A stretch of 64,000 nt of DNA, from NCBI GenBank assembly GCA_030549905.1, contig JAUQQK010000002.1, positions 1-64,000 on the forward strand, in the 5' to 3' direction. Under the pieces are notes generated by a model. That model ran no database searches, was not told the origin of the DNA, and saw nothing but the letters and a program-made list of their open reading frames with translations. This document shows positions 1-64,000 of this stretch, piece after piece. This stretch comes from Aquificota bacterium (GTDB lineage: Bacteria > Aquificota > Aquificia > Aquificales > Aquificaceae). Numbering within the stretch: the stretch's first letter is position 1; each line of letters begins with the position of its first letter. The position numbers were made by a program, and so were the translations under genes.

Positions 1-671
1 TCTCCTATCTGAATAAGCTGAGTTGCTTTACCTCCTCTTTTTTCAAAGTAGCCATGCAATTTAACAGGTAGATAAATGGGTTTTCCTTTCTCAAAAGTAG
101 ATAGTCTTATCCACCTGTCAAAGTGTTCAGCTTTCTTTGGCTCTTCCATCAGGGCGGTCTTACTGTCAAGTATGAGAGAGATTTTGTTAAACCTTGGCTT
201 TCTCCAGCTACTCAGGATATGCTTGAAAATCTTCTTGGCTAAAAGTCTTTCTTCTTCTGTTATGTCGTATTCAAAAACAGCCTTGTTTTTGTAATCCACA
301 TAAATAGCTTTTTCAGACTTTCTTATGAGCCATTCGTTATTTTTGTTAAGGTATAGCAAGACCCTCTTAGTTTTTTCTGACAGGTTAGAGTTTTTGACAA
401 TTTCAGCAAATCTGTTTTTGAGGTTGGAGATAAAGCTTTCTAAAACAGGTACTACCACATGATACTGTATTGTGTATTTGTATCTTTCAGAGAGGTTAGA
501 TTTTAAATGTTTTATATTTGCCTTTCTGTTGAAAGAGCCTGTGTTAAAAAACAGAAACCACTGATAACTGGCTATTTCTTTTGCTGTTTTTCTGTATTCT
601 GTGAGTATCCTCCTTATGATGTCCTTTTTCCTTTTTGTCAGAGGGCATGAAACCTGAAGGGCTCTATGCAT
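1..671 (-). CDS. tnpB: TnpB (IS607-type OrfB), 5' part; runs off the window start
   Basis: The minus strand is open from an ATG at 671 to the window edge (about 223 residues) and begins MHRALQVSCPLTKRKK. The N-terminal half is basic and helical, as in transposon-encoded TnpB/OrfB proteins, the RNA-guided nucleases related to Cas12. The RuvC catalytic residues and zinc finger would lie beyond the window, so activity cannot be judged. The start codon overlaps the stop of the upstream recombinase gene by 8 nt in another frame, which suggests translational coupling. The family call rests on this arrangement (serine recombinase followed by OrfB defines IS607) and on the general N-terminal character. 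A different accessory protein is possible but less likely. Confidence 0.75.
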   Translation of the reverse strand, partial: MHRALQVSCPLTKRKKDIIRRILTEYRKTAKEIASYQWFLFFNTGSFNRKANIKHLKSNLSERYKYTIQYHVVVPVLESFISNLKNRFAEIVKNSNLSEKTKRVLLYLNKNNEWLIRKSEKAIYVDYKNKAVFEYDITEEERLLAKKIFKHILSSWRKPRFNKISLILDSKTALMEEPKKAEHFDRWIRLSTFEKGKPIYLPVKLHGYFEKRGGKATQLIQIG

Positions 672-1233
672 CTTTGACAAGTTCCTCTTTTAGTCTTTTG
701 GCTTTCTCTCTTCCTCTTCTCACTCCGTATATCTTTGCGGAAAAAGAATAAATGATGGAGATAAAATCCTGCAACAAATCTTGCTTATCGTCCATGCTGT
801 TATTAACAACCTCTATCCTTTTGCCTTGCTTGGAAAGAAGCTTCTCTATGTAATTGAAACCAAACCTTGTTAATCTGTCTTTGCGTTCCACCAGCAGTAT
901 ATCATAATCATCTCTCTCAAAAATCTTGCTAAGTTTAGCTCTCCTGTCATTAACCCCTGAACCCACTTCTTTGACAATATCAACTATCTTATAGCCTCTG
1001 GCAATAGCATACTCTTTCAGCCTCTGGGCTTGTCTTTCAAGGTTGTCTTTACTTGCATTGTTAGAAACTCTTGCATAGATAATACACCTGTTTCCACCTT
1101 CATACTCTTGCTTCTCTTCAACTATGATAGTTCCTGTAGGCAACTGAAAACCTTTTATTTTTCCTTCCTTAAACAATCTCCAAGCTGTCTTATAACTGAT
1201 GCCAAGCTTTTTAGCATAATCCGACAGCTTCAT
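664..1233 (-). CDS. tnpA: IS607-family serine recombinase (TnpA)
   Basis: 189 aa when started at the ATG at 1233 (MKLSDYAKKLGISYKT). The open frame extends 12 codons upstream, but the internal start fits the family. Residues 1-45 form a MerR-like DNA-binding helix-turn-helix. From about residue 52 a small serine recombinase domain follows, with the nucleophile motif YARVSNNASKDNLERQ and the conserved stretch DILLVERKDRLTRFG. In IS607 this enzyme moves the element through a circular intermediate with little target specificity and without terminal inverted repeats. It is followed by tnpB with an 8-nt overlap. The element lies 55 bp downstream of the neighbouring nuclease gene, whose C-terminus looks intact. 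Confidence 0.9.
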   Translation of the reverse strand: MKLSDYAKKLGISYKTAWRLFKEGKIKGFQLPTGTIIVEEKQEYEGGNRCIIYARVSNNASKDNLERQAQRLKEYAIARGYKIVDIVKEVGSGVNDRRAKLSKIFERDDYDILLVERKDRLTRFGFNYIEKLLSKQGKRIEVVNNSMDDKQDLLQDFISIIYSFSAKIYGVRRGREKAKRLKEELVKDA

Positions 1234-1287
1234 GTGGAATAATATAGTATGCTTAGGTAGATTTGTCAATAAAAATTGGAACTGGTT

Positions 1288-1767
1288 TCAAAGACCCTTT
1301 TCAAAGTCTTCTGGTTTTATGTTTTCAAGCCACTCTCTTAGCTTTTCCTTCTCATCTTCCTCTTCGGGCTTTGGCACCTTAGACTTTTCTAACACGGACT
1401 CCTCCACAAATATAGGGGCTTCAAAGCGTAAGGCTAAGTTGATGGCATCGCTTGGTCTTGAGTCAATGGTTAAAAGGTTTCCACCCGCTAAGATGTGAAG
1501 CTCCGCATAGTAGGTGCTGTCTCTGAGGTCATTTATAACTACTCTTTCCAACACGCCACCAAGGCTTTCAATAATATTTTTGGTAAGCTCGTAGGTCATA
1601 GGTCTTGGTGGTTCTACGTTTTGCAGTTGCCTGACGATGCTATCCGCCTCAAATATACCTATCCATATGGGGAGTATGGGCTCTTCCGCATCCTTTGCCC
1701 TGAGAACCACTATGGGCATCTGAGATACGGGGTCCAGGGTGACTCCATGCACCACCATCTCAATCAT
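1288..1767 (-). CDS. Bifunctional nuclease-domain (DUF151) protein
   Basis: 159 aa. The N-terminal half carries the BFN/DUF151 core: MIEMVVHGVTLDP at the start, then LPIWIGIFEADSI and the hallmark RPSDAINLALR around residues 103-113. The C-terminal tail (residues 130-159) is acidic and charged. Members of this family are reported to have DNase/RNase activity in plants, but their role in bacteria is poorly defined. A GGAGG Shine-Dalgarno sequence lies 7 nt before the ATG. The gene is monocistronic here, with a transposable element close behind its stop codon. Family assignment is secure; cellular function is unknown. Confidence 0.85.
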   Translation of the reverse strand: MIEMVVHGVTLDPVSQMPIVVLRAKDAEEPILPIWIGIFEADSIVRQLQNVEPPRPMTYELTKNIIESLGGVLERVVINDLRDSTYYAELHILAGGNLLTIDSRPSDAINLALRFEAPIFVEESVLEKSKVPKPEEEDEKEKLREWLENIKPEDFEKGL

Positions 1768-1840
1768 CTTTCCGCCTCCATTTAATAATTTACCCTTTTC
1801 TTTTTGTCTTTCAAGTCTTATGGACTGGCTCCAGCTTTTA

Positions 1841-1871
1841 TTGACAACTTCCTGTGAAGCTATTGTATAGT
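1841..1871 (+). promoter_or_regulatory. Candidate promoter of the moaC-dprA operon
   Basis: A perfect -35 TTGACA at 1841-1846 is followed by TATAGT at 1866-1871. The spacer is 19 bp, longer than the usual 17, so the -10 choice is uncertain. A start near 1879 would leave an untranslated leader of about 140 nt before moaC. Confidence 0.45.
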
Positions 1872-2019
1872 ATCAGTGCTGATATGGGCGGGGCGGAAAA
1901 TCTGGTAAGCCGTACTTACTGGGTAAGTAAAGTGCCTGAGGAGTAAGGCACTAATAGAAGATGTTTGTAGGCGAGATGTTTATCCATGTGGAAGTTTGCT
2001 CCATGGTAGAATAAAAGCC
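1872..2019 (+). promoter_or_regulatory. Structured 5' leader upstream of moaC
   Basis: About 150 nt with no convincing ORF. It contains two strong adjacent hairpins: ACTTAC/GTAAGT at 1914-1928 with a 3-nt loop, and AGTGCCT/AGGCACT at 1931-1952 with an 8-nt loop. A weaker CCATG...CATGG pairing sits next to the moaC start. A long structured leader before a molybdopterin gene recalls the Moco riboswitch, but I do not recognise its consensus, so this is a candidate cis-regulatory RNA only. Confidence 0.35.
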
Positions 2020-2775
2020 ATGAGAACTGTAGATGTAAGCAACAAACCAAAAACTCTGAGGAGTGCGAGGGCTTACGGACGCATAAGGCTAAGGCAGGAG
2101 ACAATTAGGGCTATCTTGGAGGGTCGCGTTCCTAAGGGAGATGTGCTTTCCGCCTGCAGGCTGGCGGGCATTATGGCTACCAAGAAGACCTCACAGCTTT
2201 TACCCTTTTGCCATCCCATAAGCCTTGAGCATGCGGAGATAAACCTCAAGGTGGGTGAGGATACCATTGAGGTCTTTTCCCTTGTGAAGGGCATAGAAAG
2301 GACAGGCTACGAGATGGAAGCGCTGACCGCTGTGTGCGTTGCACTTCTGACCATATATGATATGTGTAAGGGAATGGACGACAGCATGCTGATAGAGGAA
2401 GTAAGGCTTCTGGAAAAGGAAGGAGGTAAATCCCAGTGGGGACATTCCTTAGGAGGTATAAAGGTTAAGGTGGAGGCAGGACAGGAGCTGAGGGGAGTTT
2501 TGGAGGGATATTTAAAAGCCTTTGGGGCAGAGCTGGTAGAAGAGGACTTTTCAATGTTTATAAAGGTGGGTGCCTGCGAGCCCTTTGAACCCTGGGGTAT
2601 AAGCCATGTGATAAACCAGCAGCTTTTTAGCCTTTTCCCTTCAAGGTTTAAGGAGGGTGTAAAGGTGGGCATGCGGGGTGGTGTGCTATGCGTGTGCCTG
2701 CAGGAGGATGAGGATATAATAAGGGCTTTCTTTGAAAACTTTGGCATGCTTATGGGCAACTGGCTTCATGGATAG
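2020..2775 (+). CDS. moaC: Cyclic pyranopterin monophosphate synthase MoaC with a C-terminal extension
   Basis: 251 aa from ATG 2020; an in-frame TTG at 1996 is a less likely start. MoaC converts the MoaA product to cyclic pyranopterin monophosphate in molybdenum cofactor synthesis. Residues 1 to about 145 are canonical MoaC, with MATKKTSQLLPFCHPI, GYEMEALTAV and the KGMDD active-site motif (Lys as general acid/base). The family is normally about 160 aa. Here an extra domain of roughly 100 residues follows, containing ISHVINQQLFSLFPSRF, which I do not recognise. The stop codon overlaps the dprA start by 8 nt. Confidence 0.9.
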   Translation: MRTVDVSNKPKTLRSARAYGRIRLRQETIRAILEGRVPKGDVLSACRLAGIMATKKTSQLLPFCHPISLEHAEINLKVGEDTIEVFSLVKGIERTGYEMEALTAVCVALLTIYDMCKGMDDSMLIEEVRLLEKEGGKSQWGHSLGGIKVKVEAGQELRGVLEGYLKAFGAELVEEDFSMFIKVGACEPFEPWGISHVINQQLFSLFPSRFKEGVKVGMRGGVLCVCLQEDEDIIRAFFENFGMLMGNWLHG

Positions 2776-3781
2776 GCTGTATGGCTGGCTATTGCTTTCA
2801 AGCATAAGAGGTCTGGGGGAAGCCTCCATAAAGAAGCTATGGCTAAGGTATAGAAGGGCGGAGGACATTTTGAAAGCTTCTTTTGAAGAGCTTGAGGCTC
2901 TAATAGGAACTTCAAAAGCTAAGAGCATTTTTGAAAGGAGGCTGAAGTTTGACCCGGAGCAGGTGCTAAAAGTGGTTGAAAGGGAAGGTATAGGCTCTCT
3001 TACCCTTGAGGATGAGAAATATCCTGCCCTGCTCAAAGAGATAGAAGACCCTCCCCCGGTCCTCTTCTACCGGGGAAAGCCAAAGGATATGCCCCTCGTG
3101 GCGGTCGTGGGTACAAGAAAGCCAGACATAATAAGCCTAAATTACACAAAGAGGCTTGTAAGTTTTCTTTCAGAGCAGGGATACGCAATTGTCTCCGGTG
3201 GAGCTTTTGGAATTGATTTTCAATCTCATAAAGTAAGCCTTGAGCATGCAGGCTATACGGTCTGCGTGCTGGGCATGGGCATACTCCATGTGCCTTCTTA
3301 TCTAAAAGGGCTGCCATCGGAGGGTGTGCTGTTTCTCTCTGAGTTTTTGCCAGAGGCAAGGGCTGACGAATACACCTTTCCAAGAAGGAACAGGCTCATA
3401 AGCGGTCTTTCAAGGGCTGTGGTGGTGGTAGAGGCAGGCATAAAGAGCGGAGCCCTCATAACGGCGGACTATGCCATAAGGCAGGGCAGACCCCTCTGGG
3501 TCTTCATAGGCATGGGTGCGAGCAATAGATGGCTCGGATGCGTAAAGCTTGTAAATGAAGGAAAAGCCAAACTGCTTGCCCAGCCTGAGCTTTTGCTCGA
3601 GAGCCTTCCAAAAGCCCCAGCAAAAGGAGACCCGCTACTTGACCTTCTTTCCACGCCAAAGACCTATGACGAGCTTTTAGAGCTGTCTGGTATGGGAAGA
3701 GAGGAGCTAAACAAAAGGCTCTTTGAGCTACAGCTGGAGGGCAGACTGACGAAGAACGGAGCCTATTATATGCTCCTTTGA
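2768..3781 (+). CDS. dprA: DNA processing protein DprA/Smf
   Basis: 337 aa. DprA binds incoming single-stranded DNA during natural transformation and loads RecA. An N-terminal helix-hairpin-helix-like region (LSSIRGLGEASIKKLW) precedes the Rossmann-like DprA core, with VAVVGTRKPD, IVSGGAFGIDFQSH and FPRRNRLISGLSRAVVVVEA. A C-terminal winged-helix segment runs over about residues 285-337. The ATG at 2768 was chosen because it overlaps the moaC stop by 8 nt and gives the family N-terminus; the open frame extends 12 codons further up inside moaC. comEC and a pilB-type ATPase elsewhere in the window fit a competence role. Confidence 0.93.
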   Translation: MDRLYGWLLLSSIRGLGEASIKKLWLRYRRAEDILKASFEELEALIGTSKAKSIFERRLKFDPEQVLKVVEREGIGSLTLEDEKYPALLKEIEDPPPVLFYRGKPKDMPLVAVVGTRKPDIISLNYTKRLVSFLSEQGYAIVSGGAFGIDFQSHKVSLEHAGYTVCVLGMGILHVPSYLKGLPSEGVLFLSEFLPEARADEYTFPRRNRLISGLSRAVVVVEAGIKSGALITADYAIRQGRPLWVFIGMGASNRWLGCVKLVNEGKAKLLAQPELLLESLPKAPAKGDPLLDLLSTPKTYDELLELSGMGREELNKRLFELQLEGRLTKNGAYYMLL

Positions 3782-3783
3782 TA

Positions 3784-3855
3784 TGGAGACGAGGGGAGTT
3801 GAACCCCCGACCTCCTGCTTGCGATGCAGGCGCTCTCCCACTGAGCTACGTCCCC
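3784..3855 (-). tRNA. tRNA-Ala (anticodon CGC)
   Basis: The minus strand folds into a complete 72-nt cloverleaf. The acceptor stem GGGGACG pairs with CGTCTCC and includes the G3:U70 wobble that marks alanine tRNAs. The D stem is GCTC/GAGC, the anticodon stem CCTGC/GCAGG with loop ATCGCAA (anticodon CGC, reading GCG), and the T arm GGGGG-TTCAACT-CCCCT. CCA is not encoded. It lies between the convergent dprA and priA genes. Confidence 0.95.
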
Positions 3856-3869
3856 TATTAAGGTAAAAA

Positions 3870-5879
3870 TTATACCACCTCAAGCTCTATAGGTTTTACG
3901 GCTCTTAGCAGTCTAAGGACCTGTGAAAAGTGTTTTCTATCAACCTTTATGAGCATGTCCCATAATTTACCAACCCTTCTCTTCTCTATATTTAGTGGAA
4001 GCCCCTCTAAATCCGGCTTTCTGTCTGTCTTTGCCCTTATCAGCCTCACGTATGGGGGAAGAGCTTCCTCCTGCCTTTTTTCAAGCTCCTCCTTACAGAA
4101 GCCTTCCCAGTCCTTTTCTTCTAAAAACTTAAGGAATGGATTCTCTTTAAGCACTGTCTGAAGCACGAGCCTCTTTTTAGCTATGCACATGGCTCTCCAG
4201 AGGTAGGAAAAATACCTCTCGCCCGAGTCAAACCATGGCACGGAAAGTATGTTGTCCGCATGTATTACAAACACGTTGTCATAGGCCCTTCCGGAGCGCG
4301 GCACCGTATCAAACCTGAAGTTTCCCCTTTCTCCGAAAGTTTTGTATAGCTCTTCAACAATCCTGTCTATGCCAAAGCCAAGCTCCTGAAGGGCTGTTCC
4401 ACACTCATGACATACCGCCTCCGAGCTGTATTTGCAGGAAGTGCATATGAGCCTTCGGCTTTTGCTGAGGCTCAAAAGGGTACCGCACTCAGGACACTCT
4501 AAAAGCCACTGGCATTTTGGACAATAGGCATAGGAATAGCCCTTTTTATGAACGAGAAAAAGGTTTTCCTCTTCAAGGCATTCTTCTACCTTTTTCAGGA
4601 GTTTTTCCGTGAAAACCTCATGAGCTTTCCTCTTAAAGGCAAAAACCTCCACCTCCGGAGGATAGTATTCTACCTGCCAGTCCTTTTGAAGGCATAGGGA
4701 AAGTGGCGGAAAACTGCAAAGGATAGAAAAATTTGCTCCGTAATACTTAGAAAGTTCAAAAAGGTAATACCTCAAATCAACGCCGTTATAAAGCTTTGGC
4801 TCTGTATCGCCCACCACCATAAGAAGGTTTAGACTTTTAAAGGGGGCAAGCAGTGAAAGCCTGCTACCAAGGGCTACAAAGCCCTCCTCCTCCTGAACCC
4901 TGAACCAGTTTTTTATAAACTCCTTCTGGCTTTGCAGAGAGCTAAGACCTATTAGCCTGTCGCCAAGGTAAGGCTCTGAGGCTTCATAAAGCACCTCTAA
5001 AAGCTCAAGGCTATCGCAGAATATGTAGGCACAGCCCCTTTCTGACAGCACGCCTTCCACCACCGACAGAAGCCTGTTAAGGGTCTTTTCCCAGCTTCCG
5101 AATATAAGGCTTTTTTTACCAAGGGGTTTAAGGTATGGGGCTCCTTCTTGTCTTAGGCTCTGTCCTTTTTTAAAATAGGGGGGACTTTCTTCAAACTCCT
5201 CTAAGATTCCCTTACGGAGAAGTTTTTTTATGTCTTCCCTGTCAAAGCCCTCCTTTATAAGCTCTTCCAAAGCCACAACCCGCCTTTCGCTTAGAAGGTT
5301 TATAAGCTCTACAAGTTCTGTCCTGTTTTTAAACCTTTTTATGCTCTCAAGGGCTTCCTCCCTACCCACGCTAAGCCTGTAAAATTTGTCTTTTACTTCC
5401 ACAGCCCTTATAGACCTTGTCCTTTCAAGGAAACCAAGCTCAAAGAGAAGTTTGACCGCCTCTCTTCCAAAGGCTTTTTCAAGGGCTTCTTCTTTAACCA
5501 TCCTTTTCTTTTTCACATATTCAAGGACTTCAAGGCTTTTCCTGTCTAAGTAAAGCCATGGTTTTTTTGAAAGGGTTATATATTCCTCCTCCCTCCAGTC
5601 AAAAACTGCTGGCAAAAGTTCAAAGAGCAACTGCCAGGGCAGGAGGGCATAGTAATTTGCCGTGTCAATAACAGCCCTTATTTGTTTGTCTCCAGTTATG
5701 GGCTTTTCATCAGGAAATTCAAGCTCAAGCTCCACACCATCCTGTGCCGTCCCTACCACTACAGCTGTTCTTTTTGGTGAGCCATAAAGCACTCTAAAGC
5801 CCACAGGACTTGTCTTATATGGAAAATCCCCTTTGACCTTTAGGCTTTTACCGTTTGAAAGGGCAAGCTTTAAGAACAT
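3870..5879 (-). CDS. priA: PriA-like primosomal protein lacking helicase motifs
   Basis: 669 aa, full length for PriA, the replication-restart protein. The N-terminal DNA-binding region and the helicase fold can be followed. All eight zinc-binding cysteines are present (C453, C456, C462, C465, C479, C482, C490, C493). However, the Walker A position reads GSWEKT (261-266) instead of GSGKT, and the DEEH box is replaced by GDTE (357-360). Helicase-deficient PriA proteins are known in other lineages (e.g. Actinobacteria), so this may keep a structural role in primosome assembly. The frame is uninterrupted, which argues against a decayed gene. Its start overlaps the queD end by 10 nt. Confidence 0.85.
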   Translation of the reverse strand: MFLKLALSNGKSLKVKGDFPYKTSPVGFRVLYGSPKRTAVVVGTAQDGVELELEFPDEKPITGDKQIRAVIDTANYYALLPWQLLFELLPAVFDWREEEYITLSKKPWLYLDRKSLEVLEYVKKKRMVKEEALEKAFGREAVKLLFELGFLERTRSIRAVEVKDKFYRLSVGREEALESIKRFKNRTELVELINLLSERRVVALEELIKEGFDREDIKKLLRKGILEEFEESPPYFKKGQSLRQEGAPYLKPLGKKSLIFGSWEKTLNRLLSVVEGVLSERGCAYIFCDSLELLEVLYEASEPYLGDRLIGLSSLQSQKEFIKNWFRVQEEEGFVALGSRLSLLAPFKSLNLLMVVGDTEPKLYNGVDLRYYLFELSKYYGANFSILCSFPPLSLCLQKDWQVEYYPPEVEVFAFKRKAHEVFTEKLLKKVEECLEEENLFLVHKKGYSYAYCPKCQWLLECPECGTLLSLSKSRRLICTSCKYSSEAVCHECGTALQELGFGIDRIVEELYKTFGERGNFRFDTVPRSGRAYDNVFVIHADNILSVPWFDSGERYFSYLWRAMCIAKKRLVLQTVLKENPFLKFLEEKDWEGFCKEELEKRQEEALPPYVRLIRAKTDRKPDLEGLPLNIEKRRVGKLWDMLIKVDRKHFSQVLRLLRAVKPIELEVV

Positions 5880-6370
5880 TCACCGCAGTACTCTGCCTTT
5901 GAGGTGGCAGTCTCCCATAGCACCACTTTAACCACCCTTACCTCGCCCAGAAGTCCCACTTCAGAGAGCTTTTCTGTGAGAAAGTCATAGAAGAATTTAG
6001 CTAAAGCCTCCGCGGTTGGACAGAAATCCACGGGGAAGAGCTTCATGGCACCATATTTTTCCGCCACTTCCTTTAGCTCTCCATACATAGGGTCTTTTTT
6101 GTCTATTATAAAGCTGTGGTCTATGGTTTCTATGAGGTCTTTAAGGGCGTTCTTCACATGGTAGAAGTCCATCACCATCTCCTGTTCTGACAGAGTATTT
6201 GACCCAAGCACCACCTCAAGCACATAGCTGTGTCCGTGCAGGTTGATACATTTATTAACAGGCACTTCTTTGCCAAGGGTTAGCTCCGCACCCCTGCCAT
6301 GGGTGAGGTTCTGCTTCCAGACCCTGTGCCCTGCCTCAAACCTGAAGGTTTTGCTTATAAGCCACTTCAT
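5870..6370 (-). CDS. queD: 6-carboxytetrahydropterin synthase / PTPS family
   Basis: 166 aa from the ATG at 6370, where TGATG joins it to the upstream dsrH-like stop; a GTG one codon earlier is also possible. QueD converts dihydroneopterin triphosphate to 6-carboxytetrahydropterin, the first committed step of queuosine synthesis. Visible hallmarks are the zinc histidines in FEAGH and LHGHSY, the catalytic Cys in CINLHGH, a Glu/His pair in IDHSF, and the terminal ETATSKAEY substrate-binding Glu. It is about 40 residues longer than the shortest QueD proteins. A neighbouring tRNA-thiolation-like cluster fits a role in tRNA modification. Confidence 0.85.
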   Translation of the reverse strand: MKWLISKTFRFEAGHRVWKQNLTHGRGAELTLGKEVPVNKCINLHGHSYVLEVVLGSNTLSEQEMVMDFYHVKNALKDLIETIDHSFIIDKKDPMYGELKEVAEKYGAMKLFPVDFCPTAEALAKFFYDFLTEKLSEVGLLGEVRVVKVVLWETATSKAEYCGECS

Positions 6371-6609
6371 CACCAGACCACCACCCTCTGTGCCTTTACT
6401 ATAAGGTCCGCAATCTGCTCGTAGGTAAGCGTGAGGTTCTCCGGCAGTTTTATACCCCTTGCCTGAGCATCCTCCCTGCAGGCATACCAGCCCTTCCTTG
6501 TGGGAAACCTCAAAACGCCGTCCTGAATCAAAACGACTATATCTTCCTCATCCACTAAGTCAGAGCTAAAATCGCCTAACTTTCTAACCAGCCAGAGGGT
6601 CTTCACCAT
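6370..6609 (-). CDS. DsrH/TusB-family sulfur relay protein
   Basis: 79 aa and third in line after DsrE- and DsrF-like proteins, which is the canonical DsrE-F-H (TusD-C-B) order. It begins MVKTLWLVRK and ends KAQRVVVW, typical of the small DsrH fold. DsrEFH relays persulfide sulfur handed over by TusA, either to tRNA thiolation or in sulfur oxidation. The conserved DsrH cysteine is not obvious: the only Cys lies in WYACRED, near residue 44. It overlaps the upstream gene by 7 nt and abuts queD. Confidence 0.72.
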   Translation of the reverse strand: MVKTLWLVRKLGDFSSDLVDEEDIVVLIQDGVLRFPTRKGWYACREDAQARGIKLPENLTLTYEQIADLIVKAQRVVVW

Positions 6610-6944
6610 ACCAAAACAGCCTCCGAGCTATCTATAAGCTTTTTTATATCCTCCATGCTTTTAATATGGGCTTGAAGGAGCAGGTCTTCTGCCTTTAGCC
6701 CCCTTTCCTCAAGGGACAGGTCTTCCACAAAAAGTTTTATGTTTACATATTCCATGTTTTCTAAAAGCCTTTCAAAACCCTGGATACCCAAGGCTTCAGG
6801 GTTCCATTTCGTCAAAGCGTAAACGCCGTCCTTTATGAGTATTAAACTCACCTCACAGCTTATGCCAAGAGCCATGGCTACCCTCAGGGCTTCATGGCAC
6901 TTCCAGGAAAAGGGGTCGCCCTTTATTATAAAAGCCACCTTCAT
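6603..6944 (-). CDS. DsrF/TusC-family sulfur relay protein
   Basis: 113 aa with the DsrE/F-like Rossmann pattern: MKVAFIIKGDPFSWKCHEALRVA at the start and EAVLVW at the end. It sits between the DsrE- and DsrH-like genes, 1 bp after the former and overlapping the latter by 7 nt, so the three subunits are probably made together as a heterohexamer. In TusBCD this subunit is structural; the transfer cysteine is in TusD. The assignment comes from fold character and gene order rather than from a strong signature. Confidence 0.72.
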   Translation of the reverse strand: MKVAFIIKGDPFSWKCHEALRVAMALGISCEVSLILIKDGVYALTKWNPEALGIQGFERLLENMEYVNIKLFVEDLSLEERGLKAEDLLLQAHIKSMEDIKKLIDSSEAVLVW

Positions 6945-6945
6945 C

Positions 6946-7248
6946 TCAGTTAAAGTTTATCACCTTATCGTAGTCTTTTATAAACCTTGACAGGTTATAG
7001 GTGGAGCTGCTCTCAAAGAACTCCAAAGGTTTTTCTATGCCCCTCTGATGTGCGGAGTGGGCACAGTATAAAAGCCTTGCCCCCAGTTCTTTTAGCTCTT
7101 TCGTCTCAGGTCTTATTGTGTAATAGGCTCCATTTCCTGAGAAGAAAATGGCTACCTCACCCCTTTTTACAAGCTCCCTTGTAAGGTTTACTACAGTGCT
7201 GAAATCCTTCGCAAAGGGGTTGCTTGTTATTATGAGGAGAAACTTCAT
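6946..7248 (-). CDS. DsrE/TusD-family sulfurtransferase subunit
   Basis: 100 aa from the ATG at 7248 (MKFLLIITSNPF), which forms an ATGA overlap with the tusA stop; the frame stays open 9 codons upstream. The stretch LLYCAHSAHQRGI carries the conserved cysteine that accepts sulfur in DsrE and TusD, followed by the Ala/Arg-Gly pattern of the family. Inferred role: receive persulfide from the adjacent TusA and pass it on. Confidence 0.8.
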   Translation of the reverse strand: MKFLLIITSNPFAKDFSTVVNLTRELVKRGEVAIFFSGNGAYYTIRPETKELKELGARLLYCAHSAHQRGIEKPLEFFESSSTYNLSRFIKDYDKVINFN

Positions 7249-7487
7249 CTCTTCTTTCTCACTATGATTTCCCAAGTGTTCTCGCCTATCTGATTAACCG
7301 CCAAAACCTCCTGCCCTTCTTCTCTCATGCTTTTAGGTACGTTTTCCGCGGAGGGTTTGTAATCCACTATGACCCTGAGCACCTGACCCTCTTCCATCTG
7401 CTCAAGAACCAGCTTGCTTTTGACAAAGGTAAAAGGACACACATCACCTCTTATATCTAGCTCCCTATCATACTTCCGCACTTCCAT
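7245..7487 (-). CDS. tusA: TusA-family sulfur carrier protein
   Basis: 80 aa. It has the SirA/TusA fold start (ELDIRGDVCPFTFVKSKL), in which the Cys of the CPxP-like motif carries persulfide; here the motif reads CPFT. It is the first gene of a tight tusA-dsrE-dsrF-dsrH-queD-priA run. A -10 hexamer TATAAT (7498-7503 on the complement) lies 10 nt before the ATG with no Shine-Dalgarno, so the mRNA may be almost leaderless. Whether the relay serves tRNA 2-thiouridine or sulfur metabolism cannot be settled here. No dsrAB or heterodisulfide reductase-like genes are nearby. Confidence 0.87.
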   Translation of the reverse strand: MEVRKYDRELDIRGDVCPFTFVKSKLVLEQMEEGQVLRVIVDYKPSAENVPKSMREEGQEVLAVNQIGENTWEIIVRKKR

Positions 7488-7514
7488 AGAACCAATAATT
7501 ATAAACCTTCTGCC

Positions 7515-9215
7515 TTACTTTGCAAGAACCCTCTCCACCTCCGCCAAGGAGGTTATTCCCTTCCTCACCTTGATAATGCCCGCCTCGTAAAGGGTTCTCA
7601 TACCCTTCTTTCTGGCAAGGTCTCTTATGTCTTCTGCGGTAGCACCCTTGACAATAAGCTTTCTTAGTTCTTCATCTACCTCTAATATCTCATGCACCGC
7701 TGTTCTACCCTTATATCCTGTTCCGTTGCAATGCTCACAGCCCTTAGGGTTTGCCTTGAAGATGGTTATATCTTCGTTTGGGTTTTTAAGCACACCAAGC
7801 CTTAAGAGGGCTTCCTTTGGTGTATCATCTACGAGCCTACACCTTGGGCATAACTTTCTTACAAGCCTCTGGGCTACTATCAATATGACGGAAGAGCCAA
7901 CAAGGAAAGGCTCTATACCCATATCCACAAGCCTCGTTATGGAGCTTGGTGCGTCGTTTGTGTGAAGTGTAGAAAAGACGAGGTGCCCCGTAAGGGCTGC
8001 CTTTATGCCTATCTCCGCCGTTTCCGTGTCCCTTATTTCACCTATGAGTATAATATCCGGGTCCTGTCTTAGGAAAGCTCTAAGCACGCTGGCAAAGTCC
8101 AGACCAATACGTTCATTTATCTGCACCTGGTTCAAGCCAGGTATGGAAACCTCCACAGGGTCCTCCGCAGTCATTATGTTCACATCGGGCGTATTCCTTT
8201 CCATAAGGGCCGCATACAGGGTTGTGGTCTTGCCAGAACCTGTAGGACCAGTAACCAGTATCATGCCCCAGGGTGTCCATATGGCTCTTCTGAACTTTTC
8301 AAGGTCGTCAGGCTCAAAGCCCAGGTCGTCAAGTTTAACATTAAGATACTTTTCAGCCTCCTGTATCCTCATGACCACCTTCTCCCCATACACGGTAGGT
8401 ACCGTGGATACCCTCAAGTCTATTTTTTTACCTTTATAATTTGTTCTTATCCTTCCATCCTGAGGTTTTCTTTTCTCTGCGATATCAAGCTTTGACATAA
8501 TCTTTAGCCTTGCCACTAAGGCATCTTTTACCCTCGCCTGAAGTTCATGGTAAACCCTTAAAACACCATCCACTCTGTATCTTATTACCACCTTTTTTTC
8601 CTGTGGTTCTACATGTATATCGGAAGCTCCTAACTTAACAGCCTCCGCTATTAAAAAGTTGGCAAGTTTAACTATGGGTCCCTCACCGGCTTCAGCAACC
8701 ACCTCTTGAAGTGGAAGCTCCCCTTCCTCCGCCTCTATTTCTATCTCTTCGCCCACGTCGAGGGATTCTACAAGCTTATCAACCGTAGGAAAGAGCTTAT
8801 CCAGTATGCTTTCAATGGACTGTTTTGTACTGGCATACGGAATTATTGTGTTAATCTTTGTTTTAAACCTCAGTTCGTTTACAAGTGCCTGGTTATAAGG
8901 GTTTATGGTAAGCACATACAGTTTGCCATCTTCATATTTTACGGGTGCTATGTAATACTTTCTCAGAAAGTCTTCTGGCAGTTTATTTTTTATTTCGTCG
9001 GATATGCTTACATCTTCAAGGGCTCCTCTCCATAGTTTCTGTGGCGTGTACTTTTGATAAAAGTCTATCAGCTTTACATCATCTATAAAGCCAAGCCTTA
9101 AAAGCGTGCTTATTACGTCCTCTTCTTTTCCCTTTTCCTTTTGAGCCTGAAGTGCCTGTTCCCTGCTTATGTAGCCCAGCTTCACCAAAAGCTCTAAAAG
9201 CCTCGCCTCATCCAT
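7515..9215 (-). CDS. pilB: Type IV pilus / type II secretion assembly ATPase (PilB/GspE)
   Basis: 566 aa. The N-terminal MshEN-type domain (GYISREQALQAQ) is followed by the secretion ATPase domain. Visible motifs are Walker A GPTGSGKTTT, an Asp-box with acidic stretch DPVEV, Walker B DPDIILIGEIRD and a His-box GHLVFSTLHTND. A zinc-binding CPRC...CEHC insert is typical of PilB/GspE extension ATPases. It acts at the inner membrane to power pilin assembly. No pilin or pilC gene is adjacent. It overlaps the panB stop by 8 nt, so the two are co-transcribed. PilB is preferred over GspE by length and by dprA/comEC in the window. Confidence 0.9.
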   Translation of the reverse strand: MDEARLLELLVKLGYISREQALQAQKEKGKEEDVISTLLRLGFIDDVKLIDFYQKYTPQKLWRGALEDVSISDEIKNKLPEDFLRKYYIAPVKYEDGKLYVLTINPYNQALVNELRFKTKINTIIPYASTKQSIESILDKLFPTVDKLVESLDVGEEIEIEAEEGELPLQEVVAEAGEGPIVKLANFLIAEAVKLGASDIHVEPQEKKVVIRYRVDGVLRVYHELQARVKDALVARLKIMSKLDIAEKRKPQDGRIRTNYKGKKIDLRVSTVPTVYGEKVVMRIQEAEKYLNVKLDDLGFEPDDLEKFRRAIWTPWGMILVTGPTGSGKTTTLYAALMERNTPDVNIMTAEDPVEVSIPGLNQVQINERIGLDFASVLRAFLRQDPDIILIGEIRDTETAEIGIKAALTGHLVFSTLHTNDAPSSITRLVDMGIEPFLVGSSVILIVAQRLVRKLCPRCRLVDDTPKEALLRLGVLKNPNEDITIFKANPKGCEHCNGTGYKGRTAVHEILEVDEELRKLIVKGATAEDIRDLARKKGMRTLYEAGIIKVRKGITSLAEVERVLAK

Positions 9216-10008
9216 AGCTTTCCTCCCATGAAGGGAAAAGCCCTTCCTCTACTTCTTCTTTAAACCTCTTTAATGCCTCTTTAAAAAGCTTCCCACCCTC
9301 TACATACCTTTTTACAAACTTGGGCTTTATATCTTCCACAAGCCCCACAAGGTCATAAAAAACGAGCACCTGCCCGTGGCAGTAAGGACCAGCTCCTATG
9401 CCTATGGTGATGGCTTTTGAATTTTCTGTAAGCTCCTTTGCTAAGGAGGTGGGCATGCTCTCAAGCACCACCATGAAGGCTCCGGCGGACTCAAGGGCTT
9501 TAAAATCCCTTCTAACCCTCTGAGCTTCTTCCTCAACCCTCCCCACCACCCTGTAGCCACCAAGGGCATGCACGCTTTGAGGTGTAAAGCCTATATGTCC
9601 CACCACTGGTATGCCTATATTTACGAGCTTATGTACAAGCTCCGCTATCTCTTCTCCACCCTCCAGCTTTACAGCGTTAGCTCCCGTTTCTTTCATAACC
9701 CTGCCACAGTTTTTTATTGCTTCCTCAAGGCTTACTTGATAGCTGAGGAAAGGCATATCCACTATAATAAAACTCCTTTTTGCACCGCGCCTGACAGCCT
9801 TTGTATGGTATATCATCTCTTCAAGGCTTACGGGCAGTGTGGATTCAAGCCCCTGAAATACCATACCTAAGGAATCCCCTACAAGTATGCAGTCTATACC
9901 TACCTCTTCACACAGTCTGGCACTCAGATAATCGTAGGTGGAGACCATCGTTATCCTTCTCCCCTCCTCCTTCTTCTTAAAGAGGCTCCTTATGGTTATA
10001 CCATCCAT
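9208..10008 (-). CDS. panB: 3-methyl-2-oxobutanoate hydroxymethyltransferase
   Basis: 266 aa, the usual PanB length. It makes ketopantoate from 2-oxoisovalerate and 5,10-methylene-THF for pantothenate and CoA. It has the TIM-barrel signatures MVSTYDYLSARL, ILVGDSLGMV (Mg-binding Asp), VVGHIGFTPQSVH and a catalytic Glu in VVLESMP. It is followed by pilB with an 8-nt overlap and preceded at 1 bp by a small unknown gene, so the three form one operon without metabolic logic. Confidence 0.95.
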   Translation of the reverse strand: MDGITIRSLFKKKEEGRRITMVSTYDYLSARLCEEVGIDCILVGDSLGMVFQGLESTLPVSLEEMIYHTKAVRRGAKRSFIIVDMPFLSYQVSLEEAIKNCGRVMKETGANAVKLEGGEEIAELVHKLVNIGIPVVGHIGFTPQSVHALGGYRVVGRVEEEAQRVRRDFKALESAGAFMVVLESMPTSLAKELTENSKAITIGIGAGPYCHGQVLVFYDLVGLVEDIKPKFVKRYVEGGKLFKEALKRFKEEVEEGLFPSWEESYG

Positions 10009-10009
10009 G

Positions 10010-10324
10010 TCAGCCTTCCTTTTTCTCTGAAACCGCCTCCTCTACTTCCTTAAGTAAGGATATGAGGTTTTTTACATGCTCTTTTAACTTATCAATATCG
10101 GAGAGTTCCCGCATTTCTTTTACAAGTGGGATAAGAGTATTAAGTAGCTCCTCCTTATTTGGTCCTTCGCCCACCCTTATCTGATAGGCGGAGGCGGTTA
10201 TAGGATTTATGATGGCATTTGCAATTTTTCTGGCACTTAGCCTATCCTCCACCTCTAAGAGCTCTTCCAGCTCCTTCTGCACACGCCTTATCAGGTTTAT
10301 GCCTATCTCAAACTCCTTACTCAT
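10010..10324 (-). CDS. Small helical protein, function unknown
   Basis: 104 aa, highly charged and predicted almost entirely helical (EFEIGINLIRRVQKELEELL at the start, LLKEVEEAVSEKKEG at the end). No signal peptide, cysteine or nucleotide-binding motif is visible. It has a clear GGAGG Shine-Dalgarno, and panB starts 1 bp after its stop. I do not recognise a family. Its fixed place in the panB-pilB operon and normal codon use support a real gene. Confidence 0.75.
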   Translation of the reverse strand: MSKEFEIGINLIRRVQKELEELLEVEDRLSARKIANAIINPITASAYQIRVGEGPNKEELLNTLIPLVKEMRELSDIDKLKEHVKNLISLLKEVEEAVSEKKEG

Positions 10325-10363
10325 TGATACCTCCAGCCATAAGTTTATGCTAAAAATTTTATA

Positions 10364-10774
10364 TCAACTTCTTAGGAAATCTTTCAATATCCTGCCATGG
10401 TCAAAGCACATACGCTCAAGGGGAAGTTCTTCAAGAGAAAATATTTTCACTTCCTTTGCATCGTCTCCAGCCTGTGGCTTCCCTTCCGCATCGCAGACAA
10501 AAACCACAGACACCACATGAAAGCGGGGGTCCCTTTGAGGGTCTGAATAAACACCCAACAGTCTTACTATTTTTGCGGAAAGTCCAGTTTCTTCTCCGAC
10601 TTCTCTTATAACTGCATCTTCTACTGTTTCGCCTACTTCTACAAAACCACCCGGAAGGGCAAAGCCAAGAGGAGGATATTTCCTTTCTACGAGCACTATG
10701 CCTTTTAGCTTTTCACCCTCCCACAATCTCAAAACCGCATCTACTGCAATGTATGGTGTGTTGGGTTTGAACAT
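10364..10774 (-). CDS. Nudix hydrolase
   Basis: 136 aa with a complete Nudix box starting GGFVEVGETVEDAVIREV and continuing GEETGL (pattern GX5EX7REUXEEXGU). It hydrolyses a nucleoside diphosphate linked to another group. The N-terminal PYIAVDAVLRLWEG and the SDPQRDPRFHVVSVVF strand resemble ADP-ribose pyrophosphatase or NADH pyrophosphatase-like members, but the substrate cannot be assigned. A TAAAAT hexamer (10783-10788 on the complement) lies 8 nt before the ATG and there is no Shine-Dalgarno. Confidence 0.9.
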   Translation of the reverse strand: MFKPNTPYIAVDAVLRLWEGEKLKGIVLVERKYPPLGFALPGGFVEVGETVEDAVIREVGEETGLSAKIVRLLGVYSDPQRDPRFHVVSVVFVCDAEGKPQAGDDAKEVKIFSLEELPLERMCFDHGRILKDFLRS

Positions 10775-10878
10775 GATAAAGAATTTTAAAGCATATAGGT
10801 ATGATGATGTAGGTCAGCTTGACCCGAAGGAGGGGGAATTTTATAATAGAAATTCAATCTCAATAAAGGAGGAGAAGC

Positions 10879-11190
10879 ATGAAACTGCTCGTGCTCGGCG
10901 GACACGACAGGCTTAAGTCTAAGGTAAGAGAGTTTTCAAAACGTTACAGAGTGGAGATAAAGTTCATAAATCAGGAAACTCAGCAAAATATAGATAGTGC
11001 TTTAGCCTGTGCGGATTGGGTCATAGTTTTTACAAGTCTTGTGGGTCATAACATGGTAAAGCTGGCTAAAGATTATGCTAAGGAAAGATGCATATTCTGT
11101 AGGTCTCATGGTGTATGTGCTCTAGAGAGGGAGATAAAGAGGCTTTTGGGCTATGAGAAAAATCATATTGACAACAGGTCTCAATTTTGA
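10879..11190 (+). CDS. DUF2325 family protein
   Basis: 103 aa. It matches the DUF2325 pattern: MKLLVLGGHDRLKSKVREF, a central DWVIVFTSLVGHNMVKLAKDYA, and RCIFCRSHGVCALEREI near the end. These are small Rossmann-like proteins of unknown function, often found as single genes. A strong GGAGG site precedes the ATG. Its stop codon lies inside the promoter assigned to the next gene, so the following operon is probably independently transcribed. Confidence 0.78.
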   Translation: MKLLVLGGHDRLKSKVREFSKRYRVEIKFINQETQQNIDSALACADWVIVFTSLVGHNMVKLAKDYAKERCIFCRSHGVCALEREIKRLLGYEKNHIDNRSQF

Positions 11191-11196
11191 TAAACT
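11168..11196 (+). promoter_or_regulatory. Promoter of the porin-cytochrome-flavoprotein operon
   Basis: Perfect -35 TTGACA at 11168-11173, a 17-bp spacer, and -10 TAAACT at 11191-11196 (4 of 6 matches). It overlaps the end of the DUF2325 gene and would give a leader of about 35 nt with an AGGAGGT ribosome site before the porin ATG. Confidence 0.6.
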
Positions 11197-11237
11197 AATT
11201 GCAATGAAATCTCAATATTTGTATTAGGAGGTAAGAA

Positions 11238-12620
11238 ATGAGGAAGGCACTTCTATTTACAGCACTTTTTTCAACGGTAGCTTTTGCTCAGAACCAAGAA
11301 GAGCGCATAAGACAGCTTGAGGAACAGATAAGAGCTTTACAGCAGGAGCTACAGAAGATAAAAGAAGAGCAGAAGAAAGCCCAAGAAGTCCAGAAGGAAG
11401 TGGAAGCTGTCAAAGAAGAGGTCAGGAAGCTTAGGCTTGATATTGCCATACCAATGGTTGAGATTAAGTCTTATTCTGGACTTGGACCTTCCGCTTCAAA
11501 GGTACATTTCAATCCAAAGGGTGTTTCCATAGGTGGATATGGTGAGCTAACCTTTACACGCAACAGCAATTTCAATAGAAACAGTCCGGGCAATCAACAG
11601 GGTGGAGCCAAAAACATTGCGGACACGCAGAGAATTATCATTTATCTTGGCTATGCCTTCAGCGAAAAGCTCAAGTTTAATTCAGAGTTGGAGTTAGAGC
11701 ATGCTTCCACTTCAAGCGCTCATGGTACGGGTGGAGGATACTTCAAGGCTGAGCTTGCCTACCTTGACTATCAGTTTAGACCTGAGTTTGGATTAAGGGG
11801 AGGGCTTCTACTTATGCCATTAGGCATAATCAACGAAGTGCATGAGCCACCCACCTTTCCAACTGCAGAAAGACCCTTCCTTGAGAGGAGACTTATACCA
11901 ACCACCTGGGAGGAGATGGGCATAGGAGCTTACGGAAGTGTGGGCATGGTGGATTACAGATTTTACATAACCAACGGACTTATGTTAAAAGGTAACGGAA
12001 CCTACAGTGCTACCGCACCCCTGCAAAGTGTAAAGCAAAGAGGTGCAAGGGCTACCTTTGATGAGATAGGTTTTACTGGTAGGGTGGATATAAACCTTCC
12101 TATGAATATAAAAGTAGGTGGTTCCTTCTGGACGGGTGGAGTGCAGAGTAAGGGAGGTGGCGATTCAGCTCTTGGTCTTGGAAGAGGTACAAAGGTGGGC
12201 TCTCTGACTATGCTTTCACCCCATATCTGGTGGCAACACATGGGCTTTGATATAAGGCTTGTAGGTGTATACACAGACATAAAGGATGCAAAAAGGATAG
12301 GACAGGACCTAAACGTGAATACCTTCCCTTCAAAACAACAAGGCTACTATCTACAGGTGGCTTATGACCTCTTTAGGCTCTTCGGTCCTGAAAATCAGGA
12401 GCTTTATGTATTTGGCATGTATGAGGATATAGACACCCACAAGGAAGTACCTTCTGGTTTTACAAAGCCTGCAGGACACAAACTAAAGGTTTATAACTTT
12501 GGCATATCTTACAAACCTCACCCCCTTGTAGCTATAAAGGCGGACTACGCAAGGCTAAACTATAGCAAGCCTGCAAGGGACGAAGATGAATACAGGCTCA
12601 CCCTTAGCTTTATGTTCTGA
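11238..12620 (+). CDS. Outer-membrane porin with N-terminal coiled coil
   Basis: 460 aa. A signal peptide (MRKALLFTALFSTVAFAQ) is followed by a coiled coil over about residues 22-75 (EERIRQLEEQIRALQQELQ and onward). From about residue 95 there is a beta-barrel rich in alternating aromatic and polar strands, and the last strand ends in LSFMF, the usual terminal Phe. The architecture resembles phosphate-selective porin-like (OprO/OprP) proteins whose coiled coil reaches into the periplasm. It is first in a group with a diheme cytochrome, an FMN-binding protein and a membrane protein. Substrate and partners are unknown. Confidence 0.85.
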   Translation: MRKALLFTALFSTVAFAQNQEERIRQLEEQIRALQQELQKIKEEQKKAQEVQKEVEAVKEEVRKLRLDIAIPMVEIKSYSGLGPSASKVHFNPKGVSIGGYGELTFTRNSNFNRNSPGNQQGGAKNIADTQRIIIYLGYAFSEKLKFNSELELEHASTSSAHGTGGGYFKAELAYLDYQFRPEFGLRGGLLLMPLGIINEVHEPPTFPTAERPFLERRLIPTTWEEMGIGAYGSVGMVDYRFYITNGLMLKGNGTYSATAPLQSVKQRGARATFDEIGFTGRVDINLPMNIKVGGSFWTGGVQSKGGGDSALGLGRGTKVGSLTMLSPHIWWQHMGFDIRLVGVYTDIKDAKRIGQDLNVNTFPSKQQGYYLQVAYDLFRLFGPENQELYVFGMYEDIDTHKEVPSGFTKPAGHKLKVYNFGISYKPHPLVAIKADYARLNYSKPARDEDEYRLTLSFMF

Positions 12621-12638
12621 GGCTCTTCTTCATGTTTG

Positions 12639-12656
12639 CCCTCCCTTCGGGGAGGG
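12639..12656 (+). terminator. Stable UUCG hairpin after the porin gene
   Basis: A perfect 7-bp stem CCCTCCC/GGGAGGG closed by a TTCG tetraloop begins 18 nt after the porin stop. It lacks a following T-run, so it may be an mRNA-stabilising or attenuating hairpin that lowers expression of the downstream cytochrome rather than a full terminator. Confidence 0.6.
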
Positions 12657-12684
12657 GGTATTAAACCTGCTCTAGAGAACTGTC

Positions 12685-14226
12685 ATGGAAAAGTTTTTAC
12701 TTTATATGCTTGTAGTAAGGTATGGAAAAGCTGTAGCAAATCCTTGTTATGTGTGCCACACGCAGGCAAATACTCCGTATGCTAATGAAACTACAGATTT
12801 GGAGCTTACCTTTAAATACTCTTTCCCTGAAGAAATAAAGAAAAGAGGAAATCCATGGCTTAATGCCATCAGACCAGACCTCACCCTCGCAAATATACCC
12901 ATGCCTTCAGATTCAGAAATTCAAGCGTGGATAAGACAGGACAACTGGACGCCTGCTTACATTTCAAGAGGGCAAGGAGCCTACAAATACTTTCCAGACG
13001 TGCCACCCTTATATGTGTATTCTAACCAAGGCTACAAACTAAACCCTCAAGTGGTGGATGAGGAAGGTTTTATACATGACCCACAGACAGGTCAGCTTAC
13101 AGGCTGGAGAGTTTTCAAGTGGAAACCTTTTCCCGGCTTTTTCCCTACCAATGGCAGGATAGACTCCACTCTCATAAGACTTCCTGAGGAATTTAGAACC
13201 GATATAAATACTTACAAGAAAAACCTTGCCATTGTAGAATGCGCAGTAAAAGGCATAAAACCCGGAGAAATCTGTAAGAACACAGAGGTAGGAGATTTTG
13301 TGATGCCAGAGTATTATGAAGGTGGTGCAAAGCATGTGCGAGTTGTTGCCTATCAGTATCCACCCGGTACCGAATTTGCTCACCCTATATACTACCTTGA
13401 CCCTCAAAATACTTACTCTTTCAAATCTTTAAGACTAAAAGAGATGAGATATATGAAGAAAATTTCTTACGCGGACTTGTCGCAGGGTGGCGAAGAGGAG
13501 GAAGAAGAGGATAAATTCTTCTGGGACAAGGGTTTAGTTTTTAACCTTAGCAAAAACTGGCTTATGGTAGGTTTTATTGAAAACAAAGATGGAAGCCTTA
13601 GACCTCAAAGCGCGGAAGAGATGAAGTTCTGTATCTCTTGTCATGGTGGTATAGGTGGGTCGGTAGATGCTACTTTTACTTACTGGCGCAAAGCGCCGGG
13701 TGCGGGTGGTTGGATGGAGCAGGATTATAACCTTACTGTTAAAAACATAAAGGACTGGAATTATGCAAGCTACGAAGGACAGATAGGTGAAAGTCTAAAA
13801 GGGCTTATAAACCTTGTAAGAGGAGAATATCAGCTCTACTTTGCTATGACAGATGGAGGAGACCACTTTAGAAGCAATCAAGAAGTGCGCTCAAGAATAA
13901 GCAAAGACCCAAACAAAATATCTTTCGTACTTTCACCAGAGTACAACATACTCACAAATCCAAGTCTTATTAATTACCTTGACGAGGAAGGATACATAAA
14001 ACCCGACCTGTTTTTACCTTCTGCGGAGCGAGCCTACGCTATAGATAAGCAGTATTTTAGAGTTGTGCAGGCTCAGGCTTTTAGGTTTGGAAGAGACGTG
14101 TTTGACAGACCCTTCGGTGTTTCTTCTGGTGGAAACTCTTTAGAAAACTTAAAGGACGTAGAAGATACAGGCATAAGCCTTTCAAAACTCTGGCTTATAA
14201 TAAAAACTTTTCTATTTTTAGATTAA
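12685..14226 (+). CDS. Diheme c-type cytochrome, unrecognised family
   Basis: 513 aa with two CxxCH heme sites: CYVCH near residue 22 and CISCH near residue 315. The N-terminus is a short, atypical export signal (MEKFLLYMLVVRYGKAVA, then NP). The rest is a large domain with many aromatic residues (WLNAIRPDLT, GWRVFKWKPFPGFFPTNGR) and a run of acidic residues about 270-278 before the second heme. I do not recognise the family. No good Shine-Dalgarno precedes the ATG, and a stop lies just upstream in frame. It is most likely periplasmic or on the outer membrane, beside a porin and an FMN-binding protein, suggesting electron transfer. Confidence 0.8.
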   Translation: MEKFLLYMLVVRYGKAVANPCYVCHTQANTPYANETTDLELTFKYSFPEEIKKRGNPWLNAIRPDLTLANIPMPSDSEIQAWIRQDNWTPAYISRGQGAYKYFPDVPPLYVYSNQGYKLNPQVVDEEGFIHDPQTGQLTGWRVFKWKPFPGFFPTNGRIDSTLIRLPEEFRTDINTYKKNLAIVECAVKGIKPGEICKNTEVGDFVMPEYYEGGAKHVRVVAYQYPPGTEFAHPIYYLDPQNTYSFKSLRLKEMRYMKKISYADLSQGGEEEEEEDKFFWDKGLVFNLSKNWLMVGFIENKDGSLRPQSAEEMKFCISCHGGIGGSVDATFTYWRKAPGAGGWMEQDYNLTVKNIKDWNYASYEGQIGESLKGLINLVRGEYQLYFAMTDGGDHFRSNQEVRSRISKDPNKISFVLSPEYNILTNPSLINYLDEEGYIKPDLFLPSAERAYAIDKQYFRVVQAQAFRFGRDVFDRPFGVSSGGNSLENLKDVEDTGISLSKLWLIIKTFLFLD

Positions 14227-14238
14227 AAGAGGTAAGCC

Positions 14239-14775
14239 ATGTGTAGAAAATGTTTTATCTTGCTTTTAATTTTGATAACCCTCAGTCTGGCAGGTTCAAG
14301 GGAGTTTAAAAAACCAGAACAAGCTCTCGCTCAAATATATCCTGGCTCTCAAATAGAGGTAAAAAACATAGCCCTTACAAAAGAACAGATAGAACAGGTG
14401 GAAAAGCTCTCAGGAGTAAAACTCCGCGACAGATTGGTATCGTGGTATATCGTCAAAAAGGCAGGACAGATAGTAGCCTACGGCTATGTAGATGTGCATA
14501 CGGTAAGAACACATTCGGAAGTAGTGCTATACACAATAAAGCCAAACGGTTCCATTGATGTGATAGAAGTGCTCGCCTTTAATGAACCTTTGGAATATAT
14601 GCCAGAGGAAGAGTGGCTTAGGCTTTTTGCAGGGAAAAGCCTTTCAAAAGACTCTATACGTCTAAAAAGAGATATACCAAACATTACAGGTGCTACCCTT
14701 ACTGCAAGAGCAATAACAGACAACACAAGGAAAGTTTTAGCCTTGTGGCAGGTGCTTTTTGGAGGCTCTAAATGA
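14239..14775 (+). CDS. Exported FMN-binding domain protein (RnfG/NosR-like)
   Basis: 178 aa. A signal peptide (MCRKCFILLLILITLSLAG) is followed by a compact FMN-binding domain. The motif NITGATLTARAI near residues 149-160 matches the [S/T]GAT site at which ApbE attaches FMN covalently to threonine in RnfG, NqrC and NosR-type proteins. The segment RTHSEVVLYTIKPNGSI is the family core. It follows the diheme cytochrome by 12 bp and overlaps the next membrane gene by 4 nt (ATGA). Inferred role: periplasmic one-electron flavin carrier between a membrane donor and the cytochrome. Confidence 0.82.
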   Translation: MCRKCFILLLILITLSLAGSREFKKPEQALAQIYPGSQIEVKNIALTKEQIEQVEKLSGVKLRDRLVSWYIVKKAGQIVAYGYVDVHTVRTHSEVVLYTIKPNGSIDVIEVLAFNEPLEYMPEEEWLRLFAGKSLSKDSIRLKRDIPNITGATLTARAITDNTRKVLALWQVLFGGSK

Positions 14776-15719
14776 GGTTTTTCATATCCTCTGACATAAA
14801 AAAGAACAGAACCCTTTATTTTGCTGTGCTTTTCTTTATGGTTTTTTCTTTTCTCTTTTGGCTTTCTTCATGGCTTCATTTTTATGCAAAATACACCTTC
14901 TCTTACGAAGGTTTAGTCAAATACTTTTTCACAGACCCTGAATATCCTGAACGCATATCCATAAGCCAGCTTTCGGAAGACTTGCATGTAAGCCTCTTTC
15001 TTCACAGTTTTATACTTCTTGTGCTTTTTTCCCTTTTCAATCTCGTAGCCAAGGACAGCAAATTAAAAAGTTTTTCGGTAGTGCTGGTCTTTTCGTTAGC
15101 TACATTCTACATATTGTCTGACCTTCTTATTTATTTTCTAAATCAACCTGCCTTTGTATGGTTAAAATTTGCTTCCTTTATAATCTACCAAACATCTTTC
15201 ATAATAGTTTGGTTATATACCTTATTCAAAATTCTAAACGCCAAGCCTCCTTCCAACAGTTCTTTACGTCTTCTTGTGTTTTTGTTTTCTATATTTTCAC
15301 TTATCTTTTTTCTTTCAAACTTTTTAAATTTTTATTCAAAGATGGGTTTGAACCCAGAGGGTATAAGAAATTATTATCTTGGAAACCCACAGCTTTTTAT
15401 CAAGAAAAAGACTTTTGAAGGTGTATTTAAAGTTTTTTATCCACATCTTTTAGCCATGTCTATATATTGTCTTACCCTTGCTCATCTTTTGCCCTTTGCG
15501 GGCCTAAGACAGAAAACAGGCTTTTACCTGGGCATACTGCTCTTTACTTTCTCGTCTATTGACAACCTTTCAAGTATTTTAATCTTATATACTTCTTCTG
15601 GAATGGCTGAGCTTAAACTTCTCAGTTTTATCTGCTTTCATCTGATAGCCTTTTACTGCTGTCTTGTGCTTCTGAGGGCTTCTGTAAAGAAGGGAGAGTT
15701 TCCAGCCCTGTATGTATAG
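14772..15719 (+). CDS. Polytopic membrane protein with internal duplication
   Basis: 315 aa with about eight predicted transmembrane helices arranged as two similar halves. Each half has an aromatic-rich helix, an extracytoplasmic loop with the pattern FYxK...EG...Y(F/Y)...P, then a helix with a conserved His: WLHFYAKYTFSYEGLVKYFF and HSFILLV in the first half, FLNFYSKMGLNPEGIRNYYL and PHLLAMSIYCLTLAH in the second. Histidines in helices could bind heme b, but this is inference. ATGA overlap with the FMN-binding gene indicates coupled synthesis. Candidate quinol-side membrane anchor of the module; family not recognised. Confidence 0.75.
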   Translation: MRFFISSDIKKNRTLYFAVLFFMVFSFLFWLSSWLHFYAKYTFSYEGLVKYFFTDPEYPERISISQLSEDLHVSLFLHSFILLVLFSLFNLVAKDSKLKSFSVVLVFSLATFYILSDLLIYFLNQPAFVWLKFASFIIYQTSFIIVWLYTLFKILNAKPPSNSSLRLLVFLFSIFSLIFFLSNFLNFYSKMGLNPEGIRNYYLGNPQLFIKKKTFEGVFKVFYPHLLAMSIYCLTLAHLLPFAGLRQKTGFYLGILLFTFSSIDNLSSILILYTSSGMAELKLLSFICFHLIAFYCCLVLLRASVKKGEFPALYV

Positions 15720-15721
15720 CC

Positions 15722-17530
15722 TCAGCTTCCCTTCATATCTTCTTTTATCCTTTCCACAAGCTTCTCTAAAGGCTCCTCTTCATTGATGCCTAAGTATTTG
15801 AGATATTTCTCCACGCTTACCCACCTTTTGAGCACCATGCCCTGCGTGATAAGCCTCAGGAAAGGCTCCTTATCCTTTACAAGCCCAAGGTCATACAGGA
15901 ACTTCTGGAAAAAGCGTGCATAAAGAAGGTGCAGTACCGCATGCTCAATACCGCCTATGTAATAATCCACTGGCATCCAGAACTCTACCCTCTCTGGACT
16001 GAAGGGTGCTTTGTGGTTTTTAGGGTCGCAGAACCTGAGGAAATACCAGCTGGAATCAAAGAAGGTATCCATCGTATCCGTTTCCCTCCTTGCGGGTCTT
16101 CCGCACTGGGGACATGTGGTTTTCACAAAGTCTTCTGCACCCTCAAGGGGGTTTCCGTGCCCTGTTATTTTCACATGCCTTGGAAGTAAAACGGGAAGCT
16201 CTTCTTCCCGCACCGGCACTATTCCACAATATTCGCAATGCACCACTGGTATGGGTGTGCCCCAGTATCTCTGCCTTGATATGTTCCAGTCCCTGAGCCT
16301 GTAGGAGACCTTAAAGTCCGCAAAACCCTTTTCCTTTAGCCACTGGGTTATTGCCCTTTTTGCCTCCTCAGAAGGCATGCCGTCAAAGGCTCCCGAGTTT
16401 ATAAGCACTCCCGCCTCCTCATAGGCTTTATCCTGTGGAGGCTCTCCATCAGGTGGCTTTATAACATGCCTTATTGGAAGTCCGTATTTGACCGCAAAAT
16501 CATAGTCCCTCTGGTCGTGGGCTGGCACGCACATGATGGCACCAGTGCCATACTCATAAAGCACATAGTTGGCGGTCCATACGGGTATCTTCTCACCGGT
16601 TGCCGGGTTTGTGGCGTAAAGTCCAAGAAATACACCCCTCTTTTCCTCTTCAATGCCCCTCTCTCTCGTAGATTTGCGTTTGAGGCTTTCCACAAAGGCA
16701 TAAACCTCTTCATACCTTCCTCCCCTCTTTGCCAGCTCAAGGGTAAGAGGATGCTCCGGTGCAAGAACTACAAAGGTTGCTCCGAAGACCGTGTCCGGTC
16801 TTGTGGTAAAAACTTCTATGGGTATATCCTCCACATAGAACTTTATCAAAGCACCCTCAGACCTTCCAATCCAGTTCCTCTGCTGGGCTATAACCCTTTC
16901 GGGCCATTTACCCTCCAGGTCTTTAAGGTCCTCTAAAAGCCTTTCCGCATAGGCGGTTATCCTCAGATACCAGGAGGGCACCTCTCTTCTTTCTATGGGT
17001 GTTCCACATCTCCAGCACCTTCCTTCTATTACCTGCTCGTTAGCCAAGACCGTCTGGTCGTTGGGACACCAGTTTACCTCCGCAGACCTCCTGTAAGCAA
17101 GACCATGCTCTAAAAATTTCAGAAAGAGCCACTGGTTCCACCTGTAATACTCCGGGTCGCATGTGGCTATCTCTCTATCCCAGTCATAAGAAAAACCAAG
17201 GCTTTTGAGCTGTCTTTTCATGTAGGCTATGTTTTCATAGGTCCAGTCGGCGGGATGAACCCCATGTTTTATGGCTGCGTTTTCCGCCGGCAGCCCAAAG
17301 GCATCCCACCCCATCGGATGCATCACGCTGTAGCCTTTAAAGTGCATAAACCTTGCTAAGGCATCGCCTATGGTGTAGTTTCTCACATGCCCCATATGTA
17401 TCCTTCCAGATGGGTAAGGAAACATCTCAAGCACATAGACCTTCCTGCCTTCTTCCTTTGCACTAAAAACCTTTTCTTCTTCCCAGACCTTCTGCCACTT
17501 CTCCTCTATTTCCTGAGGCTTGTATTCCAT
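15722..17530 (-). CDS. leuS: Leucyl-tRNA synthetase alpha subunit (split enzyme)
   Basis: 602 aa from the ATG at 17530. It carries the N-terminal catalytic half with [15 protein letters not shown] (HIGH-type motif), the zinc knuckles CxxC...CWRCG and CEYCG...CPQCG, and the CP1 editing domain with [12 protein letters not shown]. It ends at [20 protein letters not shown] before any KMSKS motif. In Aquifex aeolicus LeuRS is a natural heterodimer of about 634 and 289 residues, and this gene corresponds to the alpha chain. The beta gene is not in this window. TATAAT (17538-17543 on the complement) lies 7 nt before the ATG, so the transcript is probably leaderless. Confidence 0.95.
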
Positions 17531-17575
17531 AAAACATATTATAATTGTCTTCAAAACTTTAAAAAGGAGCGTGTC

Positions 17576-17824
17576 ATGGAAGAGCAACTTTATGCGGTGC
17601 CCTTCAGTCTTGTGGGCTTTTTCTTCACAAGCAAGCCAGTAGAGGAGAGCATAAGAGGAGACCTAACACCAGAAGAACTGGAAAAGCTTCAGGAGATAAT
17701 AAGCAAATTTCTCTTCACGGAAGGTATTCAAGTAGCCCTGTACCCCTCAGTAGTACCTCCTGACCAGGCTGAGGAAGCGGTGGAAGAACTTGAGGATATG
17801 ATATTTGGAGAGGAGGAGGAATGA
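17576..17824 (+). CDS. Small acidic protein, function unknown
   Basis: 82 aa from ATG 17576, preceded by AAGGAGC. The sequence [20 protein letters not shown] is followed by an acidic helical tail ending FGEEEE. No motif is recognised. The stop overlaps the dapB start as ATGA, so it is translated with dapB. The open frame extends upstream into the divergent leuS region, but the ATG with a ribosome site is the sensible start. Confidence 0.75.
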
Positions 17825-18615
17825 CAAGAGCAGTGGTCTGCGGCGCCCTTGGAAGAATGGGGAAAGCCATACTCAGGCTTTCTCTTGAATATTCAGACTT
17901 CCAGGTGGTGGCAGGTGTAGAACATCCTGACTGTATCAGAAGCCCAGACCTTGGGACCGCAAGCGGTATTGAAGAGCTAAAAGGTCTTGCCCTTACTTCA
18001 AGGCTTGAAGAAGTTCTGCCTTTATGTGATGTGGTCATTGAGTTTTCCGGCAATACTACCGCAGCGGTTTCTCATGCAAAGCTTTCAGCCCTTGCAGGCA
18101 AGGGTGTTGTTATAGGCACCACAGGCTTCAGCTCTCAGGAGGTGGAGGAAATAAAAAGCTATTCTGAAAATGCACCCATACTTCTTTCGCCCAACATGAG
18201 CCTTGGTGTGAACCTGCTATTTAAGCTTGCGGAGATAGCCGGCAGGGTCCTGAGCAAGAGGGGCTTTGATGTGGAAATTCTGGAGCTTCACCACCGCTTC
18301 AAGAAAGACGCACCAAGCGGAACCGCTCTAAAGCTGGAAGAGATACTGGTGCAGGTGATGGGGCTTGGCAGAAGGGTTCATGGTAGGGATGGTATATGCC
18401 CGAGGCAGGAAGGGGAGATAGGTACGATGGCAATTAGAGGTGGTGATGTGGTGGGTGAGCATACGGTATATTTTCTGGGCTTTGGGGAAAGGCTTGAACT
18501 TACCCACAGGGCAACCTCGCGGGACATTTTCGCAAGAGGTGCCATAGAGGCCGGGAGGTGGATAAAGGGCAGAGAACCCGGCTGGTATTCCATGTTTGAT
18601 GTTCTGGGGTTATGA
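17821..18615 (+). CDS. dapB: 4-hydroxy-tetrahydrodipicolinate reductase
   Basis: 264 aa, typical length. It catalyses the NAD(P)H-dependent step to tetrahydrodipicolinate in lysine and diaminopimelate synthesis. It has an N-terminal nucleotide-binding GALGRMGKAI, the NTTAAVSHAKL and GVVIGTTGFS segments, and the catalytic ELHHRFKKDAPSGTA (His pair and Lys). It ends FDVLGL. ATGA overlaps join it to the small acidic gene before and the archease gene after. Confidence 0.95.
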   Translation: MTRAVVCGALGRMGKAILRLSLEYSDFQVVAGVEHPDCIRSPDLGTASGIEELKGLALTSRLEEVLPLCDVVIEFSGNTTAAVSHAKLSALAGKGVVIGTTGFSSQEVEEIKSYSENAPILLSPNMSLGVNLLFKLAEIAGRVLSKRGFDVEILELHHRFKKDAPSGTALKLEEILVQVMGLGRRVHGRDGICPRQEGEIGTMAIRGGDVVGEHTVYFLGFGERLELTHRATSRDIFARGAIEAGRWIKGREPGWYSMFDVLGL

Positions 18616-19028
18616 GCTTTTATGAAACCATAGACAGGATAACGGCGGACGCGGGCATTCGCGTGAGGGCTAAAAGCCTTGAAGAGCTTGTATGCAAGTC
18701 CCTTCTTGCCACTTTTAACGAGATAACGGACATAGAAAAGGTGGAAGAGGAGCTAAGCTTTACTCTTGAAGTTTCTTCTGAACTTCCCTTTTTGCTGGCG
18801 GATATAATAAATCAGGCCCTTGTGCTTCACGAAACTTATGGCTTTGTGGCAAAAAGGTGCGAGCCGGAAGAGGTCTCTGAAAGGTATGCAAAGGTAAAGC
18901 TTTTTGGAGGCAGGTTTGACCCTCAGAGGCACGAACCAAAGCTTGTGATAAAGGCGGCCACCTACCATGACCTGAAAGCACAAAAGAGCGAAGAGGGTTG
19001 GCTTGCGGAGGTAATATTTGATATTTAA
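18612..19028 (+). CDS. Archease
   Basis: 138 aa. The motifs ADAGIRVRAKSLEELV and KAATYHDLKAQKSEEGWLAEVIFDI-type ending (acidic metal-binding positions) match archease, the cofactor that lets the RNA ligase RtcB turn over during tRNA splicing or RNA repair. No rtcB lies in the window. It overlaps the dapB stop by 4 nt and is followed closely by a UbiA gene, so it sits in a mixed operon. Confidence 0.88.
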   Translation: MSFYETIDRITADAGIRVRAKSLEELVCKSLLATFNEITDIEKVEEELSFTLEVSSELPFLLADIINQALVLHETYGFVAKRCEPEEVSERYAKVKLFGGRFDPQRHEPKLVIKAATYHDLKAQKSEEGWLAEVIFDI

Positions 19029-19032
19029 CACC

Positions 19033-19890
19033 ATGGATAAGAAGGAGCTTGAAAAATACCTGTCCCTTACTAAGTTTGAGCATACCCTTTTTGCCCTGCC
19101 CTTTGCCCTTGCCAGCGTAGTACTTCTGTATGAGGGCTTTCCTTCCCTCTGGAGACTCTTCTGGATACTTCTTGCCTTTATCAGCGCAAGGACTGCCGGC
19201 ATGGCTCTTAACAGGCTTATAGACCTGCCTTACGACAGGCTTAACCCAAGAACCGCTGGGTGGGTGCATGCGAGGGGTGATGTCTCTGAAGCTCAGATAA
19301 AAAGGCTAATTATTCTTTCTTCTTCTGTCTTTGTTTTTTCCTGTCTTATGATAAACCTGTATGCCTTTTTGCTATCACCAGTTGTTCTCTTCCTCCTGTG
19401 GCTTTATCCCTACGCCAAGAGGATAACCTACTATCCTCACCTGGTGCTTGGAGCGGTCTATTTTCTTGTTCCCCTTGCGGTTGATGTCTCTCTAAACGAG
19501 CACCTTTCTTTAAATGCGGTGCTTCTGGGGCTTGCCATGGGCTTTTGGGTGGCAGGTTTTGATATCCTGTATGCTCTTCAGGATTATGATTTTGACATAA
19601 AGCACGGGCTAAAATCCATACCTGTAAAGCATGGCATAGAGGGAGCCCTGCTCTTTGCAAGAGCCTTTCATCTTCTGACCTTTATCTTCATGCTATCTTT
19701 GCTTTTCCGGGTTGAGTTTCTTGGCATTATATACCTCCTGGGTCTTCTTGCGGTGGGTCTTTTCCTGTACTATGAGCATACTTTGATAAAGCCACACGAC
19801 CTTTCAAAGGTAAATAAAGCCTTCTTCACTATAAACGGCTATATAAGTTTAGTCTTTTTATTTGTGGTGCTTGCCGACAGGCTCCTTTAA
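19033..19890 (+). CDS. UbiA-family polyprenyltransferase
   Basis: 285 aa from ATG 19033, an integral membrane enzyme with eight to nine helices. The two Asp-rich motifs that bind Mg and prenyl diphosphate are visible: NRLIDLPYDRLNPRT and LQDYDFDIKHGLKSIP. It resembles the 4-hydroxybenzoate/MqnP-type branch, so in a menaquinone-using Aquificales bacterium it probably attaches the side chain of the respiratory quinone. A prenyl synthase and a UbiE/MenG-like methyltransferase are also in the window. Its 3' end overlaps the convergent yebC stop. Confidence 0.88.
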   Translation: MDKKELEKYLSLTKFEHTLFALPFALASVVLLYEGFPSLWRLFWILLAFISARTAGMALNRLIDLPYDRLNPRTAGWVHARGDVSEAQIKRLIILSSSVFVFSCLMINLYAFLLSPVVLFLLWLYPYAKRITYYPHLVLGAVYFLVPLAVDVSLNEHLSLNAVLLGLAMGFWVAGFDILYALQDYDFDIKHGLKSIPVKHGIEGALLFARAFHLLTFIFMLSLLFRVEFLGIIYLLGLLAVGLFLYYEHTLIKPHDLSKVNKAFFTINGYISLVFLFVVLADRLL

Positions 19891-20639
19891 GCACTTAACT
19901 TTTCCATAAGCTCCTGTGGAATGTCAAAGTTAGCCACCACTTCCTTAACATCATCAAGCTCTTCAAGGGCATCAAGGAGTTTTAGCACCTTTCTTGCGGT
20001 CTCCAAGTCCTGCACCTGGACGGTGGTGTTTGGCTTGTAAGCCACCTCAGCCCTCTCTATGTTAAGTCCCATTCTTTCAAAGGCTTCCTTAACCTTATAG
20101 AGGTCTTCAGGTGCGGTATAAACCGTATAGGCCACCTCGCCCACCTCCACATCCTCAGCACCCGCCTCAATGGCTTTTTCATAAAGCTCCTCTTCAGAAA
20201 GGGCTTCTTTTGGTAGCTCAATTATTCCCACCCTGTCAAACATGAAGGATACACAGCCAGAAGTCCCTAAGTTCCCCCCGTGCTTTGTCAGAATATGCCT
20301 TATCTCGCCCGTAGTCCTGTTTCTGTTATCCGTCTGGGCTACTATCATAAGAGCCACACCGCCAGGTGCATAGCCCTCATACAGCACCTCCTCGTAATTT
20401 TCTCCGCCAAGCTCGCCCGTGCCCTTCTTTATCGCCCTCTCAATGGTCTCCGAGGGCATGTTTACCTTTCTGGCGTTCTCTATGGCAGTCCTTAGCCTTG
20501 GATTTGTTTCTGGATTTGGTCCGCCCTCTCTGACAGCCACAGTAATTTCCCTTATTATCCTTGTAAAGACCTTACCCCTTTGAGCGTCTATTTTAGCCTT
20601 CTTATGCTTTATCTGAGCCCAGTGGCTGTGTCCTGCCAT
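19887..20639 (-). CDS. YebC/PmpR-family protein
   Basis: 250 aa with the family start MAGHSHWAQIKHKKAKIDAQ and the NLGTSGCVSFMFDR core. Family members act as transcriptional regulators or, in recent work, as ribosome-associated factors easing translation of proline-rich stretches. Which role applies here cannot be told. TATAAT (20647-20652 on the complement) lies 7 nt before the ATG with no Shine-Dalgarno, which suggests a leaderless mRNA. It is divergent from acpP. Confidence 0.93.
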   Translation of the reverse strand: MAGHSHWAQIKHKKAKIDAQRGKVFTRIIREITVAVREGGPNPETNPRLRTAIENARKVNMPSETIERAIKKGTGELGGENYEEVLYEGYAPGGVALMIVAQTDNRNRTTGEIRHILTKHGGNLGTSGCVSFMFDRVGIIELPKEALSEEELYEKAIEAGAEDVEVGEVAYTVYTAPEDLYKVKEAFERMGLNIERAEVAYKPNTTVQVQDLETARKVLKLLDALEELDDVKEVVANFDIPQELMEKLSA

Positions 20640-20664
20640 GGGAATAATTATAGCACCTTTTTAT

Positions 20665-20672
20665 GCTATAAT
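20665..20672 (+). promoter_or_regulatory. Extended -10 promoter of acpP-fabF-rnc
   Basis: TGCTATAAT (perfect -10 at 20667-20672, TG two bases before) without an obvious -35. The predicted start near 20679 leaves a 25-nt leader containing AGAGGAGG before acpP. It lies 14 bp from the oppositely oriented TATAAT of yebC. Confidence 0.6.
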
Positions 20673-20704
20673 ATAGAAAACCACGCAGAAAGAGGAGGTA
20701 GAAA

Positions 20705-20941
20705 ATGGACTTAGAGCAGAGGATAAAGGAGATAATAGCAGACCAGCTGGGTGTGGAAGTGGATAAGCTAAACCCAAATGCTAAGTTTGTGGAAGATTTG
20801 GGTGCGGACTCCCTTGATGTGGTGGAGCTTGTTATGGCTTTTGAAGAAGAGTTTGGTATTGAAATACCCGATGAGGATGCGGAAAAGATTAGAACTGTGG
20901 GCGATGTTATTGATTATCTAAAGGGAAGAGTGAAGTCCTGA
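20705..20941 (+). CDS. acpP: Acyl carrier protein
   Basis: 78 aa, acidic, with phosphopantetheine attachment at Ser36 in [10 protein letters not shown]. It carries the growing acyl chain in type II fatty acid synthesis. It starts after AGAGGAGG. Its stop codon shares one base with the fabF start, the usual acpP-fabF-rnc arrangement. Confidence 0.98.
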
Positions 20942-22179
20942 TGCGCCGTGTGGTAATAACGGGCCTGGGGGTAGTTTCTCCCATAGGCACCGGTGTGGAT
21001 AAGTTCTGGAAAAATTTGGTGGCAGGTGTCAGCGGTATTGACAGGATAAAGAGGTTTGACCCTGTAGAGATAGGTCTGTCGGTGCATATAGCGGGTGAGG
21101 TCAAGGACTTTGAGCCGGAGAAATACTTTGATAAAAAGGATGTACAGAAAGTGTCAGATTTTATCAAGTTTGCAGTTGCTGCCACCGACGAAGCTCTTAA
21201 GGACAGCGGGCTCTTAGAGACTAAATTTGACCCCTACAGGGTTGGTGTCATAATAGGTACGGGCATAGGAGGGCTTAGAGACATAGAAGAACAGCAGAAG
21301 GTTTTGATGGAAAAGGGACCCAGAAGGGTCTCCCCCTTCTTCATACCTTACGGCATTTCCAACATGGCAAGCGGTCTTGTAGCCATAAGGTTTGGCTTTA
21401 AGGGACCTAACTATTGCGTGGTCTCCGCCTGTGCCACTGGCAACCACTCTATAGGTGATGCCATGAGGCTTATACAGAAGGGTGACATAGATGTGGCAAT
21501 AGCGGGAGGCTGTGAAAGTGCCATAACTCCCCTCGGTGTGGCAGGCTTTGCTTCCATGAGAGCTCTATCTACGAGGAATGACGAGCCTCAGAAGGCTTCA
21601 AGACCCTTTGATAGAGACAGGGATGGTTTTGTAATGGGTGAGGGTGCGGGCATTCTGGTGCTGGAAGAATATGAGCATGCAAAGGCAAGAGGTGCAAAGA
21701 TATATGCGGAGCTTGTGGGCTATGGTGCTACAGATGATGCCTATCATATAACCGCACCCTGCGGTGATGGTGAGGGTGCCTACATGTGTATGAAGTTAGC
21801 CCTTGAGGATGCAGGCATCAGTCCTGAGCGGATAGATTACATAAACGCCCACGGCACTTCTACTCCTCTAAACGACAAAGCTGAAACCCTTGCCATAAAG
21901 AGGCTTTTCGGAGAGCATGCCTACAGACTAAAGGTTAGCTCCAACAAATCCATGATAGGGCATCTTTTAGGTGCCGCGGGGGCGGTGGAGGCGGTGGCAA
22001 CCGTCAAGACCATAGAGACGGGTATAATACCCCCCACCATAAACCTTGAAAACCCAGACCCAGAGTGCGACCTGGACTATGTGCCAAACAAGGCTGTAGA
22101 GTATCCTGTTGAATATGCCCTTTCCAACTCCTTTGGCTTTGGTGGAACGAATGCATGCCTCCTCTTCAAAAAGCCTTGA
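20941..22179 (+). CDS. fabF: 3-oxoacyl-ACP synthase II
   Basis: 412 aa, the condensing enzyme that elongates acyl-ACP with malonyl-ACP. The catalytic Cys is in [14 protein letters not shown], and the two histidines are in [14 protein letters not shown] and [14 protein letters not shown]. The C-terminal [14 protein letters not shown] is intact. It overlaps rnc by 29 nt. Confidence 0.97.
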
Positions 22180-22855
22180 AGAACTCCAAAAAGCCATTGG
22201 CTATACCTTTAAAAATCAGGAGCTTTTAATTCAGGCTTTAACTCATAAGTCTTATGCGGGCGAGCATGGACTTAAAAGCTATGAGACCCTTGAGTTTCTT
22301 GGGGATTCCCTCATCAACTTCTTCGTGGTAGATATACTCCTTTCTGAGTTTCCTCAGGCTTCTGAAGGGGAACTGGCAAGCATGAAGTCCTATTTTGTCA
22401 GTGAAGAGTATCTCTCAGAGCTGGCGGAGGAACTTTCCCTTGACGCATACATATTTGTGGGTGGTAAGAGGAGGAACAATCACATAAGCCCTTCCCTGCT
22501 GGCGGATACCTTTGAAGCCCTGTGGGCAAGCATATACCTTGATTGCGGAAAGTCCGCAGACTTTGTTAAGAAGCTGTATGAGGGCTTGTATAAGGAAAGG
22601 ATACTGTCTGCGGTAGGAGCTGGAGAATACAAAAAGGACTACAAGACCCTCCTTCAGGAGGAGACCCAGAGAAGGTGGAAGGAAAGACCCACTTATAGAG
22701 TAGTAAGCATAGAAGGACCTCATCATAACAGGGTCTTTGAGATAGAGTGCAGTATTAGAGAGTTCAGGGCAACAGCAAAGGGAAGAAGTAAAAAATCCGC
22801 TCAGCAGCTTGCCGCAAAGAAGGTGCTTGAACTTATCCAGTCCTCTGAAAAGTAA
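22151..22855 (+). CDS. rnc: Ribonuclease III
   Basis: 234 aa from the ATG at 22151 inside the fabF end; an upstream in-frame TTG at 22109 would add 14 unconserved residues. The catalytic domain has the signature [14 protein letters not shown] (metal-binding Glu and Asp) and the second acidic cluster [15 protein letters not shown]. The C-terminal third is a double-stranded RNA-binding domain ([19 protein letters not shown] to the AAKKVLELI helix). It processes rRNA and structured mRNAs. The 3' end overlaps a convergent gene by 23 nt. Confidence 0.95.
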
Positions 22856-23336
22856 GCTCCTGAAGTCTTTTGTTAAACTCTATGCTGTGCCTTAGCACCT
22901 CCTTATAGACCTTAAAGGGTGCAAGGAGTGTCTGCAGTTTGTAGCTGTTTTCCCCCAGAAGAAGCATTTCCTCGATAAGTGTTGAAAGTAGCTCAAGCCT
23001 TGAGTTTATGGCGTTTACCGCATCAAGCCTTTCTATTTCCCTCCTTAGCTCCTCTGGTATGGTGGCCAAAAAGGTGGCGTCAAAGTTGAAAACCTCGTAT
23101 ATATCATAAACATGGTCAATTACTTCTCCAAGCTTTGCCAGAAGTTCAGCCTCCGCCTTAAGCATCACATTCCTGTATAGTTTTAGCTCCTCTTCATCAA
23201 GACAGGATTCAGCCAGAAGGTTTAGCTCTTCCACGTCCGCCTTTATTTCTCTTAACAGCCCCTCAAGTATGTCAAGGTTTAGCCTTATCATCCTGTCCTG
23301 AACCAGAAGGGCGTTCAGCACCACAGCCTTTTCCAT
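22833..23336 (-). CDS. Helical protein of unknown function
   Basis: 167 aa from the ATG at 23336 (MEKAVVLNALLVQDRMIRLN). It is all-helical with many Leu/Glu heptad-like stretches and no cysteine cluster or catalytic motif. Its first 65 nt overlap the end of the upstream Toprim gene in another frame, and its end overlaps rnc. No family recognised. The long same-strand overlap suggests tight coupling to the Toprim protein. Confidence 0.7.
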   Translation of the reverse strand: MEKAVVLNALLVQDRMIRLNLDILEGLLREIKADVEELNLLAESCLDEEELKLYRNVMLKAEAELLAKLGEVIDHVYDIYEVFNFDATFLATIPEELRREIERLDAVNAINSRLELLSTLIEEMLLLGENSYKLQTLLAPFKVYKEVLRHSIEFNKRLQELTFQRTG

Positions 23337-23652
23337 ACAGCTCCTCCACAAAGTTTATTCCAGTGTTTCTTAGGTCTTCCCTAAACTCCTCTATTAAAAT
23401 ATATCCCTCACGAGCCAGAATTTCCTTTACCTTCGAGTTTATTCTCTCACCATGAGGGTCAAGGTCAAATAAAAGTATGACCTCCTGAAAACCCTCAAGT
23501 AAGTCTGGAAGGTCCGCAAACCTTTTACCTTCAAGGGTAAAGATATTTTTTATACCTAACCTTTTTAGGGCTTCCCTGTCCCTTTTCCCTTCTACAAGAA
23601 CAGCCCTTGTCTGAGAAGCCTCCCTTAGCCTTTTTGCCCATTCTTCAAGCAT
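23272..23652 (-). CDS. Small Toprim-domain protein
   Basis: 126 aa. A minimal Toprim fold is visible: the Glu of AVLVEGKRDREALKRLG, and the DxD of VILLFDLDPHGERIN. Toprim domains catalyse strand or phosphodiester chemistry in topoisomerases, primases, OLD nucleases and RNase M5; small stand-alone forms are common in archaea and thermophiles. The product cannot be specified further. It is divergent from gyrA, with only 19 bp between the start codons and overlapping -10 boxes. Confidence 0.8.
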   Translation of the reverse strand: MLEEWAKRLREASQTRAVLVEGKRDREALKRLGIKNIFTLEGKRFADLPDLLEGFQEVILLFDLDPHGERINSKVKEILAREGYILIEEFREDLRNTGINFVEELYGKGCGAERPSGSGQDDKAKP

Positions 23653-23654
23653 GG

Positions 23655-23664
23655 TATAATTTTA
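23655..23664. promoter_or_regulatory. Overlapping divergent -10 boxes of gyrA and the Toprim gene
   Basis: The sequence TATAATTTTA reads as -10 TATAAT for gyrA (23655-23660, 11 nt before its ATG) and, on the other strand, as TAAAAT for the Toprim gene (23659-23664, 6 nt before its ATG). Neither gene has a Shine-Dalgarno. Two polymerases could not use the site at once, so the two genes would compete. Confidence 0.55.
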
Positions 23665-23671
23665 AAACCCC

Positions 23672-25969
23672 ATGGAAATTATAGAAGTCCCCATAGAGGA
23701 AGAGGTAAAGCAGTCTTACATAGACTATGCCATGTCCGTCATAGTGGGCAGGGCTATCCCTGACGTGAGGGATGGTCTAAAGCCCGTCCAGAGGCGTATC
23801 CTTTATGCCATGTATGAAATGGGGCTTTTGCCGGAAAAGCCCTTTGTCAAAAGTGCAAGGATAGTGGGTGCGGTGCTCGGATACTACCATCCTCACGGAG
23901 ACCAGGCCGTCTATGAAGCCCTTGTGCGTATGGCTCAGGACTTTAACATGAACTATCCCCTGATAGTAGGTCAGGGCAATTTTGGCTCTGTGGACGGGGA
24001 CCCACCAGCAGCTATGCGTTATACTGAGGCGAAGCTCTCTAAGTTTGCCCTGAAGCTTCTTGAGGACATAGATAAGGATACGGTGGACTTTGTACCAAAC
24101 TTTGATGGCTCAAAGCTGGAGCCTTCTGTGCTTCCCTCAAAACTACCAAACCTTCTATGCAACGGAACCAGCGGAATAGCTGTGGGACTTGCCACCTCCA
24201 TACCACCCCACAATCTGAAAGAGGTGTGTCAGGCTCTCATAGAACTTGCAAAGAACCCCGAGCTCAGCACGGAACAAATAATGAAATACATAAAGGGTCC
24301 CGACTTTCCCACAGGCGGAATTATTGAAAACCCGCAAGAGCTGATGGAATTTTACGAAAAGGGCAGGGGTCAGGTGAGAATAAGGGCGAAGGCTCATGTG
24401 GAAAGGCTTCAGGGTGGAAGGGAGCAGGTCGTAATAACAGAGCTGCCCTATCAGGTCAACAAGGCGGAGCTCATCAGACGCATGGCGGAACTGGCAAGGG
24501 AAGGCAGGCTCAAGGAGATTTCGGACATAAGAGACGAATCGGACAAGGAAGGCATAAGAATTGTAGTGGAACTAAAAAGGGACGCAAGCGGTGAAAAAGT
24601 TCTGGAAAAGCTATACAAACTAACAGCTCTGAGGAAAAACTTCCCTCTTAACTTTGTGGTGCTTATAAGGGGTGAGCCAAAGCAGGTGGGTATAAAGACC
24701 CTGCTACAGGAGTTCATGCTCCACAGACTGGAGGTTATACTGAGAAGGTCAAAGTATTACCTGAGCAAGGCAAGGGAAAGGCTTCACATAGTGGAGGGCT
24801 TGCTCATAGCCTTAAAAAACATAGATGAAGTAATAGGGCTGATAAGAAACTCACAGGACATGGCAAGTGCCAGGGAGGGGCTTATAAAAAGCTTTGGTCT
24901 CACTCAGGCTCAAGCCAATGCGGTGCTTGATATGAGACTTCAAAGGCTTACTTCCTTAGAAAGGAGCAGGCTTGAGGAGGAGGAAAGGGAGCTCAGAGAA
25001 AAGATAGCCTACTACACAAGGCTGGTAGAAAAGGAGGAAGAAAGGCTAAAGGTTTTTGTGGAAGAAATGCAGGAGCTCATAAAGACCTTTAATACACCGA
25101 GAAAAACTTACATAGAGGGTCTTCAGACCATTGAAGAGGGCTCTCTTACCGTTGCCATATATGCCAAGGGCAAGGTGGCACCCATTGAAGAGCTTGAGGA
25201 GGAAGAGGTAGTTAATGTGCTGGAAGTGCCCTTCACAGACGGTCTCTTTATGGTCTCTGACAGGGGAAGGGTCTACTGGATAGCGGGCTCTCAAGCCCTT
25301 AGAGGTTCAAACCTATCTTTGAAGGAGCCTGATGAAAGGATAGTGGGTGCCTTTATAAGGTCTGATATAGAAGGTAGGGTAATACTTGCCACCGCAAGCG
25401 GTTATGTAAAGAAAATCCCCCTTGTAGATTTTGAGTATAGGGCTCAGGGCATGCAGGTTATAAAGTTTTCTGAGGAAAAAGACAGGGTGGTCAAGGTCAT
25501 ACAGGCACCCGAGGATGGAGACCTCCTTCTCTTTACGCATGCGGGCAGGCTTTTGAGGTTTGCGGTTGGTGAGGTGCCTCCGGCGGGCGTAGGTTCAAAG
25601 GGTGTGCAGGGCATAAGGTTAGAAAAAGGAGACACCCTTGCGGGCGTAAGGGCTCTTAGGGATGAAAAATATCTTCTTGTGATAACCAAGGAGGGTGGCG
25701 TAAAGAAGATATCTTCCCTTGAGGTGCCCAGACGAGGAAGAAATACAAAGGGTGTGGAGGTGCTTGGCTCTTCTAAGGAAAGGCTTGTGGATGTAATACC
25801 CCTTCAGAAGGAAGTGGAGCTTATGCTTGCCACCGAGGGTGGTAAGGTCTTTTATGACCGCATCAGGGAAGAAGAGGTTCCCCTCAGCAGGGTGGACCAG
25901 AGGGCTAAGTTAAGGTGGCACCTTGAGGGCGATAAAATAGTTAATGTGGTTGTGAAGTCTCAAGCCTAA
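23672..25969 (+). CDS. gyrA: DNA gyrase/topoisomerase IV subunit A
   Basis: 765 aa type IIA topoisomerase A chain. The catalytic Tyr117 is in [11 protein letters not shown], with [10 protein letters not shown] before it and the DNA-gate and coiled-coil regions after. The C-terminal beta-pinwheel (about 505-765) lacks a clear GyrA box: the expected QRRGGKG site reads QALRGSN near residues 540-546. In Aquifex aeolicus the enzyme is described as a gyrase-derived chimera behaving as topoisomerase IV, and this sequence fits that. There is no Shine-Dalgarno before the ATG. The end overlaps the convergent prenyl synthase gene by 29 nt. Confidence 0.93.
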
Positions 25970-26744
25970 CATGGTCAAAGAGGCTTTTTATCTCTTCCGT
26001 AAGTAGTCCCAGCTTTTTCACCCTTTCGTAAGTCCTCTCGTAGGTTTCTTTTATCTTTTCCCTTAAGCCCTCCCCATATATTTCATAGAAGCCATCCTTA
26101 TCCCTGTAATCATCGCAAACTTGGAATAAAAGTCCATAAGAAAGCCCAATCTCCTCAAGATCCCTTAATATTTCTATTCTTTTTGATACAATACCACCCG
26201 CCACAAAGCAGAAGGCAAAAAGCTGTGCTGTTTTTTTAAGGCTTATCTCTTCCTGAGTTGAGAGTTTTCTTACATCAAGCACCTGCCCGCCCACCATACC
26301 ACTGTAGCCAGACCTATGAGCAAGCTCTCTAATGAGAAGCAAAATTTCCTTTTCATTCATACTTCTAAAGTTTTCCTTATCTGATAAGACTTCAAAGGCA
26401 AGGGTAAGCAGGGCATCGCCCGCCAGAAGGGCAATATCCTCACCGAAAACTATATGACAGGTGGGTTTTCCACGTCTTATGCTGTCGTTATCCAAAGCGG
26501 GGAGGTCATCGTGAATCAGAGAATAGTTATGCACCATTTCCACCGCACAACCCACTACAAGGGCATCTTCTAAATCTCCACCCAGAGCCTGAGAGACAGC
26601 ACACACAATAAGAGGTCTGAGCCTTTTGCCCTCCTGAAAAAGGTAGTAAGTGGTGGCTTCATAAAGGAGCTGAGGCTCAAAGGGCGGGACGAGCTGGCGG
26701 AGTTTTTCTTCAAGCCTTTTTTTCCAAAGACCGAGCTGGCTCAT
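25941..26744 (-). CDS. Polyprenyl diphosphate synthase (FPP/GGPP type)
   Basis: 267 aa trans-prenyltransferase. It has the first Asp-rich motif in [22 protein letters not shown]-type context (DDLPALD), and the second reads CDDYRDKDG, replacing the usual QDDxLD. It builds C15-C20 isoprenoids for quinones or lipids. The first gene upstream, a lipoprotein, overlaps it by 4 nt. The short-chain (IspA-like) assignment is likely; exact chain length cannot be read. Confidence 0.88.
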
Positions 26745-27169
26745 TCAACCTTCCGAATTTCCTGCACTTCAAAGAGATATACGTCCTCTTTACTGCCAGA
26801 ATGCTTAAGCGTGGCGGTATAAACTACCACATATTTCCCGCCTTTCACCTCACCCACCGCACTGCACCTGTAGGTGTCTTTTTCTGTCTTTTCTGGCTTT
26901 CCAAAATCCACAAGCCTTACTTCCTGTATGTAAGGCTCTGCCTTCTTTGCCACAGACTGCATAAGTGTATTTTCTGGGTCTAAAAAGGAAAAAACCGCCT
27001 TAAAGGCTTCTCCTACTGCTTCCCGTGGATTGTCTTCAGCCCATGCTTCTATGCCTATCGCTTGTTTTACCAATTCCTGAGCCTTATCCGCTTTGCAAGG
27101 GTTTGAAAACATAAATTTGTCGCAGGCTGTTAGGCTCACAAGAGCTAAAAATAGCACAAACCTCTTCAT
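26741..27169 (-). CDS. Small lipoprotein of unknown function
   Basis: 142 aa. A lipoprotein signal is clear: MKRFVLFLALVSLTAC with the lipobox Cys at residue 16. The mature part is mixed alpha/beta with two further cysteines. Family unknown. It is the gene directly after an MlaE permease (9-bp spacing), so an envelope or lipid-transport link is possible but unproven. Confidence 0.78.
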   Translation of the reverse strand: MKRFVLFLALVSLTACDKFMFSNPCKADKAQELVKQAIGIEAWAEDNPREAVGEAFKAVFSFLDPENTLMQSVAKKAEPYIQEVRLVDFGKPEKTEKDTYRCSAVGEVKGGKYVVVYTATLKHSGSKEDVYLFEVQEIRKVE

Positions 27170-27178
27170 ATATTCCCC

Positions 27179-27916
27179 TCAGAAAATTATAGCAGTTAAA
27201 AAGTAGTCCGATATAAGAATCAGCATGGAAGAAGCCACCACGCTGTTGGTGGTAGCCCTGCCCACACCCTCCGTGCCACCCTTCGTGTAGTATCCAAAGT
27301 AGCAACTTACCGCGGATATGATAAAGCCAAAGAAGACCGCCTTGTAAAGACCTCCTATAAAGTCATAAAGTTCTGTGAGGTCTTTCATCTTCTCCCAGAA
27401 AAGGTATTCGTTGACTCCAAAAAGCTTGACTGCCACGAACCACCCTCCAAAAATGCCGGATATATCTGCAATAAGCACGAGCATAGGAACCCCCACAATG
27501 CCCGCAAAGAGCCTCGGGCTTACCAGATAGCTCACAGGGTTTATACCCATCACCTCAAGGGCGTCAATCTGCTCCGTTATCCTCATGGTGCCTATGTTGG
27601 CTGTCATGGCAGAACCCACCCGAGCTACCACCATCAAAGATGCCAGCACAGGACCAAGCTCTCTTCCCATAGATATGGCTACCACAGCACCTATTAAAAA
27701 CTCCGCGTTAAAGCGATGGAAAGTGCTGTAAGTCTGCAGGGCGATAACGCCACCAGAAAATATGGAAGTTATAACTACCACAGGCACCGTTTCGGAAGCC
27801 ACATAGGCAAGTTGTTTTATAAAATGCTTGAGTTTTGGAGGTTTTTTGAAGATAAAGTATAGTCCCCAGAGAGTTAAAAGGGTTGCTCTACCTACCTCTT
27901 CAGCTACCTTGAGCAC
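27179..27916 (-). CDS. mlaE: MlaE-family ABC transporter permease
   Basis: 245 aa, five to six transmembrane helices. It has the MlaE hallmark stretch GRELGPVLASLMVVARVGSA, the EQIDALEVMGINPVSYLV coupling helix and GVPMLVLIADI. It moves phospholipids between membranes with an ATPase (MlaF) and an MCE protein (MlaD), neither of which is adjacent. It starts immediately after the aroC stop. Confidence 0.9.
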   Translation of the reverse strand: MLKVAEEVGRATLLTLWGLYFIFKKPPKLKHFIKQLAYVASETVPVVVITSIFSGGVIALQTYSTFHRFNAEFLIGAVVAISMGRELGPVLASLMVVARVGSAMTANIGTMRITEQIDALEVMGINPVSYLVSPRLFAGIVGVPMLVLIADISGIFGGWFVAVKLFGVNEYLFWEKMKDLTELYDFIGGLYKAVFFGFIISAVSCYFGYYTKGGTEGVGRATTNSVVASSMLILISDYFLTAIIF

Positions 27917-29080
27917 TCAAAACCCCCTCACATATTCCATATATAGCCTGAAGCGTTCCTTTAGTTCTTCCATAAAATCCCCACCCAGCTTTTCAAGAAG
28001 AGCATCCGCTAACACTATAGCAAGCATGGCTTCCGCCACTACAGAAGCGGCAGGCACTGCCACCACATCGCTTCTTTCTTTGCCAGCCTTTACTTCTTCC
28101 TTTGTTTGAATATCAACGCTTCTTAACGGCTTTGTAAGAGTTGGAATAGGTTTCATAGCACATCTTACAAGGATAGGCATGCCGTTGGTAATACCTCCCT
28201 CTGTTCCACCAAGGTTGTTAGAGTATCTGAAATATCCTTCCTCTTCAGACCAGCCTATTTCATCATGTACCTCTGAGCCGAACCTTCTTGCGGACTCAAA
28301 ACCCAAGCCTATCTCCACACCCTTTATAGCCTGAATGCTTAGCATAGCCTGACCTATCCTTCCATCTATCCGCTTATCCCACTGAATATGACTTCCCAAT
28401 CCCGGTGGCACTCCCACTGCAAAAACTTCAAAGATACCACCAAGACTTTCTCCCCTTTCTTTTGCCTCATCTATAAGTTTTATAAACTCCTCGTCCTTTG
28501 ATGGGTCTGGAAATCTTACTATAGAGCTTTCAGCCAGCTGGTGTCTTTTAAGCAAGTCTTTTTCTTCTATAGGTGGTGAAAGCCTTCCTATGCTAACCAC
28601 ATAACTACCTATTTTTATCCCAAACTCTTCAAGAAACCTTTTACAGACAGCACCTACTGCTACCCTTGCCGCTGTCTCCCTTGCAGAAGCTCTCTCAAGA
28701 ATATTTCTGAGGTCTCTCTGATTATACTTTATGCCTCCTGACAGGTCCGCATGTCCGGGTCTTGGTCTTGTAAAAGGCACCACGCCTGGTGGAGCTTCTC
28801 CTTCATAAGCCATTTTTTCTTGCCAGTTTTCCCAATCTCTGTTATAAATAGCCATAGCTATAGGACTTCCTATGGTTTTGCCAAAACGGAGACCAGCCAG
28901 AAACTCCACCCTATCCTTTTCTATCTTCATCCTCCCGCCCCTGCCATAACCCCTCTGCCTTCTTTCTAATTCTCCGTTTATGTATTCAGAGGATAGCTCA
29001 AGGTTTGCGGGCAGTCCCTCAAGGATGCAGACTAAAGCTTTTCCATGAGACTCACCCGCTGTTAAGAACCTTATGGACAT
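27917..29080 (-). CDS. aroC: Chorismate synthase
   Basis: 387 aa, last step of the shikimate pathway, FMN-dependent. Family signatures include RFLTAGESHGKALVCILEG, the RPGHADLSGGIKY segment, ASARETAARVAVGA and GTEGGITNGMPI. Its ATG shares one base with the rpmB stop (TAATG). Confidence 0.97.
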   Translation of the reverse strand: MSIRFLTAGESHGKALVCILEGLPANLELSSEYINGELERRQRGYGRGGRMKIEKDRVEFLAGLRFGKTIGSPIAMAIYNRDWENWQEKMAYEGEAPPGVVPFTRPRPGHADLSGGIKYNQRDLRNILERASARETAARVAVGAVCKRFLEEFGIKIGSYVVSIGRLSPPIEEKDLLKRHQLAESSIVRFPDPSKDEEFIKLIDEAKERGESLGGIFEVFAVGVPPGLGSHIQWDKRIDGRIGQAMLSIQAIKGVEIGLGFESARRFGSEVHDEIGWSEEEGYFRYSNNLGGTEGGITNGMPILVRCAMKPIPTLTKPLRSVDIQTKEEVKAGKERSDVVAVPAASVVAEAMLAIVLADALLEKLGGDFMEELKERFRLYMEYVRGF

Positions 29081-29280
29081 TATCGCACGCTAACCGCCTT
29101 TACCACCTTGCCCGCCTTCAGGCACTTGGTGCATACATGGACCCTTCTTACAGAGCCATCCTCAAGCACTATCCTGACTCTCTGAAGGTTTGGCTTGAAG
29201 GTTCTTGAGTTCTGCTCCGCTGAGAAGGTCACGCTCTTTCCAAACCTTGTAGTCTTTCCACAAACATAGCACCTTGCCAT
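29080..29280 (-). CDS. rpmB: Ribosomal protein L28
   Basis: 66 aa. It begins MARCYVCGKTTRFGKSVT and has a second pair CTKC, so it is the zinc-binding (C+) form of L28. The ATG at 29280 is preferred over a TTG two codons earlier because AAGGAGG lies 7 nt before it. Confidence 0.96.
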   Translation of the reverse strand: MARCYVCGKTTRFGKSVTFSAEQNSRTFKPNLQRVRIVLEDGSVRRVHVCTKCLKAGKVVKAVSVR

Positions 29281-29312
29281 CTTCAAACCTCCTTAGAAAA
29301 CTAAATATTATA

Positions 29313-31443
<2,131 letters not shown>

Positions 31444-31444
31444 G

Positions 31445-31463
31445 GCGGTATAAATTTTAACAC
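31445..31463. repeat. 19-bp direct repeat, left copy
   Basis: GCGGTATAAATTTTAACAC is identical to 32620-32638. It sits 1 bp before the KaiC-like start codon and carries that gene's presumed -10. The two copies bracket the rpn-like nuclease gene. Confidence 0.85.
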
Positions 31464-31486
31464 CACAGGCTAAAATTATCCTGCCC

Positions 31487-32509
31487 ATGAAACACATGAA
31501 AGCTCATGACCTTTTTACAAAAGCAGTCCTAAAAGACGAGGAAAACCTAAAAGCCTTCCTATCTGAATTTTTACCCAAAAACCTCACAAAACACCTCAAC
31601 CTCTCAAAGCTAACACTTGTTCCAGAAGAACAGATAACCCTCTCTCACGAAAAAAGACTTATACCAGACATATGCATAGAAATGCCTCTAAAAGGCTCAA
31701 AAAGAAAAGTCCATATTTACATGCTCATTGAACACAAGTCCTATCCAGACAAAAGAGCATACCTCCAAATCCTTAACTACATCACCTCCTTATGCGAAAA
31801 GTCCTTCTCAGAAAACAGAGACTATCCACCCGTATTGCCACTTATCTACTACCATGGAAGAAAGCCATGGCTGTATCCTGTGAGGTTTTCTGAGTTTCTT
31901 AGAGTTCCTGAAGAGATAAAAGAGTACTTTTTAGACTTCTATGTGGAGCTTGTGGATTTGCTAAAGCTAAGAGATGAGGAGCTTCTTAAAAAGGTAGAGA
32001 GCTACGATATTCTCTATACCTTTATGCTTTTACAGAAGAAGCTTCATGCACCCCTTGAGGAGTTGCTTGAAGTGGTAGAAAGGTTTATAAGCCTTGGCAC
32101 GCTGTTAAGTGAGAGAAGAGGCTACTTTTTCTGGCTTTATGTCAAGTTTATAGCCCATTTTAAGAAAATTGACGAAGAAAATGTCCTGCATAAAATAATA
32201 GAGAGAGGAGGACAGGAAGTGCTGAAAGAGTTAAAGCTTTATCCTGATAAGAAATACGAGGAAGGTTTGGAAAAAGGACTGCAGGAAGGTATACAAAAAG
32301 GCTTAGAAAAAGGTCTTTTGATAGAAGCACAGGAAATGGTTATTGAGGTTATTGAATTAAGGCTTGGGGGTGTTCCAGAAGAGGTGGAAAGGCTCATAAG
32401 GTCTGAGAAAGACAGGAACAGACTCAGAAATCTTCTCAGGGAACTGGTAATCAGTAAAGACCCTCTTGAGACTTTAAGAAGTTTTTATCCTGAGCTTGAG
32501 TTTCCCTGA
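31487..32509 (+). CDS. Rpn-family PD-(D/E)XK nuclease (recombination-promoting)
   Basis: 340 aa; a second ATG at 31496 is also possible. The N-terminal half is the Rpn/transposase_31 nuclease core: HDLFTKAVLKDEENLKAFL, the catalytic region LIPDICIEMP...VHIYMLIEHKSYPDK (Asp, then Glu-x-Lys) and PLIYYHGRKPW. The C-terminal part is a typical EGLEKGLQEGIQKGLEKGL repeat followed by a helical end. Rpn proteins cut DNA and raise recA-independent recombination; they are often mobile and multi-copy. It is bracketed by 19-bp direct repeats that duplicate a neighbouring promoter, which suggests an acquired cassette. Confidence 0.88.
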   Translation: MKHMKAHDLFTKAVLKDEENLKAFLSEFLPKNLTKHLNLSKLTLVPEEQITLSHEKRLIPDICIEMPLKGSKRKVHIYMLIEHKSYPDKRAYLQILNYITSLCEKSFSENRDYPPVLPLIYYHGRKPWLYPVRFSEFLRVPEEIKEYFLDFYVELVDLLKLRDEELLKKVESYDILYTFMLLQKKLHAPLEELLEVVERFISLGTLLSERRGYFFWLYVKFIAHFKKIDEENVLHKIIERGGQEVLKELKLYPDKKYEEGLEKGLQEGIQKGLEKGLLIEAQEMVIEVIELRLGGVPEEVERLIRSEKDRNRLRNLLRELVISKDPLETLRSFYPELEFP

Positions 32510-32619
32510 ATTTTACAATACGAGGAGGGTCTTTTGCTTTAAGCTTAAGAATGTGCCTAAGGTGATGGAATTAGCTAATGAAAACTGAGATAAATAGCCT
32601 GTTACACAACTGGCTTCCT

Positions 32620-32638
32620 GCGGTATAAATTTTAACAC
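32620..32638. repeat. 19-bp direct repeat, right copy
   Basis: Identical to 31445-31463 and in the same orientation. This copy carries TATAAA at 32624-32629, 10 nt before the miaB ATG, and probably serves as the miaB core promoter. The 110 bp between the Rpn stop and this repeat hold nothing I recognise. Confidence 0.85.
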
Positions 32639-32639
32639 T

Positions 32640-33944
32640 ATGCGGTATTTTATAAAGACCTTCGGATGTCAGATGAACTTTAACGATTCGGAAAGGCTCA
32701 GAGGTATTCTAAAGACCATGGGCTATGAGCCTGCCCAGAGCTGGGAAGAGGCGGACCTAATCCTTATAAACACCTGCACCATAAGGGAAAAGCCAGACCA
32801 GAAGGTATATTCACACCTCGGAGAGTTTAAGAAGATAAAAGAAAGAAACCCGAAGGCCCTCATAGGAGTCTGCGGATGTCTTGCCCAGAGAATGGGGGAG
32901 GAGCTGGTGCAGAAGGCTCCAGTCATAGACCTGCTCTTTTCCAGCTTTAACATGCATCAGCTTCCAGAGCTTATACAGCAGGCTCAGGCAGGCTACAAGG
33001 CTATTGCCATACTGGATAACCCGCCCTCAGACGAAGATAAGCTCTGGGAGTTTCCAACCGTCAGGGACAACAAATACTGTGCCTATGTGACGGTGATGAA
33101 GGGGTGCGACAAGAACTGCACCTACTGTGTGGTGCCAAAGACAAGGGGGAGACAACGTTCAAGAAGCCTTGAAAGTATTCTTAAGGAAGTAAAGAGCCTT
33201 GTGGAGGATGGCGTCAGGGAAATACACCTTTTAGGACAGAACGTGACCGCCTGGGGTCAGGACATAGGCACACCCTTTGAGGAGCTTCTATACAGGGTGG
33301 CTGAAGTGCCGGGAGTGGAAAGGATACGCTTTACCACTGGACATCCGAAGGACCTTACAGAAAGCATAGCGAAAGCCATGGGTGAAATACCTCAGGTCTG
33401 CGAACACCTTCACCTTCCCGTGCAGGCAGGCTCTAACAGAATTCTAAAACTTATGGACAGGGGCTACACAAAGGAAGAATACCTTGAAAAGGTGCATATG
33501 CTAAAGGAGTATGTAAAAGGTATAACCTTCTCCACCGACATCATCGTGGGCTTTCCTACAGAGACGGAGGAGGACTTTGAGGAAACGTTGGATGTGCTAA
33601 GGAAGGTCAGGTTTGAACAGGTCTTTTCCTTCAAATACTCTCCAAGACCGGACACGCCTGCCTACTCCATGGAGGGTCAGGTGCCAGACCACATTAAAAC
33701 AGAAAGGATGAGCAGACTCTTGGAGCTTCAGAAAAGAATTCTTTCAGAGATAGCCAGAGAGTATGAGGGCACCATACAGGAAGTTCTCATTGAAGGCTGT
33801 GAAGGGAGCAAGCTTACAGGCAGGACAAGGACAAACCGGTGGGCAAGCCTCAGCGGTGATGAGAGTCTGCTCGGAAGCCTTGTCAAGGTTAAAGTGGTAA
33901 GCTCAAAGCCCTTTAACATGGAGTGTGAGCTTGTGGAAGGCTGA
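32640..33944 (+). CDS. miaB: tRNA-2-methylthio-N6-dimethylallyladenosine synthase
   Basis: 434 aa radical-SAM methylthiotransferase acting on A37 of tRNA. The N-terminal domain has its three cluster cysteines (TFGCQMN, TCTIRE, CGCLAQR), the radical-SAM CxxxCxxC reads CDKNCTYC, and a TRAM domain closes the protein. There is no Shine-Dalgarno; TATAAA lies 10 nt upstream, so the mRNA may be leaderless. The 3' end overlaps the MNT gene by 20 nt. Confidence 0.96.
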   Translation: MRYFIKTFGCQMNFNDSERLRGILKTMGYEPAQSWEEADLILINTCTIREKPDQKVYSHLGEFKKIKERNPKALIGVCGCLAQRMGEELVQKAPVIDLLFSSFNMHQLPELIQQAQAGYKAIAILDNPPSDEDKLWEFPTVRDNKYCAYVTVMKGCDKNCTYCVVPKTRGRQRSRSLESILKEVKSLVEDGVREIHLLGQNVTAWGQDIGTPFEELLYRVAEVPGVERIRFTTGHPKDLTESIAKAMGEIPQVCEHLHLPVQAGSNRILKLMDRGYTKEEYLEKVHMLKEYVKGITFSTDIIVGFPTETEEDFEETLDVLRKVRFEQVFSFKYSPRPDTPAYSMEGQVPDHIKTERMSRLLELQKRILSEIAREYEGTIQEVLIEGCEGSKLTGRTRTNRWASLSGDESLLGSLVKVKVVSSKPFNMECELVEG

Positions 33945-34233
33945 GCAAATAAAAGACCTTGAGAGCCTGAGGGAATTTCTAAAAAACTACTTTGCTGGAA
34001 GGAAGGTGAGGCTCTATCTTTTTGGCTCAAGGGCAAGGGGAGATGAAACACCCTCCAGCGACATAGACCTTGCCCTTGAGGCTCAAGAAGACATAAGCGA
34101 AGATATATCTTATCTGTCAGAAGTCCTGGAAGAGTCCCTTTTGCCATACAGGGTGGAACTTGTGGACCTTTCAAAGGCAGGAAGGCACCTGAGAAAAAAG
34201 GTCATGGAGGAGGGTATCCTCTGGATAGGCTGA
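33925..34233 (+). CDS. mntA: MNT-domain nucleotidyltransferase antitoxin (MntA-type)
   Basis: 102 aa from a GTG at 33925 that overlaps the miaB end. The minimal nucleotidyltransferase motif is exact: GS at 34-35, ten residues, then DID at 46-48 (GSX10DXD). In type VII toxin-antitoxin systems this enzyme adds AMP to a tyrosine of the partner HEPN toxin and so blocks it. The gene after it encodes exactly such a HEPN protein, overlapping by about 13 nt. Confidence 0.9.
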   Translation: MSLWKAEQIKDLESLREFLKNYFAGRKVRLYLFGSRARGDETPSSDIDLALEAQEDISEDISYLSEVLEESLLPYRVELVDLSKAGRHLRKKVMEEGILWIG

Positions 34234-34634
34234 AGGAGCTTACAGAGAGCTTTCAGAAGGCTTTTGAAAGGCTAAGGGAGGCAAAAGTCAGGGCGGAGCA
34301 GGCGGATAGAGAGCTTTATCCCTTTTTAAGGGATTCCACCATACAGCGTTTTGAATTCACCTATGAGCTTTTCTGGCATCTTTCAAGGCTATACCTGAAG
34401 CTTCATGGCATAGACTGTTCCTCGCCAAGGACATGCCTTCGCCAGCTTGGTATAGTTTTAGGACTTTCTGAGGAGGAAAGACGGGAACTTTTAAAGCTTG
34501 TGGATTACCGCAACCTGACTTCACACACATACGATGAAGAGCTTGCGGAGGAGGTCTTTAGAGAGCTTGACAGATACATGCATGTAATAGCCTCTACCTT
34601 TGAAAAATTGCAAAAATCTACAGAGCCATTTTAA
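34221..34634 (+). CDS. hepT: HEPN-domain toxin (HepT-type), apparent CTG start
   Basis: 137 aa, helical. The frame reads LDRLKELTESFQKAFERL at the start and shows the HEPN catalytic motif RNLTSHTY at residues 97-104, matching RX4HXY with the tyrosine that MntA modifies. HEPN toxins are RNases. No ATG, GTG or TTG lies near the expected N-terminus. The best start is CTG at 34221, placed 6 nt after a strong GGAGGAGGG site at 34206-34214; a second CTG follows at 34230. This gene is easily missed by gene callers that require standard starts. Confidence 0.82.
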   Translation: MDRLKELTESFQKAFERLREAKVRAEQADRELYPFLRDSTIQRFEFTYELFWHLSRLYLKLHGIDCSSPRTCLRQLGIVLGLSEEERRELLKLVDYRNLTSHTYDEELAEEVFRELDRYMHVIASTFEKLQKSTEPF

Positions 34635-34668
34635 AGGTCTTTGCAGGCTCGCAAAAGTTAAAAAGGAC

Positions 34669-34697
34669 TTGACAAGCTTAAAGTTTTTTGCTACTAT
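34669..34697 (+). promoter_or_regulatory. Promoter of the 34.7-kb porin
   Basis: Perfect -35 TTGACA at 34669-34674, 17-bp spacer, -10 TACTAT at 34692-34697. It is followed by a short leader with AAAGGAGGG before the ATG. Expected to be strong. Confidence 0.65.
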
Positions 34698-34731
34698 ATA
34701 GTTATCAAAACCTTTAAAGGAGGGTACCAAC

Positions 34732-35904
34732 ATGAGGAAGAGCTTACTTGCAGTAGCAGCCCTGATGGGTGTAGGAGCCTTAATGCCTGCAAAGGCAGCC
34801 ATGTTCAGAGTAGATGAAGACACCTATGCCAACATGGGGCTAAAGCTCCAAATATGGGCACAAAGACTGGGCAAAACTACTCCAGGTGGTAAAGACTTCA
34901 CAGACTTCTCCATAGCCAACGCCAGGATTTACTTCAGCGGTCAGGTCAACAAGATGGTCCAGTTTGGTGCAAACCTGGACTTTGCAGTTCATGACCTCGG
35001 TGCCGCTGGTAGAAGGGCACATCAAGGCACTAGAACATCAAGGGTAAATGATGCCTTTATCAACCTCAAACCTATGGAAGAAGTCCAGCTTATGGCAGGT
35101 CTCTACAGGCTACCCTTCAGCAGGGCATCTCTGACAGACAGCTATACTTATGTAATACCTACAGGCTATGGCTACAGCATAAGAGGCAATAACTTTACAC
35201 CCCTGACAATAGGAGCTAACGTTCGGAACCCTTACAGGGATGCGGGTGTAACACTGTGGGGTAATATAGCGGATGGAATGCTCAAGTATCAGCTCGGTGT
35301 ATTTGACGGAAGGTGGGACCACGCATCTGGAGCTTTAGGTACCAAGGACAATATTGCATTTGCAGGAAGAATACAATTTACACCTACGATGCTTGGCTAT
35401 AAGGGTGAAAAAGGCTTTGGCCTTGCGGACACATACCTTGGAAAGCAAAATGTCCTGACCATAGGCCTCGGTTATAACTTCCAGAAGTGGGATAACAATT
35501 CAGGATATTCTGGCACCGCAAAAGCATGGACCGTTGATGCCATGTGGGAACAAAAGTTTGGCGACATAGTTCCCAACCTGCAGCTTGGCTATCAGGACAA
35601 TAAAGATTTACCTGCTACTGCACCTCTTAAAGCAAAGAACAGAGTATGGTATGCTCAAGGTCAGCTCCTCTATGACCAGGTGGTTGGTGTAGGAAAACCA
35701 GCTCTTGCTATAAGGTATGAAAATCAGGACGACAGAACAGCGGCCAACAGGGACACCAACAGAACAGGTGTCTTCTTCAACTACTACATAAAGGGTCAAG
35801 GTGCTAAAATCCAGCTCGGTGCTGACGTCGTAAGCCTTAAGAACAAAACTCCAAACGAAAAGAACTACACCGACTGGACGCTTGCTCTTCAAACCCAGTT
35901 CTAA
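34732..35904 (+). CDS. Outer-membrane beta-barrel porin
   Basis: 390 aa. Signal peptide MRKSLLAVAALMGVGALMPAKA, then a barrel typical of phosphate/OprP-like or major porins of Aquificales: FTDFSIANARIYFSGQVN, MAGLYRLPFSRASL, ending ALQTQF with terminal Phe. It has no coiled coil, unlike the porin at 11.2 kb. It has its own strong promoter and a Rho-independent terminator, so it is a highly expressed single gene, probably a general porin. Confidence 0.85.
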   Translation: MRKSLLAVAALMGVGALMPAKAAMFRVDEDTYANMGLKLQIWAQRLGKTTPGGKDFTDFSIANARIYFSGQVNKMVQFGANLDFAVHDLGAAGRRAHQGTRTSRVNDAFINLKPMEEVQLMAGLYRLPFSRASLTDSYTYVIPTGYGYSIRGNNFTPLTIGANVRNPYRDAGVTLWGNIADGMLKYQLGVFDGRWDHASGALGTKDNIAFAGRIQFTPTMLGYKGEKGFGLADTYLGKQNVLTIGLGYNFQKWDNNSGYSGTAKAWTVDAMWEQKFGDIVPNLQLGYQDNKDLPATAPLKAKNRVWYAQGQLLYDQVVGVGKPALAIRYENQDDRTAANRDTNRTGVFFNYYIKGQGAKIQLGADVVSLKNKTPNEKNYTDWTLALQTQF

Positions 35905-35919
35905 GCTTTACATAAGCTT

Positions 35920-35947
35920 AGCCTCGCCCTGCGCGGGGCTTTTTTAT
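35920..35947 (+). terminator. Rho-independent terminator of the porin gene
   Basis: Stem AGCCTCGC/GCGGGGCT (8 bp with one G-U pair, 5-nt loop) directly followed by TTTTTTATTTTTT. It begins 15 bp after the porin stop. Confidence 0.9.
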
Positions 35948-36055
35948 TTTTTATAACCTTGTAGAAAAAGCTCAGGTTTGCGTCAAAGCCAGCCCCTGTA
36001 GAAACCTCAGTATGCGTTGAAATCCTTGACTTTAAGAGAAGGTCTCAAGAGGGCT

Positions 36056-37315
36056 TTATATTACAGCTACCACAAGCCACACAAGAAATACCAGAAGTGT
36101 AAAGAGTTTGTAATAGCCTTTAAGAAAATAAAGAAGTAGCGCATTCATCAAAAGCACAGCAACCGCAGGCATAAGGTCAAAGCCTTTATTGACCTGAAGG
36201 TCAAAGTTTGAAAGCAAAGAAACAAAACCTGTAAGAAGCTTTCCGGTAATTTCAAGGGGAAGGGTAGGAAGGCTAAAGAAGGTGGCAAGCTCTAAAAGTC
36301 CAAAAAGGGTGAAAGGAAAAAGAAGCGGTGCCACTAAAGGTGTAAAGACTATACTACCTGCGGATGTGTTGCTAAAGGTTAGGATAAGTGGAGACACGCC
36401 AAGAAAGGCAAAAAGGGAAGTCCAGAAGGGCAAGAAGAGGTTTTGGTAGAGGTAAGAGCCTTCCTTTTTGAAATTTTCTAAAGATAGCACTATGTATAGG
36501 GTGGCAAAAAGAGAAAGCCAGAAGGAATAAGAGGTTAAGAATTCTGGTTTGTAGAGAAGTAAAAGACTACCAGAATAGAGAGTTATGCCTAAGGGGTTTG
36601 CCCTTCCTTCAAAAAGCTTTACCAAGAGCCAGAGGAAAAGCATAAGGTATGCCCTCAAAACGGGTGGCTCAGGAGGTACTGCAAAAAGCACATACAGGCT
36701 AACACCTGCAAAGGCTAAATAAAGCCCGTAGGGATAGGGAAGCATATACCTCAAAAGCAAGAAGACAAGAGCTATATGGGAGCCAGATATTACCAGCAGA
36801 TGAACAAGCCCTGTTTGTCTGAAGGCATACTGAAGGTCTGAAGGAAGAAGGTCCTGAGCTTCTCCAAAAAAGTAAGTTAAAACCAGAGCTTCCACCTCGG
36901 GGTCTTTTATCTTTTCCTGAGCTTTTTGCATAAGGTGGTCTCTAAAGCTTTCCACAGGCACAGGCTTCTCTATATCCTTATAACTGGCACTCAAAAAAAC
37001 TCTTCCCTCAAAAACCTTAGCCTTTGCCCGCAGGATAAACTCCCTTGAAGGTATGTCTTCAGCTCCGTAAAGGGTAAGGTGGGCTTTCTTATCATACAGC
37101 TCAGGAAAGTCTCCGCCCTTTATCAAAACAGTAGTCTTTAGCCTACCATCTTCTATCTGCGGGACGCCCTCTATTCTTACATGCACATAGCCCTCACCAA
37201 GGTCTTCTTCCCAGAGGTATGCAAGCTCCCTCTCCACACGCCACAGGGCAAGGGCTAAAGTCAGAAGAAAGAAAACAAGGGGCAGGAGGTCCTCTCTTAG
37301 TCTTTGCGACAGCAT
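36056..37315 (-). CDS. comEC: ComEC/Rec2-family DNA uptake channel
   Basis: 419 aa, about ten transmembrane helices. The competence-domain hallmark GLVHLLVISGSHIAL is present, as are an upstream beta-rich periplasmic domain (about 30-125) and PPVLRAYLMLFLWLL. The C-terminal metallo-beta-lactamase domain of many ComEC proteins is absent, which is common in short forms. It moves single-stranded DNA across the inner membrane during transformation. It overlaps the next upstream gene by 19 nt. Confidence 0.9.
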   Translation of the reverse strand: MLSQRLREDLLPLVFFLLTLALALWRVERELAYLWEEDLGEGYVHVRIEGVPQIEDGRLKTTVLIKGGDFPELYDKKAHLTLYGAEDIPSREFILRAKAKVFEGRVFLSASYKDIEKPVPVESFRDHLMQKAQEKIKDPEVEALVLTYFFGEAQDLLPSDLQYAFRQTGLVHLLVISGSHIALVFLLLRYMLPYPYGLYLAFAGVSLYVLFAVPPEPPVLRAYLMLFLWLLVKLFEGRANPLGITLYSGSLLLLYKPEFLTSYSFWLSLFATLYIVLSLENFKKEGSYLYQNLFLPFWTSLFAFLGVSPLILTFSNTSAGSIVFTPLVAPLLFPFTLFGLLELATFFSLPTLPLEITGKLLTGFVSLLSNFDLQVNKGFDLMPAVAVLLMNALLLYFLKGYYKLFTLLVFLVWLVVAVI

Positions 37316-37950
37316 AAGAGATAGACAAGCCCGAAGAGCCTTTTCTGCACTTCCACCACCTTAAAGCCCTCCTCTGAAAGCTCCTTCTGGACTTCCTCAA
37401 GGCTAAGGGAGTTCTCTAAGGAATGAATGAAAAAGTCCCACTTTTCTTTTCCAAAGAGCATAAGTCCAAAAGGCTTTAGAGGATATTTCATCAGGAAGAT
37501 AAGAAGGGGCGTTAAAAAGAACCTGTTTATATCCAGAAGTCCCAGCTCTCCGCCCCCTTTTAAAACCCTCTTAGCCTCCTTTAAAAAGGCTTTTCTGTTT
37601 AGAAGATGTCTGTAGACTAAAGAGAGGGTAATGGATCCAAAGACACCCTCTTTAAAGGGCATGTTTTCCGCATCGCCAGCCAGAAACCTGCAGGCTTTGC
37701 ATTTGCCTCTGGCTATTCTTAGCATTTCTAAAGACAGGTCCATGCCCACCCTCAAGCCTCTGTTTTGAGATTTTAGAAGCACCTCGCCCGTGCCCGTACC
37801 CACATCAAGCCTGTTGCCCTCTTGAGAGAGCATCTGAAGAAGGTCCCTCTGCCAGCTGTCAATCCCGCCAAAGGTTATAAGCTTTAAGAAAAGGTCGTAT
37901 TTTTTGCTTACAGCCGAGAAGACCTCTGCCACCACCCTCTTAGTGGTCAT
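37297..37950 (-). CDS. UbiE/MenG-like SAM methyltransferase
   Basis: 217 aa class I methyltransferase. It has the UbiE-type start VFSAVSKKYDLFLKLITFGG, the SAM loop RLDVGTGTGEVLL, DAENMPFKEGVFGSIT and the RVLKGGGELGLLDI strand. UbiE/MenG methylates the quinone ring, which would fit a menaquinone-type quinone in this organism. A paralogue with another substrate cannot be excluded. It overlaps comEC by 19 nt and the coiled-coil gene by 11 nt. Confidence 0.82.
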   Translation of the reverse strand: MTTKRVVAEVFSAVSKKYDLFLKLITFGGIDSWQRDLLQMLSQEGNRLDVGTGTGEVLLKSQNRGLRVGMDLSLEMLRIARGKCKACRFLAGDAENMPFKEGVFGSITLSLVYRHLLNRKAFLKEAKRVLKGGGELGLLDINRFFLTPLLIFLMKYPLKPFGLMLFGKEKWDFFIHSLENSLSLEEVQKELSEEGFKVVEVQKRLFGLVYLLCCRKD

Positions 37951-38737
37951 AAACCACCTCTACAAAAAGAACCTCTCTGTATTTTCCCTTTAGCTCTTCG
38001 GGTATATTTACACCAGCTACCACTGGAAGCGTTTCACATTTGTAAGCCTTTGAGAAAACCTCAGCCCTTTTCAAACTTCTTTGAACATCCTTTTCCTGAA
38101 CAGTGTAGGATACTTCCACCGCCAGCAGAAGATCCTTACCTTCCGCAGTCTTTGCAATAAGCAGAAGGTCCAGGTTCAGAGCCTCCTTCCTCTCATCCTC
38201 TCCTATAAGCCCCTCCTCCACCGCATCTTCCAAAACCTGAGCCCACTTTTCCACAGGCACCACCCTCACCCTTCTGAAGTATCTTCCAAAGTAAGCCGGG
38301 GCTTTTTCTCTTACTCTTCGCTCAAGGCTATCACCCTTAAGACTTCCCACATCTATCTCAAGCCTGCCAACTCTTTCTTCAACACGACCGACCTTTTCCT
38401 CAACTCTGCCAACTCTTTCTTCAACCCTGCCCACTCTCTCCTCTACACGACCAACCTTCTCCTCAACTCTGCTAACCCTTTCCTCTACATGACTAACCCT
38501 CTCCTCAACTCTGCCAACTCCTTCTTCCACACTACCGACCTTTTCCTCAACTTTGCTAATTCTGGGTATAAACTCCTTTTCTACAAACTCATTGAACTTC
38601 TTCGGTAGCTCCAGGAGGTCTTTTGTAAGTATTAGACTTCTCAGCTCATCAAGCCAGTCCGGGTTTTCTCTTAGTGCCTGAAGAAGGTCGTAGAAGCTCT
38701 TTATCACATATTCCTTTTGCTTCTGCTCCACGCTCAT
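37940..38737 (-). CDS. Heptad-repeat coiled-coil protein with nuclease-like C-terminus
   Basis: 265 aa. Residues 62-131 are ten heptads of the form RVEERVG with valine at both core positions, predicting a long regular coiled coil and so oligomerisation. The C-terminal half (about 150-265) resembles a PD-(D/E)XK-like fold, with LDLLLIAKTAEGKDLLLAVEVSY providing an Asp and a Glu. Such coiled-coil/nuclease-like proteins (DUF3782 and relatives) are common in thermophiles; their role is unknown. A TAAAAT hexamer lies 7 nt before the start. Confidence 0.72.
   Translation of the reverse strand: MSVEQKQKEYVIKSFYDLLQALRENPDWLDELRSLILTKDLLELPKKFNEFVEKEFIPRISKVEEKVGSVEEGVGRVEERVSHVEERVSRVEEKVGRVEERVGRVEERVGRVEEKVGRVEERVGRLEIDVGSLKGDSLERRVREKAPAYFGRYFRRVRVVPVEKWAQVLEDAVEEGLIGEDERKEALNLDLLLIAKTAEGKDLLLAVEVSYTVQEKDVQRSLKRAEVFSKAYKCETLPVVAGVNIPEELKGKYREVLFVEVVYDH
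38345..38554 (-). repeat. Ten tandem 21-bp coding repeats (heptads)
   Basis: The DNA encoding residues 62-131 of the coiled-coil protein consists of ten degenerate 21-bp units. Neighbouring units are nearly identical, so copy number could change by slippage in whole heptads. Confidence 0.8.
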
Positions 38738-38814
38738 GCTTATAATTTTAATCCTCCTGCTTCAAAGGAACATCTCCTCTGGAGGCGGGCACATAACTGA
38801 TGCTTCACCTATAA

Positions 38815-39125
38815 TCATATCTTCACGCCCGTCTCCTTTGCTATTCTATATATAAGCCTGTCCTCCTCTGTTGGGTCCTTTACCACCAAATCTACCTTCC
38901 TCTCTATACCTCTTAGCTCCAGAGGGCTCAGAAACTTTATCATGTGTTCCACGCTTACTTCTCTCGGGCTTTCTATGAATATGTCAATATCCCCACCTTT
39001 TTGCTAAGGTCAGCCCTGCTTCCGAATATGTATATATCTATACCCTCCCCAAAGACCTCAAGAGCTGTTTCCTTTATTCTCCTTATTTCCTCAGGCTCAA
39101 GCCTTACCCTTGCCTCTTTCTGCAT
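38815..39125 (-). pseudogene. MNT-type nucleotidyltransferase, interrupted by a -1 frameshift
   Basis: The ATG at 39125 opens MQKEARVRLEPEEIRRIKE and reaches the nucleotidyltransferase motif GSRADLSKK, then runs to a stop. In the -1 frame the sequence continues GGDIDIFIESPREVSVEH to a stop at 38815, restoring GSX9DXD. The break is at an A5 run (38998-39002) in the context C-AAA-AAG. It is either a one-base deletion that kills the gene, a sequencing error, or recoding at a slippery site. TATAAT lies 6 nt before the ATG. After its stop an 18-codon ORF beginning MIIGEASVM overlaps as ATGA; there is no HEPN partner. Confidence 0.8.
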
Positions 39126-39132
39126 GCAAATA

Positions 39133-39750
39133 TTATAGAAGCTTTCCAAAGGTCAGAAGCCTCCGCTCTGTCCTGTCTCTTCTGTAAGAGGGAAGTCTTT
39201 GAGAGCATACGGTGCATACGCCATAAAGCACAAGTCTCTCCAGACCTCCCTTCCTTAACCTCAGGAGAGCTTCCCTTTGCGTATCCATGTACAGGTGAGA
39301 GTTTCTATAGTGTAGCATGGTAAAATGCTTTTTAAATTCTTCACCCACCTGATAACAGCAGGCTTTTGCGGATGGACCCACAAAGGCTAAAAAGCTTTTT
39401 ATGTCTTCAAGCTCTTTGAGCGTTTTTATGGTGTTTTCTATTATCCCCTCCTTTAGCCCTCTCCAGCCTGCATGCACCACTGCAAGGGTCCTTTCTCCTA
39501 CAAGCACCACAGGCACGCAGTCTGCTGTTCTTACGCCTATCTTCAAGCCCCTCGTCTGGGTAATAAGGGCATCACCCTCAAGACCCTCCACATGCTCCTC
39601 CACAAAATGCACAACCGCTGAATGCACCTGCCTTAGGGTAAGAACATCTTTCCTTCCTTCATAGAGCCTTATTCCAACAAAAGCCCTCTTTAGCCTTAGG
39701 GAGTATATCAGCTCAGCCTCTTTGCCTTCTCTGAGGTTTGCCTTATGCAT
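39133..39750 (-). CDS. pgeF: Peptidoglycan editing factor PgeF / YfiH-type laccase-domain protein
   Basis: 205 aa from the ATG at 39750, which lies inside the proC end. The zinc-site signatures are visible: LRQVHSAVV, GVRTADCVPVVL, VVHAGWRG and the C-terminal GVCTVCSQRLPSYRRD. Family members hydrolyse mispaired muramoyl peptides or act on purine nucleosides. It is somewhat shorter than the usual 240 aa, mainly at the N-terminus; the open frame continues 30 codons upstream inside proC without family character. Confidence 0.88.
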   Translation of the reverse strand: MHKANLREGKEAELIYSLRLKRAFVGIRLYEGRKDVLTLRQVHSAVVHFVEEHVEGLEGDALITQTRGLKIGVRTADCVPVVLVGERTLAVVHAGWRGLKEGIIENTIKTLKELEDIKSFLAFVGPSAKACCYQVGEEFKKHFTMLHYRNSHLYMDTQREALLRLRKGGLERLVLYGVCTVCSQRLPSYRRDRTERRLLTFGKLL

Positions 39751-40481
39751 TCCATAATTATGCCAGCAAAACCCTTCTCTTCCAAGACCTTTATGCCTTC
39801 TATGGTAGTTCCTCCCGGAGAAGCAACCTTGACAATCCATTCTTCTGGATGTCCTCCAAGCTCTTTAAGAAGTTCGCAGGAGCCTAAAACTGTATGTATG
39901 GCTATAGCCTTTGCAGTCTCATATGGAAAACCTTCCTTTACACCTGCCAGAGCAAGGGCATGGATGAACTTAAAGACAAAGGCAGGACCAGAGCCAGCGA
40001 GGGCTGTAAAGCTGTCAAACATGGGTTCATCCAGCTCAAAAAGGCTTCCGCAGGAGGAAAAGAGGGACAGGAAGGTCTTTTTTTCTTCCTCAGATACACC
40101 TTCACCGAAGGCATAGGCTATTACCGCCCTGCCCACAAGAGCGTTTATGTTGGGCATTATTCTTATGAGCCTTTTTGTGTTTGAAAGTTCCTCGAGCCTT
40201 TTGAGGCTCAGCCCAGCCACCGTGCTTATAAGGATTTTGTCTTTCAGACCTTCCCTTATGAAGGAAAGAACCTTAGGCACTTCCTTTGGCTTTACCGCAA
40301 GAAAAAGCCAGTCAGAGCCTTCAAGCAGAAACTCAATCTCCTTTGCTACACCAAAACCCTCTTCCAAAGCCTTCCGCCTTTTTTCCTCGCTTATGTCATA
40401 GACAAGCACATGAGCCTTATCCTTCAGAGCCTTTGCAAAGCTACTTCCCATGTTTCCATAGCCTATTATGCCAAGTCTCAT
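39708..40481 (-). CDS. proC: Pyrroline-5-carboxylate reductase
   Basis: 257 aa, final step of proline synthesis. The Rossmann start MRLGIIGYGNMGSSFAKAL, the RIMPNINALVGRAV segment and the signature ALAGSGPAFVFKFIHALA-type C-terminal domain are all present. It overlaps pgeF by 43 nt and the flhG stop by 4 nt. Confidence 0.95.
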   Translation of the reverse strand: MRLGIIGYGNMGSSFAKALKDKAHVLVYDISEEKRRKALEEGFGVAKEIEFLLEGSDWLFLAVKPKEVPKVLSFIREGLKDKILISTVAGLSLKRLEELSNTKRLIRIMPNINALVGRAVIAYAFGEGVSEEEKKTFLSLFSSCGSLFELDEPMFDSFTALAGSGPAFVFKFIHALALAGVKEGFPYETAKAIAIHTVLGSCELLKELGGHPEEWIVKVASPGGTTIEGIKVLEEKGFAGIIMECIRQTSEKAKRLS

Positions 40482-41311
40482 GAAGACCTCCTTAACTTTA
40501 ATAGAAGTTTTTCCCAGAAGCTGTAGGAGGGTGGCTTTATGGAAAGGGGCAGTTTTGATAGAGCTTGCGTTAGCTCTCGCGTTAGTTCATCGCTAAAGGG
40601 TGTCTGATTTATTATCTTCCTTATTATCTTTGGGTCATATCTTATACTGCCAAGATAAAGCACCTCCGCATTGGTAAACTTTTCACACACTACCCTTATG
40701 CCTTCAAAAACCCTTTTACCCTCTTCCTGAGAGCTTACCTTGTTCACAAGCAGGTAAAACTGCGGGACCTTTTCTTCTAAATTTAGCACCTTTATAAGCC
40801 CGTAGGCATCCGCTATGGAGGTAGGCTCTGGGGTGGTAAGAACTATGGGTATGTGTGAGGAGGACACTAAGGCGGTTGTATCTGAATGTATGCCCGGTGG
40901 TGTGTCAAATATAACCCAGTCATAGTTCCTTTCCGCATATTCCTGAAGCTTCATTATCAAATGTTTTAACTGGGCTGGCGGTAGGTTTACAAGCTCCCTG
41001 ACACCACTACCGCTTGATATGAAGGCAAGGTTTTCCTCAACAGGTACCACCACTTCTTCTAAGGGTACTTCTCCCATAAAGAAGTTGTAAAGGTTTTTTG
41101 GAGGTGTTATGCCAAGCATTATATGCACATTGCTAAGCCCAAGGTCTCCATCCACTATAAGAACCCTGTAGCGGTTTTTGCTCAGAATCCTGCCCGCGTT
41201 TATGGTTATAAGGGTCTTGCCAACACCACCCTTTCCGCTTGCTATGGCTATGTAGCCCGTCCTTCTTTCTTTTCCTTCCACGCTCATAAGATGAAGAGCC
41301 TGCTGCTGCAT
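40478..41311 (-). CDS. flhG: MinD-like ATPase FlhG (flagellar number control)
   Basis: 277 aa. It has the deviant Walker A IASGKGGVGKTLITINAG, the switch DGDLGLSNVHIMLG and FDTPPGIHSD. An N-terminal tail (MQQQALHLMSVEG) precedes the ATPase. FlhG sets flagellar number with FlhF, whose gene is directly upstream with 3 bp between. Confidence 0.93.
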   Translation of the reverse strand: MQQQALHLMSVEGKERRTGYIAIASGKGGVGKTLITINAGRILSKNRYRVLIVDGDLGLSNVHIMLGITPPKNLYNFFMGEVPLEEVVVPVEENLAFISSGSGVRELVNLPPAQLKHLIMKLQEYAERNYDWVIFDTPPGIHSDTTALVSSSHIPIVLTTPEPTSIADAYGLIKVLNLEEKVPQFYLLVNKVSSQEEGKRVFEGIRVVCEKFTNAEVLYLGSIRYDPKIIRKIINQTPFSDELTRELTQALSKLPLSIKPPSYSFWEKLLLKLRRSS

Positions 41312-41314
41312 CTT

Positions 41315-42421
41315 TTAACCCTCTAAGAATATCTTAGCCAGATATTCATGGCTTGCCATCACAAGGTCTTCCGGCACCCTCTGACCCGTAGTCAGGCAAA
41401 GCAGAGGAAGCTGTGTTCTAAAGGCTACATTTATAACAGTGCCATAGTAATTGGTCTCATCAAGCTTTGTGAATATCAAGCCTGCAGGTTCCACCACGCT
41501 GAAGCTTTCTATGGCTTCATATAGCACCCTTTCCTCCGTGTTGGCACTCAAAGTTATGTAAGCCTCAAGGGCTGGAAGCTTTGTGAAGAAGGGCACCAGT
41601 TCCTTTACCTTTATCTCGTTATAATGGCTCCTGCCTCCTGTGTCCACCAGCACCAGGTCCATGGAAGATAGCTCACCTATGCATTCTCTTAACCTGTAAG
41701 GTGTATCTGCAGTTCTGAAGGGTAGTTCCATTATGCTGGCGTAGGTTTTCAGCTGTTCCACCGCCCCTACTCTGTAGCTGTCTATGGTTATTAGCCCTAC
41801 CTTTTTACCCCTGCTTTTTAAAAGGTGTGCCAGCTTTGCCACCGTAGTGGTTTTACCTACCCCCGTGGGACCAAGGAGGGTAATAACTCTAAAGCCTTCC
41901 TCCTCTACAAAGTTTTCTATAAGCTTTATGTTTTTGCCAAAACCCTCCACAAGAGAATCAAGGTTTTCACCTTTCAAGTCAAGCCTCTTTAACTCAAAGT
42001 CATATCCGCAGGCGGATTCAACTATCTTTTGAGCCACATCCCTTGAAACCCCCCTGTTTATTAGCTTATTCATAAGATAAAGGGCTCTTATGGAATACTC
42101 ACCCTCAAGCTCGTCCTTTTTAACCTCTTCCTTTTCAATCCTCTGTTTTTTGACGAGCTCCATCACTTCTCTGAGATTTTCCTTTAGCCTGTTTATTTCC
42201 TGATAGAGGTTTTCTTCCTTTTTAAGCTCCTGAGCAAAATCCTCCGTGTCTGGAATTCCCACCGTTATCTCAAGCTTTGACCTTGAAGGGAAGGGGAGGA
42301 AGGGCAGGAGTTTCTGCCTTACCACCCTCGTGGACAGAATTACCGCCTGAGAACCGTACAGAGCTCTCACTTCCTCCACCGCCTCCTGCAAAGAGTTAAC
42401 TACAAGCTTTTTAATCTTCAT
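41315..42421 (-). CDS. flhF: Signal-recognition-type GTPase FlhF
   Basis: 368 aa. The N-terminal basic region is [20 protein letters not shown], the NG domain has P-loop [27 protein letters not shown] and a [10 protein letters not shown] guanine-binding motif. It places flagella at the pole. It overlaps flhA by 11 nt. Confidence 0.95.
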
Positions 42422-44450
42422 CTATCACGCCCACCACCTTCATGTTCAACTGCCTGTCAAGTTCATTATAGGACAAGACCACAAGGTTCGGCACATAGGC
42501 TTCAAGAATCTTCCTCAAGTGCCTCCTTATGCCTGAAGAAGTTATAAGAAGGGGCAACGCCTGATACTGGTTAAACTTTGGAATCTCCTGCGTTAGCTTT
42601 GGATATAGCCTGTTTATAACAAGGTCAAGGAACTCCTCCTCTTTGCCCTCCTGCACATAGGCGGTTAATTTAGCCTCCATTCTTGGCGACAGCACGAGGG
42701 CATAGAGGGTTCCGTTAGTGCTGTATAGCCTCGTTATCCTCTTGGCAAGCCTCTGTCTTACATACTCGGTCAAAAGCTCCGGGTCCCTCGTCTGCTCTAT
42801 GTGGTCCGCGAGGGTTTCTATTATGGTTAAAAGGTCGTTTATAGGTATGCCTTCCCTAAGCAGGTTCTGCAGTACTCTATGGAGCACGGAAAGAGGCACC
42901 ACATCCGGCACAAGTCCCTGAACTGCCTTTGGATATTTTTTTGACAGGTTTTCCACAAGCTCGGAAACCTCCGCCCTTCCCAGTATCTCATGCAGGTTTC
43001 TCTTTATTATCTCGCTTATGTGGGTTATCATGACTGTAGGTATATCCACCACCATATAGCCTGCCCTCTGAGCCCTGTCCTTTATTTCTTCCCTTATCCA
43101 GTAGGCTTTTAGCTTAAAAGAGGGGTCTCTGGTTTCTATACCCTGCAGAGGCTCCCGGGCATTTCCAAGGTCTATGGCAAGCCAGTGCCCCGGCACCACC
43201 TCATAGGAATCCACCTCTATGCCCCTTATGAGTATCCTGTATTGATGCGGTCTTAGCTTCAGGTTATCCCTTATATGCACAAGTGGTATGACCACACCAT
43301 ACTCGCTTGCCAGCTGTCTTCTTATGGTCTTTATACGGTCTGGTATATCACCGCCCTGAGACTCATCCACATAGGGTATGAGACCATAGCCTATTTCAAG
43401 GGCTATAGTCTCTGGCTGTGTTATAAGCTCCTCTTCCTTTTTCTCCCCCGTGGATTTTACCTGTTCCTTCAGCTTTTGCTCCAGTTTTCTAAGCTCCTCC
43501 TCCTTTAAAGCCTTGTTTATGGCGTAGTATAAACCACCGAGAAGCCCAGCCATGAAGAAAAAAGGCAGTTTTGGGAAACCCGGGATAAGCCCCACTAACA
43601 CAAGGAGAGCCGAAGAGAATAGAAAAACCCTTGGTTCCTTTGAAAACTCCTTGTAGAGCACCCTTCCAAGCTCCTCCTTTGAGGAGGACTTGGTGACCAC
43701 TATGCCCGCTGAGGTAGAGAGGAGCAAAGCAGGAATCTGAGAGGCAAGCCCTTCACCAACCGTCAGCAAGGTGTAGGTCTGCAGGGCATCCATAAAGCCC
43801 ATGCCTTTAAAGACCAGACCCACCACAAGCCCACCCACAAGGCTTAGAAAGAGGATTATAAGCGCTGCAATGGCATCACCTCTTATAAATTTGCTGGCGC
43901 CGTCCATGGCTCCGTAAAAGCTTGCCTCCTGTTCAAGCTGAGCCCTTCTCCTCCTTGCCTCTTCTTCTGTTATAAGACCTGCGTTGAGGTCCGCGTCTAT
44001 GCTCATCTGCTTTCCGGGCATGGCATCAAGGGTAAAGCGCGCGGCGACTTCAGATACTCTTTCCGCACCCCTCGTTATCACTATGAAGTTTATAACGATG
44101 AATATCAAAAATACGATAAGACCCACCACCACATTACCCCCTACTACAAAAGTGCCAAAACCTTCTATGATATGACCTGCAGCAGAGGTACCCTCATGTC
44201 CATAAAGGAGTATTCTCCTTGCCGCGGCAATGTTTAAAGAAAGCCTGAAGAGGGTTCCCATTAGCAGTATGCTTGGAAAAGCAGACAGCTCAAGGGGGTC
44301 CTTTATAAAGGTGGTAAGTACAAGCACGGTCATGGCAAAGCTTATACTTAGAGCTAAAAGAAGGTCTAAAAGAAGTGCAGGAACTGGCAGTATAATGGCG
44401 CCAAGCACAAGGACGAAACCTAAGACAACCCACCCTTCTTTAAGGTTCAT
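42411..44450 (-). CDS. flhA: Flagellar export apparatus protein FlhA
   Basis: 679 aa. Seven to eight N-terminal transmembrane helices carry the family stretch [13 protein letters not shown]...GRNVV-like loop (here [10 protein letters not shown]) and [18 protein letters not shown] large cytoplasmic domain from about residue 335 docks export substrates. No Shine-Dalgarno is seen before the ATG; AT-rich sequence lies directly upstream in the 27-bp gap shared with the divergent roadblock gene. Confidence 0.97.
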
Positions 44451-44477
44451 ACTATAATAATAAAAGAGGAGGGGTTC

Positions 44478-44966
44478 ATGGAGCTTGATATAGTCCAGTA
44501 TGAAATAGACCGAGAGATAAAAGAAGGTATTGACAGGATAATATCTAATTTATTCAATAAATCCTCAGCAGAGCTTGTGTTACTAACGGATGATGCTGGC
44601 AGGATTGTGTGTCTGTGCGGTGATAAGCTAAGCAATGATTATGCTGCGGAATTTCTCGCAAGTATAATAAGTGGTGTTTTTGGCGCCGCTTTAGAGATGG
44701 GGAAGATACTATCAATGGAGGATTTGGACATTCTTCAGTATGAGAGCAAAAATATGGATGTGGTTATAAAGTTTATACCTCCAAGATTTCTGCTGGGCGT
44801 GCTCGTTAGAAAGGGGACATCCTTAGGTACGGTAAGGCTTTTCCTGAGGGAAGCCAGTGAAGAGCTATCAAGTCAGATGGAAAACCTTAAATTTGTGCCC
44901 GTTAAGACAATTAAAATGGATGTCAAAACTCTCGAAGAGAAGCTCAATAAACTTTTAGGGAGCTAA
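44478..44966 (+). CDS. Roadblock/LC7-domain protein (MglB-like)
   Basis: 162 aa. The roadblock fold is recognisable: [18 protein letters not shown], then [17 protein letters not shown] and [12 protein letters not shown]. MglB-type roadblock proteins are GTPase-activating partners of the small GTPase MglA, encoded next (2-bp gap). A TATAAT at 44453-44458 and AGAGGAGGGG give it a good promoter and ribosome site. It is divergent from flhA by 27 bp. Confidence 0.85.
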
Positions 44967-44968
44967 CA

Positions 44969-45538
44969 ATGAAATTAAAGCTTGTTTATTTCGGTTCAAG
45001 CCTTGCGGGCAAAAGCACTAATGTGAAAACCTTATATAAGATACTTAAAGAAAAGAATCTTGTCAAAGGCGATATGGTGGTAATGGAAACGGAAGAGCAG
45101 AGAACCCTTTTCATGGAGTTTTTCATAAGTTCTATAAACATAGAAGGCTTTGAGTTGGAGCTCAAGATACTTACCACGCCAGGGCAGTTCAGACTGCACC
45201 CCCTTAGAAAGGTTATTATGAAAGGTGTTGATGGACTTGTTTTTGTAGTGGATAGTTCAAAGGAAAGAGAGAAGATAAACTTTTTAGTTATGAGGGAGAC
45301 AGCGGCAGTTCTTAAGGAAATGGGTGAGGATTTAATGAGGTTTCCCGTTGTTGTGCAGTATAACAAGAGGGACCTTCCAGATGCCATGGATATTGAGGAT
45401 ATGCAGGTTAGATTTAACCCATGGGCTACCGACTATGTGCCGGCGGTTGCCGTTGAAGGTGTGGGTGTTCTTGAAACCTTTGAGAAAGCTATAAAGAACA
45501 TACTGGTAAGGAAGTATGCAAGGAGCGCCCTTATATAG
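44969..45538 (+). CDS. MglA-family small Ras-like GTPase
   Basis: 189 aa. P-loop FGSSLAGKSTNVKTL, the MglA-type switch II TTPGQFRLHPLRK, and base-specificity motif YNKRDLPD. In Myxococcus and Thermus, MglA controls cell polarity and pilus-driven motility. Next to flagellar placement genes, it may set the pole or regulate motility. Its end overlaps the next gene by 23 nt. Confidence 0.92.
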   Translation: MKLKLVYFGSSLAGKSTNVKTLYKILKEKNLVKGDMVVMETEEQRTLFMEFFISSINIEGFELELKILTTPGQFRLHPLRKVIMKGVDGLVFVVDSSKEREKINFLVMRETAAVLKEMGEDLMRFPVVVQYNKRDLPDAMDIEDMQVRFNPWATDYVPAVAVEGVGVLETFEKAIKNILVRKYARSALI

Positions 45539-46658
45539 GGATATAAACCTTGACACCATAAACCTTGATAGCCTTTTAAGGGATATATCAAACAGAAGGC
45601 TAACAGGTTATGCCCGCATAGTTTACTGGGATACAGAGGATTACATCTTCTATCTGGAGGGCACACCCAAGTATGCATTGAGGGTTTTTGAGGAAGGAAG
45701 AAGTGAGCTTCTTAGCAGGTCTGGATACACAAGGCTTGAAAAAAGCGGAACCTTTTCTTTCTATTCCACATCTATACTGGATTTGTTATCTGTATTGAGA
45801 ACAGAAAGGGAAGAACTCACACCCTTTAATTTTGTTCCTTACGGGGACGAGTTTCTGCCTTCTATGCTCATAGCACACACGAGCCCGGAGAAGGTTTTTG
45901 AACAGGCAAAAAGAAGCCACTTTTATGGCTACGCGGTATTTTTTAACACGGAGGACTTTTTATACATGGTCTTTTTAGCAAACGGCGAGCCAATAAGGGC
46001 ATATCCCTTTACGGATAAAGCCATTACACTTACGCTGGACCCGGATAATACTTACATCTCCCTCTTATACACGGAGCCGGAGCTGGTCTATTTTCTCGCT
46101 TCTATGGGTTCGTTTGGAAAACAGGAGGCACAAAGAGTGAGAAGCAACGCTGAATTAAAACTGTTGATAAATAACCTAAAAGCCAATAGAATGAGCTTTC
46201 TTATTGATATGCCCATATCCCCGGGCTTCAGGTTTTTTGCTGGTTTATATTCTGGTGTGGAGTTGTTTAGGCTCTATAGAAAGGTCAATGACCTCTTGAG
46301 GGAAGAACCACAGCTAAAGGAAGGAAAAAGCTACAAGGTGAATATATACAGCATAAATGTTAAAACCTCTTTCGAACCTGTTTCTATAAGCTTCAATCTT
46401 CAAAGGGAAGCCAAAACCACCAGGAGTGGCGAGGTTGTAAAACCAGAGACCCTGAGGGGTATAAAACAGGCTTTTATTGAAGAAATTGGACCTATCGGTC
46501 CTCTTGTGTGGAATAAGGTTTTAAAGGACCTGGGTTATACGGAGGATAGTATAACCATGGAAGAGTTGAGAAGCATGGTAAATATGCTTGCCAAAGAAAT
46601 ACCCGATGAAAAACATGCAAAAAACTTTGAAGAAAAAGCGAGGAGGTGGCTTACATGA
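45516..46658 (+). CDS. Unknown protein linked to the MglA module
   Basis: 380 aa with no signal peptide or transmembrane helix. The first third (INLDSLLRDISNRRLTGYAR, then VYWDTEDYIFYLEGTP) has the character of a PATAN/DUF4388-like domain, found in bacterial signalling and gliding regulators. A similar motif returns at residues 131-160 (YGYAVFFNTEDFLYMVFLAN), suggesting a duplicated domain. The C-terminal 60 residues (EEIGPIGPLVWNKVLKDLGY) are a small helical module. It lies between mglA and a heme sensor gene, overlapping both. Inferred role: effector or scaffold of the GTPase. Confidence 0.75.
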   Translation: MQGAPLYRDINLDTINLDSLLRDISNRRLTGYARIVYWDTEDYIFYLEGTPKYALRVFEEGRSELLSRSGYTRLEKSGTFSFYSTSILDLLSVLRTEREELTPFNFVPYGDEFLPSMLIAHTSPEKVFEQAKRSHFYGYAVFFNTEDFLYMVFLANGEPIRAYPFTDKAITLTLDPDNTYISLLYTEPELVYFLASMGSFGKQEAQRVRSNAELKLLINNLKANRMSFLIDMPISPGFRFFAGLYSGVELFRLYRKVNDLLREEPQLKEGKSYKVNIYSINVKTSFEPVSISFNLQREAKTTRSGEVVKPETLRGIKQAFIEEIGPIGPLVWNKVLKDLGYTEDSITMEELRSMVNMLAKEIPDEKHAKNFEEKARRWLT

Positions 46659-47557
46659 AAAGGCTATTGCCCAAAAGCATAAGATGGAAGATTAGCCTGC
46701 CCGTGCTTATCTTTGGTATAATTGCGGGCTTAGGAACGGGTTATTATACATACCACACGGAGGTTCAAACTGCCATTAAGACAACAGAAGAGAAGGTTGA
46801 TACAGCGATTAACTTCAGCGAAAGTTCAAGGGAGTATGTGAGAAAGACTTTAAGGCCTATTATTTCCGACTTCCTTGCGAGGGCCAAGGGATGCGTGCAA
46901 GAGGATTTTATTCTTGAAGCTCAGTCCTCTAGCTTCTTCACAGCATCTATTTTCAACATGGTCAATGAAAAAATGCCAGACTTCAAGTTAAGACAGGTAG
47001 CATACAACCCCATTAACCCCAAAAACAACCCTACTCCCGAGGAAGCGAAAATAATAAACTTTATGAGAGCAAGCAACACAAAGGAGTATTCGGGTGTCAT
47101 AGAATCAAACGGTCAAAGATACTTTGTAAGTGCTTTTGGTAAAGTGGCAGAAGCGGGCTGTATGCAGTGCCATTCTACAAGGGAGGCTATGCCAAAAAGC
47201 CTTGTAGCAAAGTATAACCCTCAATACGACCCCAACTGGAAGGTGGGTGAGCTGGTGGGTGCGGTTATTGTATCTGTACCTTTTGAAACCATCATATTAA
47301 AGGCTCAACTTAACGGTCTTGTAAGAGGGCTTGGGGTCTTTGGCATATTTTTAGCCATAACCCTCTTTATAATCTTAGCCCTTGACAGGCTTGTTTTCAA
47401 ACCCATAGAAGAGCTACAGAGGAAAGCGGAAGAAATTGCAAAGGGCAATGTGGATGAACCAATTGAAGTAAAGTCTGATGACGAGATTGGCAAGCTCGCT
47501 GAAGCCTTTGAGAGAATGAGGGTAAGTATAAAGAAGGTAATGGACCTACTCAAATGA
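46655..47557 (+). CDS. c-heme periplasmic sensor with HAMP domain, no output domain
   Basis: 300 aa from ATG 46655, with GAGGAGG upstream. A transmembrane helix (about 11-32) is followed by a periplasmic Tll0287/DUF3365-like domain with a heme c site CMQCH at residues 169-173, a second membrane helix (about 224-246) and a HAMP domain (about 246-300: FKPIEELQRKAEEIAKGN, EIGKLAEAFERM). It ends there, without a kinase, methyl-accepting or cyclase domain. It could sense redox state or a ligand such as NO or O2 and signal to the proteins encoded just before it. Confidence 0.87.
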   Translation: MKRLLPKSIRWKISLPVLIFGIIAGLGTGYYTYHTEVQTAIKTTEEKVDTAINFSESSREYVRKTLRPIISDFLARAKGCVQEDFILEAQSSSFFTASIFNMVNEKMPDFKLRQVAYNPINPKNNPTPEEAKIINFMRASNTKEYSGVIESNGQRYFVSAFGKVAEAGCMQCHSTREAMPKSLVAKYNPQYDPNWKVGELVGAVIVSVPFETIILKAQLNGLVRGLGVFGIFLAITLFIILALDRLVFKPIEELQRKAEEIAKGNVDEPIEVKSDDEIGKLAEAFERMRVSIKKVMDLLK

Positions 47558-47563
47558 TATAAT
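47558..47563 (+). promoter_or_regulatory. -10 box of proS
   Basis: A perfect TATAAT ends 6 nt before the proS ATG, and no Shine-Dalgarno is present. Transcription would begin at or next to the ATG, giving a leaderless mRNA. The box overlaps nothing and starts right after the HAMP gene stop. Confidence 0.6.
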
Positions 47564-47569
47564 TCTTCC

Positions 47570-49282
47570 ATGCGTTGGAGCAGGTATTTCTGGTATACTT
47601 CAAAGGAAGAACCTGCAGAGGCTCAATCTCCTTCTCACAGATTGCTTTTAAAGGGTGGTTTTATAAAGCAAGTTTCAGCAGGAATATATGAATTTACTCC
47701 ACCCGGGTTGAGAGTTCTGAGAAAGATAGAAAACATAGTAAGGAAAGAAATGGACAGAAGTGGTGCTCAGGAAGTGCTCCTTTCTGTCTTAAACCCCGCG
47801 GAGCTGTGGAAGGAAACAGGAAGGTGGGAGCTTTATGGTAGAGAATTATTTACACTCAAAGATAGAAATGGTAGAGACTACTGTCTTGGACCTACTCATG
47901 AGGAGGAGATAACGGATCTTGTGCGTTCTTATGTAAATTCCTACAGACAGCTTCCTCTTATACTCTATCAGATTCAGGTAAAGTTCAGAGACGAAAAACG
48001 TCCTAGGTTTGGTCTCATAAGAGCAAGAGAGTTTATCATGAAGGATGCCTATTCTTTTGACACGGATGAATTTTCCGCCATGCTTTCATATGAGACTGTG
48101 AAGTTTGCCTATGAAAGAATCTTTAAAAAGCTAAGGCTTAAAACCCTTATGGCACAGGCAAGCGTAGGAGCGATAGGTGGTATAAGCTCACATGAGTTTG
48201 TGGTTTTAACTGACTATGGAGAGGCAAGGGTTGCCTACTGCGAAGGCTGTGGCTACTGTGCCAATGCGGAAATAGTGAGTTTGAAAAAGCCTCAAGAGGA
48301 GCAAGAGGAAGAAAAGCTTCTTCAAGAAGTGCATACACCCGGCACAGATACTATAGAAAAGCTCGCTTCTTATCTTGGCGTGCCTGCAAGGAAGATAATA
48401 AAGGCTGTTCTCCACATAGTGAATGAGTCAAAGCCTGTTATGTTCCTCATAAGAGGAGATAGAGCTGTAGATGAAAACAAGGTGGAGGCTGTGCTTGGAA
48501 CAGAAAACTTCAGACTGGCAGAAGACAAAGAAGTCTATGAGCTTCTTAAGACCACAAAAGGATTTATAGGACCTTTTAACCTTCCTCCTTCTGTGGAAGT
48601 CTATTGGGATAACTCCACTTACGGTATAAAGAATGCGGTAATAGCCTTTAACAAGCCAGATTATCATTACATAAACGCAAACCCAGGCAGAGATTTTAAA
48701 CAGGAGAAGTTTGTAGATGTATGTCAGGTGGAAGAGAAAGACCCATGTCCTCAATGCGGAGCACCCCTAAAGGTTAGCAGAGGTCTTGAGGTGGGACATA
48801 TATTCCTCCTTGGTACAAGGTATTCAGAACCTATGAAAGCTTTCTATAAGGACGCTCAAGGTCAAGAAAAACCAATAATAATGGGCTGTTATGGTATAGG
48901 CATATCAAGGTGTGTGTCTGCCGTAGTGGAGCAGTATCATGATGAAAAAGGTATAAAGTGGCCTACAACGGTAGCACCTTTTGAGTTAGATATCATATGT
49001 GTAAATCCTTCTGACCAAGAACAAAAGGAAGTTTCGGAAAAACTCTATATGCTTGCTCAGGAGCATGGCATAGAGACTATATACGATGATAGAGATGAAA
49101 GTCCGGGCTTTAAGTTTGCAGATGCGGACTTATGTGGCTTTCCCTACAGGCTGGTGGTTGGTAAGAAAGTAAAAGAAGGAAAGGTGGAGCTTCAAAACAG
49201 GCACACAGGCGAGAGAATAGACCTTGATATAGACAGGGCAGTAGAAGAGGCGAAGAAGCTCATAGAAGAGGACAAAAAGTAG
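47570..49282 (+). CDS. proS: Prolyl-tRNA synthetase
   Basis: 570 aa, bacterial type with an inserted editing domain (about 225-400). Class II motifs are visible: FTPPGLRVLRKIE, QVKFRDEKRPRFGLIRAREF, and the motif 3 region MGCYGIGISRCVSAV. An unusual CEGCGYCANAE and CPQCGAP pair suggests a zinc site in or near the insert. No Shine-Dalgarno; TATAAT 6 nt before ATG. Confidence 0.96.
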   Translation: MRWSRYFWYTSKEEPAEAQSPSHRLLLKGGFIKQVSAGIYEFTPPGLRVLRKIENIVRKEMDRSGAQEVLLSVLNPAELWKETGRWELYGRELFTLKDRNGRDYCLGPTHEEEITDLVRSYVNSYRQLPLILYQIQVKFRDEKRPRFGLIRAREFIMKDAYSFDTDEFSAMLSYETVKFAYERIFKKLRLKTLMAQASVGAIGGISSHEFVVLTDYGEARVAYCEGCGYCANAEIVSLKKPQEEQEEEKLLQEVHTPGTDTIEKLASYLGVPARKIIKAVLHIVNESKPVMFLIRGDRAVDENKVEAVLGTENFRLAEDKEVYELLKTTKGFIGPFNLPPSVEVYWDNSTYGIKNAVIAFNKPDYHYINANPGRDFKQEKFVDVCQVEEKDPCPQCGAPLKVSRGLEVGHIFLLGTRYSEPMKAFYKDAQGQEKPIIMGCYGIGISRCVSAVVEQYHDEKGIKWPTTVAPFELDIICVNPSDQEQKEVSEKLYMLAQEHGIETIYDDRDESPGFKFADADLCGFPYRLVVGKKVKEGKVELQNRHTGERIDLDIDRAVEEAKKLIEEDKK

Positions 49283-49942
49283 TTATAAAATTTCAAAACC
49301 TTTTACACGGCTATCAGAGGTGAGTTTTCTAATAAGCTCTTGAAGTTCTTCTTCTGAAAGGTCTATTTCAAGGCTTAGGCTTATACCTTCTTCTTCCCTT
49401 CTCATAGCTTGTATCCTGTATTCTTTGAAAATCTTGCTTATGTATGTATTTGGGTCTTCTGTTTCCTCAAAAATTAATCTTATCACCCTTCTTTTGCCAA
49501 GGCTTATAAACTCTCTTTCTATCCTGCTCATAAGAGAAAGAACCAGCAGTAGCATGATGGTTGTGTATATGGATAGTACATACATGCCTGCACCTGCTGA
49601 AAGACCTATGCCTGCGGTAGTCCAAAGACTGGCAGCGGTTGTAAGACCCTTTATAGATACACCTATCCTTATTATGGCACCAGCACCAAGAAAACCTATG
49701 CCTGCTATTACTTGAGAGATTATCCTTGATGGGTCTGAGTTTTCTCCATGAAGTACGGATACATGAAAGGCTAAAATACTCATGAGAGCTGAACCTATAG
49801 CCATGATGGAGTGTGTTCTAAAACCTGCAGGTTGTTTTCTTCTTTCTCTTTCTAAGCCTATGAGAGAGCCTAAAAGAAAGGCAAGAAAGAGCCTAAAAAA
49901 GCCTTCCCATATAGGAAAGGGTAGTTCTTCTACAAACTTCAT
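49283..49942 (-). CDS. MgtC/SapB-family membrane protein
   Basis: 219 aa from the ATG at 49942; the frame extends upstream without family character. Family signatures: LAFLLGSLIGLERERRKQPA, GFRTHSIMAIGSALMS, GIGFLGAGAIIR and GLTTAASLWTTAGIGL over about five helices. A C-terminal ACT-like cytoplasmic domain follows (VIRLIFEETEDPNTYISKI). MgtC-type proteins relate to magnesium limitation and ATP synthase control. Convergent with proS, abutting its stop. Confidence 0.9.
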   Translation of the reverse strand: MKFVEELPFPIWEGFFRLFLAFLLGSLIGLERERRKQPAGFRTHSIMAIGSALMSILAFHVSVLHGENSDPSRIISQVIAGIGFLGAGAIIRIGVSIKGLTTAASLWTTAGIGLSAGAGMYVLSIYTTIMLLLVLSLMSRIEREFISLGKRRVIRLIFEETEDPNTYISKIFKEYRIQAMRREEEGISLSLEIDLSEEELQELIRKLTSDSRVKGFEIL

Positions 49943-49993
49943 GGTGGATATTTTAAAGGTTGTCATTGAGCTATACTTGAGATAAATTTTTAA

Positions 49994-50007
49994 TGAACAA
50001 CCATTCA
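49994..50007 (+). promoter_or_regulatory. Hydrogenase operator, copy 1 (before hypB)
   Basis: TGAAC-AACC-ATTCA, one mismatch from the inverted repeat TGAAT-N4-ATTCA found at the two other hydrogenase promoters of this island. It ends 10 nt before the hypB ATG, just upstream of GGAGG. A possible promoter is TTGAGC (49966-49971) with TTTAAT (49989-49994). Confidence 0.55.
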
Positions 50008-50017
50008 GGAGGAAGCC

Positions 50018-50737
50018 ATGTGTAAAGAATGTGGTTGTGCGGACGGGCACAGGCATATGCATAAGGAAGAGACGAAGGAAGTAAGCCTTTTTAAGAAAGT
50101 GCTTGAAAAGAATGACCTTCAGGCTCAGGAAAACAGAGAGCATTTTGAGGAGCATGGTGTGTTTGCCATAAACCTCATGTCATCACCGGGTGCGGGTAAA
50201 ACCACACTTCTTGAAAGGACGGTGGAGCTTTTAAATGAGTTTAAAATCGGTGTTATTGAGGGGGACCTGGAAACGGAAATAGACGCACAGAGGCTAAGGG
50301 CAAAGGGTGTACCTGCCTGTCAGATAACCACCGGAGGTGCCTGCCACCTTGACGCCTTTATGGTGCATGAAGGCATACATGAGCTTCCCATGGAAGAGCT
50401 GGACCTTGTTTTTATAGAAAACGTGGGAAACCTTGTGTGTCCTGCCAGCTACGATGTGGGGGCTCATCTAAATGTGGTGCTTCTCTCCGTAGTGGAAGGT
50501 GATGACAAGCCTGAAAAGTATCCCGTCATGTTCAGACAGGCTCAGCTTCTTGTGATAACAAAGATAGACCTTTTGCCTTATGTGGATTTCAGCGTGGAAA
50601 GGGCTGTAAGGTCAGCAAGAAAGGTTAATCCGAGCATTGATGTAATAAGGCTTTCCGCAAAAACAGGTGAAGGACTTGAGGAATGGGTTGAATATTTACG
50701 CTTTAAGGTAAGAAGCTTTAAAAGGAGCCTGATATGA
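50018..50737 (+). CDS. hypB: Hydrogenase nickel incorporation protein HypB
   Basis: 239 aa GTPase that delivers nickel to the NiFe site. The N-terminal high-affinity metal motif CKECGCADGHRHMHK is followed by the GTPase P-loop NLMSSPGAGKTTLLE and the FIENVGNLVCPASYD core. The base-binding TKIDLLPY is intact. First gene of a hypB-hydrogenase-hypEAF operon; its stop overlaps the small-subunit start as ATGA. Confidence 0.96.
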   Translation: MCKECGCADGHRHMHKEETKEVSLFKKVLEKNDLQAQENREHFEEHGVFAINLMSSPGAGKTTLLERTVELLNEFKIGVIEGDLETEIDAQRLRAKGVPACQITTGGACHLDAFMVHEGIHELPMEELDLVFIENVGNLVCPASYDVGAHLNVVLLSVVEGDDKPEKYPVMFRQAQLLVITKIDLLPYVDFSVERAVRSARKVNPSIDVIRLSAKTGEGLEEWVEYLRFKVRSFKRSLI

Positions 50738-51564
50738 AGGCACTCTGGCTTCAAAGACTTACATGCTGTGGAAATACTCATTCCTTTTTGAATTACGAGG
50801 GGCTTGAATATCTCTTTAGCAGGTTTGAATACTTCTACCATCCCTCTCTGTCTCTTGAAAGTGAGGAAGAGGTCGTAGAAAGATTTTTAAAAGAAGATTT
50901 TGACTTGCTTCTTGTGGAGGGTGCGGTAAGGAGGGATGATGTAGTCCTAAAGGAGCTTTCTAAAAGGGCTCGCTTTGTGGTGGCAGTAGGAAGCTGTGCG
51001 GTCTATGGAAACATACCAGCCCTTTCTGACCCTGAGGTCTGCGGGCTAAACTACAGGTTTAAGGAAAGAGATGGGCTATTAGAGGACCCTGAGGTGATAA
51101 ACCTACCGGGCTGTCCTGCCCACCCTTACTGGATAGCACATACCATATTCCTGTTGATGCAGGGTAAAAAGCCCGAGCTTGACCAGCTGGGAAGGCCTAA
51201 GGACTTTTATTCTTCCCTTACCCACTGGGGATGTACAAGGAACGAGTATTTTGAGTGGAAGGTAGATGCGGAAGAGCTGGGTTCTGAAAGGGGCTGTCTT
51301 TTTTACCACTTTGGATGCAGAGGTCCTCTCTCCTACAGCTCCTGCAACAGGATTTTATGGAACGGTGTTAGCTCAAAGACACGTGCTGGAACCCCCTGTT
51401 TTGGATGCACAGAGTATGACTTTCCGAGGAGGGGTCTGTGGGAGACAAGACAGTATGCGGGCATACCTGCAGAGCTTCCAATAGGAGTTTCCAAAAGAGG
51501 TTACATAATGCTATCCGGAATTGCAAAAATGTTTGCCCCTGAAAGATTGAAGAATGAAGGTTAA
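50734..51564 (+). CDS. NiFe hydrogenase small subunit, group 2 type, cytoplasmic
   Basis: 276 aa without a Tat signal or membrane anchor. The proximal cluster region reads LTCCGNTHSFLN: the second Cys of the usual CxxC is Asn, as in cyanobacterial-type group 2 enzymes (CxGNTxSFLN), with an extra Cys beside the first. Other cluster ligands are in GSCAVYGN, LPGCPAHPYW, HWGCTRNEYFEW and SSCNRILW...CFGCTEYDFP. Aquifex also has a soluble third hydrogenase of this kind. Likely role: cytoplasmic H2 oxidation feeding biosynthesis, or H2 sensing. It overlaps the large-subunit gene by 11 nt. Confidence 0.88.
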   Translation: MKALWLQRLTCCGNTHSFLNYEGLEYLFSRFEYFYHPSLSLESEEEVVERFLKEDFDLLLVEGAVRRDDVVLKELSKRARFVVAVGSCAVYGNIPALSDPEVCGLNYRFKERDGLLEDPEVINLPGCPAHPYWIAHTIFLLMQGKKPELDQLGRPKDFYSSLTHWGCTRNEYFEWKVDAEELGSERGCLFYHFGCRGPLSYSSCNRILWNGVSSKTRAGTPCFGCTEYDFPRRGLWETRQYAGIPAELPIGVSKRGYIMLSGIAKMFAPERLKNEG

Positions 51565-52861
51565 AAGCATAAACCTTGAAAGGGTAGAAGGCACTGCAAG
51601 GCTTGAGCTGGTCTGGAAGGATGGATTTATAGAAGACGCAAGGGTGAGCTTCCCCTATACACGAGGAATTGAAAGGGTTTTAAAGGATAGACCTTACATG
51701 GACGCCCTTGTAATAACGCCAAGGGTATGCGGTATATGTGGTCATGCTCATCTTATAGCTTGCGTAAGGGCTCTTGAAAAGGCAATGGGTATAGAACCTA
51801 CACTAAAGGCTTCGCTGGTAAGAAATATCACTCAAAGCTTTGAGATACTTCAAAACCACATAAAGTGGTTTTACCTCTTCATACTTCCGGAGTTTCTTCA
51901 AGACAGTAATGGGCTTAGGAAATTGTATGAGCCCTTTAAGGGTAGAAGGTGGTTTCTTGCCATAAGGCAGGCTGCTCAGGCGGTTAAGGCTATAGCTCTT
52001 TTTTCTGGGCAGTGGCCCCATTCTTCTTACGCGGTACCCGGAGGTATCACCTCCAACCCAAAGCCTTCGGATTTGGCACAGCTTGAGGCAATAACTCATC
52101 AGATAAGGGATTTTTTCCTAAAGCAGGTGGTTGGGCTTGAAGAGGAAGAGCTAAGAAGGTTTTTAGAGGGAGGAAGCCTTTCCCTCCTGAAGGGCGACCT
52201 TGGGCTTTTCCTTGAATTTGCACATAAAGAAGGTCTTTTCAGGGCCGGCAGAGCATACAACAGGCTTCTGAGCGGTGGAGAACTTTACAATCCTTCTGGT
52301 TTCTACTGTAAGAAAACCTATCATGGAAGAATAAAGCCTTCTGCTCTTCAGGAGCTTACCCCCCCTTCCTACTCCACTGTAAGCCCTCTGAGATACAGGT
52401 CCTTTCCTTATGAGACGGGTCCTCTCTCAAGACAGCTTCTTTCTGGAAACAGGTTTATAAAAAACCTCCACAGGGAGTATGGTGATTCCTTTATGGTCAG
52501 GGTGGTTGCCCGTGTGCTTGAAATATGGCATATACTTTCCCGCATAGAAGAAGGGACAAAAAGGCTCTACGAGTGCCTTCATGAGCCTTCCACCTCCTTA
52601 AAGAAACCTCCTCATGTAAAGAGGGCTTACGGTTATGCCTTCGTGGAGGCTGCAAGGGGAACCCTGATGCATGAGGTGGAGATAGAGGAGGGTCTTATAA
52701 AAAGGTACAGAATTATAACACCCTCTCAGTGGAATTTGGGACCAAGGTGTGAGAGGTTTCTGGGCGTGGCGGAAAGGGCTATTGTGGGGCTTGAAAGCGA
52801 AAGGCAGGCGATGCTGGTGCTCAGAAGCTTTGACCTCTGTTCTGTATGCACAACCCGTTAG
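51554..52861 (+). CDS. NiFe hydrogenase large subunit, group 2 type, no C-terminal extension
   Basis: 435 aa. The N-terminal nickel motif is RVCGICGHAHLIACVRALE. The C-terminal motif is FDLCSVCTTR and the protein stops there, so no peptide remains for an endopeptidase to remove, as in HupV/HoxC-like subunits. The usual DPCxxCxxH is altered (Leu for Pro, Arg for His). The four nickel-ligating cysteines are all present, so the active site can still form. It lies between its small subunit and hypE. Confidence 0.88.
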   Translation: MKVKSINLERVEGTARLELVWKDGFIEDARVSFPYTRGIERVLKDRPYMDALVITPRVCGICGHAHLIACVRALEKAMGIEPTLKASLVRNITQSFEILQNHIKWFYLFILPEFLQDSNGLRKLYEPFKGRRWFLAIRQAAQAVKAIALFSGQWPHSSYAVPGGITSNPKPSDLAQLEAITHQIRDFFLKQVVGLEEEELRRFLEGGSLSLLKGDLGLFLEFAHKEGLFRAGRAYNRLLSGGELYNPSGFYCKKTYHGRIKPSALQELTPPSYSTVSPLRYRSFPYETGPLSRQLLSGNRFIKNLHREYGDSFMVRVVARVLEIWHILSRIEEGTKRLYECLHEPSTSLKKPPHVKRAYGYAFVEAARGTLMHEVEIEEGLIKRYRIITPSQWNLGPRCERFLGVAERAIVGLESERQAMLVLRSFDLCSVCTTR

Positions 52862-52871
52862 GAGGTTTAGC

Positions 52872-53867
52872 ATGAAAAGGATAAAGCTTGCGGAAGGCGG
52901 TGGCGGAGAGGAAACCTGGAGGTTGATTAAAGCGCTATTTCTCAAATACTTTGATAATCCTCATCTTTCATCTCTTGAAGACTCAGCCCTGTTAGAGGTT
53001 CCTTCAAAGCTTGCCTTTACAACAGATGCCTTTACAGTAAAGCCCCTTTTCTTTCCAGGCGGTGATATAGGAAAGCTGGCAGTTGCAGGTACGCTCAACG
53101 ATCTTGCAGTAATGGGTGCGAGACCCTTATACCTTTCAATTAGCTTTATTATTGAGGAAGGCTTTCCTTATGAAGACCTTGAAAAGATAGTAGAAAGTAT
53201 GGCAAAGACCATAAGAGAATATAACGTCCAAGTAGTAGCAGGTGATACGAAAGTGGTTCCTTCGGGGCAGGTGGACGGGCTTTTTATATGCACTTCAGGT
53301 ATAGGAAAAGTGATATATGATGGGCTTTCATGCAGGAATATAAGAGAAGGTGATGCCATAATAGTTTCCGGCACGGTGGGAGACCATGGAGCCTGCATAC
53401 TTGCCCAGAGAGAGGGCTTTTATGGAGAGCTTGAGAGCGACTGTGCAGTTCTCTGGAACCTTGTGGAAAAGCTTCTATCTTCCGGAGTGGAGGTGCATGC
53501 CATGAGAGACCCTACAAGGGGTGGACTTTCAGCGGTCTTACACGAGTGGGCAAATTCCTCAGGAGTTTCCTTTTTGATAGAAGAAGAAGCTATTCCTATA
53601 AAAGAAGAAGTAAAGGGTCTTTGTGAGTTTCTTGGTCTTGAGCCTTATCATTTTGCCTGTGAAGGGAGGTTTGTATTGGCGGTAAAGCCTGAGGATGCGG
53701 AAAAAACCTTAGATATTTTACGTTCCGACCCACTCGGAAGCTCTGCAAACCTTATAGGCTATGCTATAAAGCCCCAGGGCTATCCTAAGGTTATACTAAA
53801 AACCCCTTATGGCACGCATAGGCTTCTGGAGCCACCGGCTGGAGAGCTTCTACCAAGGATTTGCTGA
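52872..53867 (+). CDS. hypE: Hydrogenase maturation protein HypE
   Basis: 331 aa from ATG 52872, with GGAGG 6 nt before. It dehydrates the carbamoyl group handed to its C-terminal Cys by HypF into a cyanide ligand. Seen are FTTDAFTVKPLFFPGGDIGKLA (ATP-binding), the Gly-rich start LAEGGGGEETWRLI, MRDPTRGGLSAVLHEW, and the terminal PRIC with the essential cysteine. Its stop shares a base with the hypA start. Confidence 0.96.
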   Translation: MKRIKLAEGGGGEETWRLIKALFLKYFDNPHLSSLEDSALLEVPSKLAFTTDAFTVKPLFFPGGDIGKLAVAGTLNDLAVMGARPLYLSISFIIEEGFPYEDLEKIVESMAKTIREYNVQVVAGDTKVVPSGQVDGLFICTSGIGKVIYDGLSCRNIREGDAIIVSGTVGDHGACILAQREGFYGELESDCAVLWNLVEKLLSSGVEVHAMRDPTRGGLSAVLHEWANSSGVSFLIEEEAIPIKEEVKGLCEFLGLEPYHFACEGRFVLAVKPEDAEKTLDILRSDPLGSSANLIGYAIKPQGYPKVILKTPYGTHRLLEPPAGELLPRIC

Positions 53868-54211
53868 TGCATGAATTTTCCATAGTTCAAAACCTTCTTG
53901 AGCTTCTTGAAGAGGAAGTGGAAAAGCATAAGGCAAAAAGGGTTTGTCGTGTGGAAGTGCTTGTAGGTCTTCTTTCGGGTGTAGAACCTCATCTTTTAGA
54001 GCTTGCCTTTGAAACTTTCAAAGAGGGAACGGTGGCGGAAAAAGCAGAGCTGGTGCTTCAAATAGAAAAACTTAAAATCTTTTGTGAGGACTGCGGTAAG
54101 GAGTTTGAAAAGGAAGAACTAAATGCCCTCTGTCCTTCCTGCGGTGGATTGAACACTCGCATAGTGGGCGGGCAGGAGCTTCTTCTTAAAAGCGTTGAAC
54201 TGGAGGTTTAA
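53867..54211 (+). CDS. hypA: Hydrogenase nickel metallochaperone HypA
   Basis: 114 aa from ATG 53867, needed because nickel binding uses the N-terminal MHE. It begins MHEFSIVQNLLELLEEE, and the zinc domain has CEDCGKEF and CPSCG. It hands nickel to the large subunit with HypB. A 42-bp gap to hypF carries GGGAGG and a 12-codon mini-ORF at 54230. Confidence 0.95.
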   Translation: MHEFSIVQNLLELLEEEVEKHKAKRVCRVEVLVGLLSGVEPHLLELAFETFKEGTVAEKAELVLQIEKLKIFCEDCGKEFEKEELNALCPSCGGLNTRIVGGQELLLKSVELEV

Positions 54212-54253
54212 GGGAGGATACGATAACGATGTTAAGCATAGTGCATAGAAGAG

Positions 54254-56506
54254 ATGCTTACAGATAGAATGCGTTTAAGAATCCTTGTTAGGGGTGCTGT
54301 TCAGGGTGTGGGTTTCAGACCCTTTGTATACAGGCTTGCAAAGGAAATGGGGCTTATGGGTTATGTGCTTAACGATACGGGGGGTGTGGAGATTGAAGTG
54401 GAGGGTGAAAAGGAGCTTTTAGAGGAGTTTTTCTACAGACTAACCTCAGAAAAACCTCCCCTTGCCAGGATACATGCAATAGAAAGTCAGTTTCTTGAAC
54501 CTGTAGGCTATGAGGACTTTACTATCAAGGAAAGTCAAGGAGCAGGAAATAAACAGGTTTTTATTCTTCCTGACATGTCTGTCTGTGAAGACTGCCTGAA
54601 AGAGCTCTTTGACCCATCAAACAGAAGGTATATGTATCCCTTTATTAACTGCACCAACTGCGGACCACGTTTTACCATAATAGAAAGACTTCCCTATGAC
54701 AGACCAAACACTACTATGAAGGTCTTTCAGATGTGTCCCGAATGCGATAAAGAGTACCACGACCCTAAGGATAGACGCTTTCATGCACAGCCCAACGCAT
54801 GTCCGGAATGTGGTCCATGGCTAAGTCTATATTCAGGCAAAGGTGAGCTTCTGGAAGAAAGAAACGGAGCTTTAGAGCTTGTGGCTGAGCTTTTAAAGGA
54901 AGGGCATATACTGGCTGTTAAGGGAGTGGGTGGCTTTCATCTTATGTGCAACGCCCTTGAGGAAAGGGTGGTTAGCCTCTTAAGAGAAAGGAAAAGGAGA
55001 AAGGAAAAGCCTTTTGCGGTAATGTTTAGAAACTTAGAACAGCTTTTAGAATATGCAGAACCTACAAGCCTTGAAAAAGCACTTCTTCTTTCACCAGAAA
55101 GACCCATAGTGCTTGTAAGGTCAAAGGAAAAGCTGGCACCCTCGGTGGCACCCAGTCTTAAAAGGGTAGGTGCCTTTCTACCATATTCTCCCATTCACTA
55201 CCTTCTTTTAAATGCTTTAGATTTTCCCTTAGTTGCCACTTCTGGAAACTTCTCGGAAGAGCCCATAGTTAAAGATAATGAAGAAGCCTTAACAAAACTT
55301 AATTGCCTTGCGGATTTTATATTGGCTCACAATAGAGATATAAAAAGAAGATGTGATGATTCTGTAGTCAAAGTGGTGGGAGGCTTTCCCCTTCCCGTGA
55401 GGCGTTCAAGGGGCTACGCACCCATGCCCATAACGCTGCCCTTCAAACTGAGAAGGAAGGTGCTGGCTGTGGGAGGTATGCTAAAAAACACCTTTGCCTT
55501 AGCCTTTGAAGACAAAGTTTTCATAAGCCAGCATGTGGGTGATGTGGAAAACCTTGAAACACTTAGAGCCTTTGAGCAGATGGTTTATGACCTTATGGAA
55601 CTTTATGAATTTGAGCCAGAGCTTGTGGTATGCGATATGCATCCACGATATGAAACCTCAAGATGGGCAAGGCACTTTGCGGAGGAAAAGGGTCTGAAGC
55701 TTATGGAAGTTCAGCATCACTTTGCTCATATACTCTCTTGCATGGCGGAGAATGCTTTAGAGGCTCAGGTGCTTGGTATAGCTTGGGATGGTACAGGTTA
55801 TGGAGAAGATGGAACTCTCTGGGGTGGTGAGTTTTTAGAAGTGTCTTATGAAGGCTATAAGAGACTTTTCCATATAAAACCTTTCAAGCTCTTAGGTGGT
55901 GAAAAGGCTGTGAAAGAGCCAAGAAGGGTAGCCCTTTCCCTTATCTTTGAGCTTTATGGGGATAAAGCCTTTGAGCTGGAACTTCCACCCGTAAGAGCCT
56001 TCTCAGAAAGAGAACTACATAACCTATATGTGGCTTGGAAGGAAGGCATAAACTCGCCTTATAGTTCCTCTGCAGGCAGGCTCTTTGATGCGGTGGCTTC
56101 TCTTCTTGATATAAGGCATGTTATATCTTATGAAGGACAGTCCGCCATGCTTCTTGAAGACCTGTATAAGCCTTCGGTGAAGGATTACTATCCTTTTGAA
56201 GTTTCCAATTTACAGATAGACTGGAGACCAACCTTTGAAGCTCTTATAAAGGACAGGGATAAGGAAGGCATACCCTCAAGGTTTATAAACACGCTGGCTC
56301 ATGTCTGTGCTCATGTGGCAAAGGAAGCAGGCATGGAAAGAGTATGTCTTTCCGGCGGTGTCTTTCAGAACGACCCTCTTGTAAGCAAAATTAAGGAGCT
56401 TCTTGAAGCTGAAGGCTTTAAAGTGTTTTTACATCAGAAGGTTCCCACTAATGATGGAGGCATATGCTTAGGACAGGCAGTGTATGGAGGTTTAAAAGAG
56501 GTATAA
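54254..56506 (+). CDS. hypF: Carbamoyltransferase HypF
   Basis: 750 aa multidomain enzyme making the thiocarbamate on HypE from carbamoyl phosphate and ATP. Domains in order: acylphosphatase (RGAVQGVGFRPFVYRLA), two zinc fingers (CEDC...CTNCG, CPEC...CPECG), a YrdC-like domain (KGVGGFHLMCNA to ATSGNFSEEPI), and a Kae1-like carbamoyltransferase domain (CDMHPRYETSRWA, VQHHFAHILSC, CLSGGVFQND). An alternative start is ATG 54269 (MRLRILVRG). Confidence 0.96.
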   Translation: MLTDRMRLRILVRGAVQGVGFRPFVYRLAKEMGLMGYVLNDTGGVEIEVEGEKELLEEFFYRLTSEKPPLARIHAIESQFLEPVGYEDFTIKESQGAGNKQVFILPDMSVCEDCLKELFDPSNRRYMYPFINCTNCGPRFTIIERLPYDRPNTTMKVFQMCPECDKEYHDPKDRRFHAQPNACPECGPWLSLYSGKGELLEERNGALELVAELLKEGHILAVKGVGGFHLMCNALEERVVSLLRERKRRKEKPFAVMFRNLEQLLEYAEPTSLEKALLLSPERPIVLVRSKEKLAPSVAPSLKRVGAFLPYSPIHYLLLNALDFPLVATSGNFSEEPIVKDNEEALTKLNCLADFILAHNRDIKRRCDDSVVKVVGGFPLPVRRSRGYAPMPITLPFKLRRKVLAVGGMLKNTFALAFEDKVFISQHVGDVENLETLRAFEQMVYDLMELYEFEPELVVCDMHPRYETSRWARHFAEEKGLKLMEVQHHFAHILSCMAENALEAQVLGIAWDGTGYGEDGTLWGGEFLEVSYEGYKRLFHIKPFKLLGGEKAVKEPRRVALSLIFELYGDKAFELELPPVRAFSERELHNLYVAWKEGINSPYSSSAGRLFDAVASLLDIRHVISYEGQSAMLLEDLYKPSVKDYYPFEVSNLQIDWRPTFEALIKDRDKEGIPSRFINTLAHVCAHVAKEAGMERVCLSGGVFQNDPLVSKIKELLEAEGFKVFLHQKVPTNDGGICLGQAVYGGLKEV

Positions 56507-56539
56507 GCCTGACGACATATATAGAGGGAGGTGGAAGGC

Positions 56540-56629
56540 ATGGAGCTTATCCTTCTTGGTGGTGTATTAGCTTTAAGTTCTTTACTTCTTCAGGTGCTTA
56601 TATACTTACTCCTTTGGAAGCTTGTCTAA
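56540..56629 (+). CDS. Possible 29-residue single-span membrane peptide after hypF
   Basis: An ATG at 56540 preceded by AGGGAGGTGG opens a 29-codon frame (MELILLGGVLALSSLLLQVL and onward) that is almost one transmembrane helix ending LLWKLV. It starts 33 bp after the hypF stop and overlaps the end of the convergent hupH-like gene. The ribosome site and hydrophobicity argue for a real small protein; the length alone is not evidence. Confidence 0.4.
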   Translation: MELILLGGVLALSSLLLQVLIYLLLWKLV

Positions 56630-56989
56630 AAGGTTTTCTATCCTTTCTTTTAGTTTTTGTATAGCCTCTTCCACATCCTCCTTCTGAGCCATTGCAAGCT
56701 TTGGGAAGTATGTGATTTCAATAGTTTCTAATATGGGCTTATTGTCCCTGTCGTAAAAGACACCTATCCAGACACCGCTTATGCCTGTCTCTCTCCATTC
56801 TACAGGCTGTGTGTTAGACTCAAGCCTTATTTTTACCTGTCCTTCCCCCAGAATATCAAGCAGAGCTTCCCTGTCCTCGTCGGAGATGGGTATCTTGTTG
56901 GCGTATATGATGTGTTCCTCTCCCCTCTCATACAGGTCTTTAAGAGCCTGAAGTATTTCATAAAGAAGAGCAGGTGCGTTCATAAGCAT
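56606..56989 (-). CDS. hupH: HupH/HyaF-family hydrogenase maturation protein
   Basis: 127 aa. The central stretch SNTQPVEWRETGISGVWIGV followed by YDRDNKPILETIEITYFP matches the HupH/HyaF C-terminal domain, which takes part in maturation of the FeS-containing small subunit under oxygen. It is shorter than full HupH (about 280 aa) and keeps only this domain. It is the last gene of the hup operon, 2 bp after the thioredoxin-like gene. Confidence 0.8.
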   Translation of the reverse strand: MLMNAPALLYEILQALKDLYERGEEHIIYANKIPISDEDREALLDILGEGQVKIRLESNTQPVEWRETGISGVWIGVFYDRDNKPILETIEITYFPKLAMAQKEDVEEAIQKLKERIENLLDKLPKE

Positions 56990-56991
56990 AT

Positions 56992-57312
56992 TTAGCCTCC
57001 AAGCATTTCTGAAAAACCTTCCATGTATTCGCTCCAGGCTTGAATCCCTTCAAAAACCCTAAAAACACTGCCCTCTTTAAAAAGCACCAGAGAAGGCAAT
57101 CTAAAGTCCCTGAGTATATCTTTATGGCTGTCTGCATCTATGGAGTAAAACTCAAGCCTTCCTCCAAAGGCTTTTTCTAACTCTGGCACCACTATTTCCG
57201 TATCAAAAAGTTCCTTAATCTTATCTTTTTTAAGTTCAGACCGCACATAAAGAGCAAAACTCCTTTTCTTTTCCTTTAAGCTTTCAAGCTCTTGCAGGTT
57301 CAGCTCTCTCAT
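56992..57312 (-). CDS. hupG: HupG/HyaE-type thioredoxin-like chaperone
   Basis: 106 aa with a thioredoxin-like fold (LEFYSIDADSHKDILRDFRLPSLVLFKEG) but no CxxC. This is the HyaE/HupG pattern, a chaperone for the Tat-exported hydrogenase small subunit. It overlaps the protease gene by 29 nt and is followed by hupH, as in other uptake hydrogenase operons. Confidence 0.8.
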   Translation of the reverse strand: MRELNLQELESLKEKKRSFALYVRSELKKDKIKELFDTEIVVPELEKAFGGRLEFYSIDADSHKDILRDFRLPSLVLFKEGSVFRVFEGIQAWSEYMEGFSEMLGG

Positions 57313-57775
57313 AGCTTATACCCCATTCTTCAAGCTGTTTTAAAACTTCTTGTATTAAATAGGGAAAACGTGCCTTTATGGTGGGAGATAATTCAAGAGA
57401 TATATCAAGGCTTTCTGGCTCCATACCTATGAGAACTATCTCTTCAGGCTTCTTTCCTAAAATCTCCGCTATGCCTAAAACCTCCTGAATGCCGAGCTCA
57501 TGGGCTGAAACTTTCCTTCTAAAGTATGCCTTTACTTCCTCTCCTTTTAGCTTAAAAAGGGTGCCAGGAGGGCTTCCCCCAAGCACCGCATCCACCAGCA
57601 AAAGCCTGTCAAAGCCCTCCATAAAGTAAAGGAGGTCTATACCCAAGGTTCCACCGTCCATAAGCTCCACATCTTCTGGAAATCTGTAGCTCCTTCTTAG
57701 TTCCTCTACAGCCCTTACACCAAGCCCCTCATCAGAAAGGAGTATGTTGCCCACACCCAGCACGAGCACTCTCAA
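57284..57775 (-). CDS. hupD: Hydrogenase maturation endopeptidase HupD
   Basis: 163 aa. It trims the large-subunit C-terminus once nickel is in place. Signatures: VLGVGNILLSDEGLGVRAVE (nickel-binding Glu), LMDGGTLGIDLL (Asp) and VSAHELGIQEVL (His). It overlaps the hupC stop by 4 nt and is expected to act on the hupL product, the only large subunit here with a cleavable tail. Confidence 0.95.
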   Translation of the reverse strand: MRVLVLGVGNILLSDEGLGVRAVEELRRSYRFPEDVELMDGGTLGIDLLYFMEGFDRLLLVDAVLGGSPPGTLFKLKGEEVKAYFRRKVSAHELGIQEVLGIAEILGKKPEEIVLIGMEPESLDISLELSPTIKARFPYLIQEVLKQLEEWGISYERAEPARA

Positions 57776-58473
57776 GAAAGCTCCTCCGCGTCCACAGGTG
57801 TTTCTTTAAAGTTCTTCATACCGTTAAACATGGAAGAAACCTCCCCTTCCTTCTCAATCACATCATACCTTATAACCATATACACATGCACTATTACAAA
57901 GAGAACTATAAGCCAGGCAAGCCAGTGGTGCCACATATGTACCATAAACTCTCCACCCAGCAGGGGCACAAGCCAGCCAAAGAGTTTTGCCCAGAAGCCG
58001 TCAGGTTTTGAAAGCCCGTACATGGCAAAGCCTGTGGCAATCATAAGAGCAAGAGCCATGTAGAAGATAAAATAGGCAAGTCGGGCAAGGGGATTTCTTA
58101 TGTATGTCCTGTGCCAGGGCTTTATGAAGATGTAGTGAAGCACCATTTCAAGGACGCCTTTCCAGAAGTCAGACTTCCACACGGCAGGGATAAAGAGCCT
58201 GTCCCCTTTTCTGAAGAAGGCAATATAAAGGCGGAAGAGGAAGGAAAAGAAAAGCACATAACCTGCGCTGAAATGTATAAACCTTATAAAGTCCATGGTG
58301 AGATTGTGGGCATAGGCGTAAGTGGCTTCGTATCCTGAAGAGCCTATAAAGAAGGGGCTTCCTATGTAAAGGCCCGTGAGAAAAAGCACTGTTATGCTCA
58401 AAAAATTGACCCAGTGCCATATCCTGAGCGATGGGCTAAAAATGTATAGTCTTTTTACCACTTCTTCCCTCAT
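57772..58473 (-). CDS. hupC: Hydrogenase cytochrome b subunit HupC
   Basis: 233 aa with four transmembrane helices. It carries heme b ligands in SLRIWHWVNFLSI, FIRFIHFSAGYVLF and WHHWLAWLIVLFVIVHVYM. It anchors the periplasmic HupSL dimer and passes electrons to quinone. It lies between hupL (12-bp gap) and hupD (4-nt overlap). Confidence 0.95.
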   Translation of the reverse strand: MREEVVKRLYIFSPSLRIWHWVNFLSITVLFLTGLYIGSPFFIGSSGYEATYAYAHNLTMDFIRFIHFSAGYVLFFSFLFRLYIAFFRKGDRLFIPAVWKSDFWKGVLEMVLHYIFIKPWHRTYIRNPLARLAYFIFYMALALMIATGFAMYGLSKPDGFWAKLFGWLVPLLGGEFMVHMWHHWLAWLIVLFVIVHVYMVIRYDVIEKEGEVSSMFNGMKNFKETPVDAEELS

Positions 58474-58485
58474 GGCAAACCTCCT

Positions 58486-60390
58486 TTAGTAGCACACAGG
58501 TTGAGCACCCTGCACCTTTACGCTCACTATCTCTTTACCTTCCATGTCGTAAAGGTGTGTGGAACAGGCAAGACACGGGTCAAAGGAGTGTATGCCCCTC
58601 AACACCTCAAGGGGTTTGTTTACTACCTTAAGGGGTGTATCCTTCATGCACTCTTCAAAAGCCCCCTGCCCGCCCATGGGGTCCCTTGCGCCACCGTTCC
58701 ATGTGGTAGGTACTACACACTGATAGTTAGCTGTCCTGCCATCTTTTATTATTACCCAATGTCCAAGAGCACCTCTTGGTGCTTCTGTAAGGCCTATACC
58801 CTTAGCTTCTTTTGGCCATGTGGAAGGTTCCCATTTTTCCATATTTGCTACCGCCGTATCACCTGCCTTTATGTTATCGTAGAGTTTTTTAAGGAAGTAA
58901 AGGTTTGCTGCAGCACCCACCTGAGCTTCAAGCCCCCTCGCAGCAGTTCTGCCTACAGTAGTAGGAAGCCACACATGTGGAGGAAGCTCTAAAACCTTTG
59001 AGACAAAATCAACCTGCCTGACTATCATCTCATCTATCCAGCTTGGCTTTATGTGTCCCTGCTTTACTGCGGTATAGGTGATGATATATCTAGCAAGAGG
59101 TCCTACCTCGCAAGGTTTTCCTCTCCATCTTGGAGCTTTTATCCAGGAATACTTGCCTTTTTCATCTAGATATTTCCACTGGGTCTTTGTTCCTTCCTTG
59201 GGACCAGTGTAATAAGGCTCTGTTATACCATCCCAAGGATGAAGTCCTTTACTTTCATCAGGATACTTATACCAGGAGTGTGCTACAAACTCCTGAATAA
59301 CCTCCGGGTCAGCAAAGTCCTTTCCTGCAAGCGGGTAATATTTGGCTTTTTCCACACCCTCTGCAAAGTTCTCCACCACACCGTTAGAATGGTATAGCAC
59401 CTGCCTGTGATAGTCTCCGTTCTTTATGCCACTGTATGGCTCGTCGGGAAACTCTCCATAGCCTATGACCCTCCTTTTTGCAAGACCTCCCCCATAAGTT
59501 TGTCCCTTTTGCACGTATATGTGTCCTATGGCAAGAAGGTCTATAAGGTAAAAGAGATTTACCGCCTCCGCCTGCGTGTATATGGCATCCTCCACCACCG
59601 CAAGCCTTTCAGCATTTATTGGTGCGTTCATGTCGTTCAGAGAAATGGAGCACATCATACCGCCCACTATGTAATGAGGGTGGGGGTTTTTACCTCCAAA
59701 AACCACCTGAGGTATAAAGAATTCTCTCTGCACATCCAGCATGTTAAGATAGTGGGCTACTGCCATCAGATGAACCTCTGGAGGCAAAAGCTTGTAGTCT
59801 GGATGGTCCCACCAGTGGGCGGCAAATATGCCAAGCTGTCCGCTTTCCACTATCTTTTTAATCTTCTCCTGAAAGGCTCTGAAGTATCCGGGGGTAGCCT
59901 TTGGAAACTTCTTAGGATAAGCTCTGTGGCCTATAGGGTCCGGCATAAGCTCCGCTATGGCACCGTATTTTTCAAGAAGCTGGTTCTGAAGCACTGCGGT
60001 CTGAACGGGGTCCGCCTTCAGGGCTTCTAATGGGGATACCCAGTCAAGGGCATGAAGGTGGTAAAAATGCACCACATGGTCATGCACCTGCAAGGAACCA
60101 TACATGATGTTTCTTATATAGTTGGCATTTTTGGGTATCTTTATCTCTAAGGCATCCTCCACAGCCCTGACAGAAGCCAGAGCATGAATGGAAGTGCATA
60201 CGCCACATATCCTCTGAGCAAAAGCCCAAGCGTCCCGTGGGTCTCTTCCTCTAAGTATAAGCTCAATACCCCTCCACATGGTGCCGCAGGAAACCGCATC
60301 CACCACTTTCCCAGACTTTTCATCCACTATAAGCTCAACCCTCAAATGACCCTCAATTCTTGTTACTGGGTCTACCACTATCCTTGCCAT
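58486..60390 (-). CDS. hupL: Membrane-bound NiFe hydrogenase large subunit (group 1)
   Basis: 634 aa catalytic subunit. N-terminal nickel motif AQRICGVCTSIHALASVRAV, C-terminal motif FDPCLACSTH followed by a 22-residue tail ending AQPVCY, which HupD would remove. The start MARIVVDPVTRIEGHLRVEL is canonical. Exported as a dimer with HupS through the Tat signal of the latter. Only 3 bp separate it from hupS. Confidence 0.97.
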   Translation of the reverse strand: MARIVVDPVTRIEGHLRVELIVDEKSGKVVDAVSCGTMWRGIELILRGRDPRDAWAFAQRICGVCTSIHALASVRAVEDALEIKIPKNANYIRNIMYGSLQVHDHVVHFYHLHALDWVSPLEALKADPVQTAVLQNQLLEKYGAIAELMPDPIGHRAYPKKFPKATPGYFRAFQEKIKKIVESGQLGIFAAHWWDHPDYKLLPPEVHLMAVAHYLNMLDVQREFFIPQVVFGGKNPHPHYIVGGMMCSISLNDMNAPINAERLAVVEDAIYTQAEAVNLFYLIDLLAIGHIYVQKGQTYGGGLAKRRVIGYGEFPDEPYSGIKNGDYHRQVLYHSNGVVENFAEGVEKAKYYPLAGKDFADPEVIQEFVAHSWYKYPDESKGLHPWDGITEPYYTGPKEGTKTQWKYLDEKGKYSWIKAPRWRGKPCEVGPLARYIITYTAVKQGHIKPSWIDEMIVRQVDFVSKVLELPPHVWLPTTVGRTAARGLEAQVGAAANLYFLKKLYDNIKAGDTAVANMEKWEPSTWPKEAKGIGLTEAPRGALGHWVIIKDGRTANYQCVVPTTWNGGARDPMGGQGAFEECMKDTPLKVVNKPLEVLRGIHSFDPCLACSTHLYDMEGKEIVSVKVQGAQPVCY

Positions 60391-60393
60391 GGC

Positions 60394-61455
60394 TTATCCC
60401 TCCTTGCTTGGTTTTGACCTTAGCTTTGATATAACGCCGTGGGCTATAGCTCCTGCCGCCGCAGCAGCGGCTACTGCCATACCCACCTTATCTGCGTTAG
60501 CTTCAACATTTGGCACGGGTATGGTGGTAAGCCTTTGATAGAAGGGTCCCCTGTCCCAGAAGTTCTCTTCAGAACAGCCTATACAACCATGTCCAGCCTG
60601 TATGGGATAGGAAAGTCCGTTATACCAGCGTATGTTTCCGCAGGAATTGTAAGTGGTAGGTCCCCTACATCCCACCTTGTAAAGACACCAGCCCTTCTTG
60701 GCTCCCTCATCATCGAACCTTTCCACAAACTGACCTGCATTAAAGAAGGCTCTCCTGTAGCAGGTATCATGTATGCGGTTTCCATAAAACTGCTTGGGTC
60801 TTCCCTGTGCATCGAGGGGAGGAATGGAATCAAAAAGCACTAAATGCATGATAACGCCCGTCATCACCTCCGCTATGGGCGGACAACCCGGCACCTTTAT
60901 GATGGGTTTGTCCTTTATCACCTTATCTATGGGCACTGCGGTGGTAGGATTTGGTTTTGCTGCCTGTACACAGCCCCAGCTTGCACAGGAGCCCCAGGCG
61001 ATTATTGCTTTTGCCCCCTCCGCGGACTCTTTTAAGTGTTTCAAAAAGGACTCACCATTAATAATACAATACATACCATCCTCACCAAGGGGAGGGTTTC
61101 CTTCCACCGCAAGTATATAATTGCCCCAGTATTTCTTTATTATCTCCTTCCTATGCTTTTCCAAGTCCTCTCCTGCTGCTGCGGATAGAGTGTCATCATA
61201 CTCGAGGGAAATCATGGTAAGTAGCACGTCAGAAGCCAAAGGTGTGGCAGACCTTATAAAAGATTCAGAACAGCAGGTACATTCAAGACCGTGTATCCAC
61301 AAAACTGGAACTCGAGGCTTCGTCTCAAGGGCTTTTACCACCTGCGGCACCATGGAAGGAGAAAGTCCCATAATGCCTGTTATGGCGGTGGCAAACTTCA
61401 AAAAGTCCCTCCTGCTTACGCCATGTCGTCTAAAGGCTTCCCAGAAGGTCTCCAT
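60394..61455 (-). CDS. hupS: Membrane-bound NiFe hydrogenase small subunit, O2-tolerant type
   Basis: 353 aa from the ATG at 61455, supported by AGGAGG. A Tat signal is present (SRRDFLK at residues 14-20). The proximal cluster motif is CTCC (59-62), with the extra Cys61. A second extra Cys130 occurs in GMYCII. These two supernumerary cysteines mark the [4Fe-3S] cluster of O2-tolerant hydrogenases such as E. coli Hyd-1. An Ala-rich helix near the C-terminus may anchor it. First gene of hupSLCDGH. Confidence 0.96.
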
Positions 61456-61470
61456 CTCAAACCTCCTAAC

Positions 61471-61484
61471 TGAATATTCATTCA
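61471..61484. promoter_or_regulatory. Hydrogenase operator, copy 3 (hupS promoter)
   Basis: Perfect inverted repeat TGAAT-ATTC-ATTCA. It covers the predicted hupS transcription start and ends 15 bp from the hupS ATG, so a bound protein would block transcription of the structural operon. Confidence 0.7.
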
Positions 61485-61486
61485 AA

Positions 61487-61515
61487 ACTATAGCTCATAT
61501 CATACAACCTGTCAA
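61487..61515 (-). promoter_or_regulatory. hupSLCDGH promoter
   Basis: On the minus strand a perfect -35 TTGACA (61515-61510), a 17-bp spacer and -10 TATAGT (61492-61487, 5 of 6). This is the best sigma-70-type promoter in the window. Confidence 0.8.
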
Positions 61516-61584
61516 GAAAAAATTTCTTATAGCCTTTATAAGTTCTGCTTATTTTTATTACGAATTTTCAAAGAGTAATAAAGC

Positions 61585-61613
61585 TTGCAAAGGAATATAG
61601 GGAAAGCTATATT
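61585..61613 (+). promoter_or_regulatory. hypC-hypD-hoxX promoter
   Basis: -35 TTGCAA at 61585-61590, 17-bp spacer, -10 TATATT at 61608-61613 (5 of 6). The predicted start falls inside the adjacent operator copy. It is divergent from the hupS promoter, about 70 bp away. Confidence 0.65.
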
Positions 61614-61618
61614 AATGG

Positions 61619-61632
61619 TGAATACTCATTCA
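61619..61632 (+). promoter_or_regulatory. Hydrogenase operator, copy 2 (before hypC)
   Basis: Perfect inverted repeat TGAAT-ACTC-ATTCA directly followed by GGAGG, 10 nt before the hypC ATG. Same spacing to the start codon as copy 1 before hypB. Confidence 0.7.
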
Positions 61633-61642
61633 GGAGGAAAGC

Positions 61643-61885
61643 ATGTGTCTATCTGTTCCTTCCAAGGTGGTGGAGGTAAGGGAGGACAATACCGCTGTGG
61701 TGGAAGCCTTTGGTGTCAAGAGGGTGGTCTCTTTAGACCTTCTTCAGGAAGAAGTTTCGGTAGGGGACTGGGTGCTGGTACATGTGGGTTTTGCCATACA
61801 AAAGCTTCAGGAGGAATACGCTTTAGAGAGCCTGAGGCTCTTTGAAGAACTTCTGGAGGAAGAAGATGAAAGCTCAGCTCTTTGA
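61643..61885 (+). CDS. hypC: Hydrogenase maturation chaperone HypC
   Basis: 80 aa starting MCLSVPSKVVEV, with the essential N-terminal Cys2. HypC carries the Fe(CN)2CO group with HypD to the large subunit. The segment DWVLVHVGFAIQKL is the family signature. It overlaps hypD by 20 nt. Confidence 0.96.
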   Translation: MCLSVPSKVVEVREDNTAVVEAFGVKRVVSLDLLQEEVSVGDWVLVHVGFAIQKLQEEYALESLRLFEELLEEEDESSAL

Positions 61886-62993
61886 AACCTTAAGGTCTGC
61901 AGAACCGGTAAAAGAGCTGGAGGTTTCTATAAAAAGAGCTGTGGAAAAATTTGGCAGGCTTGTGCGTATTATGGAGTTCTGCGGAGGGCATACCCACACC
62001 ATAGTGAAGCACGGTATAGACCAGCTTTTGGAAGGTTATGTAAAATTCGTGCATGGACCCGGATGTCCTGTGTGCGTCCTTCCTATGAGCCGGGTTGATT
62101 TGGCTGTAGAGCTGGCAAGAAAGGATGATGTAATACTCTGCACCTATGGTGATGTGCTCAGAGTCCCGGGTTCAAACAGGAAAAGCCTTCTTGACCTTAG
62201 AGCGGAAGGAAAAGACATAAGAATGCTTTATTCTTGCCTTGACGCCATCAAAATAGCTTTGGAAAACCCTGACAAAAAAGTTATTTTCTTTGCCATAGGC
62301 TTTGAAACCACCACGCCACAGACAGCTGTTCTCATACTCAAAGCAAGAGATTTTGGGCTTAAAAACCTTTTTGTAGTCTCAAACCATGTAATAACTCCTG
62401 CTGCTATACAGCACATATTGAACGCACCGGAACTCAGAGACTACGGAAGAGTGCAGATAGATGCTTTCATAGGTCCCGGACATGTAAGCACTATCATAGG
62501 GACAAAACCTTACGAGTACTTTGCGGAGGAGTTCCAAAAACCTGTAGTCATATCGGGCTTTGAACCTCTTGATGTGATGCAGGCAGTGTATATGATAGTA
62601 AAACAGCTTCTTGAGAGAAGGGCTTGCGTAGAGAACCAGTATGTAAGGTTTGTCGCAAGGGAAGGCAACCGGAAGGCTCAGAGGCTTACCGCAGAGGTTT
62701 TTGAGCTCAGGAAAGAGTTTGAGTGGAGAGGGCTTGGGAAAATTCCCTACAGTGCATTGAAGATAAACTCTAAGTATGCGGACTTTGATGCGGAAAAGCA
62801 CTTTGAAGTTCAACTTCCGCCACCCAAGGAACATCCCGCCTGTATATGCGGTAAGGTTATAAGAGGTGTGGCAGAGCCTACCGACTGTAAGCTTTTTGGG
62901 AATCCCTGTAATCCCTCAAACCCTTTGGGTTCCTGTATGGTTTCTTCCGAAGGAGCCTGTAATGCCTATTACAAATACAGGAGGCTTTCGTGA
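61866..62993 (+). CDS. hypD: Hydrogenase maturation protein HypD
   Basis: 375 aa from ATG 61866. It assembles the iron ligands on a [4Fe-4S]-containing scaffold. Conserved: RIMEFCGGHTHTI, HGPGCPVCVLP, FFAIGFETTTPQTA and the C-terminal cysteines in CICGKVIRGV, CNPSNPLGSCMVS and EGACNAYYKY. Its stop overlaps hoxX by 4 nt. Confidence 0.96.
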   Translation: MKAQLFETLRSAEPVKELEVSIKRAVEKFGRLVRIMEFCGGHTHTIVKHGIDQLLEGYVKFVHGPGCPVCVLPMSRVDLAVELARKDDVILCTYGDVLRVPGSNRKSLLDLRAEGKDIRMLYSCLDAIKIALENPDKKVIFFAIGFETTTPQTAVLILKARDFGLKNLFVVSNHVITPAAIQHILNAPELRDYGRVQIDAFIGPGHVSTIIGTKPYEYFAEEFQKPVVISGFEPLDVMQAVYMIVKQLLERRACVENQYVRFVAREGNRKAQRLTAEVFELRKEFEWRGLGKIPYSALKINSKYADFDAEKHFEVQLPPPKEHPACICGKVIRGVAEPTDCKLFGNPCNPSNPLGSCMVSSEGACNAYYKYRRLS

Positions 62994-64000
62994 GGGTTCT
63001 ACTCTTATGTCATCGTTTTAATTCCCTTTCTCAAAGATTTTACTGCGAGCTGTCAGAAGCAGGCTACGAAGTTTCTGTAGAACTTGACGTCCATCCAGAG
63101 CTTATGATAGAGGCGGTGGAGCTGTATAAACCTCATGTGGTTATTGCTCCTTTTTTAAAGAGGAAAATTCCAAAAGAAGTATAAAGAAGTATATGAAAGG
63201 GTACCCACCTTTGTGGTTCATCCGGGACCACCGGGCGACAGGGGACCAAACGCTTTAGACTGGGCTATTCTTGAAGACCATAAAGAATGGGGTGTATGCA
63301 TACTGGAGGCAGTAGAAGACTATGATGCTGGTAATGTCTGGGCGTATAGAACCTTTCCTATGAGGAAGGCAAGAAAATCAAGCATATACAGAGGAGAGAT
63401 AACGGAGGGTGCTGTTCAGTGTCTGTGGGAGCTTATGGAAAAGCTCACCAGCGAAGGTAAAGGAACACCTCAGGAAAAAGGCTATTTTAAGCCAAAGGTA
63501 GAAGAGAATTTGAGAAGAATAGATTGGTATAAAGACAGAACGTGTGCTATTTTAAAAAAAGTTTATGCTTCCGACAGCCAACCGGGTGCTTTAGTTTTCA
63601 TCGAAGGTGAAGAATATTACCTTTTTAACGTTTTCCCCGAGGAATGCTTAAAGGGTAAGCCTGGACAAATAATAGCAAAAAGAAACGAAGCCATATGTAT
63701 AGGCACGTTGGACGGAGCTGTTTGGATAACGCACTTAAGAAGGAAAGATAAACATGCCATTAAACTGCCTGCGGTCCGAGTCCTGCCCCAAAAGTTATCA
63801 GAAAATCTAAAAGAAGAAGAGTTAAAACCATGGGAGAGTGTAGATTTTCAAACCTACAAGGAAATTTCCTATTATGAAGAAAGGGATGTAGGCTTTTTAG
63901 AATTTAACTTTTACAACGGTGCTATGTCCTCAGAACAATGTCAAAGGTTGCTTGAGGCTGTAAGGTATGCAAAGAAAAGACCTATAAAAGCCCTTATACT
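62990..64000 (+). pseudogene. hoxX: HoxX/HypX, CO-supplying maturation factor; frameshifted and cut by the window end
   Basis: HoxX makes the active-site CO from formyl-tetrahydrofolate when O2 is present. The frame opens at 62990 (MRVLLLCHRFNSLSQRFYCE) and stops at 63184 after FLKRKIPKEV. The homologous sequence resumes in the +1 frame as VPTFVVHPGPPGDRGPNALD, DYDAGNVWAYRTFPMRKA and SSIYRGEITEGAV, typical of the formyltransferase-like domain, and stays open to the window edge. A perfect 10-bp tandem duplication at the break causes the shift; removing one copy restores IPKEVYERVPT. The C-terminal hydratase-like domain lies outside. Confidence 0.9.
63174..63193 (+). repeat. 10-bp tandem duplication inside hoxX
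   Basis: AAGAAGTATA occurs twice head to tail (63174-63183 and 63184-63193). Ten bases shift the frame by one and create the TAA stop at 63182-63184. It looks like replication slippage and is in principle reversible. Confidence 0.95.

Follow-up and report, generated by a model that had tools for sequence, protein, structure and literature searches.

A candidate flavin-based electron-transfer module in the envelope of Aquificota, with a porin, an eight-helix membrane protein and an accessory diheme cytochrome

The DNA analysed here is a stretch of 64,000 nucleotides (the window) from contig C7 of a 1.65 Mb Aquificaceae genome (G000). It carries a four-gene locus, POR, CYT, FMN and MEM, with the following features:

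10879..11190, + strand: DUF2325 protein (PF10087, E=1.7e-20), directly upstream of the POR region
11168..11196, + strand: TG-extended sigma-70-like promoter match, TTGACA-17-TAAACT, 10/12 in a consensus scan
11238..12620, + strand: POR, predicted outer-membrane porin, 460 aa; open reading frame, conserved family in alignments, barrel fold inferred
12639..12656, + strand: hairpin CCCUCCC UUCG GGGAGGG, 3′ of POR, by RNA folding
12685..14226, + strand: CYT, diheme cytochrome c, 513 aa; two CxxCH, faint P460-like second-heme region
14239..14775, + strand: FMN, predicted periplasmic FMN_bind flavoprotein, 178 aa; Pfam PF04205 above cut-off
14772..15719, + strand: MEM, eight-helix membrane protein with an internal duplication, 315 aa; structure model and hhalign of the halves

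Open reading frame analysis placed all four genes on the + strand, and the tight packing described previously is real: gaps of 64 nt (POR/CYT) and 12 nt (CYT/FMN), and an overlap of 4 nt between FMN and MEM. A split leuS lies immediately downstream. The DUF2325 gene is a repeated neighbour of POR or CYT (5 fetched loci), which is an association only. Sigma-70-like sites such as that at 11168 were no commoner than in shuffled sequences, making the match weak; its -35 box is where the preliminary description had begun the module.

POR has a signal peptide, an N-terminal coiled coil at approximately residues 20-70 and a C-terminal Phe, in agreement with its earlier designation as a porin, the barrel itself being predicted. 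The UUCG hairpin noted downstream was recovered by RNA folding, and five congeners have a hairpin at the corresponding position 3′ of POR. No T run follows it and a terminator scan did not call it; a classical terminator was rejected for want of the T run.

FMN matches PF04205 (FMN_bind) above the Pfam cut-off (E=4.6e-5). Its TGAT flavinylation-type motif, already pointed out, lies at 14686-14697 and is retained in two alignments of FMN homologues; a profile search also matched the RnfG chain 9eri_G (E=2e-7). FMN is the sole FMN_bind match in the genome, which carries one ApbE, at C4:77976, away from the four-gene locus. ApbE (neighbour family F4) adjoins the module at many loci, and a fused ApbE-FMN_bind protein adjoins MEM at several loci in the phylum that includes the genome titled Nitrospirae bacterium RIFCSPHIGHO2_01_FULL_66_17 (hereafter the Nitrospirae-group phylum). 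Because a single ApbE accompanies a single FMN_bind protein, and because of the fusions beside MEM, covalent flavinylation of FMN is a well-supported prediction; ApbE would attach FMN to Thr153 of the periplasmic protein. ApbE-flavinylated extracytosolic systems are recognised by an exported FMN_bind protein with [S/T]GA[S/T] and by ApbE in the genome, both of which are present, and by an already described transmembrane electron-transfer protein, which MEM is not.

CYT was found in 15 of 61 relatives in a first search and in 24 of 136 Aquificota genomes in a wider one. The same 136 genomes contained MEM in 69, ApbE in 71 and POR in 67, and on these counts, as opposed to 24 for CYT, the core is POR, FMN, MEM and ApbE, with CYT as an accessory. 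MEM and ApbE occurred together in 64 genomes, one without the other in 5 and 7, and neither in 60 (Fisher 3e-24); for POR, MEM and ApbE, Fisher p was ~1e-21 to 1e-24, values that overstate independence because the sampled genomes are related. Every CYT-bearing genome has MEM and all except one have POR, and most POR-bearing genomes are without CYT. The order POR-FMN-MEM is preserved at differing genomic sites in many Aquificota, POR-CYT-FMN-MEM is common to several genera with differing flanks, and in genera g3 and g6 the parts are dispersed yet present, for example with ApbE beside POR and FMN-MEM elsewhere. As to whether the genes stay together, a question raised by the preliminary description, they are mostly not scattered across the 136 Aquificota and the fetched loci, CYT being optional.

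MEM had been credited with eight helices and a conserved His in each half. Its structure model predicts eight long helices (pLDDT 82, fairly confident), and His72 (14985) and His225 (15444) are invariant in 36 MEM sequences, as is a third residue, His238 (15483), which is added here. The two halves are homologous (99.5 % in hhalign, run in global mode, which favours full-length alignment), indicating an internal duplication. MEM matched no Pfam family, had no detectable homology to PepSY and matched nothing meaningful in the PDB by sequence; Foldseek with the model returned no significant fold (the top match, to heme A synthase, had E=0.11 and TM 0.21), and no MEM was found on plasmids. Neither MEM nor CYT belongs to a family with another proven function.

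In Hydrogenothermaceae the MEM halves are two adjacent genes, and a half-size MEM of ~165 aa follows POR-FMN in Gammaproteobacteria and in the Nitrospirae-group phylum. The common motif is one helix that carries a His, mostly within HxH, and a second His 13 residues further; the half-size protein has both, and the first half of the fused protein keeps His72 only. With the invariant histidines as the guide to heme, MEM probably belongs to the b-type cytochromes. The natural reading places a bis-His heme where two halves meet, in a dimer or a pseudo-dimer: the half-size protein would hold heme as a homodimer, using two histidines of one helix spaced 13 residues apart, and in Aquificota the fused protein would have kept at least the His72/His225 pair for it. 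The lack of a partner for His238 in the first half counts against this model. A similar bis-His arrangement is proposed for FezC in the main text of PMC11334425.

Outside Aquificota, POR was detected in 85 of 369 Gammaproteobacteria and in 100 of the 296 genomes from the Nitrospirae-group phylum, the latter often representing a more distant branch of the family, and the POR-FMN-MEM core occurs in both groups. In 21 gammaproteobacterial loci, consisting of the top-ranking POR matches and a few chosen from the rest and hence not a random sample, POR and FMN were together in 21/21, and the gene after them was PepSY_TM in 12, MEM in 4, ApbE + 4TM in 2, with no recognised gene there in the other 3. 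MEM was present in only 4 of the 369 gammaproteobacterial genomes, every time adjoining POR-FMN. The 4TM protein of the two ApbE loci is related to the Ideonella 4TM, itself a weak match to DUF4405 (E=0.0067). Two loci, L159 and L160, have the order POR-CYT-FMN-PepSY, so the slot order of the window recurs in another phylum, where the membrane protein is a different one. In Ideonella and Hydrocarboniphaga a diheme CCP/MauG gene adjoins POR-FMN; a CCP-like BLAST match at L158 was left out, as it lies on the opposite strand.

PepSY and DUF4405 are treated as flavin-linked membrane cytochromes in the main texts of PMC11334425 and PMC8238504. Since PepSY and a DUF4405-like protein fill the same slot, and PepSY and DUF4405 are known flavin-linked cytochromes, MEM is probably a third kind beside them. 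More tentatively, we propose a new class of flavin-coupled membrane cytochrome with three forms: a four-helix homodimer, a product of two genes and a fused pseudo-dimer. The envelope reductase that it may drive would be modular, with a porin-flavoprotein pair that stays fixed, an interchangeable component in the inner membrane (MEM, PepSY or DUF4405-like) and an equally interchangeable diheme protein in the outer membrane (P460-like CYT or CCP/MauG).

The neighbourhoods also contained iron genes. FeoB lies near the module at 5 of 69 loci from three phyla (L021, L028, L177, L202, L211), where 0.5-1 would be expected (p 2e-4 to 4e-3) if each genome has one or two FeoB; as FeoB was chosen after looking, its adjacency is a lead. 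Ferritin-like genes lie near the module at L091, L093, L169 and L205. No iron gene was seen beside the module in the window.

CYT had been described as an exported diheme cytochrome of unrecognised family. Its two CxxCH motifs stand, at residues 21-25 (12745-12759) and 316-320 (13630-13644), and the family is not without recognisable similarity. Among Pfam models P460 matches most often, though weakly (13 of 15 diverse members, best E=1.4e-4), with matches that sit around the second CxxCH, are concentrated at that motif and fall under the 27-bit curated cut-off where shown. The structure model is poor (pLDDT 59), and its Foldseek matches, which include P460 and cytochrome c′-beta chains, are not significant. 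Nothing meaningful was matched in the PDB by sequence, nor did the CCP_MauG Pfam model match. Distant P460 homology of the second-heme region is likely. Family members are ~500-700 aa and extend to Verrucomicrobia, Latescibacterota and Gammaproteobacteria. Relatives beyond Aquificota adjoin PhoX (Verrucomicrobia, Salinisphaera, Pseudoalteromonas) or a phosphoesterase (Hydrocarboniphaga); a phosphorus link was dropped, as the Aquificota clusters showed no phosphatase.

Export is indicated for the family and doubtful for the window copy. Nearly all of 13 aligned relatives start with an apparent lipoprotein signal, and 13/13 have a conserved Cys-bearing segment ahead of the first heme. The window CYT has no lipobox and is without ~48 N-terminal residues, including the conserved Cys and the PEPNIPLECYTDTG segment. 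Its similarity to relatives begins at ~12712 (about codon 10), and its N-terminus has a weak n-region (charge -1) and a short h-region.

Trees of the four proteins, built with a quick method and SH-aLRT support, gave different affinities for CYT and its neighbours. In the POR tree, rows with and without CYT separate with two label changes, and the window is one of them: its POR lies inside the no-CYT clade (support 99). The window CYT is sister to the G079 copy, from genus g7 (support 95), and the window MEM falls among sequences of its own genus (support 98). In G048, POR and CYT group with genus g7, and FMN and MEM with its own genus g16, which argues that POR-CYT is able to move as a pair. 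These groupings suggest that POR and CYT usually do so, the window being an exception. The CYT-containing four-gene set is not a single ancestral unit.

In congeners POR, the hairpin and FMN stand in order with CYT absent, at the same site before leuS in G004 and G007. In the window the hairpin is retained, and the sequence then runs straight into CYT at approximately its codon 10; a search of the genome for another source of the sequence before CYT returned only itself. The window CYT looks laterally inserted and 5′-truncated. It would have been acquired from another Aquificaceae lineage and placed between the POR hairpin and FMN, its lipoprotein start being lost in this genome; insertion with loss of the 5′ end would explain why the hairpin is retained and the 5′ part of CYT absent. 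An ancestral CYT lost repeatedly in relatives is a less simple account, and an assembly fault may affect the 5′ end of CYT.

Codon comparison with the nearest relative gave dN of ~0.14 and saturated dS, so the window CYT is, or formerly was, under strong purifying selection. The transfer is therefore not recent, and insertion and truncation need not mean lost function. That the gene is nevertheless decaying, or its product unexported, with POR-FMN-MEM working alone, is possible but doubtful, and would be compatible with the explanation favoured below. The missing lipobox and Cys-bearing residues and the poor n- and h-regions fit decay, as do a POR that is not its partner and congeners that manage without CYT; the 513-codon frame, however, is intact with no stops, dN is low against saturated dS, and the new N-terminus may still serve as a short signal peptide.

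The explanation we favour, and hold to be probable, is that POR-FMN-MEM and the distant ApbE constitute a flavin-based extracytosolic electron-transfer system in which MEM feeds FMN, the window CYT having been acquired and 5′-lost. The envelope electron-transfer module on a flavinylated protein that the preliminary description proposed is well supported: the genes are conserved, ApbE co-occurs with them and is at several loci fused to FMN_bind, and MEM is elsewhere replaced by known flavin-linked cytochromes. Its genes, motifs, duplication and hairpin were likewise borne out; CYT as an integral member and the porin-cytochrome conduit were not.

In the favoured system MEM would take electrons, probably from quinol, and deliver them to the FMN cofactor by a path across the inner membrane or along it. 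The FMN protein could then reduce a substrate entering through POR, perhaps ferric iron, or, in genomes that have one, pass electrons on to a diheme lipoprotein of the outer membrane; that acceptor would be CYT in Aquificota and some Gammaproteobacteria and the CCP/MauG protein in others. The nearest FMN_bind + PepSY settings, described in the main text of PMC8238504, are reductive and often iron-related. Because of these settings and the FeoB and ferritin neighbours, which hint at iron, the system is probably reductive and iron is the leading candidate substrate, peroxide, NO and outside acceptors being others. Against this explanation, the iron link is post hoc and depends on an assumed FeoB copy number, and in Gammaproteobacteria PepSY dominates and MEM is rare.

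Alternatively, MEM and FMN might supply electrons to the outer-membrane diheme protein as a terminal reductase for H2O2, NO or hydroxylamine. The CCP/MauG genes beside POR-FMN in Ideonella and Hydrocarboniphaga and the P460 similarity of CYT, in profiles and in Foldseek, would suit such detoxification. We consider it unlikely, given that the P460 matches are sub-threshold where shown and clustered at CxxCH, that the CYT model is poor with no significant structural match, and that most loci have no cytochrome at all.

A wire of POR and CYT, exchanging electrons across the outer membrane with outside solids or soluble acceptors, is distinctly unlikely. The two genes are adjacent and co-inherited, as in G048, and most CYT relatives are apparent lipoproteins. 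However, CYT has only two heme sites, ~295 residues apart, and POR is a 460-aa protein with a coiled coil; MtrB-type barrels are far larger. A conduit of the Mtr or Omc type would need more than two hemes and such a porin, most POR genomes are without CYT, and the window POR is not of the CYT-associated type. Least probable is inward flow, in which an outside or periplasmic donor is oxidised and the quinone pool fed: the sequences do not fix direction and Aquificota are mostly chemolithotrophs, but the FeoB and ferritin neighbours suggest reduction. The MEM slot is elsewhere filled by PepSY, relatives of which are linked to iron reduction in the main text of PMC8238504, and this also speaks against inward flow.

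Among known systems, porin-cytochrome conduits (MtrCAB, Omc types) resemble the locus in pairing an outer-membrane barrel with a c-type cytochrome, but they have a multiheme cytochrome (~8 or more hemes) and a large barrel, whereas here there are two CxxCH motifs, a small porin and a cytochrome that is optional. Cytochrome P460 and cytochrome c′-beta share the weak profile match at the second CxxCH; CYT differs in being diheme, much longer and below the curated 27-bit cut-off. CCP/MauG cytochromes occupy the cytochrome position beside POR-FMN in two genera, but CYT does not match their model. The N-terminal lipobox of outer-membrane lipoprotein cytochromes is seen in most CYT relatives and not in the window copy. 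RnfG and NqrC have the FMN_bind domain with [S/T]GA[S/T], to which the RnfG profile match attests, but FMN has no Rnf or Nqr partner beside it and is paired with POR.

The closest likeness is to the PepSY-like and DUF4405 flavinylated systems, which in the main texts of PMC8238504 and PMC11334425 combine ApbE, an FMN_bind substrate and one inner-membrane protein; the gammaproteobacterial POR-FMN pair itself carries PepSY_TM or a DUF4405-like protein. MEM differs in having no detectable PepSY homology and no Pfam family. Those main texts mention neither a porin nor Aquificota, and a literature search for a porin with ApbE, or a PepSY-FMN-porin operon, found none among the papers searched. Flavinylated electron transfer would gain a membrane partner that is widespread and has no Pfam model, together with a porin of the outer membrane. 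For approximately half of the Aquificota genomes sampled, the module predicts an electron route in the periplasm that those main texts leave unmentioned. Porin and cytochrome appear to travel jointly between lineages over a vertical inner-membrane core. As one POR-FMN pair is found with three membrane proteins that have no detectable relation to one another (MEM, PepSY and DUF4405-like), the function of MEM can be tested by exchange.

A DUF2325 protein repeatedly adjoins either the putative outer-membrane porin (POR) or the diheme cytochrome c (CYT), in five fetched loci from several genera. Secreted proteins of ∼350 aa with OprB-like similarity are encoded near FMN-MEM-ApbE, the genes for the FMN_bind flavoprotein, the eight-helix membrane protein and the flavin transferase.

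Window, 10879-11190: DUF2325 protein beside POR or CYT; also in loci L024, L042, L091 and L094
L031, 3983-5041: secreted OprB-like protein, ∼350 aa
L102, 9568-10629: secreted OprB-like protein, ∼350 aa

Metal uptake genes of the ZnuA/ABC-3 type lie a few genes away from FMN-MEM in two Aquificota families (L096, L103, L106).

Outside Aquificota, POR-FMN is preceded in Ideonella and Hydrocarboniphaga (L121, L157) by a diheme CCP/MauG cytochrome, which is lipoprotein-like in L157. Small Cys-rich proteins, two of them weakly similar to DUF6686, are encoded directly upstream of POR in three gammaproteobacterial loci (L167, L173, L164). Non-Aquificota CYT homologues often follow a PhoX alkaline phosphatase gene (L045, L047-L049, L055, L122), as called from Pfam or record annotation for some loci and by resemblance for others; in L046 the preceding gene encodes a phosphoesterase.

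Two short CYT-like pieces at 199041-199440 of contig C1 in genome G080 are apparently the remnant of a second CYT copy. On a Candidatus Manganitrophus plasmid (L120), a POR homologue, with FMN and MEM absent nearby, shares its stretch with a heavy-metal P-type ATPase.
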